In this document: positions 1 through 64,000 of the stretch, piece after piece
Layout of the letters: each line of letters opens with the position of its first letter
Numbering within the stretch: position 1 is the first letter of the stretch
Assembly: GCF_003573545.1 (NCBI RefSeq)
Contig: NZ_QWET01000005.1
Location: 186,001-250,000 of the forward strand
Length of the DNA stretch: 64,000 bases
DNA from: Mariniphaga sediminis
GTDB taxonomy: Bacteria > Bacteroidota > Bacteroidia > Bacteroidales > Prolixibacteraceae
Direction: 5' to 3'
Notes under the pieces: generated by a model
What the model was told of the DNA's origin: nothing
What the model saw: the letters and a program-made list of their open reading frames with translations, nothing else
The model's database searches: none
Position numbers and translations under genes: made by a program

Positions 1-1
1 G

Positions 2-292
2 GTGAAAAGAAATAATGGCAATCCTAAAATAATAGATCTGGCGGTTAATTCCTTTCTCTCTCAAAAACAGTTTAATAGACGCTTCAAAGAATTTTCCGGT
101 TTCAACCCCAAAGTTTATGCGAGAATTATCCGTCTTGAATCTGCCATAAAGAGCTACCCGAATTTTCGTAACTTAACGGAGTTAGCGCATAACATTGGAT
201 ATTACGACCAGGCCCATTTTATCCGGGAGTTTAAAGAGTTAACGGGCTTTAGTCCGAGAGAATTCTGGAAGTTGAGTGAGGATAAAAGCTAA
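2..292 (+). CDS. AraC-family HTH domain, 3' end only
   Basis: C-terminal part of an AraC/XylS-type transcriptional regulator whose beginning lies before the window. The readable 96 residues hold the double helix-turn-helix: the first recognition-helix region (about residues 17-29, 'SQKQFNRRFKEFSGF') and the second ending in the family signature 'YDQAHFIREFKELTGFSP' (about 67-84). Such domains bind a promoter as a monomer or dimer, with the effector or dimerisation domain upstream. The GTG at position 2 is in frame but is probably internal, because the first HTH lacks its usual leading helix. The regulated gene and the ligand cannot be seen. Family is clear; partner and function are unknown. 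Confidence 0.85.
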   Translation: MKRNNGNPKIIDLAVNSFLSQKQFNRRFKEFSGFNPKVYARIIRLESAIKSYPNFRNLTELAHNIGYYDQAHFIREFKELTGFSPREFWKLSEDKS

Positions 293-309
293 AATGTCTA
301 TTTTTTTTA

Positions 310-348
310 CCACAGAGGGCACAGAGAAGCCGCAGAGAACCACAGAGG
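310..348. repeat. Degenerate CACAGAG-rich intergenic repeat
   Basis: The stretch contains four imperfect copies of a cacagag/cgcagag unit spaced about 8-14 bases apart. It lies in the 190-base gap between the AraC tail and the convergent DUF72 gene. Similar 'ccacagag...cacagag' runs are common intergenic clutter in environmental Bacteroidota (remembered, not searched). It is not a CRISPR: the units are far too short and there are no unique spacers. The following bases (about 395-420) carry a caatattgaat stretch of the same low-complexity style. Confidence 0.5.
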
Positions 349-483
349 TTGGTGCATATACTTTGCGCTAATGTTTTTTAAAGAAATATCCAATGTAGAA
401 CACTCAATATTGAATACCCAAAGACGGAGTTTGTTCCTCGTTGATTATTGGGGTTTGTCTTTTTTGCCAGAATATCCATTTTT

Positions 484-1362
484 TCAGAACAGGCTATCCT
501 GCCCGGGGCCTCGTACATTTAGCCCGCACCTTTCGTTTAGTTTTTTGATGAAATGGGTAGCCAGCAGCGGTGATTCTTTTTCAATATTTTGATGAATAAA
601 AAAGTACAGGTTTTCAAGACCGTTTTCAATCCACTCCGCCAGTCGTTCCACCCATTCATCCAGCCGGGAATAATCTGAAGGGTGATTGGCACCTACCCAA
701 CGCACAAAAGCGGTGGGTGTTGTAAGGCGCATGTGTAGTAAGTCGCGTCGCCCGGCAGTGTCCACAATAATATTGGTAACTTGGTTTCTCTCCAGAAAAG
801 TATACAGCTCGCTACTGATTTCCGGGTCGTTAAACCAGTTGGTATTTCGCAGTTCTACCGCCAGTGGAATACCGGCAGGAAACGATTCAACAAAATGCGT
901 TAACCGGTCGAAACTTTTGTAGGCAAAATTGTCGTGTAGTTGCAGAAAGACCATGCCCAGTTTTGTTTCAAAGTTACTGATGTTTGAGCAAAACTCTTCC
1001 ACTAACGGTTTTACGCCGTTCAGCCGTTTATAATGGCTTATGGTGTTGGTTATTTTTGGGAAAAACTTAAAATCGGCCGGTGTTTTGTCACGCCAGGTTT
1101 CCACCTGCGGTATTCCGGGAATGGAATAAAAAGTGGCGTTCATTTCGATGCTGTTAAACTGTGTGGCATAGTAGGCCAGTTCATCTTTTGTTCCGCGTGG
1201 ATAAAAACCTTTCAGGTCGTTCCGGTTCCATTTGGCACATCCTACATACACTTTCGGTTTTTCTTTGTTTTTCCGGCTGTTCAAAACGTTATGTGTTTCT
1301 ACATGGTTGACAGGCAGCGAGAAATCGACGGTTTCGGGGTGTTCAACTTTTCCAAATATCAT
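484..1362 (-). CDS. DUF72 (YecE-like) family protein
   Basis: A 292-residue protein of the DUF72/YecE family, a TIM-barrel fold of unproven biochemical role. Family marks are 'VYVGCAKWNRNDLKGFYP' near residue 38, 'FNSIEMNATFYSIP' near 69, 'KFFPKITNTISH' near 98, 'FLQLHDNF' near 139, 'LAVELRNTNWF' near 166 and 'YFFIHQNIE' near 254. The N-terminal ~35 residues precede the domain, so a later start is possible, but no better in-frame ATG is obvious. The gene is alone on its strand, converging on the AraC fragment and divergent from the aldo/keto reductase. Family assignment is firm; no function is proposed. Confidence 0.85.
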   Translation of the reverse strand: MIFGKVEHPETVDFSLPVNHVETHNVLNSRKNKEKPKVYVGCAKWNRNDLKGFYPRGTKDELAYYATQFNSIEMNATFYSIPGIPQVETWRDKTPADFKFFPKITNTISHYKRLNGVKPLVEEFCSNISNFETKLGMVFLQLHDNFAYKSFDRLTHFVESFPAGIPLAVELRNTNWFNDPEISSELYTFLERNQVTNIIVDTAGRRDLLHMRLTTPTAFVRWVGANHPSDYSRLDEWVERLAEWIENGLENLYFFIHQNIEKESPLLATHFIKKLNERCGLNVRGPGQDSLF

Positions 1363-1484
1363 ATCAGTAACTTAAGTTCTGAAAAATAACAAATTCTTTC
1401 TGAATATTGTTTTTATTGAAACTGAATGACAGTTATTTATAACGGAATTGAACAAATTTTGTAATTTTACAAAAACTCAACATC

Positions 1485-2972
1485 ATGACAATCAAAGAAA
1501 AATATCAGATTTCAAGAAGAAACTTTATAAAAGTTTCGGCGGCCACTACGGCCGGCATGTCAATGATGCCGCTGGGAGGCTGTAACGTAGAAAAAGTTCC
1601 TGCACCAATGAAACGTAAGTTCGGCAAACATGACTTTATGGTCACTACTTTGGGACTGGGTGGACAGGCATCTTTGCAGTGGACCCCCGAAGATGTGGAT
1701 CCGGTACCCATCATCCTTAAAGCATTCGATTTGGGTATCAATTATTTTGATACATCGAATCTGTATGCCGATAGCCAGCTGAATTATAACAAAGCGTTTC
1801 AGAAATTGAACCTCATTCCCGGTAAGGACAGTTACAATGCGGAACTGCGAAAATCCATCTGGCTCACCAGTAAAACAGCCATGCGCTGGGGTAACCCTGG
1901 TTGGCCTGAGCGGGAGAATGTTCGTAACTGGTCTAATGGAGAAAATGTAGAATGTGCTGTGGATGATGTCAAACGTTCCCTTACCCAGCTTTTTGGTGAC
2001 GGAAACGGCTGGTATCCTGAAGGCGCTTACCTTGATATGGTGCTGGTTCATACCCTGCACAACGAGGCTGAAATTGATGTGCTGTACGAAGGACTGGAAA
2101 CACCGCTCGATCCCGATGGGAATTTTGGGGCTTTGGTGGCTTTGCGTGATTTACGGGACGGAACAAACCTGACCGGCATGAATCCGAAAAACGAGAAGTT
2201 GATCAAGCATATCGGGTTTTCAGGGCACAACAACCCTCCGGCCATGATTGACATGATTCAGCGCGATGAATGGGGAATTCTGGATGGGATGCTGGTTGCT
2301 ATCAATGCAAACGATCGGCTGATGTTTAACATGCAGCACAATGTAATTCCGGTTGCTGAGGCTAAAGGCCTGGGGATTATCGGCATGAAAGCTTTTGCCG
2401 ATGCGGCCATGTACCACAAAGAATCCCGGTGGTCCAGAAATCCGGAGGATGTGTACAGGCAGGTGGGAGAACCTGGGCTACCCAGCCGCCCGCTTATTGA
2501 GTACTCTTTAACTACACCGGGAGTACATACGCTGATTATTGGAATTGGGCAAATTGACGAAGATCCGATGAAATGTCAGTTGGTGCAGAATTTATATGCA
2601 TCTCAGATCGAACCAGATGGCCTTACTGACGAAGAACGCTTAAAAATTGAACAGCTGGCCGCGAATGCAAAAGATGGAAAAACAAACTATTTTCAAATGG
2701 GAAAAGAGGAGTTTGTAGCTGGTCCGCGGATGTTGAAAAAAGAAGAAAAGGCAGGTAAAAATGTGTTTTCCTGGCAAACTGCTTTTGCAGGAGATGAACC
2801 TATTTCCCATTACGAAGTATTGATTGACGGACAGGTTGCCGGAACCGTTAAACACAAACCACAAACGCTTAAAAGTAAGCCGTTTGTTTTTGAAACAGAT
2901 AAGTCAGGTGCTGAAGTTTTAGTAGCAGCTATTGACAAAACAGGAAACAGGATGCAGGCAAAACTTGTATGA
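1485..2972 (+). CDS. Tat-exported aldo/keto reductase
   Basis: A 495-residue NADPH-dependent aldo/keto reductase with a twin-arginine signal: 'SRRNFIKVSA' at residues 10-19, a hydrophobic stretch, then 'PLGGC' (about 29-33), which could be a lipobox. The predicted location is therefore periplasmic or membrane-anchored after folding with cofactor in the cytoplasm. The AKR barrel covers about residues 45-400 ('LGLGGQASLQW', 'GINYFDTSNLYADSQ', 'IGFSGHNNP', 'GIIGMKAFAD'). The last ~80 residues ('FSWQTAFAGDEPISHYEVLIDG' region) look like a small fibronectin-III-like beta domain. The catalytic barrel is clear, the substrate unknown. It is a single-gene unit closed by a strong terminator. Confidence 0.85.
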   Translation: MTIKEKYQISRRNFIKVSAATTAGMSMMPLGGCNVEKVPAPMKRKFGKHDFMVTTLGLGGQASLQWTPEDVDPVPIILKAFDLGINYFDTSNLYADSQLNYNKAFQKLNLIPGKDSYNAELRKSIWLTSKTAMRWGNPGWPERENVRNWSNGENVECAVDDVKRSLTQLFGDGNGWYPEGAYLDMVLVHTLHNEAEIDVLYEGLETPLDPDGNFGALVALRDLRDGTNLTGMNPKNEKLIKHIGFSGHNNPPAMIDMIQRDEWGILDGMLVAINANDRLMFNMQHNVIPVAEAKGLGIIGMKAFADAAMYHKESRWSRNPEDVYRQVGEPGLPSRPLIEYSLTTPGVHTLIIGIGQIDEDPMKCQLVQNLYASQIEPDGLTDEERLKIEQLAANAKDGKTNYFQMGKEEFVAGPRMLKKEEKAGKNVFSWQTAFAGDEPISHYEVLIDGQVAGTVKHKPQTLKSKPFVFETDKSGAEVLVAAIDKTGNRMQAKLV

Positions 2973-2999
2973 TAATAGGCTGATAAGTATGTTGAAAAT

Positions 3000-3033
3000 C
3001 CGTAGAGAAAACAATTCCCTACGGTTTTTTTTT
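3000..3033 (+). terminator. Rho-independent terminator after aldo/keto reductase
   Basis: A stem ccgtagag / ccctacgg (8 positions, one A-C mismatch) with a 9-base A-rich loop is followed directly by a run of nine T. It begins 27 bases after the aldo/keto reductase stop codon. This is the clearest terminator in the window and separates the reductase from the pyrophosphatase gene. Confidence 0.85.
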
Positions 3034-3089
3034 GAAATTTTGAACCAAATCAGGTTTGAAGGGTTCAACTACCAAACAAAAAATATAAA

Positions 3090-3755
3090 ATGGCAGACAG
3101 ACTTTCCGATCCGATTGGCCGGCTAATGGGGTTGCGTTATAAATCGCATCCATGGCACGGCGTATTTATTGGCAGAAATGCACCTAAAGAGCTGACCGCT
3201 TTTATTGAAGTGGTTTCTACAGATACCGTAAAGTATGAAATTGACAAAGACAGTGGTTACCTGCGGGTAGATCGTCCCCAAAAATTTTCCAACGTTATTC
3301 CGGCGCTTTACGGATTTATTCCTCAAACCTTTTGTGGAGAAAAGGTAGGTGCATTTTGCAATAAGAAAACGGGTCGGACCGACATTAAAGGGGATGGTGA
3401 TCCGGTTGATATTTGCGTTCTTACGGAAAAGACACTGGCTCATGGTGACTTGTTGGTGAATGCGCGTCCTATTGGCGGTTTCCGGATGATTGACGGAAAC
3501 CAGGCCGATGATAAGATAATTGCTGTTCTTATGAATGATACTGTTTACGGACATTTTAAAGAGCTTGAAGAAGTCCCGAAGATTGTAATCCAGCGACTGG
3601 AGCACTATTTTTTAACCTACAAAGACATGCCCGGTCAGGACAGCAATACGGAGATTGCTGCAACTTACGGTTCTTCCGAAGCCTATGAAGTTATCAGGTA
3701 TTCCATGGAAGATTACAATGTGAAATTTGATAACCTGGGGAAATTACTTTCTTAG
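3090..3755 (+). CDS. ppa: Inorganic pyrophosphatase, family I
   Basis: Soluble Mg2+-dependent hydrolase that splits pyrophosphate into two phosphates and pulls forward nucleic-acid, tRNA-charging and nucleotide-sugar reactions. The 221-residue protein carries the family I core: 'YEIDKDSGYLRVDRP' (about 50-64), 'NVIPALYGFIPQTF' (about 68-81), and the metal-binding signature 'DGDPVDICVL' (about 105-114), followed by 'MIDGNQADDKIIAV'. It is longer than the ~175-residue E. coli enzyme, as is usual for the Bacteroidota form, with extra N-terminal and C-terminal segments. The start gives a clean N-terminus 55 bases after the terminator. Its last four bases overlap the end of convergent folA. Confidence 0.93.
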   Translation: MADRLSDPIGRLMGLRYKSHPWHGVFIGRNAPKELTAFIEVVSTDTVKYEIDKDSGYLRVDRPQKFSNVIPALYGFIPQTFCGEKVGAFCNKKTGRTDIKGDGDPVDICVLTEKTLAHGDLLVNARPIGGFRMIDGNQADDKIIAVLMNDTVYGHFKELEEVPKIVIQRLEHYFLTYKDMPGQDSNTEIAATYGSSEAYEVIRYSMEDYNVKFDNLGKLLS

Positions 3756-4243
3756 CGCTCCAGGTTCAAATAGGAATAGCGAAACCCGTTTTTCTCATCG
3801 AATAAATCTTCACGCGAAGTTTCCCTCCACTCGGGAAAGTTAATTTCAGGGAAATATATATCGGCCTCGAAAGGTTGATGCACCACGGTCAGGTAAAGTT
3901 TCCCGGCCAGCGGATAAAACTGTTTATACACCATGCCGCCGCCAATAACAAAAGCTTCTTTTTCGTTTTTTACCTTTTCAATGGCTTCTTCAATGGAAAA
4001 AACCATTTCGCAGCCGGGAAAATTATCATCGGGCTTATCTGTAATAACAATATGGCGGCGATTGGGAAGCGGCCATTTTGGGAGCGAGAGCAGCGTGTTT
4101 CTCCCCATGATGAGACTATGTCCCGTGGTGATTTCCTTAAACCGTTTTAGGTCGGTGGGTAAATGAAAAAGCAGATCGTTGTTTTTTCCGATGGCAAAAT
4201 TCTCGGCTATGGCAACAATGATGGATATGTTTTTATGAATCAT
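3752..4243 (-). CDS. folA: Dihydrofolate reductase
   Basis: Reduces dihydrofolate to tetrahydrofolate with NADPH, regenerating the cofactor that the neighbouring thymidylate synthase consumes. The 163-residue reading starts at ATG 4243 ('MIHKNISIIVAIAENFAIG'), which matches the normal DHFR N-terminus; an ATG 24 bases upstream would add eight residues. Visible family marks are 'AIGKNNDLLFHLPTDLKRF' (substrate-binding loop and helix B, with Asp in the catalytic position), 'GRNTLLSLP', 'IVITDKPD' and 'AFVIGGGMVYKQF'. The start codon lies inside the last codons of the DUF1016 gene (11-base overlap), so translation is probably coupled. A decayed second folA 5' end lies at 5350-5427. Confidence 0.95.
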   Translation of the reverse strand: MIHKNISIIVAIAENFAIGKNNDLLFHLPTDLKRFKEITTGHSLIMGRNTLLSLPKWPLPNRRHIVITDKPDDNFPGCEMVFSIEEAIEKVKNEKEAFVIGGGMVYKQFYPLAGKLYLTVVHQPFEADIYFPEINFPEWRETSREDLFDEKNGFRYSYLNLER

Positions 4244-5264
4244 GATTTTTAATTCTTTTTTGTTCAATATGTTCTTTTGCTTCTAATAATGCGATGTGCA
4301 GTCTTTCTTCGAGTAAATGTTTGGGCGGCAGTTCTGTCCAGTATTCGGCAACAACAATACCATCTTTATGCATTTCAAGAAGTTCTACCTGTTCCCTGCT
4401 GCTTTCAGCACACAGAATTAACCCTATTGGTTTTTCTTCTCCTTCCTGTCGTTCGTATCGGTTAAGCCATTTTAAATACAGTTCCATCTGACCTTTGTCT
4501 TTCGCATGAAATTTACCTATTTTCAGATCGATAGCAATAAGTCTTTTTAGCTTTCTGTGAAAGAACAGTAGGTCAAGGTAGTAGTCTTCCCCATCAATAA
4601 TCATACGTTTTTGCCGTTCAATAAAGGAAAAGCCTTTGCCAATTTCCAAAATAAATGATTCCAGCTCTTTGAGAATAGCCATTTCAATATCTTTTTCAAG
4701 ATAGCCTTCTTTTAATCCCAAAAAGTCGAGCAGGTAAGGATCCTTAAAAGTATTGAAGGGAATCTCACTACTTTGGGTAAGTTGAACATTTACTATAGCC
4801 GTTCGTTCAAAATTTTTGGTGGCAATTTGTTTTCGGAGTTCTCGGATGCCCAGCCCCTGCTGCGCCGAATTTTGTGCATAAAATAGTTTCGCTTCCATTG
4901 TTTTCAGAGGCAATAGTTCTATAAAATGCGACCAACTTAGTTTTTGCGATAATGTTTCTATAGTCTGAATATCGGAAAACTGTTCTGCAAATTGCATCAT
5001 CCGGCGTAAATTTCGTTCTTCAAAGCTTCGTCCGTATTTCTCTTTCAATTTTGTCGACACTGTCGACACAATTTCCTTTCCATATTCAGCCCTTTTGTTT
5101 TGAAGGATATGTTTGTTCATACGGTAGCCTACTTGCCAATACAGCGCAACCAAATTACTGTTGGCATATGCCGCTACTTGTTTTTTGCTTTCTTCAATAA
5201 TTTTGGATAGCTCACCGAATAAATCTTCCGGCTGTAAATGTGTATTTACTTTATTTAACGGCAT
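4233..5264 (-). CDS. DUF1016/YhcG-family PDDEXK nuclease-like protein
   Basis: A 343-residue protein of the DUF1016 (YhcG) family. The N-terminal domain (about residues 10-150: 'LVALYWQVGYRMNKHI', 'YGKEIVSTVSTKLKEKYG', 'LRRMMQFAEQF', 'SWSHFIELLPLK') is followed by a PDDEXK-type nuclease fold (about 195-330) with 'DYYLDLLFFHRKLKRLIAIDLK', in which the Asp and the Asp-x-Lys fit the catalytic triad. Family members are scattered accessory genes, often near restriction or toxin loci; their substrate is not established. Here it sits alone between thyA and folA and overlaps the folA start. The intergenic folA remnant just upstream suggests that it arrived by recombination at folA. Confidence 0.85.
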   Translation of the reverse strand: MPLNKVNTHLQPEDLFGELSKIIEESKKQVAAYANSNLVALYWQVGYRMNKHILQNKRAEYGKEIVSTVSTKLKEKYGRSFEERNLRRMMQFAEQFSDIQTIETLSQKLSWSHFIELLPLKTMEAKLFYAQNSAQQGLGIRELRKQIATKNFERTAIVNVQLTQSSEIPFNTFKDPYLLDFLGLKEGYLEKDIEMAILKELESFILEIGKGFSFIERQKRMIIDGEDYYLDLLFFHRKLKRLIAIDLKIGKFHAKDKGQMELYLKWLNRYERQEGEEKPIGLILCAESSREQVELLEMHKDGIVVAEYWTELPPKHLLEERLHIALLEAKEHIEQKRIKNHDS

Positions 5265-5349
5265 ATTAAAAGTATAGTTTTACTCAGAAAAATTAAAAGT
5301 AATACTATTTTTTACAAAATATTGAACCAAAGAATTTTAATCGTCACGG

Positions 5350-5427
5350 GTTGATGGGTAGATGAAAAAACAGATTGTTGCTTTTTCGACGGTGAAATTC
5401 TAGGCTTTGGACACAATGGAGAGTCAT
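5350..5427 (-). pseudogene. Decayed folA 5'-end remnant
   Basis: Reading leftward from an ATG at 5427, 12 bases after the thyA stop, the sequence aligns by eye with the first ~30 codons of intact folA. The 61-base stretch 5350-5410 matches about 80 percent of 4151-4212. The copy is dead: the codon for Glu of 'AIAENF' is TAG, one base is missing in the middle, and the homology stops before the DUF1016 gene begins. The same segment thus brackets the DUF1016 gene on both sides, once intact and once broken. The layout suggests the original order was thyA-folA and that DUF1016 plus a new folA replaced most of the old one. Confidence 0.8.
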
Positions 5428-5438
5428 TTTATAAAAGT

Positions 5439-6233
5439 TTAGACAGCTACTTTTCCTTTAATATGGGGATGCGACTGGTAACCCGATAGTTCAAAGTCGT
5501 TGTATGTAAAATCGAAAATGTTTTTCACTTCCGGGTTGATTTTCATTGTGGGAAGTGGATACGGTTCCCGTGTCAGCTGTAGCTTTACCTGCTCCATATG
5601 GTTGGAATAAATATGAACATCGCCTAAGGTGTGGATAAAGTCGCCTGGTTGCAGGTCGGTTACCTGAGCCATCATCATCGTTAGCAGTGCGTAAGAGGCT
5701 ATGTTGAATGGCACGCCAAGAAAAACGTCAGCACTGCGCTGGTATAACAGGCATGAAAGTTTGCCGTTGGCCACATAAAAATGGAACAATATGTGGCAGG
5801 GAGGCAGGTTCATTTTGTCAAGCTCCCCAACGTTCCAGGCGCTGACAATGTGCCTCCGCGATTCCGGATTGTTTTTGATAGAGTCGATTACATTGCTGAT
5901 TTGATCAATGTGTTTCCCGTCGGGGGTAGGCCACGAACGCCACTGGTACCCGTAAATGTGGCCAAGGTCGCCATTTTCATCGGCCCATTCGTTCCAGATG
6001 CGTACACCGTTTTCCTGCAAATATTTTATATTGGTATCGCCTGTCAGAAACCACAATAATTCGTGGATGATGGATTTCAGGTGTAGTTTTTTTGTTGTCA
6101 CAAGTGGAAAACCTTTACTTAGATCAAACCGCATCTGGTGACCAAACATGCTGGTGGTACCGGTTCCTGTCCGGTCCTTTTTTTCGACTCCATTTTCCAG
6201 AATGGTTTCCAAAAGGTGCAAATATTGTTTCAT
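5439..6233 (-). CDS. thyA: Thymidylate synthase
   Basis: Converts dUMP and methylene-tetrahydrofolate to dTMP and dihydrofolate. The 264 residues match the E. coli length exactly. Visible marks are '[21 protein letters not shown]' region at 18-38, '[16 protein letters not shown]', '[12 protein letters not shown]', the catalytic cysteine in '[12 protein letters not shown]' (Cys near 146), '[22 protein letters not shown]' and 'IKGKVAV' at the C-terminus. It is the first gene of a leftward unit with DUF1016 and folA, the usual thyA-folA pairing interrupted by an insertion. A TAnnTTTG-like element lies about 75 bases upstream. Confidence 0.96.
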
Positions 6234-6554
6234 TTTTTATTGTTTTATATCCGCTTTACGGGTTTCTTAATTTACTCCCAAAAGAAGAAACCTTGTTTTT
6301 ATCCCTTGCAAAAATAAACAATCGATATACTTCGTTTTCATTTAAACACATAGAAATATTCACAGATGTTGATTTGTTCGGTTAAAAACTTTTTTTAAAC
6401 CTGAAATTTATAAAGATGTATTGTATGCCATCAGGAGAACCGCAGTGAATGAAAAATTTTAACGGTTTTCTTTTTGGTGACATATCGCCCGAAATAATTA
6501 TTTTTAACCAGTGAAGTCAACACTTCTGTGTTGTACGGTCATAAAATAATAAAT
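6234..6554. other. Divergent intergenic region thyA / HU-SPOR gene
   Basis: These 321 bases between two divergent genes are AT-rich and hold no convincing gene. A thyA promoter-like box is listed separately. A weak stem (gaaccg...cggttt, about 6437-6469) is present but too poor to call. No clear promoter for the rightward gene was found, although 'aaataatta' and 'gtgaagtcaacac' motifs precede it. Confidence 0.5.
6309..6316 (-). promoter_or_regulatory. Bacteroidota -7-like box before thyA
   Basis: Read leftward, the box is TATTTTTG, fitting the Bacteroidota -7 consensus TAnnTTTG, about 75 bases before the thyA start. The 13 bases gcaaaaataaaca around it recur before efp (16596-16608). No good -33 TTTG partner is at the right spacing, so confidence is limited. 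Confidence 0.4.
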
Positions 6555-7715
6555 ATGAACTTAGGTAAATATATTCAGACGCTTTTATTGGAGCATGAAA
6601 CTGTGATTGTTCCCGGACTTGGTGCATTTATTTCAAAATATAAACCTGCTGAACCCGATGAGGAATCCGGGGAAATGCTGCCGCCATCCAAAGAAATTTT
6701 GTTCGATCCGAAAATTCAGAATAACGATGGTTTGCTTACAGGCCAGGTAGCAGAGCAGGAAGAGGTGTCGAATTATGAAGCCCTGAAAAGAATTAAAGAA
6801 ACGTGCGAGGATATTATTTTTCGGCTCGATAAAGGGGAAAGGGTAACGCTTGAGGGTGCAGGTGTTTTGTTCTATGATGAGAGCCGGGAAATCCGGTTTG
6901 AATCATCAGGTGAAGAAAATCTGTTGCTGGATGCTTTTGGATTGGAAGCTACCTCATTAACAGGTGAGCCTGAAAATATTCAGGAAAAAAAGGCAGAAAA
7001 CGGACTTGAAACGGAAGCGGAGGAGAAGGAAGGAACAGTACCAGATGAGTTGGGGGCTGAATCGGTGCCGGAAGAAGAAACGGAACCTTCACCGGTTTAC
7101 GAGCCGTTTTTTAATGAACCATATGAGCCGTATAAAAAGAAAAAGAGGGGTTGGTTATGGTTTCTGATACTTTTAATTCCGCTTATTGCTGCTGGTATTT
7201 ATTTTTTTATGCTGAAAGAAGAAGCGGAGGAACAGCAGCCAGAGGTGGATATTACGGTGGAACCGGCGCCTGCCGAAGCACAAAAACCGGAAGAAAGGAA
7301 CCCGGAGGGGCAGAACCATGAGGGAAGCGGCGCTTCCGCTCTTGCTACGGATGGACTGGATACCTCCGGTCAAGGCACTGCAAATACTGTTGCTGCAGCG
7401 GATGATTCTGTTTCAGTACAAAGTTACGACCAGGTGAATATTCCGAAAGCAGGTATCGACTCTTCCTTAATGATTAAACCCGATATGTCAAAGTTTTATC
7501 TTGTGGGAGGAAGTTTTAAAGAGCCGGGAAATGCAGAGAAATATCTTCAGTTTCTGAACCGTGAGGGATACAAACCATTTCATTTGGGGAAACACGGAAG
7601 TTTCTATATTGTCGGAATTGAGACTTTTGAAAAGGAAAGGGAGGCCTTTTCTGCACAAATCGAATTTTTGGAAAAATATCCTGAGTCAGGGGTGTGGATA
7701 TTTAATCTGGATTAG
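6555..7715 (+). CDS. CCDC81-type HU domain / SPOR domain membrane protein
   Basis: A 386-residue envelope protein from ATG 6555 ('MNLGKYIQTLLL'). Residues ~1-110 form the prokaryotic CCDC81-like HU domain ('VIVPGLGAFISKY', 'NNDGLLTGQVAEQE', 'LEGAGVLFYDE'), a DNA-binding-like fold adapted to cell-envelope proteins. An acidic Glu-rich linker (~125-190) leads to a basic flank 'KKKKRG' and one membrane helix (about 196-217, 'WLWFLILLIPLIAAGIYFFM'). A long low-complexity Pro/Glu/Ala stretch follows, then a C-terminal SPOR domain (~310-385, 'KFYLVGGSFKEPGNAEKYL') that in other proteins binds denuded peptidoglycan at division sites. Likely topology is cytoplasmic HU, periplasmic SPOR. Role in septal envelope organisation is inferred. 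Confidence 0.85.
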   Translation: MNLGKYIQTLLLEHETVIVPGLGAFISKYKPAEPDEESGEMLPPSKEILFDPKIQNNDGLLTGQVAEQEEVSNYEALKRIKETCEDIIFRLDKGERVTLEGAGVLFYDESREIRFESSGEENLLLDAFGLEATSLTGEPENIQEKKAENGLETEAEEKEGTVPDELGAESVPEEETEPSPVYEPFFNEPYEPYKKKKRGWLWFLILLIPLIAAGIYFFMLKEEAEEQQPEVDITVEPAPAEAQKPEERNPEGQNHEGSGASALATDGLDTSGQGTANTVAAADDSVSVQSYDQVNIPKAGIDSSLMIKPDMSKFYLVGGSFKEPGNAEKYLQFLNREGYKPFHLGKHGSFYIVGIETFEKEREAFSAQIEFLEKYPESGVWIFNLD

Positions 7716-7858
7716 AATTATTTACGGGCCTGAATTCGAATTAAAATGAATTCATCCGGAGAACAATTTAAAGAAAAAGAGTAGATTGGAAATGCAACGT
7801 TTTTTAATTTTCAATGTTTTGATAGTAATAGTATCTAAAAGGAAGTCTGTTTTTAATA

Positions 7859-8317
7859 ATGTATGAGAGAATGGTTTCCAACCCCGGCGGACTGCCCAAA
7901 GGTATGCCTGAAAAGGATTTTGGGAAATACAGTCTTGCCAGAAATGCAATACTGGCGAATCTTATGCAACGTGCCGGTTATATTGAGAAACTGGGTACAG
8001 GAATTACACGTATAAAACAGGAAGTTAGGAAAGCAGGCTTGCCTGAAGTGATCTTCCACTACAATTATTTTTTTGCCGTAGAGTTTCTAAGGGCGAAAAA
8101 AAGGATAAAAGGTTCGGAGAAAAGTTCGGAGAAAAGTTCGGAGAAAATTTTAAGGTTAATTTCGGAGAATAAATATATTACTGCCGAGGAACTTGCCCGG
8201 GAGCTGGGGATAACCCAAAGAGCAGTAGAAAAGAATCTTGCTAATCTTAAAAGAAATGGCGGAATTGATAGGATTGGTCCCGATAAAGGAGGATACTGGA
8301 AAATTATAAAAGAGTAG
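7859..8317 (+). pseudogene. 5'-truncated AlbA/ATPase-type transcriptional regulator
   Basis: The 152 readable residues match only the C-terminal third of a Schlafen AlbA_2 / HATPase_c_4 regulator. 'MVSNPGGLPKGM' is the end of the ATPase-like region, 'LARNAILANLMQRAGYIEKLGTGI' is the conserved following helix, and a winged HTH comes at the C-terminus (about 95-150, 'ITAEELARELGITQRAVEKNLANL'). The AlbA DNA-binding part is absent: an in-frame TAG lies 30 bases before the ATG, and the 140 bases before it show no remnant. The fragment could still be made as a small HTH protein, but truncation of a ~450-residue ancestor is more likely. A three-copy 12-base tandem repeat lies in the linker. Confidence 0.75.
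8112..8147 (+). repeat. 3 x 12-base in-frame tandem repeat
   Basis: Three perfect copies of gttcggagaaaa encode a Ser-Glu-Lys-Ser type linker between the ATPase-like tail and the winged HTH of the truncated regulator. Because the unit is a multiple of three, copy-number change would alter linker length without a frameshift. Confidence 0.85.
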
Positions 8318-8345
8318 GATTGAAAAACATATAAAATTTCATGAC

Positions 8346-9263
8346 ATGTTAGATTTAGGATTTGTTAGCGCCATTCTGGCCGAAAAAAGTTTTGACGAGG
8401 TAATTGAGTTTGCTGCGAAGAATCAGTTTAAATGTGTGGAAATTATGTGCTGGCCGGTAGGAAAAGCCGAACGTCGTTATGCCGGGGTAACCCATATCAA
8501 TGTGGATGAACTGGATAATAATAAAGTTTCGGAAATTCAGACAGCGCTGGCAATGAGTCACGTATACGTTTCCGGACTTGGCTACTATCCCAATCCGCTC
8601 GACCCTGATGAAAAACAAGCCGAAGTTTACGTTGATCATATTAAGAAGGTGATACGTGCTGCGGCCCGGCTGGGTGTTGGTGTAGTGAATACGTTTGTAG
8701 GGCGCGATCCCTCGAAAAGTGTGGAAGACAACCTGAAAAAATTTGCTGAAGTCTGGCCGGGAATCGTAAAGATCGCCGAAGAAAATAATATCAAGATTGG
8801 CATTGAAAACTGCCCCATGTTGTTTACCCGCGACGAATGGCCCGGAGGGAAAAACCTGGCTACCACTCCTGCTATTTGGAAAAAGATGTTTGAAATTATT
8901 CCCAGTCCGGCTTTCGGGTTAAACTATGATCCGTCTCATTTGGTGTGGATGCAGATGGACGAGGTGAAGCCCATTTATGATTTTAAAGAAAAGCTGTTTC
9001 ACATTCATTTAAAAGACGTAAAGGTTTATCCTGAGAAATTAAATGAAGTGGGTATTATGGCTTATCCGCTGGATTACCATTCGCCAAAAATTCCGGGATT
9101 GGGAGATGTTGACTGGCGCGGATTTTTCTCTGCGCTTACTTCGGTGAAGTACCGTGGTCCGGTTTGTATTGAGGTGGAAGATAAAGCCTATGAAGGTTCG
9201 CAAAAAGATGTGGAAGCAGCTATTCTGACTAGTCGGAACTATATCAGACAATTTTTGGCATAA
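8346..9263 (+). CDS. Sugar phosphate isomerase/epimerase (AP-endonuclease-2-like TIM barrel)
   Basis: A 305-residue cytoplasmic TIM barrel of the xylose-isomerase-like / AP endonuclease family 2 superfamily. Marks are 'FKCVEIMCWPVG' (about 28-39), 'IGIENCPML' (metal-ligand Glu, about 150), 'FGLNYDPSHLVWMQMD' (Asp and His ligands, about 193-208), 'LFHIHLKDVKVYP' (about 219-231) and 'GPVCIEVEDKAYEGS' (last Glu ligand). No signal peptide. The superfamily isomerises or epimerises keto sugars and inositol derivatives; the true substrate cannot be read from sequence. It stands alone, 28 bases after the truncated regulator, and ends at a hairpin facing radA. Confidence 0.8.
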   Translation: MLDLGFVSAILAEKSFDEVIEFAAKNQFKCVEIMCWPVGKAERRYAGVTHINVDELDNNKVSEIQTALAMSHVYVSGLGYYPNPLDPDEKQAEVYVDHIKKVIRAAARLGVGVVNTFVGRDPSKSVEDNLKKFAEVWPGIVKIAEENNIKIGIENCPMLFTRDEWPGGKNLATTPAIWKKMFEIIPSPAFGLNYDPSHLVWMQMDEVKPIYDFKEKLFHIHLKDVKVYPEKLNEVGIMAYPLDYHSPKIPGLGDVDWRGFFSALTSVKYRGPVCIEVEDKAYEGSQKDVEAAILTSRNYIRQFLA

Positions 9264-9280
9264 ACGATCTTATCGTTCAG

Positions 9281-9313
9281 AGTCATACTTTCACTCCAGG
9301 TGGAGGTATGACT
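9281..9313. terminator. Nested hairpin between convergent isomerase and radA
   Basis: Outer arms agtcatac / gtatgact pair perfectly (8 bp) and enclose a second perfect 5-bp stem ctcca / tggag with a two-base loop. It lies between the stop codons of two convergent genes, the usual place for a two-way terminator. The T tract on either side is short, so the call rests on structure and position. A further small perfect stem (acgat-ctt-atcgt, 9264-9276) precedes it. Confidence 0.6.
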
Positions 9314-9327
9314 TTGCATGTTTTATG

Positions 9328-10686
9328 TCAGCCAAAAATTTTTCGGAACACTTCTTCCACGCGGACAACCCTTTCGATTTCAATTGAAAATTTTGAGGCG
9401 TCAAATCCTTTGTTCAGGCCCGGGATAAATATTTTTTTAAAGCCCAGCTTGGCGGCTTCGGCAATGCGCTGTTCGATTCGGTTTACCCCCCGGATTTCGC
9501 CTGTCAGTCCTACTTCACCTGCAAAGCAGGTTTTATGATCAATGGCGATGTCGATATTGGACGAGAGGATGGAACAGATAACGGCCAGGTCGGTGGCCGG
9601 ATCATTGATACGGAGGCCTCCCGCAATATTCAGGAAAACATCTTTGGATAGCAGCTTGAACCCGGCACGTTTTTCCAACACGGCCAGCAGCATGTTAAGC
9701 CGGCGCAGATCAAACCCGGTAGAAGATCGTTGCGGGGTTCCGTAGGCCGCAGAACTTACCAGCGCCTGAATTTCAATCAGAAACGGACGAATCCCTTCAA
9801 TAGTAGCAGCTACTGCTGTGCCGCTCACATCATTGCTTACTTTGGAAATAAGCTGTTCCGATGGATTCAGTATCTCCCGCAATCCACTGCTGCGCATTTC
9901 AAAAATGCCCAGCTCATTCGTGGAGCCAAACCTGTTTTTGCTGGCCCGTAAAATGCGGTAGAGGTAATTTGTGTCACCTTCAAACTGAAGGACCGCATCT
10001 ACAATGTGTTCCAGTACTTTAGGACCGGCTAGGCTCCCTTCTTTATTGATGTGGCCAATTAATATGACAGCCGTACTGTTTTTTTTTGCAAACTTAAGAA
10101 TGGCCGAAGTGCATTCCCGAACCTGGGTTACCGAACCCGGTGAGGACTCAACCGTCTCGGCAGAAAGTGTTTGAATTGAGTCTATTATTAAAAGGTGTGG
10201 ACTTGCCTCTCCGGTTTGTGCCAGCACGTTTTCAAGCGAAGTTTCACTCAGGAACCAGCAATTGTCGTTGTTTAACCCCAAACGGCCAGCCCGTAGTTTT
10301 ATCTGCTGCATACTTTCTTCGCCTGAAACATAGAGGATTTTTTTATTTTTCATTCCCAGCGCCATCTGCAAAACCAGGGTCGATTTGCCGATGCCCGGTT
10401 CGCCCCCCAGCAACACAATGGATCCGGGAACAATTCCTCCGCCCAGCACCCGATCAAATTCATCAATTCCGACGGTGATCCGTTCCATTTTTTCGGTGGT
10501 AATGTTTTCAAGGGTCAGGGGCTGGTTGGCCGACAGTTGTGCTGAAACCGCCGATCCTGCTTTTTTCTTCTCAACAATCTCCTCCACAAAAGTATTCCAT
10601 GCCTCGCAGGAAGGGCATTTTCCCATCCATTTAGGTGACTGTGTGCCACAGTTTTGGCAAATGTAAACTGTTTTGGCTTGTGCCAT
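9328..10686 (-). CDS. radA: DNA repair protein RadA
   Basis: RecA-like helicase that processes branched recombination intermediates, helping RecA-mediated strand exchange. The 452-residue protein shows all family blocks: an N-terminal C4 zinc finger ('CQNCGTQSPKWMGKCPSC', residues 10-27), Walker A 'GGEPGIGKSTL' (about 93-103), Walker B-like 'LLIIDSIQTL' (about 165), the RadA-specific 'KNRFG' (about 250-254), and a C-terminal Lon-protease-like domain with the proteolytic centre absent ('GFDLRRLNMLLAVLEKR', 'AGEVGLTGEIRGV'). Its ATG overlaps the stop of the upstream adenylyltransferase gene by one base (TAATG), so the two are translated from one message. Confidence 0.95.
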   Translation of the reverse strand: MAQAKTVYICQNCGTQSPKWMGKCPSCEAWNTFVEEIVEKKKAGSAVSAQLSANQPLTLENITTEKMERITVGIDEFDRVLGGGIVPGSIVLLGGEPGIGKSTLVLQMALGMKNKKILYVSGEESMQQIKLRAGRLGLNNDNCWFLSETSLENVLAQTGEASPHLLIIDSIQTLSAETVESSPGSVTQVRECTSAILKFAKKNSTAVILIGHINKEGSLAGPKVLEHIVDAVLQFEGDTNYLYRILRASKNRFGSTNELGIFEMRSSGLREILNPSEQLISKVSNDVSGTAVAATIEGIRPFLIEIQALVSSAAYGTPQRSSTGFDLRRLNMLLAVLEKRAGFKLLSKDVFLNIAGGLRINDPATDLAVICSILSSNIDIAIDHKTCFAGEVGLTGEIRGVNRIEQRIAEAAKLGFKKIFIPGLNKGFDASKFSIEIERVVRVEEVFRKIFG

Positions 10687-11177
10687 TAGTCGAGAATTTT
10701 TATCCTTTTTATCATCTCCGAAGTTGAAATACCCGAAACCAAATCCAATCTTTCCACCTTGCCCCCACTGTTCAGCACGGTGTCGTGCCCTGCAATTTCA
10801 TGAAGGGCATATTCTTTCCCTTTCACCAGTACATCGGGTATAATCTGACCAATAAGCCGGGCGGGTGTTTCTTCCGGAAAAACAATAACTGCATCAACAA
10901 AAACAAAGGCCGCCAGCAGGTCGGCACGCGCTTCAGCATTCAAAACAGGTCGTCCTTTTCCTTTCAATAAGGTTACCGACTCGTCAGAATTCATACCTAC
11001 AATCAATTTTGTCCCAAAATCTGCTGATTTTAAGAGTGAATCAACATGTCCGTGATGGATAATATCGAAACAGCCATTTGTAAATACAATTGTTTCTTTA
11101 TCAGCTTTCCATTTTTTCAGGATTGGTTTAAACGATTCAAAATCGTTGAATATTTTTGTGCGGATATCAAACTTCAT
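10686..11177 (-). CDS. rfaE2: D-glycero-beta-D-manno-heptose 1-phosphate adenylyltransferase (HldE-C/RfaE2-like)
   Basis: A stand-alone cytidylyltransferase-fold enzyme of 163 residues, corresponding to the C-terminal half of E. coli HldE. It would transfer AMP from ATP to heptose 1-phosphate to give ADP-heptose for lipopolysaccharide core or S-layer glycans. The nucleotidyltransferase signature 'TNGCFDIIHHGHVDSL' (HxGH at about residues 41-44) and 'IVGMNSDESVTLLKGKGRPV' are clear. The partner kinase and phosphatase are not in the window. It is the first gene of a two-gene operon with radA. A TACTTTTG box about 20 bases upstream is a plausible promoter, giving a short leader. Confidence 0.85.
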   Translation of the reverse strand: MKFDIRTKIFNDFESFKPILKKWKADKETIVFTNGCFDIIHHGHVDSLLKSADFGTKLIVGMNSDESVTLLKGKGRPVLNAEARADLLAAFVFVDAVIVFPEETPARLIGQIIPDVLVKGKEYALHEIAGHDTVLNSGGKVERLDLVSGISTSEMIKRIKILD

Positions 11178-11198
11178 AGCTTGCTTTCAACTTTGCCC

Positions 11199-11206
11199 CA
11201 AAAGTA
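11199..11206 (-). promoter_or_regulatory. Bacteroidota -7-like box before rfaE2-radA
   Basis: Read leftward, the box is TACTTTTG, an exact TAnnTTTG match placed 21 bases before the adenylyltransferase ATG. No convincing -33 element was found. Confidence 0.45.
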
Positions 11207-11284
11207 ATAAACATGACTGGTTCCATAACATGTTTATTCTAAATAATTCCTACTTTTACCATTTCAAACGAACCGGAAAATAAA

Positions 11285-11842
11285 ATGAACTACATTGATA
11301 TTATTTTGGGTCTGCTTCTGCTTTTTGCTGCCATTAACGGGTTGAGAAAAGGCCTGATTTCTGAACTGGCTTCGCTTGCAGCCCTGGTGCTGGGTGTTTG
11401 GGGGGCCATCGAATTTTCGTACATCACCACCGATTTTCTGACAGAATATTTTAACCTTGATACGGACTACCTGAACATTATTTCATTTGTTGTCACTTTT
11501 ATTGTTATTGTCATCCTTGTACACTTGGTGGGCAATGCAGCGGGCAAACTAATTGAAGTGGCCATGCTGGGGTTTATAAACAGGTTGGCCGGTTTGGCCT
11601 TTGGTGTTTTACGGACTGCACTGGTGCTGAGTATTATTCTGTTGGTATTCGACAAAATCGATGAGGATGTGGAAATCATTTCGGAGAAGGCCAAAACGGA
11701 ATCAAGGGCGTATTATCCAATCCGGAACTTTGCCCCTTCGCTTTTCCCGTTTATCGATATCTGGGACGATAAAACAGGAAAGGATTCTGATGATGTGATT
11801 ACCAAAGTAAAAGAGGCGTTAACCGGTGCGGATAAGAAATGA
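11285..11842 (+). CDS. cvpA: CvpA family membrane protein
   Basis: An inner-membrane protein of 185 residues in the CvpA (colicin V production) family. Four hydrophobic segments are visible at about residues 3-20, 25-50, 61-84 and 96-120. Family motifs include 'LRKGLISELASLAALVLGVWGA' (spanning about 21-42) and 'FINRLAGLAFGVLRTALVLSIIL' near residue 97. A charged cytoplasmic or periplasmic tail follows. Members affect envelope homeostasis and biofilm formation in other bacteria, but the molecular activity is unknown. The gene is divergent from rfaE2-radA and monocistronic. Family call is solid by motif and topology. Confidence 0.85.
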   Translation: MNYIDIILGLLLLFAAINGLRKGLISELASLAALVLGVWGAIEFSYITTDFLTEYFNLDTDYLNIISFVVTFIVIVILVHLVGNAAGKLIEVAMLGFINRLAGLAFGVLRTALVLSIILLVFDKIDEDVEIISEKAKTESRAYYPIRNFAPSLFPFIDIWDDKTGKDSDDVITKVKEALTGADKK

Positions 11843-12108
11843 GCTTTATGGCACTCTTTTTCAACTGGCTTATTGGTGCATCGGTTCGTTGAGCAACTAT
11901 TTCTTTCCGGTAAGTCCCTGCCTCCGTGTATAATTGTATTACTTCGGAAGCGTGAGCAACGATAGGCGGTAAGTTTTTTATATAAGAATGCGTTAAATAA
12001 ACGTGATAGAAAGGTAATCCGTAATTGTTAAAATTAAATATAGGTTTACCGATTGGGTTACTGGTGCTTTCTTTTGTCCGTTATATCCTGAATAACCCCG
12101 GCATTTTT

Positions 12109-12116
12109 TATCTTTG
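12109..12116 (+). promoter_or_regulatory. Bacteroidota -7-like box before tyrS
   Basis: TATCTTTG followed by CA is an exact match to TAnnTTTG, 45 bases before the tyrS ATG. The predicted start of transcription would lie just before or within the palindrome at 12126-12145, placing that hairpin at the 5' end of the message. Confidence 0.5.
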
Positions 12117-12125
12117 CACGAAATT

Positions 12126-12145
12126 CCTGCCTACCGTCAGGCAGG
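12126..12145. repeat. Perfect inverted repeat CCTGCCT-N6-AGGCAGG
   Basis: A 7-bp perfect stem with a 6-base loop lies 16 bases before tyrS. Short palindromes of this cctgcc...ggcagg type are recurrent intergenic repeats in Bacteroidota (remembered, not searched). Here it would fold in the tyrS leader close to the start codon, so an effect on translation is possible but unproven. Confidence 0.7.
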
Positions 12146-12161
12146 GGATAAAAACGGTTGA

Positions 12162-13454
12162 ATGAATTTTGTTGAAGAACTCAAATGGCGGGGCATGTTG
12201 CACGATGTGATGCCCGGTACAGAAGAACAATTAAAAAAAGAACTTACTACAGCATATCTGGGTATTGATCCAACGGCTGATTCGCTGCATATTGGCCACC
12301 TCGTGGGAGTGATGGTGCTAAAACATTTTCAACTGGCTGGGCACAAGCCTGTTGCTTTGATTGGCGGCGCCACCGGAATGATTGGTGACCCTTCCGGGAA
12401 GTCGGAAGAACGTAATTTGCTCGATGAGCCCACCCTTCGCCACAACCAAATGTGTATAAAAAAGCAGTTGGCCAATTTCCTCGATTTTGAAACCGATGAA
12501 CCAAACGCTGCGGAGCTGGTCAATAATTACGACTGGATGAAAGATATCTCTTTCCTCGGTTTTATCCGCGACATTGGGAAGCATATTACGGTGAATTATA
12601 TGATGGCCAAAGATTCGGTTAAAAAGCGGTTGGGTGCCGATTCAAAAGAAGGAATGTCGTTTACTGAATTTACTTACCAGTTGGTGCAGGGCTACGACTT
12701 TTTATGGCTGTATAACAATATAAACTGCAAGCTGCAAATGGGCGGCTCGGATCAGTGGGGAAACATTACCACCGGCACCGAACTCATCCGGCGTAAAGCG
12801 GGAGGCGAAGCGTTCGGCCTTACGGTTCCGCTGATTACCAAAGCTGACGGAACGAAGTTTGGAAAAACAGAGCAGGGTAATATCTGGCTCGACCCGGAAC
12901 GTACAACGCCTTACCAGTTTTACCAGTTTTGGCTGAATGCGTCGGATGAAGACGCTGAGAAATACATTAAAATATTTACGGCCTTACCTAAAGATGAGAT
13001 TGAAGCGTTGGTAGAGGAGCATAAACAGGCGCCCCATGCACGTGTCCTTCAGAAAAAGCTGGCCGAGGAGGTTACCATTATGGTCCACTCAAAAGAAGAT
13101 TATGAGATGGCTGTAGAAGCCTCACAAATTCTGTTTGGAAAGGGTACTGCCGAACAATTACGGAAACTTGATGAAAAGACTTTCCTTTCGGTGTTTGAAG
13201 GTGTTCCTCAATTCAATATTGAAAAGTCGGAACTTGAAAAAGGGATCAATGTAGTAGATTTGCTGGCTGAAAAAACTTCCGTTTTTCCATCGAAAGGTGA
13301 GCTGCGAAGAACTATTAAAGGTAATGGGCTCAGCATCAATAAAGAGAAAGCCTCCGATGAAGCGTTAATTGTAGATACTGGTTTTTTGATTGGCGGAAAA
13401 TACATCCTGGCTCAGAAAGGGAAAAAGAATTACTCTTTGATTATTGCCGTGTAA
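12162..13454 (+). CDS. tyrS: Tyrosyl-tRNA synthetase
   Basis: Charges tRNA-Tyr. The 430-residue class I synthetase has '[20 protein letters not shown]' region near residues 30-50 (HIGH motif as HIGHL), the tyrosine-binding '[13 protein letters not shown]' (about 169-181), '[14 protein letters not shown]' (about 190-203), the KMSKS-type loop as 'KFGKTEQGN' (about 233-241), and a C-terminal S4-like RNA-binding domain (about 360-425, '[15 protein letters not shown]'). Length and order are those of bacterial TyrS. The leader carries a promoter-like box and a palindrome instead of a T-box, as expected outside Firmicutes. Confidence 0.96.
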
Positions 13455-13535
13455 TTTTCATGTGAATGTAAGGTTCGGATAATAAAAAACGTTCTGTTTC
13501 GTTGCATTTATTGCGATCAAATTGAAACCATATTT

Positions 13536-14486
13536 ATGAATAATTTTTTTGATAACCAGCGAATTCTCCGGTTGATTTGGCGGCGGAAATTCCATTTTAT
13601 TATTGTTGGCAGTGTGGCCATCCTGTTGTCTGCAATTTTTTCGGGGCCGAAATTTATTCAGCCCAAGTTTAAATCAACCGCTCGTATTTATCCAACCAAT
13701 ATCTGGGTTTTGAGTGAAGAATCTGAAACCGAACAGATGTTGGAGATCACTAATTCCCGTGACATTAAGTTAAAAATGTTTGATGTTTTTGAACTGGATA
13801 AAGTTTATAAAGTTAACAAAGACGACCCGCACTATCTGACATATATGCTCGATATTTACAATACCAATGTAAAGGCGGGAAAAACAAAATTTGAAACCGT
13901 CGAGATCTCTGTATTGGATCATGATCCGCAACGGGCCAGCGATATGTGCGATTCCATTATTCATTTTTATGACAAGAAAGTACGGGATTTGCACAAGGCA
14001 AAAGATTGGGAAATGGTGGAGATATCACGTAAGGCACTGAAAAAGAAATATGCGGAATTAGACACCCTGACAGAACGTTTGACCGGAATGAGGAAAGAGT
14101 ATGGGATTCTGGATTATGAAAGCCAGGTTGAAAGGGTGACCGAGGGATACATGAATGCGCTTGCAAGTGGCCGGTCGTCAACTGCCTCATCACGGGAAAT
14201 AAAGGGACTTTACGACAATCTTGCAGAAAAAGGAACAGAGGCCCGTCTGATGGAGGCTCGTTTCGATTTTTTGGTGAATGCTATTGATTCGTTAACTACT
14301 GAGCACGAATTGTATTTGAGTGAATATGAAAAGAATATTACCTATTCTCATGTAGTGGAATATCCTACACCGGCCGACAAAAAATCATACCCTGTTCGCT
14401 GGCTTATCGTTGTATTTTCTACTATCTCAGCAGTTTTTCTGGCACTCCTGGTTTTTCTGATTCTCGATTACCGGAAAAGTGATTGA
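13536..14486 (+). CDS. Wzz-like chain-length determinant protein
   Basis: A 316-residue polysaccharide co-polymerase-like inner-membrane protein. Membrane helices lie at about residues 18-37 ('HFIIVGSVAILLSAIFSG') and 288-311; the large part between them is periplasmic and contains coiled-coil-prone helices (about 150-270). The N-terminal 'LRLIWRRKFHFIIVG' is typical of Wzz proteins. There is no C-terminal tyrosine-kinase domain, so this is not a full Wzc. It lies 4 bases before an O-antigen polymerase/ligase-like gene, and the two together look like a polymer-length and polymerisation or ligation pair, some 15 kb from the main polysaccharide locus. Confidence 0.75.
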   Translation: MNNFFDNQRILRLIWRRKFHFIIVGSVAILLSAIFSGPKFIQPKFKSTARIYPTNIWVLSEESETEQMLEITNSRDIKLKMFDVFELDKVYKVNKDDPHYLTYMLDIYNTNVKAGKTKFETVEISVLDHDPQRASDMCDSIIHFYDKKVRDLHKAKDWEMVEISRKALKKKYAELDTLTERLTGMRKEYGILDYESQVERVTEGYMNALASGRSSTASSREIKGLYDNLAEKGTEARLMEARFDFLVNAIDSLTTEHELYLSEYEKNITYSHVVEYPTPADKKSYPVRWLIVVFSTISAVFLALLVFLILDYRKSD

Positions 14487-14489
14487 ACG

Positions 14490-15956
14490 GTGATTCAGAA
14501 TAACACCATAAAGATTACGTTATTTTACCTTATTTCAATAAGTTTTATTTTGTTGAATTTATGGTTTGTGGTAAAAAAGGATACCCTTGCCATCAATGTT
14601 TTGCCTGTTGTTCTTGGGATTGTTCTGACCGTTATTTTTTCTTTTGACAAACTCATCTGGTTTGTAGTCTTTTTTACGCCTCTTTCCCTTCCGCTTAGCA
14701 CGGTGATGCCGGGTTTCGATTTCGACATGTATCTTCCCACCGAACCGCTGCTTTTTGGAATCTTGATTCTGTTTTTGCTTAAAGTGATTCACGAACGTAG
14801 TTTCGACCGGAAAATACTTCTCCACCCGGTTTCGCTGGCCATCTACCTCAATCTTTTCTGGATTCTTATTACAAGTCTTACCAGTTCCATGCCCGTTGTT
14901 TCGTTTAAATTTCTCTTGTCCCGGTTGTGGTTTGTGGTGGCTCTTTATCTTCTGACTGCAAAAATCTTTACCACCGACAGTCAAAAAGCGGAAAAGTATA
15001 TTTGGCTTTATCTCATTTCGTTTCTTATTGTCATCTTTTACGCTATCACCCGCCATTGGGGGTACGGGCTACTCAATAAAAAAGCTGCGCATTTTGTGGT
15101 CACTCCGTTTTACAACGACCATACTTCTTACGGAGCAGCGTTGGCTATGTTCCTGCCTTTTTCCGTTTTATTTGCCCTTAGCCGTTGTTATTCTAAAAAG
15201 ATCAGAACCCTTGGCTGGGGTCTTACCGGTATATTGACTGTGGCTTTTGTTCTATCGTATAGTCGCGCGGCCTGGTTAAGTGTGATGGCAGCCCTGGTTG
15301 TTTGGGGGATTATAAAATTAAAAATCAGGTTTCAACCTATTTTTATAACAGTTATTTTGTTTTTCTCTCTTGTTTTTTCGTTTCAAAACCAGATTGTGAT
15401 GTACCTGGAGCGGAATTCGGATGAATCTTCTTCCAATCTTACTGAACATTTCTCCTCTATGACCAATATTTCGTCCGACGCCTCAAATCTCGAACGGCTT
15501 AACCGCTGGAACTGTGCCATCCGTATGTTTGAGGAAAGACCTGTCTTTGGTTTTGGTCCCGGGACGTATATGTTTCAGTATGCGTCGTTCCAGTTGAAAA
15601 AGGATCGTACCATCATCAGCACCAATGCCGGAGATGCCGGAAATGCCCACAGCGAATACCTGGGGCCTCTTTCAGAATCGGGTGTTTTGGGGCTGCTAAC
15701 CTTCCTGCTCATTATTATTACAGTTTCCTATACCGCAGTGAATACCTGGTCGCGTCTTACAGACGCCCGGCTCAAAGGTATTGTGCTGGCGGCATTCCTC
15801 GGACTGGTTACTTACTACGTGCATGGATTTTTGAATAATTTCCTGGATACCGATAAACTTTCGGTGCCGTTTTGGGGCTTTACTGCGATGATTGTGGCCA
15901 TCGACCTCCACTCCCGTCGCGGGAAGAGAGGGACAGAAATAAAAAATCCGGACTGA
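14490..15956 (+). CDS. O-antigen ligase/polymerase family membrane protein
   Basis: A 488-residue polytopic inner-membrane protein with about 11-12 hydrophobic helices and the large periplasmic loop typical of the Wzy/WaaL superfamily (about residues 300-395). The Wzy_C-type signature is seen as 'LERLNRWNCAIRMFEERPVFGFGPGTYMFQY' region (about 331-361), then 'NAHSEYLGPLSESGVLGLL' (about 385-403). The family either polymerises repeat units or ligates them to lipid A-core; sequence alone does not separate these. Translation starts at GTG 14490, three bases after the Wzz-like gene, so the two form an operon. Its 3' end includes part of a terminator-like stem. Confidence 0.8.
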   Translation: MIQNNTIKITLFYLISISFILLNLWFVVKKDTLAINVLPVVLGIVLTVIFSFDKLIWFVVFFTPLSLPLSTVMPGFDFDMYLPTEPLLFGILILFLLKVIHERSFDRKILLHPVSLAIYLNLFWILITSLTSSMPVVSFKFLLSRLWFVVALYLLTAKIFTTDSQKAEKYIWLYLISFLIVIFYAITRHWGYGLLNKKAAHFVVTPFYNDHTSYGAALAMFLPFSVLFALSRCYSKKIRTLGWGLTGILTVAFVLSYSRAAWLSVMAALVVWGIIKLKIRFQPIFITVILFFSLVFSFQNQIVMYLERNSDESSSNLTEHFSSMTNISSDASNLERLNRWNCAIRMFEERPVFGFGPGTYMFQYASFQLKKDRTIISTNAGDAGNAHSEYLGPLSESGVLGLLTFLLIIITVSYTAVNTWSRLTDARLKGIVLAAFLGLVTYYVHGFLNNFLDTDKLSVPFWGFTAMIVAIDLHSRRGKRGTEIKNPD

Positions 15957-15970
15957 AAATTCAACCCGGA
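15947..15970. terminator. Short stem between convergent polymerase gene and efp
   Basis: Arms tccgg / ccgga (5 bp) enclose a 14-base loop. A-rich sequence precedes and a T-rich stretch (atattttta) follows a few bases later, so it could work in either direction. It overlaps the polymerase stop codon. The stem is short, hence the low confidence. Confidence 0.4.
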
Positions 15971-15994
15971 CTTTCCCAATATTTTTAGACGACC

Positions 15995-16564
15995 TTATTG
16001 TTTTACACGTTCGCTGTAAGAACGGTCGCGGGTATCCACTTTTATCACTTCGCCCTGCCCGATAAACATGGGCACCATAATTTCGGCTCCCGTTTCAAGG
16101 GTTGCAGGTTTCAGGGCTGTTGAACTGGCTGTGTTGCCTTTTTCTCCCTCAATGGTAAAGGTTACTTGCAGCTCCACAAAGGAAGGCATTTCCACTGTGA
16201 GGGGAGTTTCTGTTTCTGTGTGAAAGTTAATTTCAACCAATTGGCCTTCTTTCATCAGATCCGAATTTTCAATCATGGTTTCGGGAATAGGAATCTGTTC
16301 AAACGTTTCGGAGTTCATAAAATTGAATCCCATATCATCTTTGTACAAATACTGATATTGGCGTCTTTCCACCCGAACTTCTTCTATCTTTACCCCGGAT
16401 GAAAAAGTATTTTCAACGACTCTTCCGGTTTTTACGTTTTTCAATTTTGTGCGGACAAAGGCGGGACCTTTCCCCGGTTTTACGTGCAGGAAATGAACGA
16501 TGGAATAAATATCGTCCTTGTATTTGATGCACATGCCATTTCTAAAATCTGCTGTTGTAGCCAT
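15995..16564 (-). CDS. efp: Elongation factor P
   Basis: Binds the ribosome between P and E sites and rescues stalls at polyproline. From ATG 16564 the product is 189 residues, the normal EF-P length; a longer in-frame extension upstream reads as non-conserved sequence and overlaps the promoter box, so it was rejected. The KOW-like N-domain holds the loop 'KPGKGPAF' with the lysine (about residue 32) that aligns with the modified Lys34 of E. coli. The OB domains follow ('[13 protein letters not shown]', '[20 protein letters not shown]', '[21 protein letters not shown]'). Which tip modification is used cannot be seen here; no epmA or epmB is present. Confidence 0.93.
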
Positions 16565-16596
16565 GAGTTTTTTTCTTTTACTTTTTTTAGACGCTG

Positions 16597-16604
16597 CAAA
16601 AATA
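16597..16604 (-). promoter_or_regulatory. Bacteroidota -7-like box before efp
   Basis: Read leftward the box is TATTTTTG, 33 bases before the efp ATG, and its surroundings repeat the bases seen before thyA (gcaaaaataaaca). The match to TAnnTTTG and the distance are good; the -33 element is not evident. Confidence 0.45.
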
Positions 16605-16660
16605 AACAAATCAGTTAAAAATGAATGCATTCGGGATTTTTTTGAACATGAAAAGTTGAT

Positions 16661-17395
16661 TTACCGCGCTGCCTGTGTTTTACCGTCTACTTCGTACTTT
16701 TGGATTTCAGCTTTTAAAGACCCTATGCGCATGTCGAATTCAAGTAAAACAGGCATTTTTGTTTTTTTTGAAATGAAGAATTTAAGTCCGTCGGATCGAT
16801 TTAAAAGTTTGCCTTTGTCAACGCTTGGCGTCAATACATAGCAATCAATTTTACCAAAATCGGTTTCTATCCTACGATCCCCCAAATATTTTACAGATAC
16901 GTCATCAATTTTGTCCGCGTGGAAAGTAGGAAGTGTAACCCGGGATCCCGGTTCCAAATCGTCAAGCAAATGATGATGAATGAAATAAAAGAATACGGAA
17001 ATGATATCTACCAGATTCTCGGGAGCATCCCTCCAGCCCGACTTTTGACTATTAATGGAATCAATATCATGATAGTATATGGTTTCATTGTACCAACGGT
17101 ACTTTCCTTCCTTAATATTACGTATGGATTTTAAAGGAAGGCGTGTTTCTGCATCAACAGTTGTCTCGTAAATATCGTTTACTTCGAACAGCTTGTCAGT
17201 GAGTCCGGTAGTGCGTCCTTTTAGATAATAATGAAGGGCTTTTTTATTATTGAAGATGGTATCGGAAATAATGAGTTCTGCTTCGCCTCCTTTTATGAAT
17301 CCAAATTTCAGGTTGAAAAATATTTTTTCTTCCCTTGCCTTGGCATGGAGTGAAAAAACTAAAATTAACAGCGCTATAATTATCTCCTTTTTCAT
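16661..17395 (-). CDS. DUF3108 family exported protein
   Basis: A 244-residue protein with a signal peptide (about residues 1-20, 'MKKEIIIALLILVFSLHAKA'), so periplasmic or outer-membrane associated. The rest is a beta-rich DUF3108 domain ('FNLKFGFIKGGEAELIISD', 'LHYYLKGRTTGLTDKLFEVND', 'YETTVDAETRLPLKSIRNIKEG', 'GKIDCYVLTPSV', 'FFISKKTKMPVLLEF'), a fold resembling lipid-carrier or LolA-like sheets. Function is not established. It starts one base after the tsaB stop codon in the same direction, so they are co-transcribed, but no functional link is apparent. Confidence 0.75.
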   Translation of the reverse strand: MKKEIIIALLILVFSLHAKAREEKIFFNLKFGFIKGGEAELIISDTIFNNKKALHYYLKGRTTGLTDKLFEVNDIYETTVDAETRLPLKSIRNIKEGKYRWYNETIYYHDIDSINSQKSGWRDAPENLVDIISVFFYFIHHHLLDDLEPGSRVTLPTFHADKIDDVSVKYLGDRRIETDFGKIDCYVLTPSVDKGKLLNRSDGLKFFISKKTKMPVLLEFDMRIGSLKAEIQKYEVDGKTQAAR

Positions 17396-17396
17396 T

Positions 17397-18113
17397 TTAC
17401 CGGATTATTTTGTTTCTCGGGACCGTAGCAATAAAATCTTTCAAATAGAACGGTTCAAAATATGCAACGTCCTCGAACTCATTATTGTTGTATTTTTCTT
17501 CAGCAAGTTTTATCATAAATCGTGCCGAAGCTTTTAGAGGCCCCCTGAACAGTGCATTGGGGTGGTTTAGGGCTGGCTTGCACTTTTCTGCTCCGTTTCC
17601 AAAAAATAAAACCGGATGTTGCTCCAGCCATTCCGAGAACGAATTTTCGTCGATAACTTTAGCCGAAACCGGTTCCAGTTTTTTCCCTTCTGAATTGAAT
17701 AACGCGGTGTAAACTTCCATGCGCCGGGCATCAATCATTGGACAGAAAAGGGCATTTTGAGGTTGATTTAATTCCGGAACATATTCCTTCCCATTTTGCA
17801 CCGTATATATTCCCAGTGCATCAAGGGTTCCTACCGCAATCAGCGGAATGCCAAGTGAGTAGCACAACCCTTTGGCTACCGAAACGCCAATACGTAACCC
17901 CGTGTAAGAACCAGGCCCTTTGCTTACAGCCACTGCATCAATCTCTTTGGTTTTAAAATGGTTTTCTTTTAAAATGTCTTCAATAAAAACGGTAAGAAAC
18001 CGGGAATGGTTCAGTCCCTCAAGACTTTCTTTTTCAAAGAGTACCTCTCCGTTGCGGGCGAGATTTACAGAACAAACTTCGGTAGATGTTTCAATATTTA
18101 AAATGGTTGCCAT
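17397..18113 (-). CDS. tsaB: tRNA threonylcarbamoyladenosine biosynthesis protein TsaB
   Basis: Non-catalytic partner of TsaD in making the t6A37 modification of ANN-decoding tRNAs. From ATG 18113 ('MATILNIETSTEVCSVNL') the protein is 238 residues. It has the ASKHA-type N-terminal fold with 'GLNHSRFLTVFIEDIL' (about 35), 'AVSKGPGSYTGLRIGVSVAKGLCYSLGIPLIAV' region (about 63-95) and 'CPMIDARRMEVYTALF' (about 123). It lacks the metal-binding histidines of TsaD, as expected. Start choice: upstream five residues read poorly. The gene is followed by DUF3108; TsaD and TsaE are not in the window. Confidence 0.92.
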   Translation of the reverse strand: MATILNIETSTEVCSVNLARNGEVLFEKESLEGLNHSRFLTVFIEDILKENHFKTKEIDAVAVSKGPGSYTGLRIGVSVAKGLCYSLGIPLIAVGTLDALGIYTVQNGKEYVPELNQPQNALFCPMIDARRMEVYTALFNSEGKKLEPVSAKVIDENSFSEWLEQHPVLFFGNGAEKCKPALNHPNALFRGPLKASARFMIKLAEEKYNNNEFEDVAYFEPFYLKDFIATVPRNKIIR

Positions 18114-18229
18114 AGTGTTCAATTTCAAAGAAAATGGAATAATGCGGGCAAAAATACTTATTTGTTTTTAAAGTCGGGATGGAATGATAACACCTTCTTT
18201 TATTGCTTTTCGATAAAGCGATTGTAAAA

Positions 18230-19885
18230 TTAACCTGATATTAGTTGCAGATTGCCGTTCAGCACAACGGCATCCAAAGCCATTTCGGTAGCGGCTGTTA
18301 ATGCATTGTCGACGGTATGCACTATAGGTTCCCCTTTCCGGTTGAATGAGGTGTTGATCAATGCTTTTACACTGTAATGTTCGTCAAGGTATTCCAGTAA
18401 ATCAAACAGAAAGGGATTTTCTTCCCGGTTAAAAAGGGTTTGAAACCGGGTGGAACCGTCAGCATGTACCACTCCGGCAATTTCTTCTTTTTTTTCAGGA
18501 AGGATTTTGAAATCAAGCAGCATATATTTTGAAAGCGGGTGGATCTTCTCTTTCCCGGTAAAATACCGGGTGTTTTTTTCCAGGGCAACCGGGGCCAGCG
18601 GGCGGTACCATTCGCGGCCTTTTTGGGACATGCTGATTTTTTGTGCCAGTTGCTTTGAGCCGGCCAGGGCCAAAATACTCCGGTTACCTAAGGCACGTGG
18701 ACCTGCCTCGCCAAAGCCGTTGCAAACACCGATAATTTTGCCATTTACCAGTAGCTGCGCTACTTCCCGGATGGTTTCCGGAGTATGTGATGCTGCATAA
18801 TTTTCAATATTCCAGTTGTTCAGGTAACTGCTATGCTGCTGAATAATTCCGTGTTTTTTCCATTCTAAAAATGCCGCGGCGCCGAGGGCGAGTCCGCTGT
18901 CTTCGGTACAGGGTGGAATGTAAACCCGCTTGAAAAGGCCACTTTCCACAATACGGGTGTTTGCAACTATATTCAGGGCAGAGCCGCCGGTGTAGTATAA
19001 ATTTGCTGCGCCGGTTTTTTCTGCCAATTCCTGAAGTTTCTGAATGGTTTTTTCTATGAATATCTCCTGAAGGGAAGCGGCTATATCCTGAATAAAACGG
19101 TGTTTTTGATCGAATGATTTAAGATCGATTCCAAAATCACTTTTCGCTTTTTTGAAAAAAACAGATGTTTTTCCCCAGATATCCTGAAAAAGATTATGCT
19201 GAAGAAGCCACTCTTTCAGCTCATGTTGCGGGGTTCCCCATCCGGCAAAGCCCATAAATTTTCCGGGAACAGCGTTTTGCTCGGGTAGTTTGGCCCCGAT
19301 AACAGAAAAAACCAGTGCATTGGCATTGTAGATAGTGCTGTAGGGTTTTAAATCCCAGTGGTACTCCAGCCATTTCAGGCCTCCGTTTTTGAAAAGCGCT
19401 GCCGAAAAATTACTCAGGCTGGCACCTCCGTCGAAGTGCACCAGCAGGCTGTTTTCCTCAAAATGTCCGAAAAAAGGAGGGCACGAAAAGAGGTGCGCTA
19501 ATTCATGATTTAAAACGTAGGCTTCCTTTTCCTGACCAAACCACCAGCATTTTCCTTTTTCCAGACCAGTGACCAGCGCCTGGTTTAGCGGGGCCTCAAA
19601 CCGGGCGTCTCCTCTTTGCGTCAGGAAAGTCCGTCCAACCACATTGTCCACAAAAACCAGATCATAATCCCTGCCCAGCCATTTTTTTTCTTTCAGAATT
19701 TTTTTTAAATGAATGTGAAGCGTGTTGTCTCTTTTCCGGCGCGAGATTCTTTCCTGCTGAAGAAATTGTTCTACCTTCCCGTTTTGCATAAAGGCCAGGT
19801 TGTGATCGTGGACATAAAAAGGATGTTCATATTCTTCCCGATCCTGAATTCCGTAAATGGCCAATGTGGGTTTGTTCTTTTTCAT
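18230..19885 (-). CDS. Carbamoyltransferase (NodU/CmcH-type)
   Basis: A 551-residue O-carbamoyltransferase from ATG 19885 ('MKKNKPTLAIYGIQDREEYEHPF'). The N-terminal ASKHA domain (about 1-350) binds carbamoyl phosphate and ATP through conserved histidines ('HDHNLAFMQNG', 'NHELAHLFSCPPF') and 'LLVHFDGGASLSNF', 'LYYTGGSALNIVANTRI'. The C-terminal YrdC-like domain (about 370-550) shows 'GFGEAGPRALGNRSILA', 'KGREWYRPLAPVAL' and 'ALINTSFNRKGEPIVHT'. The family decorates sugars or natural products with carbamoyl groups. There is no biosynthetic cluster beside it; its neighbours are DUF6427 and purD, so the acceptor is unknown, possibly a surface glycan. Confidence 0.85.
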   Translation of the reverse strand: MKKNKPTLAIYGIQDREEYEHPFYVHDHNLAFMQNGKVEQFLQQERISRRKRDNTLHIHLKKILKEKKWLGRDYDLVFVDNVVGRTFLTQRGDARFEAPLNQALVTGLEKGKCWWFGQEKEAYVLNHELAHLFSCPPFFGHFEENSLLVHFDGGASLSNFSAALFKNGGLKWLEYHWDLKPYSTIYNANALVFSVIGAKLPEQNAVPGKFMGFAGWGTPQHELKEWLLQHNLFQDIWGKTSVFFKKAKSDFGIDLKSFDQKHRFIQDIAASLQEIFIEKTIQKLQELAEKTGAANLYYTGGSALNIVANTRIVESGLFKRVYIPPCTEDSGLALGAAAFLEWKKHGIIQQHSSYLNNWNIENYAASHTPETIREVAQLLVNGKIIGVCNGFGEAGPRALGNRSILALAGSKQLAQKISMSQKGREWYRPLAPVALEKNTRYFTGKEKIHPLSKYMLLDFKILPEKKEEIAGVVHADGSTRFQTLFNREENPFLFDLLEYLDEHYSVKALINTSFNRKGEPIVHTVDNALTAATEMALDAVVLNGNLQLISG

Positions 19886-19893
19886 TTGAAAAA

Positions 19894-20880
19894 TTAGGAT
19901 AGGAATTGAAGGGCTACTACAATCAGCAGCAGGATAGCAAACAATAATTCTCTCCAAAACCGGCTTTTCAGGAAAACAAAAAAATTGGCGGTTAAAAAAG
20001 TTACGGGAATCGTTGAGATAACTAACATTTCCTGGGATGTGGCTGGCACAAAAACAAAACTAAATAGCGAACATACAAAAAGCCAGAAGAAGACCATTAG
20101 AAACCTGCGGGTGCTTACTTTTTTTGTATCGTATTGCTGAATAACTTTTATGCTGCCTAAGAAAGTCAGGAGCGCAAGGTAGCCTGCATAAATCTGCATG
20201 GGAAGGTTCGGCCTAAAATAGTTATTGGGGGAGATAATATTCAGCTCAAACGTTTTTAATAATTCAAGCATTTGATCCGAAAAAAAGGCATAACCGAAGG
20301 TGAAAACAAACGGAAGTAAAAAGCCGGCGGTGGCAATAACAAATTCACGCCACCTAGTTTCCCTTGAAAGGATTCCAATTCCCAGTAAAACAGCCGGAAA
20401 TAAAATAAACAGGTTGAAATAAAACAACGAAGCAATTGCCAGAAAAAAACCGGAGTCGAAAGCTGCTGAGTAAGGTTTTATCTGGTCGAAAGCACTAAAG
20501 AGCCGAAAAATAGCCACAAGCAAAAAAACGGCGCCGAAATATACTGGGTGCAATGTATGCATTCCTGTAAAACCACTTACCATGATAATGAACAGCGGCG
20601 CCGGAAGCATGGTTCTGACCCGGATAAAGTGATACCTGTTATTAATCTGAAGGATAATGAATGCCAGCAGGATTAAAAGAAGCAGGGCCAACAGGTTCTG
20701 TAAAAGCGGGAATTCTCCTGCCAGCTTATGTATTGGCGAATAGAGGAGATTATCGGTTTCACCGTTATAAAAAGGGTAGGAGTGCGGAAAAACAAAATTT
20801 TTCAACCAGAGCAACACTCCTGCTAACGGGAAGAGGATAAAGTTAACGGTACGGTTCGATTTGAGCGTTTCGAGTAACAT
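19894..20880 (-). CDS. DUF6427-like polytopic membrane protein
   Basis: A 328-residue inner-membrane protein with about nine hydrophobic helices. It looks like the Bacteroidota-specific DUF6427 family: N-terminal 'SNRTVNFILFPLAGVLLWLKNF', a short periplasmic loop 'HSYPFYNGETDNLL', and a C-terminal pair of helices. No catalytic motif is recognisable and the role is unknown. It begins one base after the purD stop and ends 8 bases before the carbamoyltransferase start, so all are on one message. Membership is by general resemblance only. Confidence 0.6.
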   Translation of the reverse strand: MLLETLKSNRTVNFILFPLAGVLLWLKNFVFPHSYPFYNGETDNLLYSPIHKLAGEFPLLQNLLALLLLILLAFIILQINNRYHFIRVRTMLPAPLFIIMVSGFTGMHTLHPVYFGAVFLLVAIFRLFSAFDQIKPYSAAFDSGFFLAIASLFYFNLFILFPAVLLGIGILSRETRWREFVIATAGFLLPFVFTFGYAFFSDQMLELLKTFELNIISPNNYFRPNLPMQIYAGYLALLTFLGSIKVIQQYDTKKVSTRRFLMVFFWLFVCSLFSFVFVPATSQEMLVISTIPVTFLTANFFVFLKSRFWRELLFAILLLIVVALQFLS

Positions 20881-20881
20881 A

Positions 20882-22150
20882 TTACAGGTCGAAACCTAAA
20901 TCTTTTCGGTAATATTTTTTTTCGAACTGAATGACTTCCGCATTCCGGTAAGAGATATTTAATGCTTCTGTCTTGTTGGCTCCCAGAGAACTTACTGCCA
21001 AAACTCTTCCGCCGGCAGTTACCGTATTTTTACTGTCTGATGTTGTCCCGGCGTGGAACACGATGCTGTCTGCCACTTTTTCAAGCCCGGAAATAACTTT
21101 CCCTTTTTCATAACTTCCGGGATAGCCTCCTGAAACCAACATGACGGTGACAGCCGTGCGGTCGTCCAGTTCAATTTGTTTTTCCGCAAGAGTACCATCG
21201 GCTGCTCCCACGAGCAAGTCAACAAAATCGGACTTCACCCGCAGCAGTACAGCTTCTGTCTCCGGATCACCCATTCTTACATTGTACTCAATAACAAAGG
21301 GATCTCCTCCCACATTAATCAGTCCGAAAAAGATAAAGCCATTGTATTCAATTTTATCTGCCTTTAATCCGTTTATGGTGGGCCGGATAACACGTGATTC
21401 CACCTTTGCCATAAACTCTGTATCCGCGAAAGGAACCGGTGATATGGCTCCCATTCCGCCAGTGTTCAGTCCGGTGTCGCCTTCGCCAATTCGTTTGTAG
21501 TCTTTTGCTTCAGGTAAAATTTTGTAATCTTTTCCATCGGTAATAACAAATACTGAGACTTCTACACCGCTTAAAAATTCTTCAATTACAACTTTACTGC
21601 TGGCTTCCCCAAACTTACCATCCAGCATTTCATTCAGGTTACTTTTGGCTTCATATAAATTGTCAATGATCAAAACACCTTTGCCTGCAGCTAATCCGTC
21701 GGCTTTTAAAACGTAAGGCGATGATAATGATTCGAGAAAGGAAAGCCCCTCGCTTATATTATTTTTAGTAACCGTAAAGTATTTGGCTGTGGGAATGTTA
21801 TGCCGAAACATAAAATCTTTTGCAAAGTCTTTGCTCCCTTCCAGCTGCGCCCCGGCCTTTTTGGGACCGACTATTTTTATTTTTTGGAGTTCCGGGTCTT
21901 CGGCGAAGAAATCGTGTATTCCCTCTGCCAAAGGAACTTCAGGGCCTACTACTACCAGATCAATTTGATTTTCCAGAATCGCCTCTTTTAGGTTTGGAAA
22001 ATCATTTACTCCTGTATTAATATTGGTTCCCAGAGAGGAAGTTCCTGCATTTCCGGGAGCAAAAAACAGGTTTTTTGCTTTTTTACTTTGTTTTATTTTC
22101 CATCCGATGGCATGTTCCCTGCCACCTGAGCCAACTATCAGAATATTCAT
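20882..22150 (-). CDS. purD: Phosphoribosylamine-glycine ligase
   Basis: Second step of purine synthesis: joins glycine to phosphoribosylamine with ATP. The 422-residue ATP-grasp enzyme shows 'MNILIVGSGGREHAIGWKI' at the start, 'VVGPEVPLAEGI' (about 73), 'GSKDFAKDFMFRHNIPTA' (about 105), 'VLKADGLAAGKGVLI' (about 147), 'GDTGLNTGGMGAISP' (about 225), the metal-binding 'YNVRMGDPETEAVL' (about 289) and the C-terminal 'GRVLAVSSLG'. It lies between DUF2723 (5-base gap) and DUF6427. The rest of the pur pathway is elsewhere. Confidence 0.96.
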   Translation of the reverse strand: MNILIVGSGGREHAIGWKIKQSKKAKNLFFAPGNAGTSSLGTNINTGVNDFPNLKEAILENQIDLVVVGPEVPLAEGIHDFFAEDPELQKIKIVGPKKAGAQLEGSKDFAKDFMFRHNIPTAKYFTVTKNNISEGLSFLESLSSPYVLKADGLAAGKGVLIIDNLYEAKSNLNEMLDGKFGEASSKVVIEEFLSGVEVSVFVITDGKDYKILPEAKDYKRIGEGDTGLNTGGMGAISPVPFADTEFMAKVESRVIRPTINGLKADKIEYNGFIFFGLINVGGDPFVIEYNVRMGDPETEAVLLRVKSDFVDLLVGAADGTLAEKQIELDDRTAVTVMLVSGGYPGSYEKGKVISGLEKVADSIVFHAGTTSDSKNTVTAGGRVLAVSSLGANKTEALNISYRNAEVIQFEKKYYRKDLGFDL

Positions 22151-22155
22151 ATTTG

Positions 22156-25100
22156 TTAGATCGAATTGTACCTTTCAATGTATTGTTGTGCAGAGTTGCC
22201 AATTTTTGTCGCCAACTCCAAATCGCCATTGTTTCTGGCTGTCCGTTCCATTCGCTGGAGATAAAAGAGGTTTCTCTGAATTTCTTCATTAATACTTTGT
22301 GTCTGTAAGAATTTCCTGTTCAGAGACATGAAGTAGCCCAGTTCATCCGTAAATGTATCGTGCGCGTCTTCAAAAATCTGACTTCCTTTTTCGGTAGCTC
22401 CGGCCCGGTAATAATTTTCAGCCAGTTCCAGAGCAAAATATTCATACGGAACAGTAGTGCTGGGAACCAGTTCAAAACAACGGTCAATAACGGCAATAGC
22501 CGAGTCTTTTTCCCCTTCTTTTATCAATCCGTCTGCCAGTCGGTTAAAACTGTTTCGAATGTTGGTCATCATCCTTCCGTTGTTTTCGTCGATGTACACA
22601 TCGGGGTCGTTCATATTTCCATATTCGAAGTGGTTCATGAGATTGTTATACATCAGATCCGTTGCAACTGTTCCAAACGACATCCTGTCGGGTGTTGTAC
22701 TTCCTTTGATCGGAACGAACCGGTAAGCAAACCCTTCTACCTGGAAATATTCCTGGAGGTTCATATATTTATCCCTGCCAACAGTGATAGCCCAGTAGAC
22801 CGGACGTTCCCAGTTGTTGGTGGCGAGGAGGTCGAGAATCATCATCTCATCCTTCGGAATGTAACCACGGTTGGAGAGATCAATGGTAATGGTGTCCACA
22901 ATTTTATCGTAATCTTCCGGTTTTACAACTTTATTCCGGATAACAGCTTCTTTGTCTATTTTGAAGTGTAATACCTTTTTGGGCAGAAAAGCAGCATTGT
23001 CGGCTTGCTGGAGTTTTGTGGCCGGATTATCATCAGAAATGAAATCAACCGCTTCCTTCAGTCCGATTGACTCACGGGAAATGCGCGGATTGTCCATAAG
23101 GTAAACAATATCACGAGTACCCTGCCTGTACTTTTCTTCATCCATTGAAAACGGCATCGGATCCGATTCGTAAGCTTTGAGGCGCATTTGGTTTATGTAC
23201 CAGTCGGTTTGCAAATAGCTGAGGTTGCAAACACGCACATCGGTGCGTACACCCTCTACCTCCTGGTTGTACCAGAGAGGAAATGTGTCGTTGTCGCCAT
23301 TTGTAAATATTATGCCGTTTGGCTGACAGGTTTTCAGATAGTTGGCACCCAAATCCCGGGCGGTATATCTGTCGGAACGATCGTGGTCATCCCAGTTTTC
23401 AGCGGCCATAATTCCCGGCACCAGCACAAGGCTCGCTATCCCTGCAACCCCACCTGCGCCAACGGCAGGCATAATTTTTTTCAATGTCTCGGAAATGGCA
23501 AGTACGCCCAATCCAATCCATATAGCAAATGCATAGAAAGAACCGGCATAGGCATAATCACGCTCTCTTGGCTGAAAAGGATATTGGTTCAGGTAAATAA
23601 CAATGGCAAGGCCTGTCATGAAAAACAGCAGGAAAACCACCCAAAGTCCTTTCTTACCTTCAGTTCCTTTGTTATACTGGAAAAAGATCCCAAGCAAACC
23701 AAGTAAAAGCGGCAGGAAATAAAAGGTGTTTCTGGATTTGTTGCCGGCAAACCGGGCCGGAAGGTGATCCTGGTCGCCAAGTCGCCACTCGTCTATAAAC
23801 TTTACCCCACTGAGCCAGTTCCCGTTCAAGACACCGCCATGCCCCTGGATATCGTTTTGGCGTCCGGCAAAGTTCCACATAAAATAGCGGAAATACATGT
23901 GCCCCACCTGGTAACGAAAGAAAAAACGCAGGTTTTCTGTAAAGGTGGGTTTTTCAATGGTTTCGGTCTGGCCTCCTTCGTTCCGGTGTTGTATTCTTTT
24001 CCCTTTAATATTTCCCCATTCCTTGTAGGCCTGTTCATGAGAAGGATTCATGTTGCTCCACATCCGGGGAAATATGGTTTTGAATTTTTCATCATAGTTG
24101 GGGGTTACCTTCCGATCAGTTTCTACATATTTCCCATCTATTTGCGAGTAAACAGGTTTCCCTTCAAGGTAACGTTCCCGTGGATTTAAAGGCGAGTTGT
24201 AATACTGCCCGTAAAACAACGGACGCTGTCCGTATTGTTCCCGGTTCAGATAACTCAGCAGGGAGAATACATCGTTCGGACTGTTCTGATCCATAGGGGG
24301 ATGGGCTGAAGAGCGGATGATAATCAGTGCGAACGAAGAATACCCGATAAGAATGACTGTTATTCCTGCTATCACGGTATTCCACAATACCATTTTTTTT
24401 CGGACAGTATATCGGATTCCATAAACAATGGCTGCAATGAGCAGCGCAATGTAGATTAACGCGCCTGACTTGTACGGCAATCCGAAAGAATTTACAAATA
24501 ATAGTTCAAACCAGGAAGCAATGGTTACTACGCCGGGAATGATGCCGTACATTATAATTCCCAGTAACATCACTGACCCGATAAGCACCCAGATGATACC
24601 TTTTCGTGTTACCTCGTATTTTTTAAAGTAATAGACAAAAACAATGGCAGGAATAGCCAACAGGTTCAGCAAGTGAACTCCGATGGACAAGCCAATAATA
24701 TAAGAGATAAAAATCAGCCAGCGGTTGGCATGGGGCTCGTCGGCAATATTTTCCCATTTCAGGATGCCCCAAAATACGATGGCCGTTAACAGGGACGAAG
24801 TGGCATAAACTTCACCCTCCACCGCCGAGAACCAAAAAGTGTCGGAAAAAGTGTAGGCCATTGCTCCTACAAAGCCGGCAGCCATAATGGAAATAATACC
24901 TCCTGTAGAATTACTCTCGGGAATCACTTTTTTGGCGAGGTGTGTAATGGTCCAGAAAAGGAACATAATGGTAAAAGCACTGGCCAAAGCCGACATAATG
25001 TTGATCATTCTGGCGGCATTTTCAGCTCCGCCAAACAGGGTGAAGAACCTTCCCAAAATCATAAAAACCGGAGCGCCCGGAGGGTGACCTACTTCCAATT

Positions 25101-25233
25101 TGAAGGAGGTGGTAATGAATTCGCCGCAATCCCAGAAACTGGTTGTTGGTTCGATGGTCATTAAATATACAACGGCTGCAATTAAAAATGCTACCCAGCC
25201 CGTTAACCGGTTAATCAGATTGTATTTTTCCAT
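22156..25233 (-). CDS. DUF2723 glycosyltransferase-like membrane protein with TPR-like tail
   Basis: A 1025-residue protein from ATG 25233 ('MEKYNLINRLTGWVAFLIA'); an upstream ATG would add eight unconserved residues. The N-terminal half (about 1-640) holds around a dozen membrane helices in the DUF2723 fold, related to PMT-type protein mannosyltransferases. 'IEPTTSFWDCGEFITTSFKLEVGHPPGAPVF' region at about 30-60 carries the acidic residues expected near the active site, and 'YLNQYPFQPRERDYAYAGSF' lies near 560. The periplasmic C-terminal half ends in helical TPR-like repeats (about 885-1020). In Bacteroidota such proteins are suspected to glycosylate or assemble envelope components; this is inference. 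It heads a leftward operon with purD. Confidence 0.85.
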   Translation of the reverse strand: MEKYNLINRLTGWVAFLIAAVVYLMTIEPTTSFWDCGEFITTSFKLEVGHPPGAPVFMILGRFFTLFGGAENAARMINIMSALASAFTIMFLFWTITHLAKKVIPESNSTGGIISIMAAGFVGAMAYTFSDTFWFSAVEGEVYATSSLLTAIVFWGILKWENIADEPHANRWLIFISYIIGLSIGVHLLNLLAIPAIVFVYYFKKYEVTRKGIIWVLIGSVMLLGIIMYGIIPGVVTIASWFELLFVNSFGLPYKSGALIYIALLIAAIVYGIRYTVRKKMVLWNTVIAGITVILIGYSSFALIIIRSSAHPPMDQNSPNDVFSLLSYLNREQYGQRPLFYGQYYNSPLNPRERYLEGKPVYSQIDGKYVETDRKVTPNYDEKFKTIFPRMWSNMNPSHEQAYKEWGNIKGKRIQHRNEGGQTETIEKPTFTENLRFFFRYQVGHMYFRYFMWNFAGRQNDIQGHGGVLNGNWLSGVKFIDEWRLGDQDHLPARFAGNKSRNTFYFLPLLLGLLGIFFQYNKGTEGKKGLWVVFLLFFMTGLAIVIYLNQYPFQPRERDYAYAGSFYAFAIWIGLGVLAISETLKKIMPAVGAGGVAGIASLVLVPGIMAAENWDDHDRSDRYTARDLGANYLKTCQPNGIIFTNGDNDTFPLWYNQEVEGVRTDVRVCNLSYLQTDWYINQMRLKAYESDPMPFSMDEEKYRQGTRDIVYLMDNPRISRESIGLKEAVDFISDDNPATKLQQADNAAFLPKKVLHFKIDKEAVIRNKVVKPEDYDKIVDTITIDLSNRGYIPKDEMMILDLLATNNWERPVYWAITVGRDKYMNLQEYFQVEGFAYRFVPIKGSTTPDRMSFGTVATDLMYNNLMNHFEYGNMNDPDVYIDENNGRMMTNIRNSFNRLADGLIKEGEKDSAIAVIDRCFELVPSTTVPYEYFALELAENYYRAGATEKGSQIFEDAHDTFTDELGYFMSLNRKFLQTQSINEEIQRNLFYLQRMERTARNNGDLELATKIGNSAQQYIERYNSI

Positions 25234-25376
25234 TTGACACTGTTTTCTTTTACACAAATATTATCAGAGAGGTTCTCAGTTGCGAAGATAGTTGTTTTGC
25301 ATAAAACTGTGCTATTCGAATGGAATTTTCAACCCGCTCTCCCTAATCCGGCAGGCCTTATTCTTTATTGAGTAAT

Positions 25377-26306
25377 TTATTTAAGCCGGATGCCTAACAG
25401 AAATTCATGCATATTCAGCCCAGAACTATTAAATATTTTTGTAAAGGTATAGCTGTAACCTACCCTGAACCTTTTTATAATATCAAATCCAATCAAGAGT
25501 GAATGGAGGTCATTTAAATTTAAGTTATTATACCCTCCCCACAGGAATTCATTGTATTAGAGAAATATCCCCGGATAAAAATCAGTTTTTCCATCCAGAA
25601 AATCCACCATTAAATAGGGGTCAATTGCTACTTTTTTAATGGCAGAAAATTTGTATGCCCCCATGGCTGAGAAATAGGAGGGGATAGTTATTTCAAAATC
25701 AGCATCTTGTTTTTGTTTTAATTTTTGAAGTCTGACATAACTTATTCCCAAATCGAATTTATCTGATTGCAGCCATAGTCCCAGGCCTGTTTTTACATAT
25801 TTATTTATAAATGATGTTTGTTCAAAAGAACGGAAACTGTCATTGTTCCCGTTAAAACTATATTGGTCAGACGTATTTGGATTTGGGATTAATTCATAAG
25901 AAGCTAATTTGGTTTCATATTTTCTTACCCCGGTTGATACGCCAATGTTTAATGTTCCCAGGTTTTTCAGGGGGAGGGAATAGGCATAGCTTATCCCCAG
26001 AATTGATATTTTTTCATTCCCAAATTTTTCTCTTATATAATCCAGTCCGATTGTGCCGGTTTGGGGAGTAATCTCATAATCAGCACCAACCATAAAGCCT
26101 GACAGGTTGTTCTCTCCCAGATCGGAAAAATTGTAACTTCCAAACAACCAATCTGAAGGGGAGCCTATTGCCGCCGGGTTTTTAATGGATATTCCGTGCC
26201 AGTAAGCTTTTTCCTGGGAATTGGCATTTAAACAGGGAAACAGGCATAAAATAGTTGCAAATAACTTTAATATACTTTGAGGGAAGACGAAACCTGCCTT
26301 TTTCAT
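25377..26306 (-). pseudogene. PorP/SprF-family membrane protein interrupted by an in-frame TAA
   Basis: The PorP/SprF family are outer-membrane beta-barrel partners of type IX secretion and gliding adhesins. The readable start (26306) gives a signal peptide (about residues 1-30), then 'KNPAAIGS', 'TIGLDYIREKF' and 'ISILGISYAYSLPLKNLGTLNIG'. At 25557-25559 a TAA stops the frame after 249 residues. The same frame continues for another 59 codons to TAA at 25377-25379 and contains the family's C-terminal hallmark ('RFRVGYSYTFTK', then 'NMHEFLLGIRLK'). Joined, the product is about 309 residues, the usual family length. A single CAA-to-TAA change would explain it. The gene is therefore probably inactive, or read through, or a sequencing error. 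Confidence 0.85.
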
Positions 26307-26424
26307 TTTTTGGTTTTTTAGAATGAATGAGAATTAGGATTTAAAAGTAATATTTTTTTTATTTCAACCGTTTAATCATTTGAATTGCCGGGGATATTTT
26401 TTGATAGGAAATAGTTTAAGTGAA

Positions 26425-27177
26425 TTATTTCTTCAGCATAATTCCCGACACTAACCTGCCCGTTTCAATCCCCTCCCGGCGGGCCGAAAAATACTTCTCC
26501 TTTTCATGGAATGTGCATTCTCCGAAAATTTGAATATTGGGGGAAGATAAACCAGTGTCCAGTAAAATCTGCCGGTTAGCTTCCCAAAGGTTAAAATGAA
26601 ATTTGCCCCATACATTTTTTTTCAGAGAGGAAGATGCATTAGGGATATTTTCGAGCGCAGCTTCTACTACTTCAGTACCTACTTCGTAAACTTCGGGACC
26701 AATGGAAGGGCCAATAACCGCAAGGATGTCGGAAGGCGAAGTTTTATAGGAGGCTGTTAATTTACGAACAGCCTTTTCCACTATTTTTTGTACCGTTCCC
26801 CGCCATCCGGCATGAATAGCAGCTATTGTCTTTCTTTTTGTGTCAAAAAGCAAAACCGGAACACAATCTGCCGTTTGAACACACAGGCAAATTTCCGGCT
26901 GGTTGGTGACCAAAGCATCCGTTTCCTGCAATTCTTTCTCGGGGAGTCTTAAAATCCGGGCCACACAATCTGTATGCGTTTGTCTTGGGAAAACAAGTTG
27001 TTTGGCTGTTATTCCCAGCATTCCGGCCAGGTTTTCCCGGTTCTCTTGCGTTCCTTGCCCCCTGTTGCCGGTAAAGCGAGGCATCTCGTTGCCTGGAAAT
27101 GTTTGCCTGAGGGTTGTAAATGCCTTTATTTCTTTAAATGAATCAAAAATCGGGTAAGAAATCAGGTGCTTATCCAT
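26425..27177 (-). CDS. pgeF: Peptidoglycan editing factor PgeF (YfiH/laccase-domain family)
   Basis: A 250-residue cytoplasmic protein of the YfiH/DUF152 multicopper-laccase-fold family. In E. coli it removes wrongly incorporated L-Ser from peptidoglycan precursors; purine-nucleoside phosphorylase or deaminase activity is reported for relatives. The Zn-binding and active-site residues are in 'FPRQTHTDCVARI' (His near 68), 'CLCVQTADCVPVLLFD' (Cys near 103) and 'IAAIHAGWRGTVQKI' (His near 121). From ATG 27177 it overlaps the last bases of the upstream Crp/Fnr gene (CATGGATAA), so expression is coupled. An upstream in-frame ATG at 27192 would add five residues. Confidence 0.88.
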   Translation of the reverse strand: MDKHLISYPIFDSFKEIKAFTTLRQTFPGNEMPRFTGNRGQGTQENRENLAGMLGITAKQLVFPRQTHTDCVARILRLPEKELQETDALVTNQPEICLCVQTADCVPVLLFDTKRKTIAAIHAGWRGTVQKIVEKAVRKLTASYKTSPSDILAVIGPSIGPEVYEVGTEVVEAALENIPNASSSLKKNVWGKFHFNLWEANRQILLDTGLSSPNIQIFGECTFHEKEKYFSARREGIETGRLVSGIMLKK

Positions 27178-27847
27178 GTTGTAGAATCTCATTCAGTTTT
27201 TGTTTGTCCAAAAGGGTCACTGTTCTTTTTTCAATGGAGATGAGTTTTTCCCGTTGCATTTCACCAAGAACACGGGCCAATGAAGGACGTGTTACACCAA
27301 ATAATTCTGCCATTTGTTGCTGCGAAGATTTTAATTCAACGGAATGAAGCTTGTCTCCGGCATGCTGGAGAAGAAAATGTGCCATCTTTCCCCGAATTGT
27401 TTTGAAGCTTAGAAAATGAAGTTTTTGGGAGAGGAACTGACTGCGCGACGATATGATATTCAGGTAGTTTTTCAGAATCTGCATATTTTTCTGAAGGAGT
27501 TTTAAAAATTCGCTGACAGGGATGGAAAGTATTTTTACTTCGTTATTGGCAGTAACCGTTACGGGAAAATGGTTTTCTTTTCCAAATAAAAATGCAGAGG
27601 CTATTGGTCTGGGGGCTTCCACATCTTCTATTTTTATGGTTTTTCCTGAATAATCGATCATCTCGCCTTTTACGCTTCCCGAAAGAATGATATACAGGTT
27701 TTTCACCGTTTCTCCGGCAATGGCCACTATTTCGTTTTTTTCGTAGTTTTTTACCTGAAAGTGGATTAGGGCCAGAAGTTTTTGGGCTTCATCCTCTGAA
27801 ATCCCTTTAAACAAAGGACATCTCTCCAATAGTTTGTAATGAATCAT
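27170..27847 (-). CDS. Crp/Fnr-family transcriptional regulator
   Basis: A 225-residue regulator with an N-terminal cyclic-nucleotide-binding-like beta-roll (about residues 8-125) and a C-terminal Crp-type winged HTH (about 150-215; 'KSSQQQMAELFGVTRPSLARVLGEMQREKLIS' region). It has a single cysteine (Cys10), so it cannot hold an FNR-type 4Fe-4S cluster. The arrangement beside a divergent iron-sulfur protein resembles HcpR-like nitrosative-stress regulators of Bacteroidota (inference from memory). A near-perfect palindrome in the divergent promoter region is a plausible operator for both genes. pgeF is encoded on the same message downstream. Confidence 0.85.
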   Translation of the reverse strand: MIHYKLLERCPLFKGISEDEAQKLLALIHFQVKNYEKNEIVAIAGETVKNLYIILSGSVKGEMIDYSGKTIKIEDVEAPRPIASAFLFGKENHFPVTVTANNEVKILSIPVSEFLKLLQKNMQILKNYLNIISSRSQFLSQKLHFLSFKTIRGKMAHFLLQHAGDKLHSVELKSSQQQMAELFGVTRPSLARVLGEMQREKLISIEKRTVTLLDKQKLNEILQHG

Positions 27848-27858
27848 TTCTTTGGTTT

Positions 27859-27874
27859 TGTAACAATTGATACA
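27859..27874. promoter_or_regulatory. Palindromic Crp/Fnr-type operator candidate
   Basis: TGTAACAATTGATACA is a 16-base palindrome with 14 matching positions (TGTA-n-CAATTG-n-TACA). It starts 12 bases from the regulator's start codon and lies about 50 bases before the divergent iron-sulfur gene. Half-site TGTnA/TTGTnA and two-fold symmetry fit the Crp/Fnr superfamily. Autoregulation plus control of the neighbour is inferred. Confidence 0.6.
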
Positions 27875-27895
27875 TTTTCAGAAACACAGGTTCCA

Positions 27896-27903
27896 TAGTT
27901 TTG
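27896..27903 (+). promoter_or_regulatory. Bacteroidota -7-like box before iron-sulfur gene
   Basis: TAGTTTTG is an exact TAnnTTTG match 21 bases before the iron-sulfur protein ATG. The palindrome at 27859-27874 lies 22-37 bases upstream of it, the position where an activator or repressor of this family would act. Confidence 0.5.
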
Positions 27904-27923
27904 TTTCCAAAATAATTAAGACA

Positions 27924-28805
27924 ATGATAAGGGAAATTGTTAAAATAGACGAAGAATTATGTGACGGATGTGGGCTTTGTGTGCCGAATTGTCACGAAGG
28001 GGCCCTTCAGATTATAGACGGGAAAGCGAGGCTGATAAGTGAATTGATGTGCGATGGCCTGGGAGCCTGCATCGGACATTGTCCGCAAGATGCAATTACC
28101 ATTGAAAAACGCGAGGCGGAAGAGTACGATGAGGTAGCCGTAATTTCGCAGATGGTAAATAGTGGTAAGGCGACAGTTTTTGCACACCTTAAACATTTGC
28201 AGGAGCACAATGAAACGGCCTATTTGAACCAGGCATTGTCTTATATTAAGGCAAACCGTGAAAATATGCCTTTTGAAATAAAAGAAGTACATGAACTGTT
28301 GCATGGCGGGAATGATACAAAAAGCAGCCATCATAGTAGTTCTGGCGGTTGTCCGGGGTCAGCAGCTGCATCATTCAGTGCTGCCGGTCTGAGAATGGCT
28401 GAGCCAACAGGAGAAATGCCATCGGCAATTACCCAATGGCCCGTGCAGTTGCACCTGATTAATCCTGCAGCTTCCTACTTTCAGGGTGCCGATTTGCTGG
28501 TTGCTGCCGACTGCGCTGCTTTTGCCCACGGCGATTTCCACCGAAAGTTTATATCCGGGAAGAAAATGGTCATTGCCTGTCCGAAACTCGATCAGGGAAG
28601 AGATGTTTATATTCAAAAGTTTATCCGGCTCATCGACGAGTCAAAAGTGAATACCATTACCGTTGTCATTATGGAGGTTCCTTGCTGTGGAGGATTGATT
28701 AGCATGGTACAGACAGCCATTTCACAAGCCGGACGGAACGTGCCGGTAAAGGTTGCGGTAGTTAGTATCAGGGGGGAAGTACTTTCAGAAGAGTGGGTAA
28801 TTTAA
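27924..28805 (+). CDS. 4Fe-4S ferredoxin-type protein with C-terminal domain
   Basis: From ATG 27924 ('MIREIVKIDEELCDGCGLC') the protein has 293 residues; an upstream in-frame ATG overlaps the promoter region and was rejected. A ferredoxin domain at residues 1-70 has one full cluster motif (Cys13, 16, 19, 23: 'CDGCGLCVPNC') and a second with three cysteines ('CDGLGACIGHC', Cys43, 49, 53) where Leu46 replaces the fourth, so the second cluster may be 3Fe-4S, or the site may not form. A linker 'HHSSSGGCPGSAA' and a globular domain (about 170-290, 'DLLVAADCAAFAHGDF', 'MEVPCCGGLISM') with more cysteines follow. Similar proteins sit by hcp genes in anaerobes. No hcp is present here. Electron transfer is likely; its partner is unknown. 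Confidence 0.75.
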   Translation: MIREIVKIDEELCDGCGLCVPNCHEGALQIIDGKARLISELMCDGLGACIGHCPQDAITIEKREAEEYDEVAVISQMVNSGKATVFAHLKHLQEHNETAYLNQALSYIKANRENMPFEIKEVHELLHGGNDTKSSHHSSSGGCPGSAAASFSAAGLRMAEPTGEMPSAITQWPVQLHLINPAASYFQGADLLVAADCAAFAHGDFHRKFISGKKMVIACPKLDQGRDVYIQKFIRLIDESKVNTITVVIMEVPCCGGLISMVQTAISQAGRNVPVKVAVVSIRGEVLSEEWVI

Positions 28806-28859
28806 TTTTTCTTTTTGCAGAAAGTGGGTTAGCATACTGATTTCAGTGGCGGAAATTTG

Positions 28860-28867
28860 TACTTTTG
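28860..28867 (+). promoter_or_regulatory. Bacteroidota -7-like box, possible promoter of the polysaccharide locus
   Basis: TACTTTTG followed by TGCA matches TAnnTTTG exactly. It lies 55 bases after the iron-sulfur gene and points right, with no other gene until 29749. If used, the transcript would have a leader of roughly 870 bases. A -33 element is not clear. Confidence 0.4.
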
Positions 28868-29010
28868 TGCAGCAAATAGCATTTGATATTTTGGAGATCA
28901 GTTTAGTACAAATTTATTTGGAATATTTTTCTATTTTTCTAATTTTATACTCTGTTCTTTTAAGCTTCCTTGGCTTTTGTTCATAGGGGTAATTTTTTTT
29001 GTTTTGATTA

Positions 29011-29031
29011 AGAGTCTGTCTTTTAGTTTGT
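29011..29031 (+). repeat. Left copy of a 21-base repeat flanking the polysaccharide locus
   Basis: agagtctgtcttttagtttgt matches 18 of 21 bases of the copy at 63614-63634 in the same orientation. The agag-nctgtct core resembles termini of some transposase families, but no transposase gene lies beside either copy. The two copies bracket nearly the whole locus seen here. Confidence 0.45.
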
Positions 29032-29163
29032 TAACTATGTTAATTTTTGCTTTTAGGGAAGGGTGTTTAAAATGTTTTTTTTAGACAGTATTCTATAAAA
29101 CTTATATTTTTTATAAAATATTTCACATAATCCCATTTATAGACACCGCCTGCAAAAAAATAG

Positions 29164-29301
29164 TGTCCCATACAGGGACAGGAAGTCCCCTCTTTAGAAT
29201 AAATTTCAGAAACAAAAACAGATAAAATAGTATTTTATCCTTGTTTTAACGAGTTAGTAGACAGTCTGTTCTGCTTAAACTTGAGTAAGATAGTTACTCA
29301 A
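29164..29301 (+). other. Three consecutive perfect stem-loops in locus leader
   Basis: Stem 1, 29164-29180: tgtccc-ataca-gggaca (6 bp). Stem 2, 29221-29239: gataaaat-agt-attttatc (8 bp, with further A/T pairing outside). Stem 3, 29281-29301: ttgagtaa-gatag-ttactcaa (8 bp). All are perfect and fall within 138 bases. This density is well above the surrounding sequence. They may be pause or termination signals relieved by the UpxY-type protein encoded downstream, or operators; the sequence does not decide. Confidence 0.55.
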
Positions 29302-29593
29302 CATGATCCTGTTGGGAACTCTTAACTACCTAAAAATTAATTTGACAGGGCTCATTTTATTCGTAACTTTTCATCCGCAAAATAGCTGGAATTTTAATTA
29401 TGGAATTCCAAATTTTTAAAAAAACGTTTCACCGGGATAAAAAATATGTGGGAAACAGTGGGGAACCTTTGCAGAAAAATGAGTGTTGGATTTAATTAGT
29501 AGTCTGGTTATCAAAAATATAGCAAAGTTCCAATAGGAAGGCCAAATACATATTTAGAACCTTTTAGAATGAAGGGAAAATTTCAAATAAAAT

Positions 29594-29611
29594 ATATGAC
29601 TGCTGTCATAT
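29594..29611. other. Perfect 7-bp stem-loop before the OrfA-like gene
   Basis: atatgac-tgct-gtcatat forms a perfect 7-bp stem with a 4-base loop, 138 bases upstream of the OrfA-like gene. As a symmetric DNA site it could be an operator; as RNA a small hairpin. Confidence 0.4.
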
Positions 29612-29748
29612 TCTGAGTATTCCCGGTGGACAATTCAAAATGGCAGAAGAATATATTTATGTTTCTCACGTAACTGGAAAATTATCAGTTAATTATTAGA
29701 GCGTTTGGTTGATTTTGTTTTAGGTTTATTTATAATTGATTTATTGAA

Positions 29749-30021
29749 ATGGCAAGAAAAAGATTTAAAGAATCCGAGATTCAAAAAATTTTGCAGGAAC
29801 ACAGGGATGGAACACCCATTCACGAGATTATTAAAATTTACGGAATAAGTCAGGCTACATTTTATAATTGGAAAGCCAAGTATGGAAGTCTTTCTTCCGC
29901 AGATATCCTCAAACTAAACAAGTTGAGAGAAGACCATGACAGACTTAAGCGCATGTTTGCCGATTTGAGCCTTGAAAATTTGTCCCTGAAAGCTCAGTTG
30001 AGAAAAAGGGAATTGCATTAA
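29749..30021 (+). CDS. Orphan IS3 OrfA-like HTH protein
   Basis: A 90-residue protein with the IS3/IS911 OrfA architecture: a helix-turn-helix (about residues 9-45, 'EIQKILQEHRDGTPIHEIIKIYGISQATFYNWK' region) followed by a leucine-zipper-like helix (about 53-88, 'LNKLREDHDRLKRMFADLSLENLSLKAQL' region). In IS3 elements this is followed by OrfB with the DDE domain; here the next gene is UpxY and no OrfB fragment or terminal repeats were found. Either it is an IS remnant or a transposase-derived regulator. Its intact frame and its place just before upxY favour the second view, as inference. Confidence 0.75.
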   Translation: MARKRFKESEIQKILQEHRDGTPIHEIIKIYGISQATFYNWKAKYGSLSSADILKLNKLREDHDRLKRMFADLSLENLSLKAQLRKRELH

Positions 30022-30082
30022 GTTTTAAATAGTTGAAATTTTTAAAAATTGAAAGCAAAACTTTAACTCTTACTTAGGAAAT

Positions 30083-30685
30083 ATGATTTTAAAAAAACCA
30101 ATGTATGCATGGTATGCAATTTATACCAAAGCAAATGGCGAAAAACGAATTTCGATGAACCTGAAAGAGGATAATATAGAATGTTATTTACCTCTCAAAA
30201 AAACGTTGAGGCAATGGAGTGATCGAAAAAAATGGATTGAGGAACCCCTTTTCCGCTGTTACCTGTTTGTGAGGGTAAGTCATATTGAGTTTTTTAATGT
30301 ATTAAACATGCCTGGGGTTGTCAGTTATGTTTCATTCGGAGGGCAGCCTCAATCTATACCCGACCAGCAAATTGAAAATATCAAGAAATTAGTTGAACAG
30401 CAGGAGAGGGAAGTTATTTTGTCTCGTGAAAACCTGGAAAAAGGCCAAAATGCAGAAGTTCTTTTAGGACCTTTTAAAGGAATGCAGGGTGAAGTGGTTA
30501 AAATTTGTGGCAATTATCGTATCGTTATACGAATTGAGACTTTGGGTTGCAGTTTATATGCTAATGTATCAAGAGATGAAATACAAGTATTAAGGCGCAA
30601 AAGATTTGATTCCCAAAACATAAAACATACAAAATCCCCGAATTATCGCAAAAAAAGGACTATTTACGCAGATTCACTCAGTTAA
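30083..30685 (+). CDS. UpxY-family NusG-like transcription antiterminator
   Basis: A 200-residue NusG paralogue of the UpxY/RfaH kind. The N-terminal NGN domain (about residues 7-105) shows 'MYAWYAIYTKANGEKRI', 'NIECYLPLKKTLRQWSDRKKWIEEPLFRCYLFVRV' region and 'PGVVSYVSFGGQP'. A KOW domain follows (about 122-165, 'GQNAEVLLGPFKGMQGEVV'), and a basic tail ends the protein. In Bacteroides each UpxY acts only on its own capsule operon, preventing early termination in the leader. The position at the head of a long polysaccharide operon gives the same job here. No UpxZ-type inhibitor gene follows. Translation may begin at either of two close ATGs. Confidence 0.9.
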   Translation: MILKKPMYAWYAIYTKANGEKRISMNLKEDNIECYLPLKKTLRQWSDRKKWIEEPLFRCYLFVRVSHIEFFNVLNMPGVVSYVSFGGQPQSIPDQQIENIKKLVEQQEREVILSRENLEKGQNAEVLLGPFKGMQGEVVKICGNYRIVIRIETLGCSLYANVSRDEIQVLRRKRFDSQNIKHTKSPNYRKKRTIYADSLS

Positions 30686-30799
30686 TCCCGGAAACGAATG
30701 TTAGTTAATAACTCATCAGACACATTATTCTGAATTAGAAAAAAAATTGTGTTTCAGGCACAACATCATATCCATTTTTAGCAACTACTATGATTTATT

Positions 30800-30819
30800 A
30801 ATCCCCGCCCTCAGGGATT
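30800..30819 (+). other. Stem-loop between upxY-like gene and rfbF
   Basis: aatccc-cgccctca-gggatt makes a perfect 6-bp stem in the 176-base gap after the antiterminator gene; a smaller stem (ttgtg...cacaa, about 30750-30766) precedes it. This gap is the widest between genes in the first part of the locus, so it may be a site of regulation. No T tract follows. Confidence 0.35.
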
Positions 30820-30861
30820 GATATTTATCTGATTTTATTAAAATTTTAAAAATTTAAAGAA

Positions 30862-31659
30862 ATGAAAGTATTGATACTTGCAGGCGGTCTTGGTTCCCGT
30901 TTGTCAGAAGAAACCGAGCTCAAACCCAAACCGATGGTTGAAATTGGCGGAAAGCCAATTCTGTGGCACATTATGAAAATATATTCTTATTATGGCTTTA
31001 ATGACTTTATGATTCTTTTGGGATATAAAGGATATGTTATAAAAGAATACTTTGCAAACTATTATCTGCATCAGTCAGATGTTACCTTCAATATGAAAGC
31101 CAACGAGGTGGAAATATTGAATAACTCTTCAGAGCCGTGGAAAGTGACTCTCATCGATACCGGGTTACATACCATGACCGGAGGAAGAATCAAGCGTGTT
31201 GAAAAATACATAAATAATGAAACGTTTATGTTGACGTATGGCGATGGCGTTGCAAATATCGACATTCGTAATTTGCTCGAATTTCATGAGAGTCATAACA
31301 AGCTCATTACCATGACTTCTGTTCAGCCGGAAGGCCGGTTTGGTTCGCTGGTATTAAACGGTAGTAACGAAGTTGTTAGATTTCAGGAAAAAGTAAAAGG
31401 TGACGGCCAGTGGATAAATGCAGGTTTCTTTGTTTGTGAGCCAGGTATTATCGACTATTTAAATGATGATTCGACTATTTTCGAACGTGATCCTTTAGAA
31501 CGTCTGGCATTGGAAAAACAACTGGTGACCTTTAAACATCGTGATTTTTGGAAACCCATGGATACACTCAGAGATAAGAAAACACTGGAAGATCTGATAG
31601 CAAGCGGAAAAGCTCCCTGGATGATGTGGGATAAGGTTACTGCTACGGTTACTTACTAA
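30862..31659 (+). CDS. rfbF: Glucose-1-phosphate cytidylyltransferase
   Basis: Makes CDP-glucose from CTP and glucose 1-phosphate, the entry to CDP-linked deoxy and branched sugars. The 265-residue protein has the sugar-nucleotidyltransferase start 'MKVLILAGGLGSRLSEETELKPKPMVEIGGKP' region (residues 1-32), 'GYKGYVIKEYFANYYLHQSDVTFN' region typical of RfbF, 'TLIDTGLHTMTGGRIKRV' and 'MLTYGDGVANIDI'. These blocks set it apart from RmlA or GalU. The usual next enzyme, an RfbG-type CDP-glucose 4,6-dehydratase, is not recognisable; two other SDRs follow. It is the first sugar gene of the locus. Confidence 0.93.
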   Translation: MKVLILAGGLGSRLSEETELKPKPMVEIGGKPILWHIMKIYSYYGFNDFMILLGYKGYVIKEYFANYYLHQSDVTFNMKANEVEILNNSSEPWKVTLIDTGLHTMTGGRIKRVEKYINNETFMLTYGDGVANIDIRNLLEFHESHNKLITMTSVQPEGRFGSLVLNGSNEVVRFQEKVKGDGQWINAGFFVCEPGIIDYLNDDSTIFERDPLERLALEKQLVTFKHRDFWKPMDTLRDKKTLEDLIASGKAPWMMWDKVTATVTY

Positions 31660-31679
31660 AAATTAAAGTTTGTTGTAAT

Positions 31680-32774
31680 ATGAAAATATTAATCACAGGT
31701 AATATGGGCTATGTTGGCCCGGGCGTTGTGAGCCAACTTCGGGAAACGTACCCCCAGGCAGAACTGATTGGCTTTGATACGGGCTATTTTGCACAATGTT
31801 TAACCAACCCATCTTTTCTGCCCGAGATTAAACTGGACCGGCAAATTTTCGGAGATGTAAGGGATTTTAACGAAGCACTGCTGGACGATGTGGATGTCAT
31901 TGTTTATCTGGCCGCCATTTCAAACGACCCGATGGGTAATAAGTTTGAAAAGGTTACGATGGATGTCAACAACAAAGCTGCCGTCAGGATGGCCAGGATT
32001 GGAAAAGAGAAAGGGGTTCGTTCGTTTGTATATGCTTCGAGTTGCAGTGTTTATGGCGCGGCAGGTGATGAAGCAAAAAGGGAAAACGATACACTGAATC
32101 CGCTAACAGCTTATGCACGTTCAAAAGTGACAACAGAAACAGACCTTGAACCACTTGCCGGAAAGGATTTTACAGTTACCTGCCTTCGTTTTGCCACAGC
32201 CTGCGGATTTAGTAACCGGTTGCGGCTTGATTTGGTACTGAACGATTTTATTGCCGGAGCAGTTACTTCAAAACGAATTGACATCTTAAGCGATGGCACC
32301 CCGCTCAGGCCACTCATAAATGTTCTGGACATGGCGCGGGCCATTGATTGGGCTGTTTCGCGAAGCAAGGAGTCGGGCGGTAATTTTCTGATTGTTAATA
32401 CCGGGAGCAATGTATGGAATTACCAGGTGAAAGAGCTCGCAGAAGCGGTGGCCGAAGTGATTGAAGGTTGCCAGGTTACAGTAAATGCTGATGCTCCGCC
32501 TGATAAACGTTCTTACAAAGTGAACTTTGACTTGTTCAAAAAGCTGGCTCCGAATCACCAGCCTGTGCACGATTTAAAATCGACGATAGAATCACTGTTC
32601 AATAATTTGAAGATGATGGAATTTAGCGATTCCAACTTCAGGGAATCGGATTTAATCCGGTTAAAGGTTTTGAGCAGTCTGGTTCAGAGTAATCTATTGG
32701 ATGAAGATCTTTACTGGAAGTGGAATAATAAGCCGGTATTAAAACTGGAATACGATATACAAAAACAGAATTAA
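31680..32774 (+). CDS. Extended SDR: nucleotide-sugar epimerase/dehydratase
   Basis: A 364-residue NAD-dependent extended short-chain dehydrogenase. The Rossmann motif 'GNMGYVGPG' (about 7-15), 'VIVYLAAISNDP' (about 74-85), 'YASSCSVYG' (about 118-126) and catalytic 'YARSK' (about 145-149) are present. 'RFATACGFSNRLRLDLVLNDF' is typical of nucleotide-sugar SDRs. It lies 20 bases after rfbF, so CDP-glucose or a product is the likely substrate; whether it is a dehydratase, epimerase or reductase cannot be read. An unusual ~45-residue C-terminal extension after the SDR fold ('SNFRESDLIRLKVLSSLVQ') is present. Confidence 0.8.
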   Translation: MKILITGNMGYVGPGVVSQLRETYPQAELIGFDTGYFAQCLTNPSFLPEIKLDRQIFGDVRDFNEALLDDVDVIVYLAAISNDPMGNKFEKVTMDVNNKAAVRMARIGKEKGVRSFVYASSCSVYGAAGDEAKRENDTLNPLTAYARSKVTTETDLEPLAGKDFTVTCLRFATACGFSNRLRLDLVLNDFIAGAVTSKRIDILSDGTPLRPLINVLDMARAIDWAVSRSKESGGNFLIVNTGSNVWNYQVKELAEAVAEVIEGCQVTVNADAPPDKRSYKVNFDLFKKLAPNHQPVHDLKSTIESLFNNLKMMEFSDSNFRESDLIRLKVLSSLVQSNLLDEDLYWKWNNKPVLKLEYDIQKQN

Positions 32775-32797
32775 ACGTTACCTTTTAGTTACCCTCA

Positions 32798-34009
32798 ATG
32801 AATAATATGAAATATGATATAACTATTATAGGAGGTGGTATCGTTGGTTTGGCTACTGCTCTTAAGCTGAAAGAAACCAAACCGGATTTGAAAATTGCCC
32901 TTCTTGAAAAAGAGAATAAGCTGGCTCAGCATCAAACAGGAAACAATAGCGGGGTAATTCACGCAGGCGTATACTATAAACCGGGAAGCCTGAAGGCGCT
33001 TAATTGCAGGGAAGGATACCGGCAACTGATAGATTTTTGCGATAAAGAAGGAATAAAATACGATCTGTGTGGGAAGCTTATTGTTGCCACACGGGAAGAA
33101 GAGTTACCCCGTCTTGAAAATCTCTGGGAGCGCGGACAACAGAATGGCCTGACAGAAATGAAAAAGATTGTAGACGGGCAAATCAAGGAATATGAACCTC
33201 ATGCAACGGGTTTGGCCGCTTTATTTGTTCCCTACACCGGAATTATTGATTACAGCGAGGTGAGTCAGAAGTATGCAGAGATTTTTACCCAAAGGTACGG
33301 AGGAGAAATTTATCTGAACACCAAGGTGTCGGATATTGAACTTAACCGGACGGAAGCAACTGTAATTTCTGAAAAAGGACATTTTTCATCCAAAGTAATA
33401 ATTAATACCGCTGGTTTATATAGCGATAAAATTGCGTCGCTGGTTCAGAAAAAGCTAAACGTCAGGATTATCCCCTTTCGAGGGGAATATGCTGAGTTAA
33501 CTGAAGAAAAGAGTTACCTCGTGAAGAACCTGATATATCCCGTTCCCGATCCTGGCTTTCCGTTCCTCGGTGTTCATTTTACAAGAATGATAAACGGGGG
33601 AATTGAAGCCGGACCGAACGCAGTTTGGGCATTTAAACGGGAAGGATATAAGAAATCTTCATTCAGGCCTGACGAATTTTGGGAATCGATGGCCTGGCCT
33701 GGTTTCAGGAAGGTAATGAGGCAATATTGGAAAACCGGTTTAGGAGAATATTACCGGTCTTATAATAAAAAAGCACTGGTTAAGGCCCTGCAACGGCTGG
33801 TTCCGGATGTCCAGGAAAAAGACATTAAATCCGGGGGAGCCGGTGTCCGGGCTCAGGCATGCGACCGAAATGGAGGCCTTATTGATGATTTTTTATTTGT
33901 AGAGGACCAGTTTACCCTGAACGTACTCAATGCGCCTTCGCCGGCAGCGACGGCTTCGCTTGCTATTGGGGAGACCATAGCAAAAAAGGCGGTGGCCCGG
34001 TTCAATTAA
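32798..34009 (+). CDS. lhgO: L-2-hydroxyglutarate oxidase/dehydrogenase-like FAD enzyme
   Basis: A 403-residue FAD-dependent oxidoreductase of the DAO family, closest by motif to LhgO: 'DITIIGGGIVGLATALKL' (about 6-23), 'HQTGNNSGVIHAGVYYKPGSLKA' region (about 46-68), 'VPYTGIIDYSEV', 'PFRGEYAEL', 'GVHFTRMINGGIEAGPNAVWAF' region and 'GGAGVRAQACDRNGGLIDDF'. LhgO oxidises L-2-hydroxyglutarate to 2-oxoglutarate and passes electrons to the membrane quinone pool. Inside a sugar locus it may clear 2-hydroxyglutarate made by a coupled sugar dehydrogenase, or may act on another hydroxy acid. That role is inference; the enzyme family is clear. Confidence 0.85.
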   Translation: MNNMKYDITIIGGGIVGLATALKLKETKPDLKIALLEKENKLAQHQTGNNSGVIHAGVYYKPGSLKALNCREGYRQLIDFCDKEGIKYDLCGKLIVATREEELPRLENLWERGQQNGLTEMKKIVDGQIKEYEPHATGLAALFVPYTGIIDYSEVSQKYAEIFTQRYGGEIYLNTKVSDIELNRTEATVISEKGHFSSKVIINTAGLYSDKIASLVQKKLNVRIIPFRGEYAELTEEKSYLVKNLIYPVPDPGFPFLGVHFTRMINGGIEAGPNAVWAFKREGYKKSSFRPDEFWESMAWPGFRKVMRQYWKTGLGEYYRSYNKKALVKALQRLVPDVQEKDIKSGGAGVRAQACDRNGGLIDDFLFVEDQFTLNVLNAPSPAATASLAIGETIAKKAVARFN

Positions 34010-34064
34010 AATACCCTTCACTCAAACACTATTCAGAAGTTTTATTTTTTAATTCTATTTATAC

Positions 34065-35288
34065 ATGAATTGCAGACACTGTAACACGGGGTTAGAATAT
34101 GTATTTCTCGACCTGGGAATAGCCCCACCAACAAACGCCTATTTAAGTAAAGAAGAATTGGCCCAAACAGAAAAAAAGTTTCCTCTCAAACTATTTGTAT
34201 GCCACAACTGCTGGCTGGTGCAAACGGAAGATTACTCCAAGAGCGATGAGCTGTTCACGAAAGAATATGCTTATTTTTCGTCGGTGTCTTCCAGTTGGCT
34301 TGAACATGCATCCCGGTATTCAAAAATGATTACCGACAAACTGAATCTGAATACAAATAGTTTTGTTCTGGAGGTAGCTTCCAACGACGGTTATTTATTG
34401 AGAAATTTTGTTGCTGCAGAGATTCCCTGTCTCGGAATTGAACCGACCGACAGTACTGCCGATGCAGCGGAAGCCATAGGTATTCCTGTTCGCAGAGAAT
34501 TTTTTGGCGAAAACTCCGCAAGAAAACTGGAGCAGGAAGGTAAAAAGGCCGATCTAATTATCGGAAATAATGTGTATGCCCACGTGCCGGATATCAACGA
34601 TTTTACTAAAGGGCTGAAGGTGGCTCTTAAACCGGGGGGGACCATTACGCTTGAGTTTCCGCATTTGCTCAATCTTATTAAGTACAAACAGTTTGACACG
34701 GTTTATCACGAACACTATTCTTACCTGTCTCTTTATACGGTTAGCCGTATTTTTCAACAGGCCGGATTAAAAGTGTACGATGTGGAAGAACTGCCTACCC
34801 ATGGGGGAAGCCTGAGGGTTTACGGTTGCCATGAGGAAGATATAAAAGAAACAACTTCAGCAGTTCGCGAACTCATTGAGGAGGAGCAAGAATTTGGAAT
34901 GCAGGATTTGCCTCTCTACCTGAGTTTTCAATCAGAAGCAGACAAAATAACGCATAGTCTGACGGCCTTTTTAATGGAACAAAAACAAAAAGGCAAAACC
35001 ATCGGGGCTTACGGAGCTGCTGCCAAGGGGAATACATTGCTGAATTACGGAAATATTAAGAATGATTTGGTCTCTTTCGTATGCGATGCAGCCCCGTCGA
35101 AACAAGGTAAATATTTGCCCGGAAGTCATATTCCTGTTTTACATCCGTCAAGTATGAATGAGTTAAAACCCGATTGGGTGCTCATCTTACCATGGAACCT
35201 GGAACAGGAAATAACAAAACAGCAATCTCAGGTAAAAGAGTGGGGGGGGAACTTTGTAGTGGCCGTTCCCGAATTGAAAATTATTTAA
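34065..35288 (+). CDS. Sugar C-methyltransferase (TylC3/CloU-type SAM enzyme)
   Basis: A 407-residue protein with the three-part architecture of nucleotide-sugar C-methyltransferases: an N-terminal zinc domain ('CRHC' at 3-6 and 'CHNC' at about 46-49), a central SAM Rossmann domain ('VLEVASNDGYLL' about 104-115; 'YHEHYSYLSL' about 213-222 with the catalytic His/Tyr of this family), and a C-terminal nucleotide-binding domain ('GAYGAAAKGNTLLNY' about 312-326; 'ILPWNL'). Known members add a methyl to C3 of a 4-keto nucleotide sugar to make branched sugars. With rfbF in the same operon, a CDP-linked branched deoxysugar is the likely product. Confidence 0.85.
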   Translation: MNCRHCNTGLEYVFLDLGIAPPTNAYLSKEELAQTEKKFPLKLFVCHNCWLVQTEDYSKSDELFTKEYAYFSSVSSSWLEHASRYSKMITDKLNLNTNSFVLEVASNDGYLLRNFVAAEIPCLGIEPTDSTADAAEAIGIPVRREFFGENSARKLEQEGKKADLIIGNNVYAHVPDINDFTKGLKVALKPGGTITLEFPHLLNLIKYKQFDTVYHEHYSYLSLYTVSRIFQQAGLKVYDVEELPTHGGSLRVYGCHEEDIKETTSAVRELIEEEQEFGMQDLPLYLSFQSEADKITHSLTAFLMEQKQKGKTIGAYGAAAKGNTLLNYGNIKNDLVSFVCDAAPSKQGKYLPGSHIPVLHPSSMNELKPDWVLILPWNLEQEITKQQSQVKEWGGNFVVAVPELKII

Positions 35289-35303
35289 GGTGTAATTTAA
35301 ATA

Positions 35304-36215
35304 ATGGGAAAAATTTTAGTTACCGGAGCAAGTGGTTTCCTCGGACATGCTTGCCTCGATGTGCTTAAAAATTCTGATTTTGAAATTTTTGCTGTTTATA
35401 AAAGTAGAAAGGGAAGCATCAGTTCCAAAGTGAAATGGGTTGAAGCGAACCTGCACGAACCCAAAGAGGTGGATAAATTTTTAAAAGAAATAAGACCGGA
35501 ATATCTGTTGCACCTGGCATGGGATATGGAGCCTGGCATGAAGCTGGACTCCCATATTCATTTTCCCTGGGTGGATACAAGTATGGCATTAATCCAAAAG
35601 TTTGCTGAGACGAACGGGAAAAGAGTAGTAATTGCCGGCTCATGTGCCGAGTATAAATGGGGTAACTATTTATATGACGAAGATACAACGCCTATTCAAC
35701 CCAGGAATTCTTATGGCCTCAGCAAGAATGAATTGCATCAACAGGTTGCAGACTTTTGTAACCAGGGGGATTTAAGTTATGCCTGGGGACGGGTGTTCTT
35801 TACTTTCGGACCCTATGAAAACAAAAAAAGACTGGTATCTCACATTGTTCATTCTATTTTAAAAAATGAAAAGGTTCGAACGACTCACGGGAACCAGGTT
35901 TATGATTACCTGTACGTTGAGGATGTGGCCAGGGCTATGATAAATTTATTAAAGAAAGATTTCAGCGGAGCGGTAAACATTTGTTCCGGGGAACCGTTAA
36001 AACTTGGAGATTTGATTTTTAAAATAGCAGATCAGATGAATGGCGGGCATTTGGTTGAGCTGGGGGCTTTAAAAGCCAATGGCGACACACCGCAGTATGT
36101 GGTTGGTAGAAATCAGCGGTTAAAGGAACTAACAGGCTGGTATCCGCAAACCAGTATTGATTCCGGCATTCAAAAAACCATTCAGTTTATAAAAGATAAA
36201 AACCATTTAACATGA
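35304..36215 (+). CDS. NAD(P)-dependent nucleotide-sugar SDR (reductase/epimerase)
   Basis: A 303-residue extended SDR with 'ILVTGASGFLGHACLDVL' (about 4-21), 'YLLHLAWDMEPG' (about 71-82), 'VIAGSCAEY' (about 110-118) and catalytic 'YGLSK' (about 137-141), then 'VYDYLYVEDVARAMI'. Together with the C-methyltransferase just upstream this would fit the 4-ketoreductase that finishes a branched deoxysugar; relatives act on CDP- or dTDP-4-keto sugars. The stop codon overlaps the next start (ATGA), so the FAD enzyme downstream is translationally coupled. Confidence 0.8.
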   Translation: MGKILVTGASGFLGHACLDVLKNSDFEIFAVYKSRKGSISSKVKWVEANLHEPKEVDKFLKEIRPEYLLHLAWDMEPGMKLDSHIHFPWVDTSMALIQKFAETNGKRVVIAGSCAEYKWGNYLYDEDTTPIQPRNSYGLSKNELHQQVADFCNQGDLSYAWGRVFFTFGPYENKKRLVSHIVHSILKNEKVRTTHGNQVYDYLYVEDVARAMINLLKKDFSGAVNICSGEPLKLGDLIFKIADQMNGGHLVELGALKANGDTPQYVVGRNQRLKELTGWYPQTSIDSGIQKTIQFIKDKNHLT

Positions 36216-37570
36216 GCAATATTGTAATAATTGGTGCAGGGATGGCAGGACTGGGAGCAGCGCACCATTTTAAAGAGAATAATATAAAAGCAACTATTTT
36301 TGAGAAGAATAATTATTTTGGTGGCCACGCAGCCACTTTTGAAAAAGACGGATTTATTTTCGATGACGGACCGCACATCTCATTTACAAAGAATGAAAGG
36401 CTCCGGAAATTATTCCATGAAAGTGTAAACGGAAAAGTTGAGAATTTTAAGGCGGATGTAAATAATTACTGGAAGGGATACTGGGTTAAACATCCGGCAC
36501 AGGCTAATTTGCATGGCCTTCCGGACGATTTGGTGGTAAAGATTTTGCGTGAGTTTTTTGAACTCAGCCAACAAAACGGAGGTAAGGTTGAAAATTATAA
36601 AGACTGGCTTTACGAATCGTTTGGAGAAACTTTTTCTGAAAATTTTCCGTTTCAATACACCAAAAAATTTCATACAACTACGCCGGATAATCTTGATACT
36701 GATTGGATTGGGCCCAGGATGTACAAGCCCGATCTCGACAAAATATTAAAAGGTGCATTATCAAAAAGTACAGAGGATGTTCACTACGTAAGTGATTTTT
36801 ATTATCCCAGCTACGGGGGTTTTGCCCGGTTTTTCGACCGGTTTCTTGAGCAGACACAGGTGGAGTATGAACATAAAGTGGTAAAAATTGATCCGAAGAA
36901 CAAACAGATTTCTTTTAGCAATGGAAAAACAATGGCATATGACCATTTAATATCCTCGGTTCCGTTGCCCGAACTGGTGCCCTGCATTGAAGGAGTTCCG
37001 GATGAGGTATTGGAAGCCTCCCAAAAACTGGCATGTACCACCTGTGTTTTGGTGAATGTTGGCGTAGCCAGAGACGACATTTCCAAAGCGCACTGGACGT
37101 ATTTTTATGATCAGGATATTGTATTTTCTAGACTTTCATATCCCCATTTATTTTCGCCCAATAATACCCCTGAAAATTGTGGAAGTATCCAGGCGGAGAT
37201 TTATTTCAGTAAAAAATATAAACCGTTAACCAGTTCACCGGAAGATTTCATTGAACCCACAATCTTAGATTTAAAACGATGTGGAATTTTGAATGATTCA
37301 GATGAAATAATTTACAGGGAAGCCCGCGTTTCCCCGTATGCTAACGTTATTTTTGATCTCGAACGTATTCCGAGCCTCGCTACCGTTCACAATTATCTCA
37401 ACCAGATAGATATTAAGTATTGCGGGCGTTTCGGAGAATGGGGCTACCATTGGACCGATCAGTCTTTTATCAGTGGAGAAAACGCTGCAGAAAAAGTGTT
37501 GGAACAATTGAAGTCTGATGGGATAAACGGAAAATCGTCACTTACAGCAAAATCATCAAAACCGGTGTAG
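36212..37570 (+). CDS. FAD-dependent amine-oxidase/protoporphyrinogen-oxidase-like protein
   Basis: A 452-residue flavoprotein with an N-terminal dinucleotide fold 'NIVIIGAGMAGLGAAHHF' (about 3-20), 'FEKNNYFGGHAATFEKDGFIFDDGPH' region, and C-terminal 'CGRFGEWGYHWTDQSFISGENAAEKV' region that closes the FAD site. The pattern is that of the NAD(P)-binding amine oxidase / UDP-galactopyranose-mutase-like group, often found in polysaccharide loci. It shares an ATGA overlap with the upstream SDR. The reaction, perhaps a redox step or ring rearrangement on a nucleotide sugar, is not determinable. About 150 bases of noncoding DNA follow. Confidence 0.7.
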   Translation: MSNIVIIGAGMAGLGAAHHFKENNIKATIFEKNNYFGGHAATFEKDGFIFDDGPHISFTKNERLRKLFHESVNGKVENFKADVNNYWKGYWVKHPAQANLHGLPDDLVVKILREFFELSQQNGGKVENYKDWLYESFGETFSENFPFQYTKKFHTTTPDNLDTDWIGPRMYKPDLDKILKGALSKSTEDVHYVSDFYYPSYGGFARFFDRFLEQTQVEYEHKVVKIDPKNKQISFSNGKTMAYDHLISSVPLPELVPCIEGVPDEVLEASQKLACTTCVLVNVGVARDDISKAHWTYFYDQDIVFSRLSYPHLFSPNNTPENCGSIQAEIYFSKKYKPLTSSPEDFIEPTILDLKRCGILNDSDEIIYREARVSPYANVIFDLERIPSLATVHNYLNQIDIKYCGRFGEWGYHWTDQSFISGENAAEKVLEQLKSDGINGKSSLTAKSSKPV

Positions 37571-37723
37571 TGTTGTCTGGTTAAATTGAACTATTCCTTT
37601 CGCCCTTGATCACAACCCAACAAATTATTTGCTGGTCTTTCAGAGATGACGGGTGCGAAAAAAATGCGCAACGCTGTATTTGACACATCAATATAAATTC
37701 AGAATTTTTTCGACAGGAGAAGT

Positions 37724-38200
37724 ATGATTAAAATATTTTTAATGCTGTTTTGCCTTTTCTTTTTTTGGGGAAGTTCATCTGCTCAGGATGAAAAACCGTT
37801 TGTTCCTAAAAAAATGAATTATTCCACAACCCAGGCCTTTCATATCACAGCGGGGTATGTGCCAAAGGCCTCGATCAACGCACTAAAAGCAACTTTTGCA
37901 TTCAATGATTTCTTTTTAAGACGAATTGGTGCATACACTTCAATGGAAAAAGGATTGAACTCCGATTTTTTTACAAACATCTTCGGAATTACCGGGAGCT
38001 TGCATAAAAATATTTACATGTGGGGAGGTGTTGAATTTTTTACAAAAAACGGACTGTTGAATAGTGACATTAGCGGACTGGATAAAGTCAGAAAAGAGTT
38101 CGGTGTAGGAATTATACTTATTGAAAACCTTTTAATTAAAGGAGGATGGTCCCAATCAGTAGGGCCTACCTTCGGGGCCGGAGTAAGGATCCCAATATAA
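37724..38200 (+). CDS. Small exported beta-barrel-like protein, unknown
   Basis: A 158-residue protein I do not recognise. It has a signal peptide (about residues 1-20, 'MIKIFLMLFCLFFFWGSSSA', then Gln-Asp-Glu), a polar region and alternating hydrophobic stretches ('FHITAGYVPKASINALKATF', 'IYMWGGVEFFTKNG', 'EFGVGIILIENLLIKGGW', 'GPTFGAGVRIPI') ending in a hydrophobic C-terminus typical of outer-membrane barrel strands. A good Shine-Dalgarno-like 'aggagaag' precedes ATG. It lies directly before a type IX secretion cargo gene, and the two interrupt the sugar genes. It may be an accessory or anchor for that cargo (inference). Confidence 0.6.
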   Translation: MIKIFLMLFCLFFFWGSSSAQDEKPFVPKKMNYSTTQAFHITAGYVPKASINALKATFAFNDFFLRRIGAYTSMEKGLNSDFFTNIFGITGSLHKNIYMWGGVEFFTKNGLLNSDISGLDKVRKEFGVGIILIENLLIKGGWSQSVGPTFGAGVRIPI

Positions 38201-38235
38201 TTTTATTGTAATAGTATTAATTTAAAACAAAGAAA

Positions 38236-39774
38236 ATGAAAAGAATTTTATCTTTTATTGTGATGGGTATTGCGATGCTGCAAATGACAAATGCCCAAGT
38301 TGTTGAACTAACGGGAGAGGGAGTTTTCGGTGTAAATCCGTCAACCCTGATGATTTCTGATCCTGGAACTGTAGACAGTGTAGTGGTAGTGGCTGCTGCC
38401 AGATTTCATAACGGGGCTGTACCCGCCGATGTGGAATTTTCCGACGCAAATGAAACATACACTGTAAGCTTTAATGAAGCCAATCCGGTTATAACCCAAC
38501 CGTGGGTTCAGGCAATGATTGATGACGGAACGCTGACATTTGGATATTACACTGCAAAGTTTGACGATGCAGATGCAGCAGGGATTGCACTGGATAATTT
38601 CGGACAGGAAGAGTATGTAAGGTCTTTTACTGCATACATCTACAGGTCCGGAGGTAGTCCGGAGATTCACAGCGAAGTGAAGGGGGAACATGCCTTTCTG
38701 TTTATCGGTGGCTCCGATCATCCATTGGTTTATAATTTTACCATTCCCACTTCTTCTGATGTTCGCGACGTGATTGTAACCCTTCCTTTTACCGATTTGG
38801 AAAGTGAAGACCTTCGGTATGCCAATGTAAGTGTAACAGCAGGTGCACAAACCGTTGAATCGGAATTTGATACCAACAATGCCGGAGATTTGCTGCATCT
38901 TGAAACCATTACTGTTCCGAATGTGCCTGGTGATGTTACCGAAGTTACTGTTTCTCTTTATTCACAATTTGGTCCTTCTGTTGCAGGAGGATACGATGAA
39001 AAGGACGGCGACTCTTTTGTTACAGGTCCGGCATTGCTGACAACTACATCTGAGGAAGATGAAGAAGAAGGTTGTACGCTTACACAGGGCTACTGGAAAA
39101 CACATTCAGAATATGGACCGGCTAAAAAAGCGGATCCAACCTGGGATATAATTGGACCTGATACCGAATTTTTCTGGTCTGGGATGTCTTATATTGAAGT
39201 GTTGAATACATCGGTAAGTGGAAATGCATATTATATTCTTGCCCATCAGTATATTGCTGCCGAGCTTAACTTCCTGGCCGGCGCCGACAACAGTGAAGTG
39301 GTGGATGAATTTGATGAAGCAACCGTTTTATTCAATACCTACACACCCAGTGAAATTGGAAGTTTAGGTGGTAGCGACGCCACAAGGAAAATGTTTGTAG
39401 AGCTGGCCGAAGTGCTGGATGACTACAACAACGGAGAAATTGGCCCGGGACATTGCGACGGAGATGAGTGGGAAGGTGAGATGGAAGAAGAAATGGCGAT
39501 GGCATTTGCTGTTACAATGGAGGCCAGCGTTAGTCCCAACCCGGTAAAAAATAGGGCTAAAGTGAGATTTGTTCCCGTAGTTGACGGAAATGCTACCGTT
39601 GAACTTTACGATTCAATGGGGAATTTGAAAGAAATACTGTTCGACCAAAATGTAAGTGCGGAAGGGAAAGTACAACTTACCCTGAATGCAAGTCAGTACA
39701 ACGAAGGATCTTATATCCTGGTAATCACTAACGGTGCAGTACGGACAAGTATTAAACTGGGAATTGATCATTAA
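38236..39774 (+). CDS. Type IX secretion cargo protein with C-terminal sorting domain
   Basis: A 512-residue secreted protein. Signal peptide at about 1-20 ('MKRILSFIVMGIAMLQMTNA'). Residues ~20-270 are beta-rich and acidic and contain repeated 'VTVSLYS' / 'VIVTLPF' style strands. At about 280-410 comes a domain beginning 'CTLTQGYWKTHSEYGP' and including 'GNAYYILAHQYIAAELNFLAG', a block known from many surface proteins of unknown role. The last ~80 residues match the type IX (Por) sorting domain: 'VSPNPVKNRAKVRF', 'ATVELYDSMG', 'YNEGSYILVITNG'. Such proteins cross the outer membrane and are commonly joined to A-LPS. Placement inside a polysaccharide operon is unusual. Close spacing (35 bases) links it with the small exported protein. 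Confidence 0.85.
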   Translation: MKRILSFIVMGIAMLQMTNAQVVELTGEGVFGVNPSTLMISDPGTVDSVVVVAAARFHNGAVPADVEFSDANETYTVSFNEANPVITQPWVQAMIDDGTLTFGYYTAKFDDADAAGIALDNFGQEEYVRSFTAYIYRSGGSPEIHSEVKGEHAFLFIGGSDHPLVYNFTIPTSSDVRDVIVTLPFTDLESEDLRYANVSVTAGAQTVESEFDTNNAGDLLHLETITVPNVPGDVTEVTVSLYSQFGPSVAGGYDEKDGDSFVTGPALLTTTSEEDEEEGCTLTQGYWKTHSEYGPAKKADPTWDIIGPDTEFFWSGMSYIEVLNTSVSGNAYYILAHQYIAAELNFLAGADNSEVVDEFDEATVLFNTYTPSEIGSLGGSDATRKMFVELAEVLDDYNNGEIGPGHCDGDEWEGEMEEEMAMAFAVTMEASVSPNPVKNRAKVRFVPVVDGNATVELYDSMGNLKEILFDQNVSAEGKVQLTLNASQYNEGSYILVITNGAVRTSIKLGIDH

Positions 39775-39780
39775 TCAACA

Positions 39781-39798
39781 GATAATAATTTTATTATC
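39781..39798. other. Perfect AT-only palindrome after the T9SS cargo gene
   Basis: gataataa-tt-ttattatc is a perfect 8-bp palindrome 6 bases after the cargo gene's stop. It resembles stem 2 of the locus leader (gataaaat-agt-attttatc). The 199-base gap that follows contains nothing else I can name. It may attenuate transcription into the later genes, but there is no T tract. Confidence 0.4.
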
Positions 39799-39973
39799 AG
39801 TGTAGATTCATAACAACAAGGAGAATAAATAGTACTGCAGCTGCTACCTATTGAATAACATACATATCTGTGGCATTAATTTTAGAATTCCTTAAGAGCA
39901 GCCGGGTACTTTTATTCTCCTTTTAGAAAACCAAAAAATTTTTCGAACCATTATTACCTAAAAAAATGAGAGT

Positions 39974-40618
39974 ATGATTTTTCAGGAAACTTACCTTAAA
40001 GATGCATTTGTTGTCAATCTTGCTCCGCATATTGATAGCAGAGGGTATTTTGTCCGTTTGTTTAGTAAAAATGAATTTAAGGAAATAGGTTTCAATAAAG
40101 AATTTGTGCAAGTGAATTATGCCTCAAATACCCAAAAGTACACACTCAGGGGATTTCATTTTCAGTTGCCGCCATTCTGCGAAACAAAACTCATCCGCTG
40201 CGTAAGAGGAAAAGTTCAGGACTATATCGTTGATGTGAGAAAGGGATCGCCTACTTTTTTAAAAAGTTTCACTATCGAATTATCGGGAGACAATACGCAG
40301 ATGTTGTTGGTGCCCGAGGGATTTGCTCATGGATACCTTACACTGGAAGAAGATTCTTCTCTTATCTATTTTCACTCAATGTTATACAAGCCTGGCCATG
40401 AGGGAGGCCTGCGTTTTGATGACCCCGTTCTGGGTATTGAAATGCCTGCCGTTCCTGAAATTGTTTCTGAAAAAGATATGCACTGGCCTTATATAAATGA
40501 AACACACTTTACAGGGATAAAGACGAGACATCATAGAAAAAGGTACCGTCACATTATTCACTTCCCTCATCGAAAAAGGAGAATATATGAGCCAGAGAAG
40601 CACTATTCAGAAAATTGA
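39974..40618 (+). CDS. RmlC-like nucleotide-sugar 3,5-epimerase
   Basis: A 214-residue cupin-fold epimerase of the dTDP-4-dehydrorhamnose 3,5-epimerase family. 'DSRGYFVRLF' (about 21-30), 'VNYASNTQKYTLRGFHFQLPP' region with the catalytic His (about 62), 'VRGKVQDYIVDVRKGSP' (about 78-94), and 'LLVPEGFAHGYLTLEEDS' (about 116-133) are visible. The rest of the rhamnose set (rmlA, rmlB, rmlD) is absent, so the substrate is more likely the CDP-linked 4-keto sugar made by the upstream genes. The C-terminal ~40 residues are basic and atypical. Its 3' end overlaps the DUF4910 gene by 32 bases. Confidence 0.82.
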   Translation: MIFQETYLKDAFVVNLAPHIDSRGYFVRLFSKNEFKEIGFNKEFVQVNYASNTQKYTLRGFHFQLPPFCETKLIRCVRGKVQDYIVDVRKGSPTFLKSFTIELSGDNTQMLLVPEGFAHGYLTLEEDSSLIYFHSMLYKPGHEGGLRFDDPVLGIEMPAVPEIVSEKDMHWPYINETHFTGIKTRHHRKRYRHIIHFPHRKRRIYEPEKHYSEN

Positions 40619-41900
40619 TCGAGAGATGAATTCAGGTCATTTGATGTTTGAACTTGCCAAACGGCTTTACCCCATTTGCAGAAGTATTACAGGCAATGGC
40701 GTGAGAGAAACGCTTTCAATTGTAAAGGAGATTATTCCATTGGAAATGGTGGAGGTACCTTCCGGGACCAAAGTTCTTGATTGGGAAGTTCCCGAGGAAT
40801 GGAACATTGGCGATGCATGGATAAAAAATTCTGCCGGTGAAAAAATAATAGATTTCAAACAATTGAATCTGCATGTTCTTAACTACAGTACTCCGGTAGA
40901 CCGGCAAGTTGGTCTGAAGGAGTTGAAGGAACATGTGTTTACCCTGCCGGAATACCCGGAATGGGTTCCGTACAGGACTTCGTATTACAACCGGCAATGG
41001 GGATTTTGTATGTCGCAAAAGCAGTTGGAGAGCCTGCCGGAAGATAGTTATCAGGTAAAAATTGATTCAGAACTCAAACCGGGATCGCTAACTTACGGAG
41101 AGTTTGTGGTGCCGGGTAAGTCAGAGGAAGAAGTACTGTTTAGCTGCCATATTTGTCATCCCTCGCTTTGTAACGATAATTTATCGGGAATTGCTCTGGC
41201 AACTTACATCGCGGAATTTGTCAAATCGAAAGCGCTTCATTATACCTACCGGTTTTTATTTATTCCGGGCACTATTGGTTCTATTACCTGGTTGAGCCGG
41301 AACGAGGACCTGTTAGAGAAAATTAAATATGGCCTGGTGTTGACACTTTTGGGTGATTCGTCACCTTTTCATTATAAAAAATCGAGAAGGGGAGATGCCG
41401 AAATCGACAGGATAATGAACTGGCTGCTTGAAAAGGAAGAAGGTGCCAGGCTGCTCGACTTTTCTCCTTATGGTTACGATGAGAGGCAGTTTTGCTCGCC
41501 GGGGTTTAACCTCCCTGTTGGAAGGCTTTCCCGGAAACCGCATGGCGAATTCCCGGAGTATCATACTTCGGCTGATAATCTGGATTTTATTCAGCCGGAG
41601 CATTTAAACCGGTCCTACGAATTCTTGTTAAAGGTAATTTCCGTTATCGAAGGCAATAAAAAATGGATAAACCTTAGCCCGAAAGGGGAACCTCAGCTCG
41701 GGAAGCGGGGATTATACAAACAGGTAGGAGGAATGGCACAGCAGAAAGATTATCAAATGGCCATTTTATGGATTTTAAATTATTCGGATGGGAATCATTC
41801 ACTGCTTGATATAGCTAAAAAATCGGGGATTGAGTTTTCAGTATTAAACAAAGCTGCAATGGATTTGCAACATGCTTCATTATTGAAACCGGCATCCTGA
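40587..41900 (+). CDS. DUF4910 family (aminopeptidase-fold) protein
   Basis: A 437-residue DUF4910/DUF2172 protein. The Zn-hydrolase core shows 'LYPICRSITGNGVRETL' (about 28-44), 'VLFSCHICHPSLCNDNLSGIAL' region (about 185-205, with His/Cys/Asp ligands), 'RFLFIPGTIGSI' (about 225-236) and 'PEYHTSADNLDFI' (about 325-337, His ligand). A winged-helix-like tail (about 365-435) follows. The fold is that of M28 aminopeptidases, yet members cluster with sugar-nucleotide genes, so deacylation of an amino sugar or a sugar-attached amino acid is a reasonable guess. A Shine-Dalgarno-like 'aaaggag' supports ATG 40587 over ATG 40626. Confidence 0.8.
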   Translation: MSQRSTIQKIDREMNSGHLMFELAKRLYPICRSITGNGVRETLSIVKEIIPLEMVEVPSGTKVLDWEVPEEWNIGDAWIKNSAGEKIIDFKQLNLHVLNYSTPVDRQVGLKELKEHVFTLPEYPEWVPYRTSYYNRQWGFCMSQKQLESLPEDSYQVKIDSELKPGSLTYGEFVVPGKSEEEVLFSCHICHPSLCNDNLSGIALATYIAEFVKSKALHYTYRFLFIPGTIGSITWLSRNEDLLEKIKYGLVLTLLGDSSPFHYKKSRRGDAEIDRIMNWLLEKEEGARLLDFSPYGYDERQFCSPGFNLPVGRLSRKPHGEFPEYHTSADNLDFIQPEHLNRSYEFLLKVISVIEGNKKWINLSPKGEPQLGKRGLYKQVGGMAQQKDYQMAILWILNYSDGNHSLLDIAKKSGIEFSVLNKAAMDLQHASLLKPAS

Positions 41901-41901
41901 A

Positions 41902-42639
41902 ATGAAAAACCTTCAGCATAAAACAGCCTTAATTACAGGGGCAACAAGCGGAATAGGAAAAGCCATTGCCCTGTTGATGGCCCCAAAAGGGTATAACCTT
42001 GTTTGTGTCGGACGAAATAGGAAGGGACTGGAACTTTTAAAAAGAGAGATGCCTGAAAATATTTCGTTTTGCAGTTACGAGTGCGATATGGCAGATGAAG
42101 AAAAGGTATTGCAAGTATCTCAGCGAATTGTTGCAGAGTGTGGAAAGATCGATATTCTTATCCATTCAGCAGGGAGTATCATAATAAATCCGGTTATTAC
42201 ATCGACTTTAGAGGAGTACAATTCCATATTTGGTTTAAATGTAAAAGCTCCTTTTTTGATAACAAAACTGTTTTTACCCTTGCTGAAGGAAAACCGGGGA
42301 CAGATTGTATTTATTAATTCGAGTGCCATTCAGCGAGCCATCCCGAACGCGAGTTTATATTCAGCATCAAAGTTTGCATTAAAAGGTTTTGCCGATTGTT
42401 TAAGGCAGGAAGTTAACCGATTTGGAGTGCGCGTTATTTCGGTTTTTCCGGGGCAAACAGACACTCCCATGCAAAAAAAATTGTATGAGAACGGAAACAA
42501 AAAATATATACCTGAAAATTTGATACAGTCGGCTGACGTCGCTTCTTTGGTTATTCACGGTCTGGAAATGCCGGAAACTGCTGAAGTGACTGATTTATAT
42601 GTAAGGCCAATGATTTCTTACATACAAAACAAAATTTAA
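41902..42639 (+). CDS. Classical SDR family oxidoreductase
   Basis: A 245-residue classical short-chain dehydrogenase: 'ALITGATSGIGKAIALLM' (cofactor motif TGxxxGIG, about 10-27), 'LIHSAGSI' (about 86-93), catalytic Ser in 'FINSSAIQRAIPNASLYSASKFALKGF' region with 'YSASK' (about 150-154), and 'VISVFPGQTDTPM'. Starts one base after the DUF4910 stop and ends next to fkbH. It could reduce or oxidise a hydroxyacyl group made by the FkbH/ACP module, or a sugar; sequence does not decide. FabG-like relatives act on acyl-carrier-bound substrates, which makes the first possibility attractive. Confidence 0.8.
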   Translation: MKNLQHKTALITGATSGIGKAIALLMAPKGYNLVCVGRNRKGLELLKREMPENISFCSYECDMADEEKVLQVSQRIVAECGKIDILIHSAGSIIINPVITSTLEEYNSIFGLNVKAPFLITKLFLPLLKENRGQIVFINSSAIQRAIPNASLYSASKFALKGFADCLRQEVNRFGVRVISVFPGQTDTPMQKKLYENGNKKYIPENLIQSADVASLVIHGLEMPETAEVTDLYVRPMISYIQNKI

Positions 42640-42684
42640 TTGACTAACGCCGTCTTAAAAGGTAGCAATTTAAAGACTGTTGAC

Positions 42685-44436
42685 ATGAAAGATTTTTCAA
42701 CATTAAAAAAGAACTTAAAAAAAGATTTTTCAAATCTTAAAAAGATAAAAGTAGCTGTTTTGGGAGATACTGCCACGCAGTTTCTCGTTCAAGCTATCCG
42801 GGGAGAAGGGTTTGAAGAAGGATTCGATCTGGAAATATGGGAAGCCGATTTCAATCAGATTGAACGCCAGGTTTTAGACCATACTTCCGAGTTATATGAA
42901 TTTAACCCTCAGATTGTTGTCATTTTCCAATCATCCCATAAGCTTTTGGGAAAATACAATAAACAGAAGCCGGAGAAACAAAACCAATTCGCTTTAGGTG
43001 AGTTGGAACAGATTAAAGATTTAACGTCGAATATTACTGGTGCCCTGGAAGCGAAGTTGATCTATTACAATTATACTGAAATAGACGACGCTGTTTTTGG
43101 GAATTTTGCCAATAAAACGCCAGGGTCGTTTTTGTTCCAGTTACGCAAACTGAATTATGAGTTGATGTGCCTGGCATCTGAAAACCCGAATATCTACCTG
43201 TGCGATATTTCTTCGGTACAAAACCGGTTGGGGAAGGTTGATTTTTTTAAACCTTCCATTTATATCAACACCGAAATGGTTTTGAACATTGATGCATTGC
43301 CCGCAGTGGCGTCTGCCACCGTACGTTTGATTTCGGCTCTTCAGGGTAAAATAAAAAAGTGTGTTATTTTGGACTTGGACAATACCCTTTGGGGTGGAGT
43401 TATTGGCGACGATGGACTGGAAAATATTCAGATTGGAAGCCTGGGAATTGGTAAGGCATTTACCGAATTTCAGTATTGGATTAAAAAGCTTAAAAACCGG
43501 GGGGTTATAGTTGCCGTGTGTAGTAAAAATACAGAATCGGTAGCCAAAGAACCTTTTGAAAAGCATCCGGATATGGTGCTGAGGCTGGACGATATTTCAG
43601 TTTTTATCGCCAACTGGGAGAACAAAGCGGATAATATCAGGCAGATACAAAGTATCCTGAATATCGGTTTCGACTCTATGGTTTTTTTAGACGATAATCC
43701 TTTTGAAAGAAATATTGTCAGGGAAAATATCCCGGAAATTTGTGTTCCGGAATTACCCGAAGACCCGGCCGATTATCTGGAATATTTGTACTCGCTGAAT
43801 CTGTTTGAAACGGTGTCGTATTCAAAAGAAGATGCTGACAGAACCAAATTGTATCAGATAGAAGCACAAAGGGTTTCCAATCAGAAAAAATATACCAATG
43901 TTGACGACTTCCTGAAAAGCCTCGATATGTATTCCCTGGTTGAACCATTTAATAAATTCAATACGCCCAGGGTAGCACAGTTGACACAACGTTCCAATCA
44001 GTTTAACTTAAGAACCATCCGGTACACCGAGGCTGATATTGAACGGATTTCAGCATCCGGAGAGCATCACTCTTTTACCTTTACCCTTGAGGATAAATTT
44101 GGCGACAACGGTTTAATATGCGTTGTGATTTTAAAACAGGAAAGCAGCGATGTGCTGTTTGTTGATACCTGGCTCATGAGCTGCCGCGTATTAAAACGCG
44201 GAATGGAGAACTTTGTATTGAATATACTTGTTGACTTTGCATTGGAGATGGGATTCTCCACTTTGAAAGGAGAATATTTGCCCACTGCAAAAAATGCCAT
44301 GGTTAAAGACCATTATGCTGATTTGGGATTTGAAGAAGAAGATGACTCCTGGATTTTAAATGTTTATGAGTACAAGAGAAGAAGAAATTACATAAAACCA
44401 AAAAAAGAATTACAATGGACAGAAGTGAAATACTAA
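42685..44436 (+). CDS. FkbH-like HAD-IIIC protein
   Basis: From ATG 42685 the protein has 583 residues; an upstream TTG at 42640 would extend it. The N-terminal SGNH-like domain (about 1-210) contains 'VAVLGDTATQFLVQAIRGEG'. The HAD-IIIC domain follows with 'CVILDLDNTLWGGVIGDDGLE' region (DxDxT, about 230-250) and 'MVFLDDNPFERNIV' (about 330). A GNAT-like C-terminal domain (about 420-560) contains 'FGDNGLICVVIL' and 'MSCRVLKRGMENFVLN'. FkbH proteins take 1,3-bisphosphoglycerate, dephosphorylate it and load a glyceryl unit onto an acyl carrier protein. The gene for such a carrier overlaps its end by 22 bases, so the same chemistry is likely here. Confidence 0.88.
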   Translation: MKDFSTLKKNLKKDFSNLKKIKVAVLGDTATQFLVQAIRGEGFEEGFDLEIWEADFNQIERQVLDHTSELYEFNPQIVVIFQSSHKLLGKYNKQKPEKQNQFALGELEQIKDLTSNITGALEAKLIYYNYTEIDDAVFGNFANKTPGSFLFQLRKLNYELMCLASENPNIYLCDISSVQNRLGKVDFFKPSIYINTEMVLNIDALPAVASATVRLISALQGKIKKCVILDLDNTLWGGVIGDDGLENIQIGSLGIGKAFTEFQYWIKKLKNRGVIVAVCSKNTESVAKEPFEKHPDMVLRLDDISVFIANWENKADNIRQIQSILNIGFDSMVFLDDNPFERNIVRENIPEICVPELPEDPADYLEYLYSLNLFETVSYSKEDADRTKLYQIEAQRVSNQKKYTNVDDFLKSLDMYSLVEPFNKFNTPRVAQLTQRSNQFNLRTIRYTEADIERISASGEHHSFTFTLEDKFGDNGLICVVILKQESSDVLFVDTWLMSCRVLKRGMENFVLNILVDFALEMGFSTLKGEYLPTAKNAMVKDHYADLGFEEEDDSWILNVYEYKRRRNYIKPKKELQWTEVKY

Positions 44437-44654
44437 AAGTGATCAATGATATTTTTATAGAAACCCTGGACAATGAGGAGATAGAGTTGAGCGAAGATTC
44501 CCAGGCATCGGATGTGGAAGATTGGGATTCATTATCGCATATCCAGTTGGTTGTGGAGGTAGAAAAACATTTTAAAATCCGTTTTACTTCCAAAGAAATT
44601 CAAAGCTGGGGCAATGTGGGAGGTATGATTGATTCTGTCGTTGCCAAATTATAA
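44415..44654 (+). CDS. Acyl carrier protein
   Basis: A 79-residue carrier with the phosphopantetheine site 'DVEDWDSLSHIQLVVEVEKHF' region (Ser near 37 in the DSL motif) and the acidic helices of ACPs ('NDIFIETLDNEEIELSEDSQASD' region). It overlaps the 3' end of fkbH and lies 25 bases before the VOC gene. It is a dedicated carrier for this locus, distinct from the fatty-acid AcpP, and would hold the FkbH product. Confidence 0.9.
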   Translation: MDRSEILKVINDIFIETLDNEEIELSEDSQASDVEDWDSLSHIQLVVEVEKHFKIRFTSKEIQSWGNVGGMIDSVVAKL

Positions 44655-44679
44655 CCCCTGAAAAAGAAGAAAACCTATA

Positions 44680-45078
44680 ATGATTCAATTGGAATTTCAT
44701 CATACCGGCATTTTAGTTAACAGTATTGAAAATTCGCTGCCCCATTATTCCCGGATATTTGGCGCCGAAAGTATTTCAGAAGTCTATTCCGTTTCGTCTC
44801 AAAAAGTAAAAGTCTGTTTTGTGAAAAACGGGGAAAGGAGCTTCCTGGAACTGGTGGAACCGCTGAGTGAAGATTCGGTCGTGACTAAAATGCTAAAAAA
44901 AAGAATAAGTTATTACCACGTAGGATATAAGGTGAAAAATGTGCAGAATGCCATAAAGGTTTTGGAAGAAGAGAACTATAAGGCGTTGAGTATTTTCAAT
45001 TCGGAAGCATTTCAGGGAAAACCGTGTGTGTTTTTGTTTACACCCGAAGGGCATCTGGTTGAATTGATTGAAGAATAA
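44680..45078 (+). CDS. VOC (glyoxalase/methylmalonyl-CoA epimerase-like) protein
   Basis: A 132-residue vicinal-oxygen-chelate protein with two beta-alpha-beta modules: 'FHHTGILVNSIENSLPHYSRIFG' region (metal His near 7-8), 'FVKNGERSFLELVEPL' (about 48-63), 'ISYYHVGYKVKNVQNAIKVLEE' region (second His, about 76-79) and 'FLFTPEGHLVELIEE' (Glu ligand near the end). The pattern resembles methylmalonyl-CoA epimerase, which inverts an acidic alpha carbon of an acyl thioester. Between an ACP and an O-acyltransferase it may epimerise an ACP-bound acyl group; this is inference from context. Confidence 0.8.
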   Translation: MIQLEFHHTGILVNSIENSLPHYSRIFGAESISEVYSVSSQKVKVCFVKNGERSFLELVEPLSEDSVVTKMLKKRISYYHVGYKVKNVQNAIKVLEEENYKALSIFNSEAFQGKPCVFLFTPEGHLVELIEE

Positions 45079-45088
45079 AATATTAAAT

Positions 45089-46555
45089 ATGATTTTTACA
45101 TCGACATCATTTTTAATCTTTTTTACCCTATTTTACCTGCTTTACTGGTTTGTTACAAACAAAAATCTGAGAATACAGAATCTGTTGCTGCTGGCGGGAA
45201 GTTATTTTTTTTATGCCTTGGCCGACTGGCGCCTTCTTGCCTTTTTAGTAGCTGTTTCAGCCTTAAATTATTTTTTAGGAATTTACATTGAAAAAACAGA
45301 GAATCAACTCAGGAAACGTTTGTTGCTTAATGTCGGATTAATCCAGGGACTGGGAGGATTGATATATTTTAAATATTTCAATTTTTTTATCGCTTCGTTT
45401 AACGAGGTTTTACAGTCTTTGCATTTCAATGTTCATGTAAGAACCCTGCAAATATTACTTCCCCTTGGCATCAGTTTTTTTACGTTTAAAACCATCAGTT
45501 ATATTCTGGATGTATACAAGGGAAAAATAGAAGCGACAAAAGATTGGCTGGTTTTCTTTAATTATGTATCGTTTTTCCCGACCATATTGTCGGGGCCGAT
45601 TGATAAAGCCAGGGCTTTTGTTCCCCAGTTGCAGAAAAAAAGGGTATTTGAATACAGTCTGGCAGTTGACGGAATGCGTCAGATACTGTGGGGAATGTTT
45701 AAAAAAGTTGTTATTGCAGATAACATCCTTGTTTACACCGATCAGATTTTTAGCAACTACGAAAGTTTATCCGGCAGTACTTTACTGTTAGGTGCTTTTT
45801 TATATACAATTCAGCTCTATGCCGACTTTTCCGGCTATTCTGATATGGCAATCGGGTTGGGCCGATTATTAGGATTTAATGTTGCAAAGAATTTCAACTT
45901 CCCGTTTTTTGCCCAGAATATTGCGGATTTTTGGCGCAAGTGGCATATCTCTCTAACCAGTTGGCTTACAGAATATGTATTTACACCTTTAAGCATTGCG
46001 TTCAGGGATTATGGCAAACTCGGATTGATTTTAGCTATTCTGATTAATTTCGTTTTGATCGGGATTTGGCATGGCGCCAATTGGACTTTTGCGGTTTTCG
46101 GATTTTTGCACGGCTGCTATTTTATTCCCCTCATTTTGAGAGGAACCATGAATAAAAGGAAGAAAATAGCAAAAGGCAAAGTCCTGCCCTCTTTCAGAGA
46201 ATCTTTGAATATGGGAGCAACCTTTTTATTAGTGATGCTCGCGAATATTATTTTCAGGGCCGACAATATTGGCCATGCCTGGGGATACTTTTTATCCATC
46301 CTGTCCAACCCCTTGTTTTCTTTTTCAACTGCGGGGATGGAAGGGATAAATGTAAATCCGCATCTTTTAATTATGCTGGGTTTAAGTATTGTCATGCTTA
46401 TTTTCGGATGGTTTCAGCGCAACAAAGAGCACGCCCTGCAATTTCAGGATATGAAAACAAGCAGGGCATTTCGCTGGAGTATCTATTATTTGTTGGCGGT
46501 GGCTATTATTTACTACCAGAGTAGCTACAAGCAATTCATTTATTTTCAGTTTTAA
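45089..46555 (+). CDS. MBOAT family O-acyltransferase
   Basis: A 488-residue polytopic membrane protein from ATG 45089 ('MIFTSTSFLIFFTLFYLLYW') with about ten helices. The MBOAT core is 'FFTFKTISYILDVYKG', 'FPTILSGPIDKARAF', 'LYADFSGYSDMAIGLGRLLGF', 'FWRKWHISLTSWLTEYVF' and the catalytic-His block 'GIWHGANWTFAVFGFLHGCYF'. This is the AlgI/DltB type that moves an acyl group across the membrane onto a surface polymer. It follows FkbH, ACP and VOC genes and precedes an AlgJ/AlgX-like SGNH gene, the standard pair for polysaccharide O-acylation. The likely donor is the dedicated ACP or a derived lipid. Confidence 0.9.
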   Translation: MIFTSTSFLIFFTLFYLLYWFVTNKNLRIQNLLLLAGSYFFYALADWRLLAFLVAVSALNYFLGIYIEKTENQLRKRLLLNVGLIQGLGGLIYFKYFNFFIASFNEVLQSLHFNVHVRTLQILLPLGISFFTFKTISYILDVYKGKIEATKDWLVFFNYVSFFPTILSGPIDKARAFVPQLQKKRVFEYSLAVDGMRQILWGMFKKVVIADNILVYTDQIFSNYESLSGSTLLLGAFLYTIQLYADFSGYSDMAIGLGRLLGFNVAKNFNFPFFAQNIADFWRKWHISLTSWLTEYVFTPLSIAFRDYGKLGLILAILINFVLIGIWHGANWTFAVFGFLHGCYFIPLILRGTMNKRKKIAKGKVLPSFRESLNMGATFLLVMLANIIFRADNIGHAWGYFLSILSNPLFSFSTAGMEGINVNPHLLIMLGLSIVMLIFGWFQRNKEHALQFQDMKTSRAFRWSIYYLLAVAIIYYQSSYKQFIYFQF

Positions 46556-46560
46556 ACAAG

Positions 46561-47652
46561 ATGAATAAATTTATCTTCAAAATAATCATTTTTGTTATTC
46601 CTGTATTGGGCCTGTATGTTGTTGAAGGTTTTCTTCCTTCTTTTACATTTACTTACCGGCCATGGGAGGCTCTTGATTTTCAAACAAAGTTCGATTTCGA
46701 GCGGACTTTTTATCCCAATAAGAAGGTTCAGATGGAAGCGGTAGGGCAGTTGTGCCATCACACACCACATGCCATAGTAAAAGAGGAAACCTGGAAAACG
46801 GACAAATTGGGAAACCGGAATGACACCTTTATCCAGAACCCCGATGTTCTGATTATCGGTGATTCGTTTATGGCAGGGTGCTGTGTTACCCAGGATTCAA
46901 CGATTACCAACCTGTTGAAGTCTGAACTGGGAGATGAAACGAAAATTTATAACATTGCGCCGGGCGAATTTTCCAGGGCCGACTATTATTTAAGTAGCGG
47001 GATAATCGAAAAACCCGACCTGATAGTATACTCCAAGTCAGAAAGGTATGTTCCGAAGTCTTTGGAGGAATACAAGGATTCACGTTCCTTAAAAACAGAT
47101 TTGAAAAAGCTGTTTGAAAATAATTCTACGTTTTCGGGAATTAGCGTTTTTTTGGATAAGGCATTACGGCATTATTCGAAAAACTGGCTGCAGGCACGGT
47201 TAACCAACCAAAACGGAGACGGGGTTCCCGGAGTGGAAGGGAGCGGAATGTTTTTCTTTAATACCGCCGCCCAGGAAGACGACCCAAACCTTGTTCGCAA
47301 CACTGACACAGATTTGGAAAGGACAAAAAACAATATTGTTTCCTACAAGGAATATTGCGATGCAAACGGTATCGATTTCCTTTTTCTTCCAATGCCCAAT
47401 AAAGCAACAGTTTATTATGAATATGTACCTTTTAAAGAGCAGCCCGACTATCTTTTTAAACTGGATTCAATGCTGAGGGCTGAGGGGATAACAACCGTGA
47501 ATACATTGAAACTATATAATGATTACAGAGAGTCGAATGATAAATTGCTTTACCATCTCGATGATACCCACTGGAATTCAACCGGGGTGTATCTCGTTTC
47601 AAAGGAACTGGCTGGCACCATTGAGAATTCCAGGCTTTTGGCCCGGGAGTAA
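46561..47652 (+). CDS. SGNH/AlgX-like O-acylation partner protein
   Basis: A 363-residue protein anchored by an N-terminal helix (about residues 6-26) with a periplasmic SGNH-hydrolase domain: block I 'VLIIGDSFMAGCCVT' (Ser near 103), a long middle region, and the catalytic 'YHLDDTHWNSTGVYLVSKEL' (Asp and His near 337-340). AlgJ/AlgX and PatB proteins of this kind take the acyl group from an MBOAT partner and place it on the polysaccharide. It lies 5 bases after the MBOAT gene. Motifs are clear; the polymer acceptor is inferred to be the product of this locus. Confidence 0.8.
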   Translation: MNKFIFKIIIFVIPVLGLYVVEGFLPSFTFTYRPWEALDFQTKFDFERTFYPNKKVQMEAVGQLCHHTPHAIVKEETWKTDKLGNRNDTFIQNPDVLIIGDSFMAGCCVTQDSTITNLLKSELGDETKIYNIAPGEFSRADYYLSSGIIEKPDLIVYSKSERYVPKSLEEYKDSRSLKTDLKKLFENNSTFSGISVFLDKALRHYSKNWLQARLTNQNGDGVPGVEGSGMFFFNTAAQEDDPNLVRNTDTDLERTKNNIVSYKEYCDANGIDFLFLPMPNKATVYYEYVPFKEQPDYLFKLDSMLRAEGITTVNTLKLYNDYRESNDKLLYHLDDTHWNSTGVYLVSKELAGTIENSRLLARE

Positions 47653-47709
47653 TTCTCATCATTCTGGTTCGATTTAACTCAGAAGTTAAACTTTATAAAT
47701 ACATCAATT

Positions 47710-48645
47710 ATGGATTATACGAATCTGTTAACCATCGCGATGCCCGTTTACGAGCGGAAAGATTACTTTTTGGAAGCGTTGGAAAGCGCAATAAACCAAA
47801 CAGTAAAATGCGAGATAATCGTTGTGGATAACTGTTCTTCTCATGACTACTTTAAAAATATTTGTGAAGAAAAAGGGATAACATATTACCGGAATGAAAC
47901 CAATATCGGGATGAACCCGAACTTCAACCGCTGCTTTGAACTGGCAGGAACAGAATATGTAATGACTTTACAGGATGACGATATTTTAGCTCCAAATTAT
48001 GTGGAATCTTTTTTGAAAGCCCATACAAAACATCCCGATATCGACGTGTTTTTTACTGATTTTGTTCGGAATACACCCAACGGAAAATTGCCTCACCGGC
48101 ATGTGCTTCCGTTCGGATATATGAAAAACGGTCAGAAGGTAATTGAGTATGCCGTAAAGTATAAATTAGGCTTCCCTTATCTGAACAGCTCGATAAAAAG
48201 AGAAAAGTTTACTGGTTTTTATACTGCATATTCCGGGAGTAATGACTGGGTATGGATTTACGATAATGCAGACAAGTTTGTTTTTTACGGCGATTCCAGG
48301 GTGCTTTACCAGTTCAGGCAGCACGACCAGCAGGATACGAAAAACAATATGTTACGATACCGGTTTACGCTGCCATATATTTATGATGCCATACTTAAAG
48401 AAAAGGCAAACGATCCGGAAATTAAAAGAAAAGCTTCACTGAACGCTTTCTGGGCGCTCATCCAGCTAAAGTCAGTTGCCGGAAGAAAAATCGTTAACGA
48501 CTTTATAAAGGAAGAAAATATATTTAGCATTTATCTGAAAGAAAAGTTGAATTCGGACAGGTTAATCAGAACGATATTCTATATGCCGAGTAATTTTGTG
48601 TACCTGGTTTACCGGTCGTTAAGAAAAGTAGGCCTGACCGGATAA
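47710..48645 (+). CDS. Family 2 glycosyltransferase
   Basis: A 311-residue GT-A fold glycosyltransferase: 'LLTIAMPVYERKDYFLEALESAINQTVKCEIIVVDNCSS' region (residues 5-43), 'YYRNETNIGMNPNFNRCFELA' (about 58-78), metal-binding 'LQDDDIL' (about 86-92), and acceptor-side residues 'GSNDWVWIYDNADKF'. It would add one sugar to the lipid-linked repeat unit at the cytoplasmic face. Sugar specificity is not readable. Confidence 0.85.
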   Translation: MDYTNLLTIAMPVYERKDYFLEALESAINQTVKCEIIVVDNCSSHDYFKNICEEKGITYYRNETNIGMNPNFNRCFELAGTEYVMTLQDDDILAPNYVESFLKAHTKHPDIDVFFTDFVRNTPNGKLPHRHVLPFGYMKNGQKVIEYAVKYKLGFPYLNSSIKREKFTGFYTAYSGSNDWVWIYDNADKFVFYGDSRVLYQFRQHDQQDTKNNMLRYRFTLPYIYDAILKEKANDPEIKRKASLNAFWALIQLKSVAGRKIVNDFIKEENIFSIYLKEKLNSDRLIRTIFYMPSNFVYLVYRSLRKVGLTG

Positions 48646-48657
48646 ATTTATTTTCGA

Positions 48658-50019
48658 ATGGATATTAGCTTAAATAATCTCATTTTAACGTTTAAAGGGA
48701 ATACCAGGGGAGCAAAGGCCAAGAGGCAAATAGTTTACTCATTTTTTATCCAGATTCTGAGCGTTTTAATTGGCTTGCTTTATGTACCGTTGTTGCTGGA
48801 TTTTCTAACACAGGAGAAATACGGAATATGGATAACACTCACTTCCATTTTAGGCTGGTTCAGCTTTTTCGATATTGGGTTGGGAAACGGGCTCCGGAAC
48901 AAACTGGCCGAAGCCCTGGCTAAAGGGAACAAGGATTTAGGAAAAAAATACATCAGTACAACTTATGCCATCCTGATTGGCATATTCAGCGTGGTGCTGG
49001 TGGTATTCCATTTGAGCAATTTCTTTTTAAACTGGAATTCGATACTTAACACGAAAACGATTGATAACAGCGAACTATATGTTCTGACATCCATTGTTTT
49101 TACCTTTTTTATTTTTCGTTTTATTGTCCAGTTAATTTCGGTGATATACCTGGCCGACCAAAAGCCATCGGCGACAAAAATGATGAATACGGGTGGAAAC
49201 CTGGTGGCATTTATTATTGTTTTAATACTTACCCGGCTTACTTTAAAAGGCGATCTTGTTCTGTTGGGTACTATCATAAGTGCTGTTCCGGTGTTGCTTT
49301 TTGTTGTGGTTTCAATAACGTCATTTAATACCCGGTACAAAGCGCTGAAGCCTTCGGTAAAAGCAGTTGATTTTAAGCTGAGTAACGGGTTGATAAATCT
49401 TGGGGCTAAATTTTTCTTTTTACAAATTGCGTATATCGTGGTTTTTTCTACTTCCAATATTTTTATTACGCAGTTTTATGGTCCCGGGGAAGTTGCTGTT
49501 TACAACGTTGCTTTTAAATACTTTCAGATTCCGGTAATGGTTTTTTCAATTGTAATGAGCCCGATATGGTCTGCGGTAACAGACGCTTATACAAAATCGG
49601 ATTACGGGTGGATGAAAAGAACATTGAAACAGTTGAATGTCCTGTCGTTACTTTTTATTGCAGGAATTGTTTTGATGGTAGGAATAAGCGACTGGATTTA
49701 TGGTATTTGGGTAGGGGACAAGATTACAGTCCCGTTCAGCCTGTCGGTTACACTTGGAATTTATTCTTGTTTACAAATTTTTGTGGCGCCCTATTCTAGT
49801 TTTATAAATGGAATTGGAAAATTGAAATTAACGCTTTCCCTTACTTTTGTGGGGATTGCCACTTATTTGATTCTAATTTATGTTTTTGGAAATATTTTTA
49901 AAAACAGTACCGGAATAGTTTTAGCCATCATTTGTACGCACACAATCGGGGCGGTCATTCAGCCCACACAAACATATAAGTTGTTGAACAAAACAGCCAA
50001 AGGGATTTGGAATAAATAG
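48658..50019 (+). CDS. Oligosaccharide flippase (Wzx-like)
   Basis: A 453-residue membrane protein with about 12-14 helices of the MOP/PST superfamily: 'QIVYSFFIQILSVLIGLLYVPLLLDFLTQEKYGIWITLTS' region (about 22-62), 'WFSFFDIGLGNGLRNKLAEALAKGN' (about 67-91), and 'FGPGEVAVYNVAFKYFQIP'-type blocks. It would flip undecaprenyl-linked repeat units to the periplasm. Together with the Wzy-like protein at 51294 it defines a Wzx/Wzy-dependent pathway. Located between two glycosyltransferase genes. Confidence 0.88.
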   Translation: MDISLNNLILTFKGNTRGAKAKRQIVYSFFIQILSVLIGLLYVPLLLDFLTQEKYGIWITLTSILGWFSFFDIGLGNGLRNKLAEALAKGNKDLGKKYISTTYAILIGIFSVVLVVFHLSNFFLNWNSILNTKTIDNSELYVLTSIVFTFFIFRFIVQLISVIYLADQKPSATKMMNTGGNLVAFIIVLILTRLTLKGDLVLLGTIISAVPVLLFVVVSITSFNTRYKALKPSVKAVDFKLSNGLINLGAKFFFLQIAYIVVFSTSNIFITQFYGPGEVAVYNVAFKYFQIPVMVFSIVMSPIWSAVTDAYTKSDYGWMKRTLKQLNVLSLLFIAGIVLMVGISDWIYGIWVGDKITVPFSLSVTLGIYSCLQIFVAPYSSFINGIGKLKLTLSLTFVGIATYLILIYVFGNIFKNSTGIVLAIICTHTIGAVIQPTQTYKLLNKTAKGIWNK

Positions 50020-50031
50020 CATGTTAAGATT

Positions 50032-51282
50032 ATGAAGATACTTTGGATTACGAATTCTCCTTTTCCCGATGTCTCCAGTGATTTAAAGCTGAAAGACGCT
50101 GCAAAAGGCTTGATATATTCTTCGGCAAACGCATTGCTTCAGCAAAACGATGAAATAGAATTGGCGGTGGTCTCCTTTTATAATGGGAAAAGATTGGAGA
50201 AGCTGGTTAAAAACAGAATTACCCATTACCTCCTTTCCAGCAGTTTCCGGTTTACAGCGCGCAGCGACGGCGATACATACTGGCAGGAAATAAAAGCGGA
50301 TTTTCAACCCGACGTTATACATATTCATGGTTCTGAATATTTCCATTCCTATTCCTGGGTAAAAGCCTGTGGGCCTGAAAAGGTGGTTTTATCCATCCAG
50401 GGGTTGGTAAGTGTTTGTGATCGGTATTATTACGGAAATATAGCTAAAGGGGATCTGATAAAGTACACAACACCGCGGGATTTGGTGCGGTTTGATACGT
50501 TCTTTTCGAAACGCAGGAACATGCAAAAAAGAGGGGAACACGAAAAAATGCTCATAGAAAAAACGAACCATATTATTGGGAGGACTTCATGGGACCGGGT
50601 GCACATTTGGGCAATAAACCCGGATGCTACCTACCATTTTTGCAATGAAACGTTAAGGTCTTCATACTATGAAAACAAATGGTCTGTAGAGAATTGTACC
50701 CGGTACAGTATTTTTGTCAGCCAGGCAAACTACCCGATAAAGGGTTTTCATCAGTTGATAAAGGCATTACCTGTTGTGTTAAAATATTTTCCCCAAACGA
50801 AAGTTTACGTTGCCGGAACAAATTATTTTTCGAACAGGGGAATAAGGCTAAACGGCTACGGTAATTATATAAATTCATTAATAAAAAAATACAAAGTTTC
50901 CGGGCACATTGAGTTTACCGGATTTTTATCAGAAGAGAAGATGTGCCGGCAGTATTTGGATGCGCATATTTCCGTTTGCCCTTCAGCAATAGAAAATAGC
51001 TCCAATTCCATAGGCGAAGCGCAATTGCTGGGGGTACCCTGTGTTGCATCATATGTAGGCGGCACACCCGACTTGATTGAGCATGGCGAAACCGGGTTGT
51101 TGTACCGTTTTGAGGAAGTTGAAATGCTGGCTTCCCATATTTGTAAAATATTTGGAGATGATAGCCTGGCGCAAAAAATCTCTTCGAATGCAAGGGTTTC
51201 TGCTTCTCAGCGTCATAATAAAGAAGAGAATGCAGCAAGCCTTTACAGGATATATTCGAAGATTGTTGCCTCCCCAAATTAA
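50032..51282 (+). CDS. Family 4 (GT-B) glycosyltransferase
   Basis: A 416-residue GT-B glycosyltransferase. The N-terminal half shows 'MKILWITNSPFPDVS' and 'DVIHIHGSEYFHSY'. The C-terminal Glycos_transf_1 half shows 'FVSQANYPIKGFHQLIKALPVVLKYFPQTKVYVAG' region (about 228-262), 'ISVCPSAIENSSNSIGEAQLLGVPCVASYVGGTPDLI' region (EX7E-type motif, about 311-347) and 'HGETGLLYRFEE'. It is a cytoplasmic or membrane-associated enzyme adding one sugar to the growing repeat unit. Confidence 0.88.
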   Translation: MKILWITNSPFPDVSSDLKLKDAAKGLIYSSANALLQQNDEIELAVVSFYNGKRLEKLVKNRITHYLLSSSFRFTARSDGDTYWQEIKADFQPDVIHIHGSEYFHSYSWVKACGPEKVVLSIQGLVSVCDRYYYGNIAKGDLIKYTTPRDLVRFDTFFSKRRNMQKRGEHEKMLIEKTNHIIGRTSWDRVHIWAINPDATYHFCNETLRSSYYENKWSVENCTRYSIFVSQANYPIKGFHQLIKALPVVLKYFPQTKVYVAGTNYFSNRGIRLNGYGNYINSLIKKYKVSGHIEFTGFLSEEKMCRQYLDAHISVCPSAIENSSNSIGEAQLLGVPCVASYVGGTPDLIEHGETGLLYRFEEVEMLASHICKIFGDDSLAQKISSNARVSASQRHNKEENAASLYRIYSKIVASPN

Positions 51283-51293
51283 AACAAGGATAT

Positions 51294-52613
51294 ATGCTTA
51301 TTAGAAATATTCTGACCAAAGTTATTTTATTTACGCTCTTGCCAATTTCCATTTTTTCGCTACAGCGTTTTTCGTTGCCGCGGCCAATTGGCGGCACTGC
51401 TTTTTGGTGGGGTGTTCAGTTTTTAATATTGGTATTGTACTTTATTGCCGCGTTTATGTTTTTTAAGAAAGAAAACAAGCGCTCAATTCTTGCGGTACAT
51501 CTTTTAATGCTTTGGAATATAATCAGTATTGTAAGGGGCGTTTTTGTTGCGGAGATATATTGGGATTGGAAAGGGTTGATTGTGAATGCATTTGCGCTTC
51601 TTCTGCCGGTAATTATATACATCGTATCAGATAAGAGGATATTGCAGTCGTTGTTATCGTTTTACATCAAATTTGTTTTGCCTTTTTCGCTTCTTATTAC
51701 AATTACGCTGCCTTTCGGAACGTGGCAGCTGTATTTGTTCCCTGTCGTGCTTTTAATGTTGTTTTTTCCGGTGGTTAAAACACATTGGAAGGTCGTTTTG
51801 ACGGTGCTGACATTAATCGGTATTCTTGAATTTTCAGCCAGAAGCAGTATTATCAAATTCAGCATTCCGGTGCTTCTTTTGGGATTGTACTATTTTCGGT
51901 TTTTTATCGCCACCGAATTAATTATTAAAGGGGCCCGCAACGTATTTATGATTTTACCATGGTTTCTTTTTGTGTTAGGAGTTACGGGAATATTTAACGT
52001 ATTCGATATAAAACAGTATTTAAAAGCAGATTATGTGGCCGAAACAACTACCACTGAGGGAGAGGTAAAAAAGCAAAATATAACAGATGATTCGCGTACG
52101 TTTATGTACAGAGAGGTTTTACAATCTGCCCAAAAGAATAATTACTGGTGGTTTGGCCGCAGTCCGGCGAGGGGGAATGAAACCAAGGCTTTTGGAGAAA
52201 AGATGGTGGAAATAACGGGCCGAAGGGAACGGCTGAGAAATGAAGCAAATGTACCGAATATTTTTACCTGGACGGGTATTGTTGGTTTGGCTGCATTCTT
52301 CTTTCTTTTTTACAAAGCTTCGGCGCTGGCCATTAACAAATCAAATAATATCTACAGCAAATTAATCGGGTTATACGTGGCTTTTCGCTGGATGTATGCC
52401 TGGGTTGAAGACCCTTATTTGTTTGATATGAACACATTTACTATTTGGATTATGATTGGGATTTGCTTTTCCGAATCTTTTAGGAAAATGAGCAATCTTG
52501 AAGTTAAATTATGGGCACGGGGTATTTTCGATAAAAGGTACATCAGGTACATGGAATATATCAAAGAAAAGTTTCCCAAAGAATATACCCGGATTAAATC
52601 TGCATCGTTTTGA
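51294..52613 (+). CDS. O-antigen polymerase/ligase-like membrane protein (Wzy candidate)
   Basis: A 439-residue polytopic protein with about ten hydrophobic helices and a periplasmic segment (about 250-320) containing 'DDSRTFMYREVLQSAQKNNYWWFGRSPARGNETKAF' region and 'NVPNIFTWTGIVGLAAFFFL', the Wzy_C-like part. In a Wzx/Wzy locus this is the probable repeat-unit polymerase. Sequence conservation in this family is low, so the call rests on topology, length and context. Its stop overlaps the next gene (TTGA). Confidence 0.75.
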   Translation: MLIRNILTKVILFTLLPISIFSLQRFSLPRPIGGTAFWWGVQFLILVLYFIAAFMFFKKENKRSILAVHLLMLWNIISIVRGVFVAEIYWDWKGLIVNAFALLLPVIIYIVSDKRILQSLLSFYIKFVLPFSLLITITLPFGTWQLYLFPVVLLMLFFPVVKTHWKVVLTVLTLIGILEFSARSSIIKFSIPVLLLGLYYFRFFIATELIIKGARNVFMILPWFLFVLGVTGIFNVFDIKQYLKADYVAETTTTEGEVKKQNITDDSRTFMYREVLQSAQKNNYWWFGRSPARGNETKAFGEKMVEITGRRERLRNEANVPNIFTWTGIVGLAAFFFLFYKASALAINKSNNIYSKLIGLYVAFRWMYAWVEDPYLFDMNTFTIWIMIGICFSESFRKMSNLEVKLWARGIFDKRYIRYMEYIKEKFPKEYTRIKSASF

Positions 52614-53473
52614 TTGAAATACAGGAAAATACGCATAAAATCGCCGTGTTGCTTACTTGCTTCAACCGGCGCGAGAAAACGTTAAGTTGCCTTAACTCGT
52701 TATTTGGAGCTTCTATGCCCGAACCGTATGTTGCCGAGGTGTTTTTGGTAGATGATGGTTCAACCGATGGCACAGGCAAGGCGGTAAAAGAACAGTACCC
52801 GCAGGTAAATATAATTTCCGGCAATGGGGATCTTTTTTGGAACAGGGGAATGAACCTGGCCTGGAAAACCGCTGCCGAAAGAAAGGATTTTGATTTTTAC
52901 CTGTGGTTGAACGACGATGTGGTTTTACACGAAGATTCCATTGAAATGCTGATGCAGGATTTTCAGAAAACCGGCACGCAGAAAGCCATCGTTGTGGGGG
53001 CATGCTGCTCGCAAACGGGAGAAGCAACATACAGCGGTTATGTCAGCCTGAGAAAAAAAAGGATGGTAAAACCCACCGGAGAGGTGCAATTGTGTGATTA
53101 TTTTAACGGGAATGTGGTTCTTATTCCTACACCGGTTTTTGAAAAAGTTGGATTTATGGACCCGGTTTTTCATCACGGGCAGGGAGATTTCGACTATGGT
53201 CTGCGGGCCCAAAAGGTGGGAATAAACTCATGGGTAAGTTCAGGTTTTGTGGGAGTGTGTGAACGGCACAGTGAATTGCCCCGGTGGTGTAACCCGGCCT
53301 ATTCTTTGCTGGCACGCTGGAAAAGTTTTAAAAGTCCGCTGGGAGGCAGGCCAAAATCAACCTTCATTTTTCAGCGGAAATATATGGGATTGCCTTTGGC
53401 AATGTTTCATTATTTTACCATTCATTTAAGATTGATATTCCCTAAAATCTGGTACTTAAAGTCAAACGATTAA
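52610..53473 (+). CDS. Family 2 glycosyltransferase
   Basis: A 287-residue GT-A enzyme: 'KIAVLLTCFNRREKTLSCLNSLF' (about 10-32), 'VEVFLVDDGSTDGT'-like 'VFLVDDGSTDGTGKAV' (about 44-59), 'LFWNRGMNLAWKTA' (about 79-92) and 'YLWLNDDVVLHED' (DxD-like, about 99-111); 'DFDYGLRAQKVG' lies in the acceptor half. The pattern resembles rhamnosyltransferase-type members. No ATG fits near the beginning, so translation probably begins at TTG 52610, sharing TTGA with the stop of the Wzy-like gene, a sign of coupling. Confidence 0.83.
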   Translation: MIEIQENTHKIAVLLTCFNRREKTLSCLNSLFGASMPEPYVAEVFLVDDGSTDGTGKAVKEQYPQVNIISGNGDLFWNRGMNLAWKTAAERKDFDFYLWLNDDVVLHEDSIEMLMQDFQKTGTQKAIVVGACCSQTGEATYSGYVSLRKKRMVKPTGEVQLCDYFNGNVVLIPTPVFEKVGFMDPVFHHGQGDFDYGLRAQKVGINSWVSSGFVGVCERHSELPRWCNPAYSLLARWKSFKSPLGGRPKSTFIFQRKYMGLPLAMFHYFTIHLRLIFPKIWYLKSND

Positions 53474-53542
53474 ACACAATACAGGATGGATAAGAGAGAA
53501 ATGGACCCGGTTAACACAAACGTATTGCACCAGTTGTAAAAT

Positions 53543-54613
53543 ATGAAACCATTTATTTTAATTGGGTTAACTCCCCAGGGATTATCAATGTTGAGGCTTT
53601 TGTCAAGAGCAGGATATAAAGTGATTGCTTTTACGAATACGAAAAGCGCAGTAGGGTACGGAAGTAAGTATGGTGAAAAGTATGTATTTAATTCCATTGA
53701 AGATTTAAAAACACGTATTACAAAGATCACAGGTGAGTATGAAGGAAAGCTTCATTGTATCATAACCTCCGGTGAATTATTGTCTTTTGTTTTAAACGGT
53801 TACCCTGAACTTTATGATTTGTGTGAAGTGCAATCGGGTCCGCTGGAGTTAATCAAAATGTTGTCGAATAAGAAGAAAATGTATGAATTTGCAGCGTCAA
53901 AAGGGTTGAACTGTGCAAAACATACCATACTAAGAGATTACGTAAGCGGGGAGTTGAGCTTTCCGGTAATTCTGAAACGTAATATAGAAGTGCCTTTATT
54001 TTTTAAAACGAAAAAAATAGAATCGGAAGAAGAGCTAACCCGTTTTATGCTGAAGATAGAGAGGCATAATTTTCAGCATATTCTGGTGCAGGAATACATT
54101 ACCATTGAAAAGTTTAAAGAAATTTCTATTCAGGCTTATCTGCACCAGGGGGAAATGAAAGGTTGTTTTTTGTGCTACCAGGAACGGAGATTATCAAGCG
54201 GAATCACCTCGTTTTTGAAAGAGGTAAAAGAGCCTGACGTTTTAGCGATGGTAACTGAAAAGACCCGGACGTTTTTTAGTAACACCGGGTATACCGGGTT
54301 CTGTGAACTCGAATTTATATATGATTTAAACACGAGAGACCTTCATTTTATTGAAGTAAATACGCGGGCATGTGGACTTCACAGCGTATTAAATAAAAAA
54401 TTCAGTAACCTGCAGGAGGTGTTGCTGCATATTGACAATCCTCCGGAACTGGAGAGTCGTTCCGGTACCATTTCCTGGATTAATGTAGGACGCGATGTAA
54501 AAGCGCGGATACAGAAAAAAGACATAAAAAATCTGCTGCAGTTTTTTACCTCCAAGCATGACATTTGGGACATAAATGATTTAAAACCATTTTTTTACCA
54601 GATTATTAAATAG
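53543..54613 (+). CDS. ATP-grasp ligase
   Basis: A 356-residue ATP-grasp protein. The N-terminal pre-ATP-grasp fold is 'FILIGLTPQGLSMLRLLSRAGYKVIAF' region. The ATP-grasp part has 'LSNKKKMYEFAASKGLNCAKH' (about 108-128), 'FPVILKRN' (about 140), 'ILVQEYITIEKFKEISIQAYL' region (about 178-198) and metal-binding 'FIEVNTRACGLHSVLNKKF' (about 270-288). Such enzymes join a carboxylate to an amine through an acyl phosphate. In this locus it may attach an amino acid or acid to an amino sugar, or make a substituent; this is inference. Confidence 0.78.
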   Translation: MKPFILIGLTPQGLSMLRLLSRAGYKVIAFTNTKSAVGYGSKYGEKYVFNSIEDLKTRITKITGEYEGKLHCIITSGELLSFVLNGYPELYDLCEVQSGPLELIKMLSNKKKMYEFAASKGLNCAKHTILRDYVSGELSFPVILKRNIEVPLFFKTKKIESEEELTRFMLKIERHNFQHILVQEYITIEKFKEISIQAYLHQGEMKGCFLCYQERRLSSGITSFLKEVKEPDVLAMVTEKTRTFFSNTGYTGFCELEFIYDLNTRDLHFIEVNTRACGLHSVLNKKFSNLQEVLLHIDNPPELESRSGTISWINVGRDVKARIQKKDIKNLLQFFTSKHDIWDINDLKPFFYQIIK

Positions 54614-54617
54614 AATA

Positions 54618-55262
54618 ATGATTAAAAAGATTTACATCTATCTCCAAAGTGGAGGTTTTTTGGAGGTTGCTAAATATGCCTTTATTGGAGTTAAAAAGAT
54701 TTTTTATTACAAATCAGAAACGATATTTTATTTTTTGGATAGAGAACATCTAAATGATACTTATACGATAAAAAATTCATCGGTTGTTTTTAAAACGATT
54801 AAAAATGTGTCTGATTTGCAAAAGATTGATTTTGACAGAATAAAAGTTTTAAACCACAGGAAATGGTTTGAGAAAGGTAGTTTGGCCATCATTGGATTTA
54901 GCTCTTCTGTTCCTGTTTCATTTACATGGATGCATTTTTATTCTCATTGTATTTCAGGTGTGTGCACAATTAAACTTTCACCTGAACAATGCTGGGCAGG
55001 ACCTTCATTCGTAATCAAATCCCAGAGAGGGAAAAAAATTAATCAGGCTCAAAAGAGATATTTAATCAGGAGCGTTCCCGAATCCATAAGGTATTTTCTT
55101 ACCTCAGTAAACAAGAAAAATATTGCGTCTATAAAATCTCTTGAAAAGATTGGGTTTAGCGAGGGGCTTAGAATCATAAGATACCACGGAATCTTTCAAC
55201 ATAGGAAACCTGAAGTTGTTTATAAGAATGACGGCGACTCCATTTTTAAGATTAAGCTATGA
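54618..55262 (+). CDS. GNAT-like acetyltransferase
   Basis: A 214-residue protein with a C-terminal pattern of GNAT acetyltransferases: a GNAT-type beta sheet ('LAIIGFSSSVPVSFTWMHF', 'PSFVIKSQRGKKINQAQ') and the typical end 'NKKNIASIKSLEKIGFSEGLRIIRY' (about 165-189). The N-terminal ~70 residues do not match anything I know. It is noticeably richer in A/T than its neighbours. It likely adds an acyl group to a sugar intermediate. Its stop overlaps the next start (ATGA). Confidence 0.65.
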   Translation: MIKKIYIYLQSGGFLEVAKYAFIGVKKIFYYKSETIFYFLDREHLNDTYTIKNSSVVFKTIKNVSDLQKIDFDRIKVLNHRKWFEKGSLAIIGFSSSVPVSFTWMHFYSHCISGVCTIKLSPEQCWAGPSFVIKSQRGKKINQAQKRYLIRSVPESIRYFLTSVNKKNIASIKSLEKIGFSEGLRIIRYHGIFQHRKPEVVYKNDGDSIFKIKL

Positions 55263-56329
55263 ATTTTGTTTTGACCCTCGATTACGAGTTATTTGGAGAT
55301 GGTTCGGGAAATGTGTTCCGGCACATGATTGAACCGACAAACCGGGTATTGCAAATTTGCGATAAATACGGTATTAAAACCACCCTGTTTCTGGAGGTGG
55401 TTGAATACCTGAAACTAAAGCAGGAATGGGACCGGGGGAATACGATGGGGTATCAAAACAACCCGGTGGAAGCCATCGAAAAACAGCTGCAGGATGCTGC
55501 CGTAAACGGACATGATATTCAGTTACATATTCATCCGCAATGGGTGGATGCCCGGTATGAGAACGAGGAATGGAAAGTTGACCTTTCAAACTGGAGGTTG
55601 GGCAGTTTTCGTGAAACAGGAGGATATACCATTGAACGTTTGCTGGAAGAGGGTAAAAGAACCATTGAGAGCATTATTTGTCCGGTCTTGCCTGATTACG
55701 AATGTATTGCGTTGAGGGCAGGCGGATATAATATTATGCCTTCCGATACTGTTTACAAGGCCATGAAAAAGACCGGATTAAAACTTGATAGTTCTGTATT
55801 TCCGGGTGGTTATGAAGAAGGAGAACTGTCGAATTATGATTACCGTTTTGTGTCGGACAAACTCGATTACTGGTGGGCCAATCCTGAAGATATGACCCAA
55901 ATGTCAGGCAATCATCGGGAAATACTTGAGGTTCCCATTTTTGCAATGAAAGACCGGCGTTGGAGAAAAGTATTCAATTATCACCGGCTCAAGTCCATGT
56001 TTTTAAGTACAAAACCGGCAACCAGTTCATTGTCTAAATCGAAAACGGGAAAAATGTCGTATGGCGAGAAGATTAAATTTCTTTGGGAGAAGGAGTCGTT
56101 CACCTGGGACTTTTTTCTTTACGGTACTGGCTTACACCATCGTTTTTTTAACTATATCGATAATAAACTCTCTAAAGAAAGAAATTACGTTGTTTTAATA
56201 GCTCATCCTAAAAGCCCTTTTAACGAAAAGGCATTTAAAAACCTGATAAAAAGGGTTAATAAACGAAACGGGAGTTTTAAAACAATGGCCCGTTGCTATA
56301 CTGAAATGAATCCCCAAAACAACCATTGA
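55259..56329 (+). CDS. Polysaccharide-deacetylase-like (NodB-fold, WalW-type) protein
   Basis: A 356-residue carbohydrate-esterase-4-like protein without a signal peptide. The NodB start is 'NFVLTLDYELFGDGSG' (metal Asp, residues 2-17), 'GIKTTLFLEVVEYL' (about 36-49), 'NGHDIQLHIHPQWVDARY' (His-x3-His-like metal site, about 80-97) and 'CIALRAGGYNIMPSDTVYKAM' region (about 143-163). WalW-type relatives are common in polysaccharide loci. The lack of a signal peptide suggests cytoplasmic action on a lipid-linked or nucleotide-linked sugar. Coupled to the GNAT gene by an ATGA overlap. Confidence 0.78.
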   Translation: MNFVLTLDYELFGDGSGNVFRHMIEPTNRVLQICDKYGIKTTLFLEVVEYLKLKQEWDRGNTMGYQNNPVEAIEKQLQDAAVNGHDIQLHIHPQWVDARYENEEWKVDLSNWRLGSFRETGGYTIERLLEEGKRTIESIICPVLPDYECIALRAGGYNIMPSDTVYKAMKKTGLKLDSSVFPGGYEEGELSNYDYRFVSDKLDYWWANPEDMTQMSGNHREILEVPIFAMKDRRWRKVFNYHRLKSMFLSTKPATSSLSKSKTGKMSYGEKIKFLWEKESFTWDFFLYGTGLHHRFFNYIDNKLSKERNYVVLIAHPKSPFNEKAFKNLIKRVNKRNGSFKTMARCYTEMNPQNNH

Positions 56330-56339
56330 TAAAAGGTAT

Positions 56340-57578
56340 ATGAAAAACATTTTACTTTTAACTTCTGTTTATCCTGTAGAAGACTTTTCCAAGGACTCAA
56401 CGCCTGTTGTCCACTATTTTGCAAAGGAATGGGTTCTTCAGGGATATAATGTGCAGGTTATTCATAACCATAAATATTATCCGCGCATTGTATATTTTCT
56501 GATCAACTTATTTAAAAATATCATATCAAAATATTATAAGTTTATCTTCAATACAAAAGGGCAAATAGAGGAAAGGCACTACACATTAGACAATGTAAAG
56601 GTACACCGGCTACCTATTCTCAAAAGGTTCCCCAAATCGTTGTACACGCAGAAGAGGCAAAAGAGACAACTTGAAAAAATTATAAGGCTTGTTGAGTCTC
56701 AGCATTTTTCTCCTGATGTTATTATTGGCCACTGGCCCAATCCGCAACTGTTTTTGGTGAGCGAATTGGCGAAAATTTACCGGGTACCTGCCTGTATGGT
56801 GATGCACACTGATGTTGAAACCATTGACAAGATGTATGGGAAAAAGGCGAAAGAAATGATCGATACGATTGATATATGGGGATTTCGTTCTGTTGAAATA
56901 AAGAACAGGTTTGAAAGTGAATATGGAAAAGTAAACAAATCGTTTCTCTGTTATTCCGGTATCCCGGAACGTAATACAAAGCCGCCGCAAAGGACATTTG
57001 AAAATGGGATTAAAAAATTTCTTTTCGTGGGGTTTCTTATTCCACGTAAGCACCCTGAAACGTTGGTTAAAGCTGTAAACAATGCTTTCCCGGGAGAAAA
57101 CTTCCACATCACTTTTGTAGGGGAGGGAAGAGAAAAACGAAATATTGAAAGCCTGGCAGGGAGATTAGGCATTAAAGAGAAAGTATCGTTGCCGGGGCGT
57201 TTATCCCGTGAAGAAGTGTTTGAAATGATGAAAGATTCCGACTGCTTTATCATGGTAAGCAAGCCCGAAACATTTGGGTTGGTTTACCTCGAAGCCATGA
57301 GCATGGGATGTATCACCATCGGCTCAAAAGGGGAAGGAATCGACGGGGTAATCCGGCACGGAGAGAATGGGTTTCTTTCTAAAGCGGGAGATCATGGTGA
57401 ACTGGCAGAACTTTTAAGGAAGATTTCTGGTTTATCTGCCAATGAGTTATTGACACTTTCAAACAACGCCATTCACACCGCATCAGAATTAACTGACGGG
57501 AAAGTAGCAAAAAATTATATAGAATCTGTAAAAGCTGTAAAATCGTTTCAAGAATATGAAGAACCAGCCGAAGTTTGA
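56340..57578 (+). CDS. Family 4 (GT-B) glycosyltransferase
   Basis: A 412-residue GT-B enzyme with 'NILLLTSVYPVEDFSKDSTPVVHYFAKEWVLQGY' region at the N-terminus, 'DVIIGHWPNPQLFLVSELAKIYRVP' region (about 122-146), 'FLFVGFLIPRKHPETLVKAV' (about 226-245) and the EX7E block 'CFIMVSKPETFGLVYLEAMSMGCITIGSKG' region (about 301-330), then 'RHGENGFLSKAGD'. Its 3' end overlaps the next gene by 23 bases. Confidence 0.88.
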   Translation: MKNILLLTSVYPVEDFSKDSTPVVHYFAKEWVLQGYNVQVIHNHKYYPRIVYFLINLFKNIISKYYKFIFNTKGQIEERHYTLDNVKVHRLPILKRFPKSLYTQKRQKRQLEKIIRLVESQHFSPDVIIGHWPNPQLFLVSELAKIYRVPACMVMHTDVETIDKMYGKKAKEMIDTIDIWGFRSVEIKNRFESEYGKVNKSFLCYSGIPERNTKPPQRTFENGIKKFLFVGFLIPRKHPETLVKAVNNAFPGENFHITFVGEGREKRNIESLAGRLGIKEKVSLPGRLSREEVFEMMKDSDCFIMVSKPETFGLVYLEAMSMGCITIGSKGEGIDGVIRHGENGFLSKAGDHGELAELLRKISGLSANELLTLSNNAIHTASELTDGKVAKNYIESVKAVKSFQEYEEPAEV

Positions 57579-58764
57579 ACTGTTGGATTCATTCCTTCAA
57601 CTAAAAAAGTATTGCGAAAATGAAAATTATAAAGGCTGGGATCCTTACGACGGGCTTAACTCAGAGATTTTTCAGTCTACGCCACTGAAGCGTTGGAGCC
57701 TTGCCAGGCTGGCCTGGATTCAGGTATTTAAACGTAATCCGGTAAATCTGCGGAAGCTGGTTTTAATTAATAAAGACTACAATTCAAAAGGTATTGGGTT
57801 GTTTCTTACAGGCTACTGTAACTTGCACAAAATGGCGGAAAAAGGAGACAACCGGTTCGGAACAAGTGAAGAAATTAAGGCAAAAATTAAAGAATTGGCA
57901 GAGTTGTTAATACATATTCAATCCAGGGGGTATTCCGGCGCTTGTTGGGGGTACAATTTCGACTGGCAGAACCGGGTATTTTTTCAGCCCCGGTACACTC
58001 CTACGGTAGTGGCCACCTCGTTTTGTGCCGATGCTTTATTTAATGCCTATGATATTACCGGAGAGGAAAAGTACCTTGAAACCGCACTGTCATCTGCCAG
58101 TTTCCTGATGAATGATTTGAACAGAACAGGGCGTGGAGGGAATTTTCTTTTTTCCTACTCACCCCTGGATCATTCCCAGGTTTACAATGCCTCCCTTTTG
58201 GGAGCCCGGCTGCTGGCGCGTTGTTACCAGTATGATAAGAATGAGGATTACCGGGAGCTGGCTGGGCAGGTGGTAAATGCATGCCTCGATGTTCAGCAGC
58301 CAGAGGGTTCGTGGGTGTATGGTGCTGCCTGGAATCAGCAGTGGGTCGACAGTTTTCATACCGGTTTTAACCTTGAATGTATTTGGGAATATATGCAATA
58401 TACCGGCGATAATTCTCCCCTAAATTCTTTCCGGAAAGGAATGGAGTTTTATCTCGATAATTTTTTTCTTGAAAACGGGGTCTCAAAATATTTCCACAAC
58501 AAAACCTATCCGGTAGATATTCATTCGCCTGCCCAACTGGCAGTAACATTGGCAAGAACAGGGTTGCTGGAGTCACGGGTTGATTTAACCAACCGGGTTT
58601 TAAACTGGACCGTAGCCAACATGCAACATGCAAAAGGCTTTTTTTATTACCAGATGAAACAAGGCATATCGTCTAAAATACCGTATATGAGGTGGGCACA
58701 GGCATGGATGTTTTATGCCTATTCATGGTACTTCAGCAAACACAATGAAACAAAGGGAAGATGA
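57556..58764 (+). CDS. Alpha/alpha-barrel protein, unknown function in polysaccharide locus
   Basis: A 402-residue soluble protein with the helical, aromatic-rich pattern of an (alpha/alpha)-toroid: 'KRWSLARLAWIQVFKRNPVNLRKL', 'GYSGACWGYNFDWQNRVFFQP', 'PTVVATSFCADALFNAYDITGEEKYLETALSSASFL' region, 'LLARCYQYDKNEDYRELAGQVVNACLDVQQPEGSWVYG' region and 'DSFHTGFNLECIWEYMQYTGD'. This resembles glucuronyl C5-epimerase or terpene-cyclase-like barrels, and automatic annotation of relatives is often misleading. No signal peptide. An epimerase or a glycan-active role is possible; I cannot choose. It overlaps the upstream glycosyltransferase and shares ATGA with DUF354. Confidence 0.6.
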   Translation: MKNQPKFELLDSFLQLKKYCENENYKGWDPYDGLNSEIFQSTPLKRWSLARLAWIQVFKRNPVNLRKLVLINKDYNSKGIGLFLTGYCNLHKMAEKGDNRFGTSEEIKAKIKELAELLIHIQSRGYSGACWGYNFDWQNRVFFQPRYTPTVVATSFCADALFNAYDITGEEKYLETALSSASFLMNDLNRTGRGGNFLFSYSPLDHSQVYNASLLGARLLARCYQYDKNEDYRELAGQVVNACLDVQQPEGSWVYGAAWNQQWVDSFHTGFNLECIWEYMQYTGDNSPLNSFRKGMEFYLDNFFLENGVSKYFHNKTYPVDIHSPAQLAVTLARTGLLESRVDLTNRVLNWTVANMQHAKGFFYYQMKQGISSKIPYMRWAQAWMFYAYSWYFSKHNETKGR

Positions 58765-59774
58765 AGATTTGGATTGATTTTATTAATACACCACAGGTTT
58801 CTTTTTGGATTCCTTTTATCAGGGAGTTTGAAAAGGAAAACCACCAGCTTATCCTTACCTGCCGCGATTCGGGCAATACAGTGGCTTTACTCCGCTTGAA
58901 CGGGTTAAAGTTCCATGTGATAGGCGAGGGCGCCGGGAAAGGGAGGTGGCAAAAAATGTTGTTGTTTCCAAAAAGGTTGTTCAAACTGTACGCTTTTATG
59001 CGTAAAAACAGGCCCGATATGGCAGCCAGTCAAAGCAGTTTTTACCAGCCGATAGTTAGCCGGGTTCTGGGAATTCCCTGCTTATATACCAACGACAACG
59101 AGCATGCAAAAGGCAACTTGTTTGGTTTTTGGTTTGCAAGTAAGGTTATCCTGCCAGTGGCTTTTCAACATGAAACGTTTGTGAAAAAACGGATGCTGAA
59201 ATCGAAAGTTTCGTTTTATCCCAGCGTAAAAGAAGCCATTTATCTTTCGCAGCAAAGCAGTTTGTTGTCAATGAACGGGACTGTCAGGGATGTTGTTTAT
59301 TTCAGGCCGGAACCGTGGTCGGCGCAATATTACAAAGGGCCGTTGAATTTTTTCGATGACATTTTGCTTCAGCTGGCTTCCGAATATAAGGTGGTGGTTT
59401 TGCCTCGCGATAAAAACCAGACAGACCACTATAACCAGCAGAAATTTGGGAAGCTTACAGTGGCCGAAAAACCGCTTACCCTAAAAGAAATTGTCAATAC
59501 CTGTAAACTTTTTATCGGGGCGGGCGGATCAATGACACGGGAACTGGCTGTTCTGGGAATTCCGGTAATTTCAATTTACCAGGAAGAAATGCTGATGGTA
59601 GACAACTATTTGGTAGAAAGAGGTTGTTTGGTAATAAACCCAACAATTTCTTATGAAGAAATCAAAGCAAAAATGGAAGATAAAACATCGATAAAAAATG
59701 ATTCGTCCGTACTTAATGAAGGGATTGAATCGTATAGAACAATCAAAAATTTAATTGTTAATCTCAAACAGTAA
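58761..59774 (+). CDS. DUF354 family (GT-B-like) protein
   Basis: A 337-residue protein of the DUF354 family, which has a GT-B glycosyltransferase-like fold. Family blocks are 'MKIWIDFINTPQVSFWIPFIREFE' region (residues 1-24), 'GEGAGKGRWQKMLLFPKRLFKLYAFMRKNRPDMAASQ' region (about 55-91), 'PCLYTNDNEHAKGN', 'PRDKNQTDHYNQQKF' and 'FIGAGGSMTRELAVLGIPVISIY' region (about 252-274). It is common in archaeal and bacterial surface-polysaccharide loci. Probably a transferase; sugar unknown. ATGA overlap with the preceding gene. Confidence 0.8.
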   Translation: MKIWIDFINTPQVSFWIPFIREFEKENHQLILTCRDSGNTVALLRLNGLKFHVIGEGAGKGRWQKMLLFPKRLFKLYAFMRKNRPDMAASQSSFYQPIVSRVLGIPCLYTNDNEHAKGNLFGFWFASKVILPVAFQHETFVKKRMLKSKVSFYPSVKEAIYLSQQSSLLSMNGTVRDVVYFRPEPWSAQYYKGPLNFFDDILLQLASEYKVVVLPRDKNQTDHYNQQKFGKLTVAEKPLTLKEIVNTCKLFIGAGGSMTRELAVLGIPVISIYQEEMLMVDNYLVERGCLVINPTISYEEIKAKMEDKTSIKNDSSVLNEGIESYRTIKNLIVNLKQ

Positions 59775-59777
59775 TTC

Positions 59778-60794
59778 ATGATTAAAGGAGCGATTACAGG
59801 CCTAGGGAAAATGGGAATTTCGCATGCAGCCATATTGGGCGCACACCCGGAAGTAGAAATGGTAGCCGTTTGCGATGCTTCTTCGTTAGTGCTGAATGCC
59901 TTCAATAAATTCAGCAGTGTAAAAACGTATACCGACTTCGAGAAAATGGTGGAAAGTGAAAAGCCGGAGTTTGTTGTGATTGCAACGCCAACCAAGTACC
60001 ATTATCCCATGGTGAAATATGCACTGGAAAGAGGAGTGCACGTGTTTTGTGAAAAACCGTTCACACTTACTGCCAGTCAGGGAGAAGAATTGACAGAACT
60101 TGCCAACCAAAAAGGACTGGTAAATCAGGTTGGTTTTCATAACCATTTTATTGGTACGTTCAGGGAACTGAAACGGCTACTCTCCCAAAATGTGTTAGGC
60201 GAAGTTTTCCATTTTAGCGGCGAAAGCTACGGCCCGGTTGTAACAAAGGAAAAAGGAGGTACCTGGCGGTCCAATCCTGAAGAAGGGGGCGGTTGTCTTT
60301 ATGATTATGCCTCGCACGTTATCAATCTCATTCAGGAAATTATCGGGAGACCGGAGAAAATTGACGGGGCGCTTTTAAAGAGTTTTTATTCCAAAGGAGT
60401 GGAAGATGCTGTTTATTCGTTGCTAAGACTGGATAATGGTTTGTCAGGAACACTTCTGGTAAACTGGAGCGACGAAACCTACCGGAAAATGTCAACTTCC
60501 CTGACTGTTCAGGGGAAAAACGGAAAAATTATTTGCGATGCTACCGAGGTAAAAATATACCTCAAAAAGGCCGTTCCATCCGAAAAACTGGAAAAGGGCT
60601 GGACAATAAAGTATATTACTGATTTGGCCTTGCCTGTTGGCTTTTACCTGCGCGGAGAAGAGTACAGCGCACAGATCGACTATTTTGTTGATTGTATAAG
60701 TAACGGAAGGAAGTCGGAATACAATACATTTGAACAAGCGGCTTACACTGACAAAGTGATTGAAATGATAGTTAACCACTCGAAAACGAATTAA
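59778..60794 (+). CDS. Gfo/Idh/MocA family oxidoreductase
   Basis: A 338-residue NAD(P)-dependent sugar oxidoreductase: 'GAITGLGKMGISHAAILGAHPEVEMVAVCD' region (Rossmann, residues 4-33), 'FVVIATPTKYHYPMVKYALERGVHVFCEKPFTLT' region with the catalytic 'EKPF' (about 92-95), 'VGFHNHFIGTFRELKRLL' and 'GGGCLYDYASHVINLIQEI' (His near 175). Relatives dehydrogenate nucleotide sugars at C3 or reduce keto-sugars. It starts 3 bases after DUF354 and is one base before the next gene, with which it seems paired. Confidence 0.88.
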   Translation: MIKGAITGLGKMGISHAAILGAHPEVEMVAVCDASSLVLNAFNKFSSVKTYTDFEKMVESEKPEFVVIATPTKYHYPMVKYALERGVHVFCEKPFTLTASQGEELTELANQKGLVNQVGFHNHFIGTFRELKRLLSQNVLGEVFHFSGESYGPVVTKEKGGTWRSNPEEGGGCLYDYASHVINLIQEIIGRPEKIDGALLKSFYSKGVEDAVYSLLRLDNGLSGTLLVNWSDETYRKMSTSLTVQGKNGKIICDATEVKIYLKKAVPSEKLEKGWTIKYITDLALPVGFYLRGEEYSAQIDYFVDCISNGRKSEYNTFEQAAYTDKVIEMIVNHSKTN

Positions 60795-60795
60795 C

Positions 60796-61650
60796 ATGGA
60801 GAAAGTACTTTTTGGAGATAATCAGTTTTTTGCTGTAAACCACCTTTCTGACGAGAAGTCAAGGGCGCAATCAATCCGTTTTAAAGACGATGCGTCTATT
60901 ATTCGGGTCCTGGATCAGGCGATATCGCTTGGAATTGACACGTTTATGTGCACCACGCACGACCGTATAGCCAATATTTGCGACCACATTCGTAAAAATC
61001 CGGCTGATTACAATGGGTTTAAAATATATCCTTGTATGCCTTATGCCCATAAATATGCAAATGCAGTTACCGAACTGGGGATTGTAGGAACCATAAAACA
61101 ATATGTTCCCGGTAATATTTTCGGCACATTTGCCAAAGGAGGGTTGGCTTACCTGAACAAAGATTTTATAAAGCTGATGCAACTGCTCATTGATGCCGAA
61201 ATGAAAATGTTTGCCGGTATTCAGACGCCTGTAATTTTTATCCAGAACGTGTTGGTGGATATGATTCTCGGGTTGAAAATGTACCGGGTTTTTGCAGAGT
61301 TCGATGCCTATATCCGGAAAAAATATAACAGTGAACCAGGGTACATTACCATGAACATGCCGGCGCTGCTCGATGCCCTTAACTCGGTAGGAATTGAAAA
61401 CCCTATCATCTGCTCCTCTATCAACAAAATAGGGTTCAGGATGTCGGGAGGCAAAGAGATGTATGAGAAATACCTGAAAGAGCGTGAATTCAGGCCGATT
61501 GCCATGCAGGTTCTGGCAGCCGGGGCTCTCAGGCCCAAAGAAGCCATTGAATATCTTGGGCAGTTCCCTAAAATTGAGTCGGTACTTTTCGGCGCTTCTT
61601 CTAAGCCGCACATTCAGGAAACCAAGTCACTGATTGAATCCTGCCTTTAA
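60796..61650 (+). CDS. Unrecognised TIM-barrel-like protein paired with Gfo/Idh
   Basis: A 284-residue soluble protein I cannot place firmly. It begins 'MEKVLFGDNQFFAVNHLSDEKS', has an internal pattern of alternating strand and helix ('LDQAISLGIDTFMCTTHD', 'FKIYPCMPYAHKYANAV', 'ELGIVGTIKQYV', 'PIICSSINKIGFRMSGGK', 'FRPIAMQVLAAGALRPKEAIEYL' region, 'IESVLFGASSKPHI') that looks like an aldo/keto-reductase-like or decarboxylase-like TIM barrel; the ending 'VLFGASSKPHIQET' recalls AKR cofactor sites. It follows the Gfo/Idh gene by one base, suggesting a two-step redox conversion of a sugar. Confidence 0.5.
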   Translation: MEKVLFGDNQFFAVNHLSDEKSRAQSIRFKDDASIIRVLDQAISLGIDTFMCTTHDRIANICDHIRKNPADYNGFKIYPCMPYAHKYANAVTELGIVGTIKQYVPGNIFGTFAKGGLAYLNKDFIKLMQLLIDAEMKMFAGIQTPVIFIQNVLVDMILGLKMYRVFAEFDAYIRKKYNSEPGYITMNMPALLDALNSVGIENPIICSSINKIGFRMSGGKEMYEKYLKEREFRPIAMQVLAAGALRPKEAIEYLGQFPKIESVLFGASSKPHIQETKSLIESCL

Positions 61651-61716
61651 AAGGATTATTGTAAACTCATTGACCTTGCTTTACCAGACACACCAACAAC
61701 ACATCAGGTTAATGTT

Positions 61717-63615
61717 ATGGATTTTTTAAAAGAATTTATCCCGAAAGAACGAATGTTTCAGGAATATTACGAGAAAGTCTTTTTGAGGAATTATCCTCCG
61801 AAAATGCCGGAGGTAAGCTTCAACAGTATCCCGATCCGAATTCCGAAGATCAAGGACTACAAAGTCAGTGGAGAGATAAAAATATTTGGGAAGCCTTTTC
61901 AATATTACAAGAAGAATATTAACTGGCATGCCGATGTTTTTACACAGAAACAGTTCCCAAAGGAGTTTTCCAGATCGATTAAGCTCAGAAATAAAAACAA
62001 TATTTCGGCTAAGGCTGTCTGGAGAAAGAACCGGATGCAGTTTTTAACTATTCTGGCCATAAATTATAAATTGAAGAAGAATCCGAAGGATTTGGAAATC
62101 TTTAAAAGTACTATTACCTCATGGATTGCCCAAAACCCTTATATGGTGGGCATTAACTGGTACAGTAATCTTGAAGTAAACATTAGGCTGATAGTGTGGT
62201 TTTTTTGCTGGAATATTCTTGACGTTGAAAAATTGATGGAAGAAGACGATGATTTCAAGCAGTTTGTGGAGAAAAAGTGGTTGCCTTGTATCTACCAGCA
62301 TTGTTATTATTCTTTTCAAAGCAAATCGAAGTATTCTTCATCCAACAATCATTTGATTTCGGAGTACACTGCATTGTTTTTGGCCAGTTCCCTTTGGAAA
62401 TTTCCGAAATCAGAAATGTGGTTTCAGTATGCCAAAGAGGGACTGGAAGAGGAAATTACAAGACAAAACTCCCCCAATGGGATAAATAAAGAAGAAGCTG
62501 CCGGATACGTCCAGTTTACGGCCGATCTCTTTTTAATCCCCTTTATTATCGGTAAAAGGATAAATTGTGTTTTTAGCAAAGAATATGGTAGCAGGCTCCG
62601 GAAAATAGTTCATTATATCCATCATTTTTTGGATGTGAAAGGGAACTTCCCGAAGTATGGAGATGAAGACGATAGCAGGTGCCTTCTTTTTACAGAAGAT
62701 GAGGATTTTAACAATTTTAAATCCATTGTAGCCTCAGGAGCTGTTCTGTTTAAAGACCCCGCACTTCCTTCCGAAGAAGAAATGGATATAAAAAACAAGA
62801 TTCTTATGGGAAACAGGATGATTAAAAACTTTGAAAAAACCGGGGGGTCCGAAATTAAACCAGGGCCTGCCTTTTATGAAGAAGAAGGACATTTTGTATT
62901 TCGCTCTTATAATTCCGGGAGAGAAATTTACATGCATTTTAATGCGGCGCCGTTGGGATTTCTTTCTTCCGCCTCTCACGGGCACGCCGATGCGCTTTCG
63001 TTTGTACTTCACATTGACGGGAACCCGATTTTTGTTGACCCTGGCACCTATTCCTTTCATACGGATTACGACTGGCGGAAATATTTTATGGGGACATTGG
63101 CACACAACACCGTGAAAGTTAATTTAAAAGACCAGGCAGAAATTGCCGGTCCCGCTCAATGGCAGAATCCATACCAAACAACCATTCTGGATACTGTTTT
63201 GGAAGAAGACCGGATGGTGGTAAAAGCTCAGCATGACGGATACAAAAAGCAGGGAGTCACACATATTCGGGAAGTAATTTTTGAGAAATCGAAAAAGCTG
63301 ATTCGGATAAATGACACCATTAAATGCCTGAATGCAGGGTTTTATTTTGTGGAGCTTCCCTTTCATCTGCACCCTAAAGCAGTGTTGAAACAAAACAACC
63401 CGATAAATTTTCAGATAAATGATGAAGAAGGAAACCTTTTATATCTTATTCTTGATAAGAAGTTGAAAACCAAGATTGTAAAAGGTCAGAGTAAACCACA
63501 GATTCTGGGTTGGTATTCCGATTCATTTTTACAGAAAGAGCCATGTACTACCGTATATTCCATTGCTGCAGTGGAATATACTTCCTCATTTCAAACACTT
63601 ATTTTAATAAAATAG
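61717..63615 (+). CDS. Heparinase II/III-like (alginate-lyase fold) protein
   Basis: A 632-residue protein with an N-terminal (alpha/alpha) domain (about 90-340: 'NWYSNLEVNIRLIVWFFCWNIL', 'YSSSNNHLISEYTALFLAS', 'NKEEAAGYVQFTADLF', 'FPKYGDEDDSRCLLF') and a C-terminal beta domain with the Heparinase_II_III signature 'LSSASHGHADALSFVLHIDGNPIFVDPGTYSFHTDYDWRKYF' region (about 416-457) and 'MGTLAHNTVKVNLKDQ'. Catalytic candidates are the Asn-His of 'NNHL', a Tyr in the helical domain and the His of 'HGHAD'. There is no signal peptide, odd for a degrading lyase. It may be exported otherwise or act on intermediates. It is the last complete gene of the locus here. Confidence 0.82.
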   Translation: MDFLKEFIPKERMFQEYYEKVFLRNYPPKMPEVSFNSIPIRIPKIKDYKVSGEIKIFGKPFQYYKKNINWHADVFTQKQFPKEFSRSIKLRNKNNISAKAVWRKNRMQFLTILAINYKLKKNPKDLEIFKSTITSWIAQNPYMVGINWYSNLEVNIRLIVWFFCWNILDVEKLMEEDDDFKQFVEKKWLPCIYQHCYYSFQSKSKYSSSNNHLISEYTALFLASSLWKFPKSEMWFQYAKEGLEEEITRQNSPNGINKEEAAGYVQFTADLFLIPFIIGKRINCVFSKEYGSRLRKIVHYIHHFLDVKGNFPKYGDEDDSRCLLFTEDEDFNNFKSIVASGAVLFKDPALPSEEEMDIKNKILMGNRMIKNFEKTGGSEIKPGPAFYEEEGHFVFRSYNSGREIYMHFNAAPLGFLSSASHGHADALSFVLHIDGNPIFVDPGTYSFHTDYDWRKYFMGTLAHNTVKVNLKDQAEIAGPAQWQNPYQTTILDTVLEEDRMVVKAQHDGYKKQGVTHIREVIFEKSKKLIRINDTIKCLNAGFYFVELPFHLHPKAVLKQNNPINFQINDEEGNLLYLILDKKLKTKIVKGQSKPQILGWYSDSFLQKEPCTTVYSIAAVEYTSSFQTLILIK

Positions 63616-63634
63616 AGCCTGTCTCATAGTTTGT
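63614..63634 (+). repeat. Right copy of a 21-base repeat flanking the polysaccharide locus
   Basis: agagcctgtctcatagtttgt matches 18 of 21 bases of the copy at 29011-29031, same orientation. It starts at the heparinase-like stop codon. See the left copy for interpretation. Confidence 0.45.
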
Positions 63635-63704
63635 ATTCTACAAAAGCGTCGTCAATAACAAATATTATTTAAAAAAATTCAATAACCTTTTAAAAGCAAC
63701 TATT

Positions 63705-64000
63705 ATGATCAAAGAAAGAGAACCTGCACTGGAAAGAATGAGCGTCCTGTTCCAGGTAGGTATAACATTATTGTGTTTTCTGTTTACCTTATGGTACTCG
63801 GATATTATTAATTCCGGGTCTGTTGCAGAAAACAAAGAACCATTGGTAATTGCCATTCTGATAATACCCATATGGTTCGGATTACTCGAGCTTTTCGAGT
63901 TGGGCTCAATGGCCAGGATTCAAAAATACCTGAACCTGATAAAACAATATGCAATGGTTGTATCGCTCAGTGCAATTTCCATTACATTGCTCGCAGAAGT
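63705..64000 (+). CDS. Probable polyprenyl glycosylphosphotransferase, N-terminal part
   Basis: An open frame from ATG 63705 runs off the window end after 98 codons. The product has a short charged start ('MIKEREPALERMSVLFQVG') and three hydrophobic helices (about residues 16-34, 46-65 and 80-98, 'AMVVSLSAISITLLAE'), separated by short loops. This is the multi-helix front of WbaP/WcaJ-type initiating sugar-phosphate transferases, which start repeat units on undecaprenyl phosphate and often sit at one end of such loci in Bacteroidota. The catalytic C-terminal domain is outside the window, so this is a context-weighted guess. Confidence 0.5.
   Translation, partial: MIKEREPALERMSVLFQVGITLLCFLFTLWYSDIINSGSVAENKEPLVIAILIIPIWFGLLELFELGSMARIQKYLNLIKQYAMVVSLSAISITLLAE

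Follow-up and report, generated by a model that had tools for sequence, protein, structure and literature searches.

Six successive genes in a polysaccharide locus of Mariniphaga sediminis probably form a carrier-protein-fed cassette for polymer O-acylation, which is Dlt-like but loaded by an FkbH protein. The acyl group appears to be a small three-carbon acid that is built on its own carrier and then moved across the membrane to the sugar coat. The window is the whole 64,000-nt stretch of contig NZ_QWET01000005.1 that was analyzed (positions 186,001-250,000). In it, the tightly packed genes fill positions 41902-47652 of the plus strand in the order SDR, FkbH, ACP, VOC, MBOAT and AlgX-like SGNH. 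SDR and FkbH are 45 nt apart, FkbH and ACP overlap by 22 nt, and the remaining spacers are 25 nt (ACP-VOC), 10 nt (VOC-MBOAT) and 5 nt (MBOAT-SGNH). Pfam and NCBIfam models were used for domain identification in ten genes of the window. All six genes had domain matches, and their adjacency and coordinates as given in a preliminary description were confirmed. The features are as follows.

41902..42639, plus strand, SDR oxidoreductase, 245 aa (adh_short 1.6e-49; TGATSGIG and YSASK motifs)
42685..44436, plus strand, predicted FkbH-type glyceryl-ACP synthase (HAD-IIIC, FkbH_N and FkbH domains), start likely ATG 42685
43372..43380, plus strand, HAD aspartates D245-x-D247 of DLDNTLWGG (598-aa numbering), invariant in the FkbH alignment
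44415..44654, plus strand, dedicated acyl carrier protein, 79 aa (PP-binding 23.3 bits, cut-off 20.8)
44529..44531, plus strand, ACP Ser39 (DSLS), phosphopantetheine site as read from the sequence
44680..45078, plus strand, methylmalonyl-CoA-epimerase-like VOC protein (Glyoxalase_4), putative C2 epimerase of the ACP-bound acyl
45089..46555, plus strand, MBOAT acyltransferase, 488 aa from the likely ATG 45089 (PF03062; DltB-like)
45968..46036, plus strand, MBOAT residues 294-316, aligned with DltB helix HC (the DltC-docking helix), long form with R306
46070..46072, plus strand, MBOAT His328 of WHG, the conserved MBOAT histidine
46535..46552, plus strand, FIYFQF C-terminus, FxYxxF acyl-tyrosine shuttle motif (Tyr485)
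46561..47652, plus strand, AlgX-like SGNH protein (PF16822, residues 248-358 only)
46858-46866, plus strand, SGNH GDS (Ser102)
47560-47571, plus strand, SGNH DDTH (Asp334/His337)

The FkbH protein matched FkbH_N (1.1e-73) and TIGR01686 (307 bits; curated cut-off 146.65). The ORF as called by the tool begins at TTG 42640; homologue starts and the DNA suggest ATG 42685. The HAD aspartate motif was present in 76 of 81 FkbH proteins, including that of the window, and all 76 ACPs near FkbH carried DS[LIM]. The ACP is one of four PP-binding matches in the genome. FkbH proteins with a stand-alone ACP are described as making glyceryl-ACP in excerpts of PMC7489565 and PMC4979870. The preliminary description had taken FkbH and the dedicated ACP as the acyl source and MBOAT/SGNH as the transfer machinery, and both are supported as readings of the sequence.

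In the proposed mechanism, FkbH would load the glyceryl of 1,3-bisphosphoglycerate onto holo-ACP, as characterised FkbH proteins do. The metal-binding VOC would epimerise C2 of the acyl thioester (D-glyceryl-ACP to L-glyceryl-ACP) by a chemistry like that of methylmalonyl-CoA epimerase or glyoxalase I, and the SDR may further modify the acyl or act on a sugar. By homology, a long cytoplasmic MBOAT helix would be the docking site of the ACP, and His328 would hand the acyl to the periplasmic-side Tyr485 of the C-terminal FIYFQF; the motifs themselves are present. The Ser102/Asp334/His337 site of the SGNH protein would then esterify the polysaccharide, the likely acceptor being the Wzx/Wzy-type polymer made by the surrounding locus. 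We infer both the identity of the acyl and, by analogy, its epimerisation by the VOC.

When the 80 nearest FkbH loci in public genomes were compared, ACP was found in 73, MBOAT in 54 and the SGNH model in 44; these are the best 80 of at least 578 confirmed relatives and the fractions therefore apply to FkbHs near the window's. All 54 MBOAT-bearing loci also have an ACP in the same gene run. A run was defined as genes on the same strand with gaps of at most 250 nt (300 nt for the 42 controls), and FkbH runs were scored over a span reaching four genes upstream and seven genes downstream of FkbH. For SGNH, VOC, MaoC and MT, the models derive from the window and from L079, L080 and L084, and they were then applied to the same set. 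Among 42 distinct same-phylum MBOATs picked irrespective of FkbH, none had ACP or FkbH in its run. This control set was derived from the 61 MBOAT matches listed (one the window's own, five in FkbH loci already sampled and 55 others), the 55 giving 40 regions with 43 MBOATs, 42 of them distinct. Co-occurrence of FkbH, ACP and MBOAT extends over Bacteroidota, Bacillota, Spirochaetota, Verrucomicrobiota, Thermodesulfobacteriota and Omnitrophota; two loci on alphaproteobacterial plasmids have these three genes and a VOC as well.

The FkbH-ACP-MBOAT combination recurs (54 of the 80 loci), which supports the earlier claim of one functional module, and the genes are mostly kept together in relatives rather than split into unrelated operons. 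That unrelated genes, shuffled by horizontal transfer, came to lie side by side in a polysaccharide locus by chance is highly improbable. Such an origin would suit the patchiness of the block, as only 9 of 140 family genomes have an FkbH match and one otherwise collinear locus (G050; RmlC-DUF4910-GT2-WZX-GT4-Wzy-like) is without exactly these six genes. However, it is contradicted by the recurrence over several phyla and alphaproteobacterial plasmids and by the empty controls.

It is also possible, though unlikely in our judgement, that MBOAT/SGNH is an ordinary acetyl-CoA O-acetyltransferase and that FkbH, ACP and VOC make an acyl for another acceptor, e.g. for N-acylation of a cytoplasmic nucleotide amino sugar. 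Such a division of labour would agree with the 26 of 80 FkbH loci that have no MBOAT in the counted run. Eight of these end less than 2 kb from FkbH and two (L145 and L148) have an MBOAT further along the run; the remaining 16 indicate that in some cases the acyl of an FkbH-ACP pair goes to another acceptor. In whole-genome searches, MBOAT accompanied FkbH at four of eight close loci. Excerpts of two papers point the same way: the 3,5-dihydroxyhexanoyl of the Flavobacterium psychrophilum O-PS is predicted to be ACP-derived, with no MBOAT (PMC6519341), and the locus for dimethylglyceroyl pseudaminic acid in Campylobacter jejuni has an fkbH-domain gene (PMC7099621). However, runs reading FkbH-ACP-MBOAT-SGNH alone exist (L118, L119, L121 and L129), the six genes gave no N-acyltransferase match, and the MBOAT belongs to a carrier-specific clade with its own type of docking segment.

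This HC-aligned segment, in its long form, is the best support for the Dlt-like reading among the sequence features. The first MBOAT methionine matched by homologues is at 45089. DltB is the best NCBIfam match (TIGR04091, 180.7 bits, below the cut-off of 375) and the nearest solved structure, by sequence and by fold. In excerpts of PMC11035591, DltC contacts Met302, Val305, Ile306, Met309 and Lys312 of DltB helix HC and Arg317 of the next helix. The aligned segment was long in 52 of 53 single-MBOAT FkbH operons, including the window's, and in both ligase-ACP operons, and short in 53 of 55 control MBOATs, a signature found post hoc in a set where one clade supplies 36 of the 58 carrier-linked MBOATs. 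In multi-MBOAT loci it was long in all seven MBOATs directly behind module genes and short in all nine others. Both alphaproteobacterial MBOATs have the long form. The exceptions are L130 (FkbH-MT-ACP-MaoC-MBOAT, yet short), L137 (FkbH-MT-ACP with three MBOATs, all upstream and all short) and the controls L202 and L207, in which the segment is not short. The controls comprised the 42 same-phylum MBOATs and 13 of 14 relatives' MBOAT regions, which had been taken from 24 non-window matches and chosen irrespective of FkbH. The fourteenth (L203), the only one with an ACP, also has an AMP-ligase and was placed in the ligase-ACP group; FkbH is thus not the sole companion.

In the MBOAT tree, the window's protein falls within a clade of 36 (SH-aLRT 100), every member of which has an ACP in its gene run, and all 68 rows labelled as without ACP lie outside it. 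The MBOATs of L087 and L105 entered the tree as ACP rows; they had initially been labelled noACP because their ACP lies more than three genes upstream within the same run. L135, L145, L148 and L149 carry the noACP label in the tree although FkbH/ACP share the run in another order, and they were counted as FkbH-operon rows in the docking-segment comparison (all long). WHG was present in 58/58 carrier-linked and 68/68 other MBOATs, and FxYxxF at the C-terminus in 66 of 70 MBOATs of FkbH runs. The SGNH protein is divergent and its predicted structure is poor (mean pLDDT 61).

The best NCBIfam match of the VOC protein is methylmalonyl-CoA epimerase (TIGR03081, 60.6 bits, below the curated cut-off of 114.95). 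Its putative metal ligands are H8, E57, H80 and E128, which we take to be the metal-ligand positions of methylmalonyl-CoA epimerase. The window's VOC has all four, and they are conserved in 24/24, 24/24, 24/24 and 23/24 sequences, respectively. A stray housekeeping epimerase was considered and rejected, as the genome has another MMCE-like VOC and 10 housekeeping MMCE-like rows form a branch of the VOC tree that excludes the module VOCs, the window's included. Three of the 13 housekeeping rows were left out as evidence: L037 and L042, apparently wrongly picked ORFs, and L046, which falls among the module rows. Of the 80 sampled FkbH loci, 19 have a VOC, and in 12 of these 19 it is accompanied by ACP and MBOAT. 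Its position between ACP and MBOAT had been called especially unusual, but the neighbourhood check found the exact triple ACP-VOC-MBOAT in 10/80 loci and it is not a one-off. VOC also adjoins distant FkbHs without MBOAT in 3 of 20 loci.

Membership in the cassette is less sure for the SDR than for the other five genes. The SDR may belong, as it is the first gene of the block missing from G050 and recurs in G065, whose ligase-type cassette consists of SDR, AMP-ligase, GNAT, ACP, MBOAT (47%) and SGNH (52-57%). No FkbH match was found in G065, where the AMP-ligase stands in place of FkbH/VOC. At E 1e-45, the only SDR match in the 140 family genomes, itself aside, was in G065, beside a DUF4910 and accompanied by ACP-MBOAT-SGNH. 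The neighbouring DUF4910 at first suggested that the SDR is part of the upstream RmlC-DUF4910 unit only, but the gene order in G050, G064, G009 and G065 points, in small numbers, the other way. DUF4910 occurs without this SDR in G050, G064 and G009, and G108 has a different SDR-type gene.

The same carrier-fed route could instead have SDR and/or VOC convert glyceryl to another C3 unit (lactyl, pyruvyl or hydroxymalonyl type), which we consider improbable. The presence of an SDR within the cassette both here and in G065 would fit, and the MaoC and SDR of relatives would yield lactyl by ordinary dehydratase/reductase chemistry. However, the window cassette has no MaoC, all 19 VOC loci are without SDR, and further dehydrogenases like the two of methoxymalonyl-ACP (excerpts of PMC7489565) are missing among the cassette genes. 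SDR oxidation with VOC epimerisation, as first proposed, is not a general pair, the two occurring together in 0/80 FkbH loci. VOC and MaoC were never found in the same one of these loci, and the MaoC dehydratase occurs in 18 of 20 SDR loci (18 of 24 MaoC loci have SDR). The ten scanned window genes gave no acyl-CoA-dehydrogenase, 3-hydroxyacyl-CoA-dehydrogenase or methyltransferase match.

Returning to the carrier-fed glyceryl cassette, loader and tailoring genes interchange among relatives by gene content, with AMP-ligase for FkbH and with MaoC and SDR or a methyltransferase beside or instead of VOC. No open-licence PMC literature was found on FkbH with MBOAT, acyl carrier protein and polysaccharide, on FkbH with glyceric acid and O-antigen, or on MBOAT with acyl carrier protein and SGNH; among open-licence PMC papers on FkbH and polysaccharide, none concerned this module by title and start of abstract. 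Our opinion is evenly divided on a wider reading, in which carrier-fed surface acylation beyond Dlt forms a large family of modular systems. FkbH or an AMP-ligase would act as loader, and an ACP with exchangeable tailoring enzymes would supply one MBOAT/SGNH exporter. Tailoring would be by VOC, by MaoC with SDR or aldo/keto reductase, by methyltransferase or, in Lachnospiraceae, by lipoyl proteins with 2-hydroxyacyl dehydratase. The C3 acids would be D-/L-glyceryl, O-methylglyceryl, lactyl and possibly 3-hydroxypropionyl, and docking-helix length would separate carrier-fed from CoA-fed MBOATs in any genome. If true, many MBOAT/SGNH pairs handle other acids, which are made on a dedicated ACP, the acyl is predictable from adjacent genes, the MBOAT sequence reveals the donor, and acyl choice on surface glycans is testable through gene removal.

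The closest known system is Dlt (DltA-DltC-DltB-DltX-DltD, teichoic acid D-alanylation in Gram-positive bacteria). According to excerpts of PMC12148441, a carrier protein feeds the MBOAT with D-alanine, and an acyl-Tyr relay in FxYxxF and an SGNH-type final transferase follow. The ACP feed to MBOAT/SGNH, regarded earlier as a distinct route, thus has a precedent; of the preliminary interpretation, the module, acyl source and transfer machinery hold, while the novelty of the route, the rarity of the VOC arrangement and the SDR/VOC pairing do not. Both Dlt and the cassette have a small carrier protein in the operon, MBOAT, FxYxxF and SGNH. However, the loader is FkbH and not a DltA-type AMP-forming ligase (no AMP-binding match among the ten scanned window genes). 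FxYxxF is fused to the MBOAT, unlike the separate DltX, and no DltX microprotein was found at the locus, which has no gap above 57 nt from DUF4910 to GT2. The MBOAT scores below the DltB cut-off, and the SGNH protein matches ALGX and no DltD family in Pfam/NCBIfam. The cassette also sits in a polysaccharide locus, with extra on-carrier tailoring genes.

PatAB/AlgIJFX-type pathways likewise have an MBOAT with C-terminal FxYxxF and a separate SGNH, and the cassette SGNH matches ALGX. They are stated to work without a carrier protein and with acyl-CoA in excerpts of PMC12148441, a 2025 paper in which MBOAT/SGNH acylation other than Dlt is without a carrier protein and evidently uses acyl-CoA; the cassette differs in its dedicated ACP and docking segment. 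Polyketide FkbH-ACP pathways (tetronates, FK520 methoxymalonyl-ACP) share FkbH and a stand-alone ACP giving glyceryl-ACP (excerpts of PMC7489565 and PMC4979870), but there the glyceryl enters a polyketide, whereas MBOAT/SGNH lies downstream in the cassette. Two further dehydrogenases and the O-methyltransferase of the methoxymalonyl-ACP operon (FkbG-K) are absent from the ten genes scanned.

The dimethylglyceroyl-pseudaminic acid of C. jejuni is also a glyceric-acid-type acyl on a glycan. In excerpts of PMC7099621, cj1302 contains an fkbH domain and cj1301 carries an epimerase annotation; the group is present in strain 11168 and absent in 12664 (cj1302 pseudogene) and 12661 (no cj1301). We infer a link between the status of these genes and the group, in strains that differ in other genes too. 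There, however, the acyl is an N-acyl on a sialic-acid-like sugar, and the excerpts mention no MBOAT/SGNH. Finally, gellan, a sphingan, carries L-glycerate and acetate esters on an exopolysaccharide (excerpts of PMC9104527), and no enzymes for its glyceryl were found in excerpts of the open-licence PMC literature. The L-glycerate form would fit an epimerised D-glyceryl unit and the cassette, if read correctly, suggests a genetic route to exopolysaccharide glycerate/lactate esters, perhaps including the L-glycerate of gellan.

The cassette sits in a polysaccharide locus, in which the following features are discussed:

38236-39774, T9SS-tailed protein
40587-41900, DUF4910/DUF2172 aminopeptidase-like protein (437 aa, peptidase M28 match), beside RmlC and adjoining the cassette
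41902-47652, + strand, six-gene cassette (SDR, FkbH, ACP, VOC, MBOAT and AlgX-like SGNH)

All six genes named in the preliminary description are present, each matching its family. The FkbH and ACP genes share 22 nt, and the remaining gaps are 5 to 45 nt, which is operon-like. Genes for a GT2 and a Wzx-type flippase (family matches) lie downstream, and nucleotide-sugar-type genes (named by eye) upstream. The whole genome contains one match to the window FkbH, four PP-binding matches and a second, separate VOC similar to methylmalonyl-CoA epimerase. The T9SS-tailed protein has homologues in two genomes of the same family: one in G050 (53 %), where it occupies the same locus, and one in G065 (46 %), where it lies between an SDR and a ligase.

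FkbH matches are scarce, being found in 9 of 140 family genomes and, at E 1e-40, in 23 of 395 genomes of the phylum sample. When named genomes were scanned with a nine-FkbH alignment, 578 loci were confirmed and the best 80 were analyzed, with gene families assigned by models from window and locus seeds and counted along same-strand runs. Among these best 80 of 578, ACP was found in 73, MBOAT in 54, SGNH in 44, MaoC in 24, SDR in 20, VOC in 19 and methyltransferase in 15. ACP accompanied MBOAT in all 54 MBOAT-bearing loci of this set (Bacteroidota 40, Bacillota 9, one each from Spirochaetota, Omnitrophota, Verrucomicrobiota and Thermodesulfobacteriota, and one unranked), and FkbH, ACP and MBOAT had no unrecognised gene between them in 48 of 81 loci (the window and the best 80). 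Of the 26 loci without MBOAT, 8 end less than 2 kb from FkbH, 2 have an MBOAT farther along the run and 16 have none anywhere in it. MBOAT was found in 4/8 close FkbH loci from whole-genome searches and in 1/20 distant ones (<39 % identity). As a control, the MBOATs nearest to that of the window in the 395 phylum genomes were chosen regardless of FkbH; neither ACP nor FkbH was found in the run of any of 42 distinct MBOATs in 40 fetched regions. A smaller sample of relatives' MBOAT regions gave ACP in 1 of 14 fetched (locus L203, with an AMP-ligase).

The window MBOAT itself looks carrier-fed. Its nearest solved relative is DltB, by both sequence and fold (model mean pLDDT 86). A quick tree built from 126 MBOATs places it among 36 sequences that form one clade (SH-aLRT 100) and all have ACP in their gene run; the 68 MBOATs labelled as lacking ACP are all outside this clade. 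When columns were ranked by how well they separate the 58 carrier-linked from the 68 other MBOATs, 6 of the top 12 were at window residues 294-316. This segment aligns with DltB helix HC, on which PMC11035591 describes DltC contacts at Met302, Val305, Ile306, Met309 and Lys312, with Arg317 on the next helix. The stretch 300 to 316 (long, 17 or more residues; short, 15 or fewer) was long in 52 of the 53 FkbH operons that have a single MBOAT (the window's among them; L130 deviates) and in 2/2 ligase-ACP operons, and short in 53/55 control MBOATs (exceptions L202 and L207), 52 of them with a PLGG[SN]-type motif. In seven multi-MBOAT loci, the MBOATs directly behind ACP, VOC, SDR or FkbH were long (7/7) and the others short (9/9); three of these nine come from L137, which has no MBOAT directly behind the module. 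This pattern was noticed after data inspection, and its sole later test, on two MBOATs from alphaproteobacterial loci that also carry ACP, FkbH and VOC, gave 2/2 long segments of 28 residues. The acyl-tyrosine motif FxYxxF (PMC12148441) ends 66/70 MBOATs in FkbH runs (FIYFQF in the window); since it is also present in 68/68 controls, it supports the transfer step and says nothing on the donor.

Three layouts recur: FkbH-ACP-MBOAT-SGNH, FkbH-ACP-MaoC-SDR-MBOAT-SGNH and FkbH-(methyltransferase)-ACP-VOC-MBOAT-SGNH (MaoC and methyltransferase named by Pfam on representatives). In the best 80 of 578 loci, VOC and MaoC never occur together (MaoC in 0/19 loci with VOC vs 24/61 without, Fisher p 4e-4), SDR is found in 18/24 MaoC loci vs 2/56 others (p 6e-11) and methyltransferase in 9/19 VOC loci vs 6/61 others (p 9e-4), all p values here and below being too small as related loci are not independent. 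SDR directly follows MaoC in 17/18 loci of that set with both. By ordinary chemistry, MaoC and a reductase would convert glyceryl- to lactyl-ACP. In L105 the gene after MaoC, and in L050 the gene after FkbH, looks aldo/keto-reductase-like by eye. The suggestion that SDR and VOC jointly oxidise and epimerise the acyl unit was not borne out, as the two share no locus among the best 80 (SDR in 0/19 with VOC vs 20/61 without, p 0.002); the window, exceptionally, has both.

Among solved structures, the VOC comes closest to proteins named as glyoxalases and to human methylmalonyl-CoA epimerase. Module VOCs conserve H8, E57 and H80 (24/24) and E128 (23/24), the putative metal ligands in this family. 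Glyoxalase I produces an alpha-hydroxyacyl thioester, so such a thioester is a plausible VOC substrate. VOC seems linked to the FkbH product and not to MBOAT, because it also flanks distant FkbHs without MBOAT (3/20). C2 epimerisation would be our first choice for its role.

Other arrangements were also observed. In a Lachnospiraceae FkbH operon (L144:1116-8318), the ACP is preceded by a glycine-cleavage-H protein, a dihydrolipoyl-dehydrogenase-like protein, a lipoate ligase, two 2-hydroxyglutaryl-CoA-dehydratase D-type subunits and a BcrAD-type activator (Pfam names, from L144 only); ORF sizes in L145 are similar, and operons of this type are a possible fourth route for remodelling glyceryl-ACP. 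In L051, which lacks MBOAT, four ORFs of 219-232 aa, alike by eye, flank FkbH-ACP; here the same acyl may go to a different acceptor. L089:2580-19722, with FkbH-ACP-VOC between ORFs of >2000 aa, the second also matching FkbH, places the same tailoring set in NRPS/PKS-like surroundings. Plasmid-borne versions are found in L285, L287 and L288. The order is ACP-FkbH-MBOAT-hypothetical-VOC on a Rhodobacteraceae plasmid, FkbH-ACP-MaoC-SDR in Subdoligranulum and VOC-MBOAT-ORF-ACP-FkbH on Sinorhizobium meliloti pSymA, where, by eye, SGNH-like motifs can be seen in the ORF, which is annotated as a TonB-dependent receptor and has no Pfam match.

Relatives mark the cassette edges. G050 (70 % complete) keeps the window gene order (RmlC 56 %, DUF4910 76 %, GT2 79 %, WZX 78 %, GT4 62 %, Wzy-like 55 %, GT2b 62 % identity), and exactly SDR to SGNH are absent at that spot; DUF4910 is likewise joined to GT2-WZX-GT4 in G064. 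At the same spot, G065 has SDR (41 %), a T9SS-tailed protein, an AMP-binding ligase, GNAT, ACP, MBOAT (47 %) and SGNH (52-57 %), and the family genome search found no FkbH match in its genome. Thus, the loader has been exchanged, with the transfer unit and SGNH retained. The window SGNH shares 53 % identity with that of G065 vs 14-22 % with five other aligned SGNHs, a pattern that would fit recognition of the polymer by SGNH and choice of the acyl by the loader. L203 (relative G097), with AMP-binding ligase, methyltransferase, MBOAT, a 321-aa ORF and ACP, then glutamine amidotransferase/asparagine-synthase-like genes, is a second ligase-type carrier-fed arrangement.

Precedents exist both for the loading step and for glyceric acid on glycans. 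Glyceryl loading by FkbH-ACP is described in PMC7489565 and PMC4979870, and gellan bears an L-glycerate ester (PMC9104527). According to PMC7099621, Campylobacter jejuni carries glyceric acid on a glycan, with a dimethylglyceroyl group in strain 11168 and none in 12664 (fkbH-domain pseudogene) or 12661 (without the epimerase-annotated neighbour), a comparison of three strains whose gene content varies elsewhere as well. PMC3068675 reports that Cj1295, aminopeptidase-like and 435 aa, is required for dimethylglyceroyl-pseudaminic acid. The window DUF4910 protein (matches at E 1e-60 in 6/140 family genomes) resembles it in size and description, the two features compared, and any kinship is a lead only.

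The follow-up strengthened the core reading, acyl supply by FkbH-ACP to MBOAT/SGNH. The claim that an ACP feed lacks precedent does not hold, as PMC12148441 describes Dlt as a carrier-fed MBOAT with an acyl-Tyr relay; the same source states that other MBOAT/SGNH pathways are carrier-free. The Dlt system proper is ruled out on ligase, DltX and the DltB cut-off, and a carrier-free acetylation pair by the presence of a carrier. We file the cassette as a variant form of carrier-fed MBOAT-SGNH polymer acylation.
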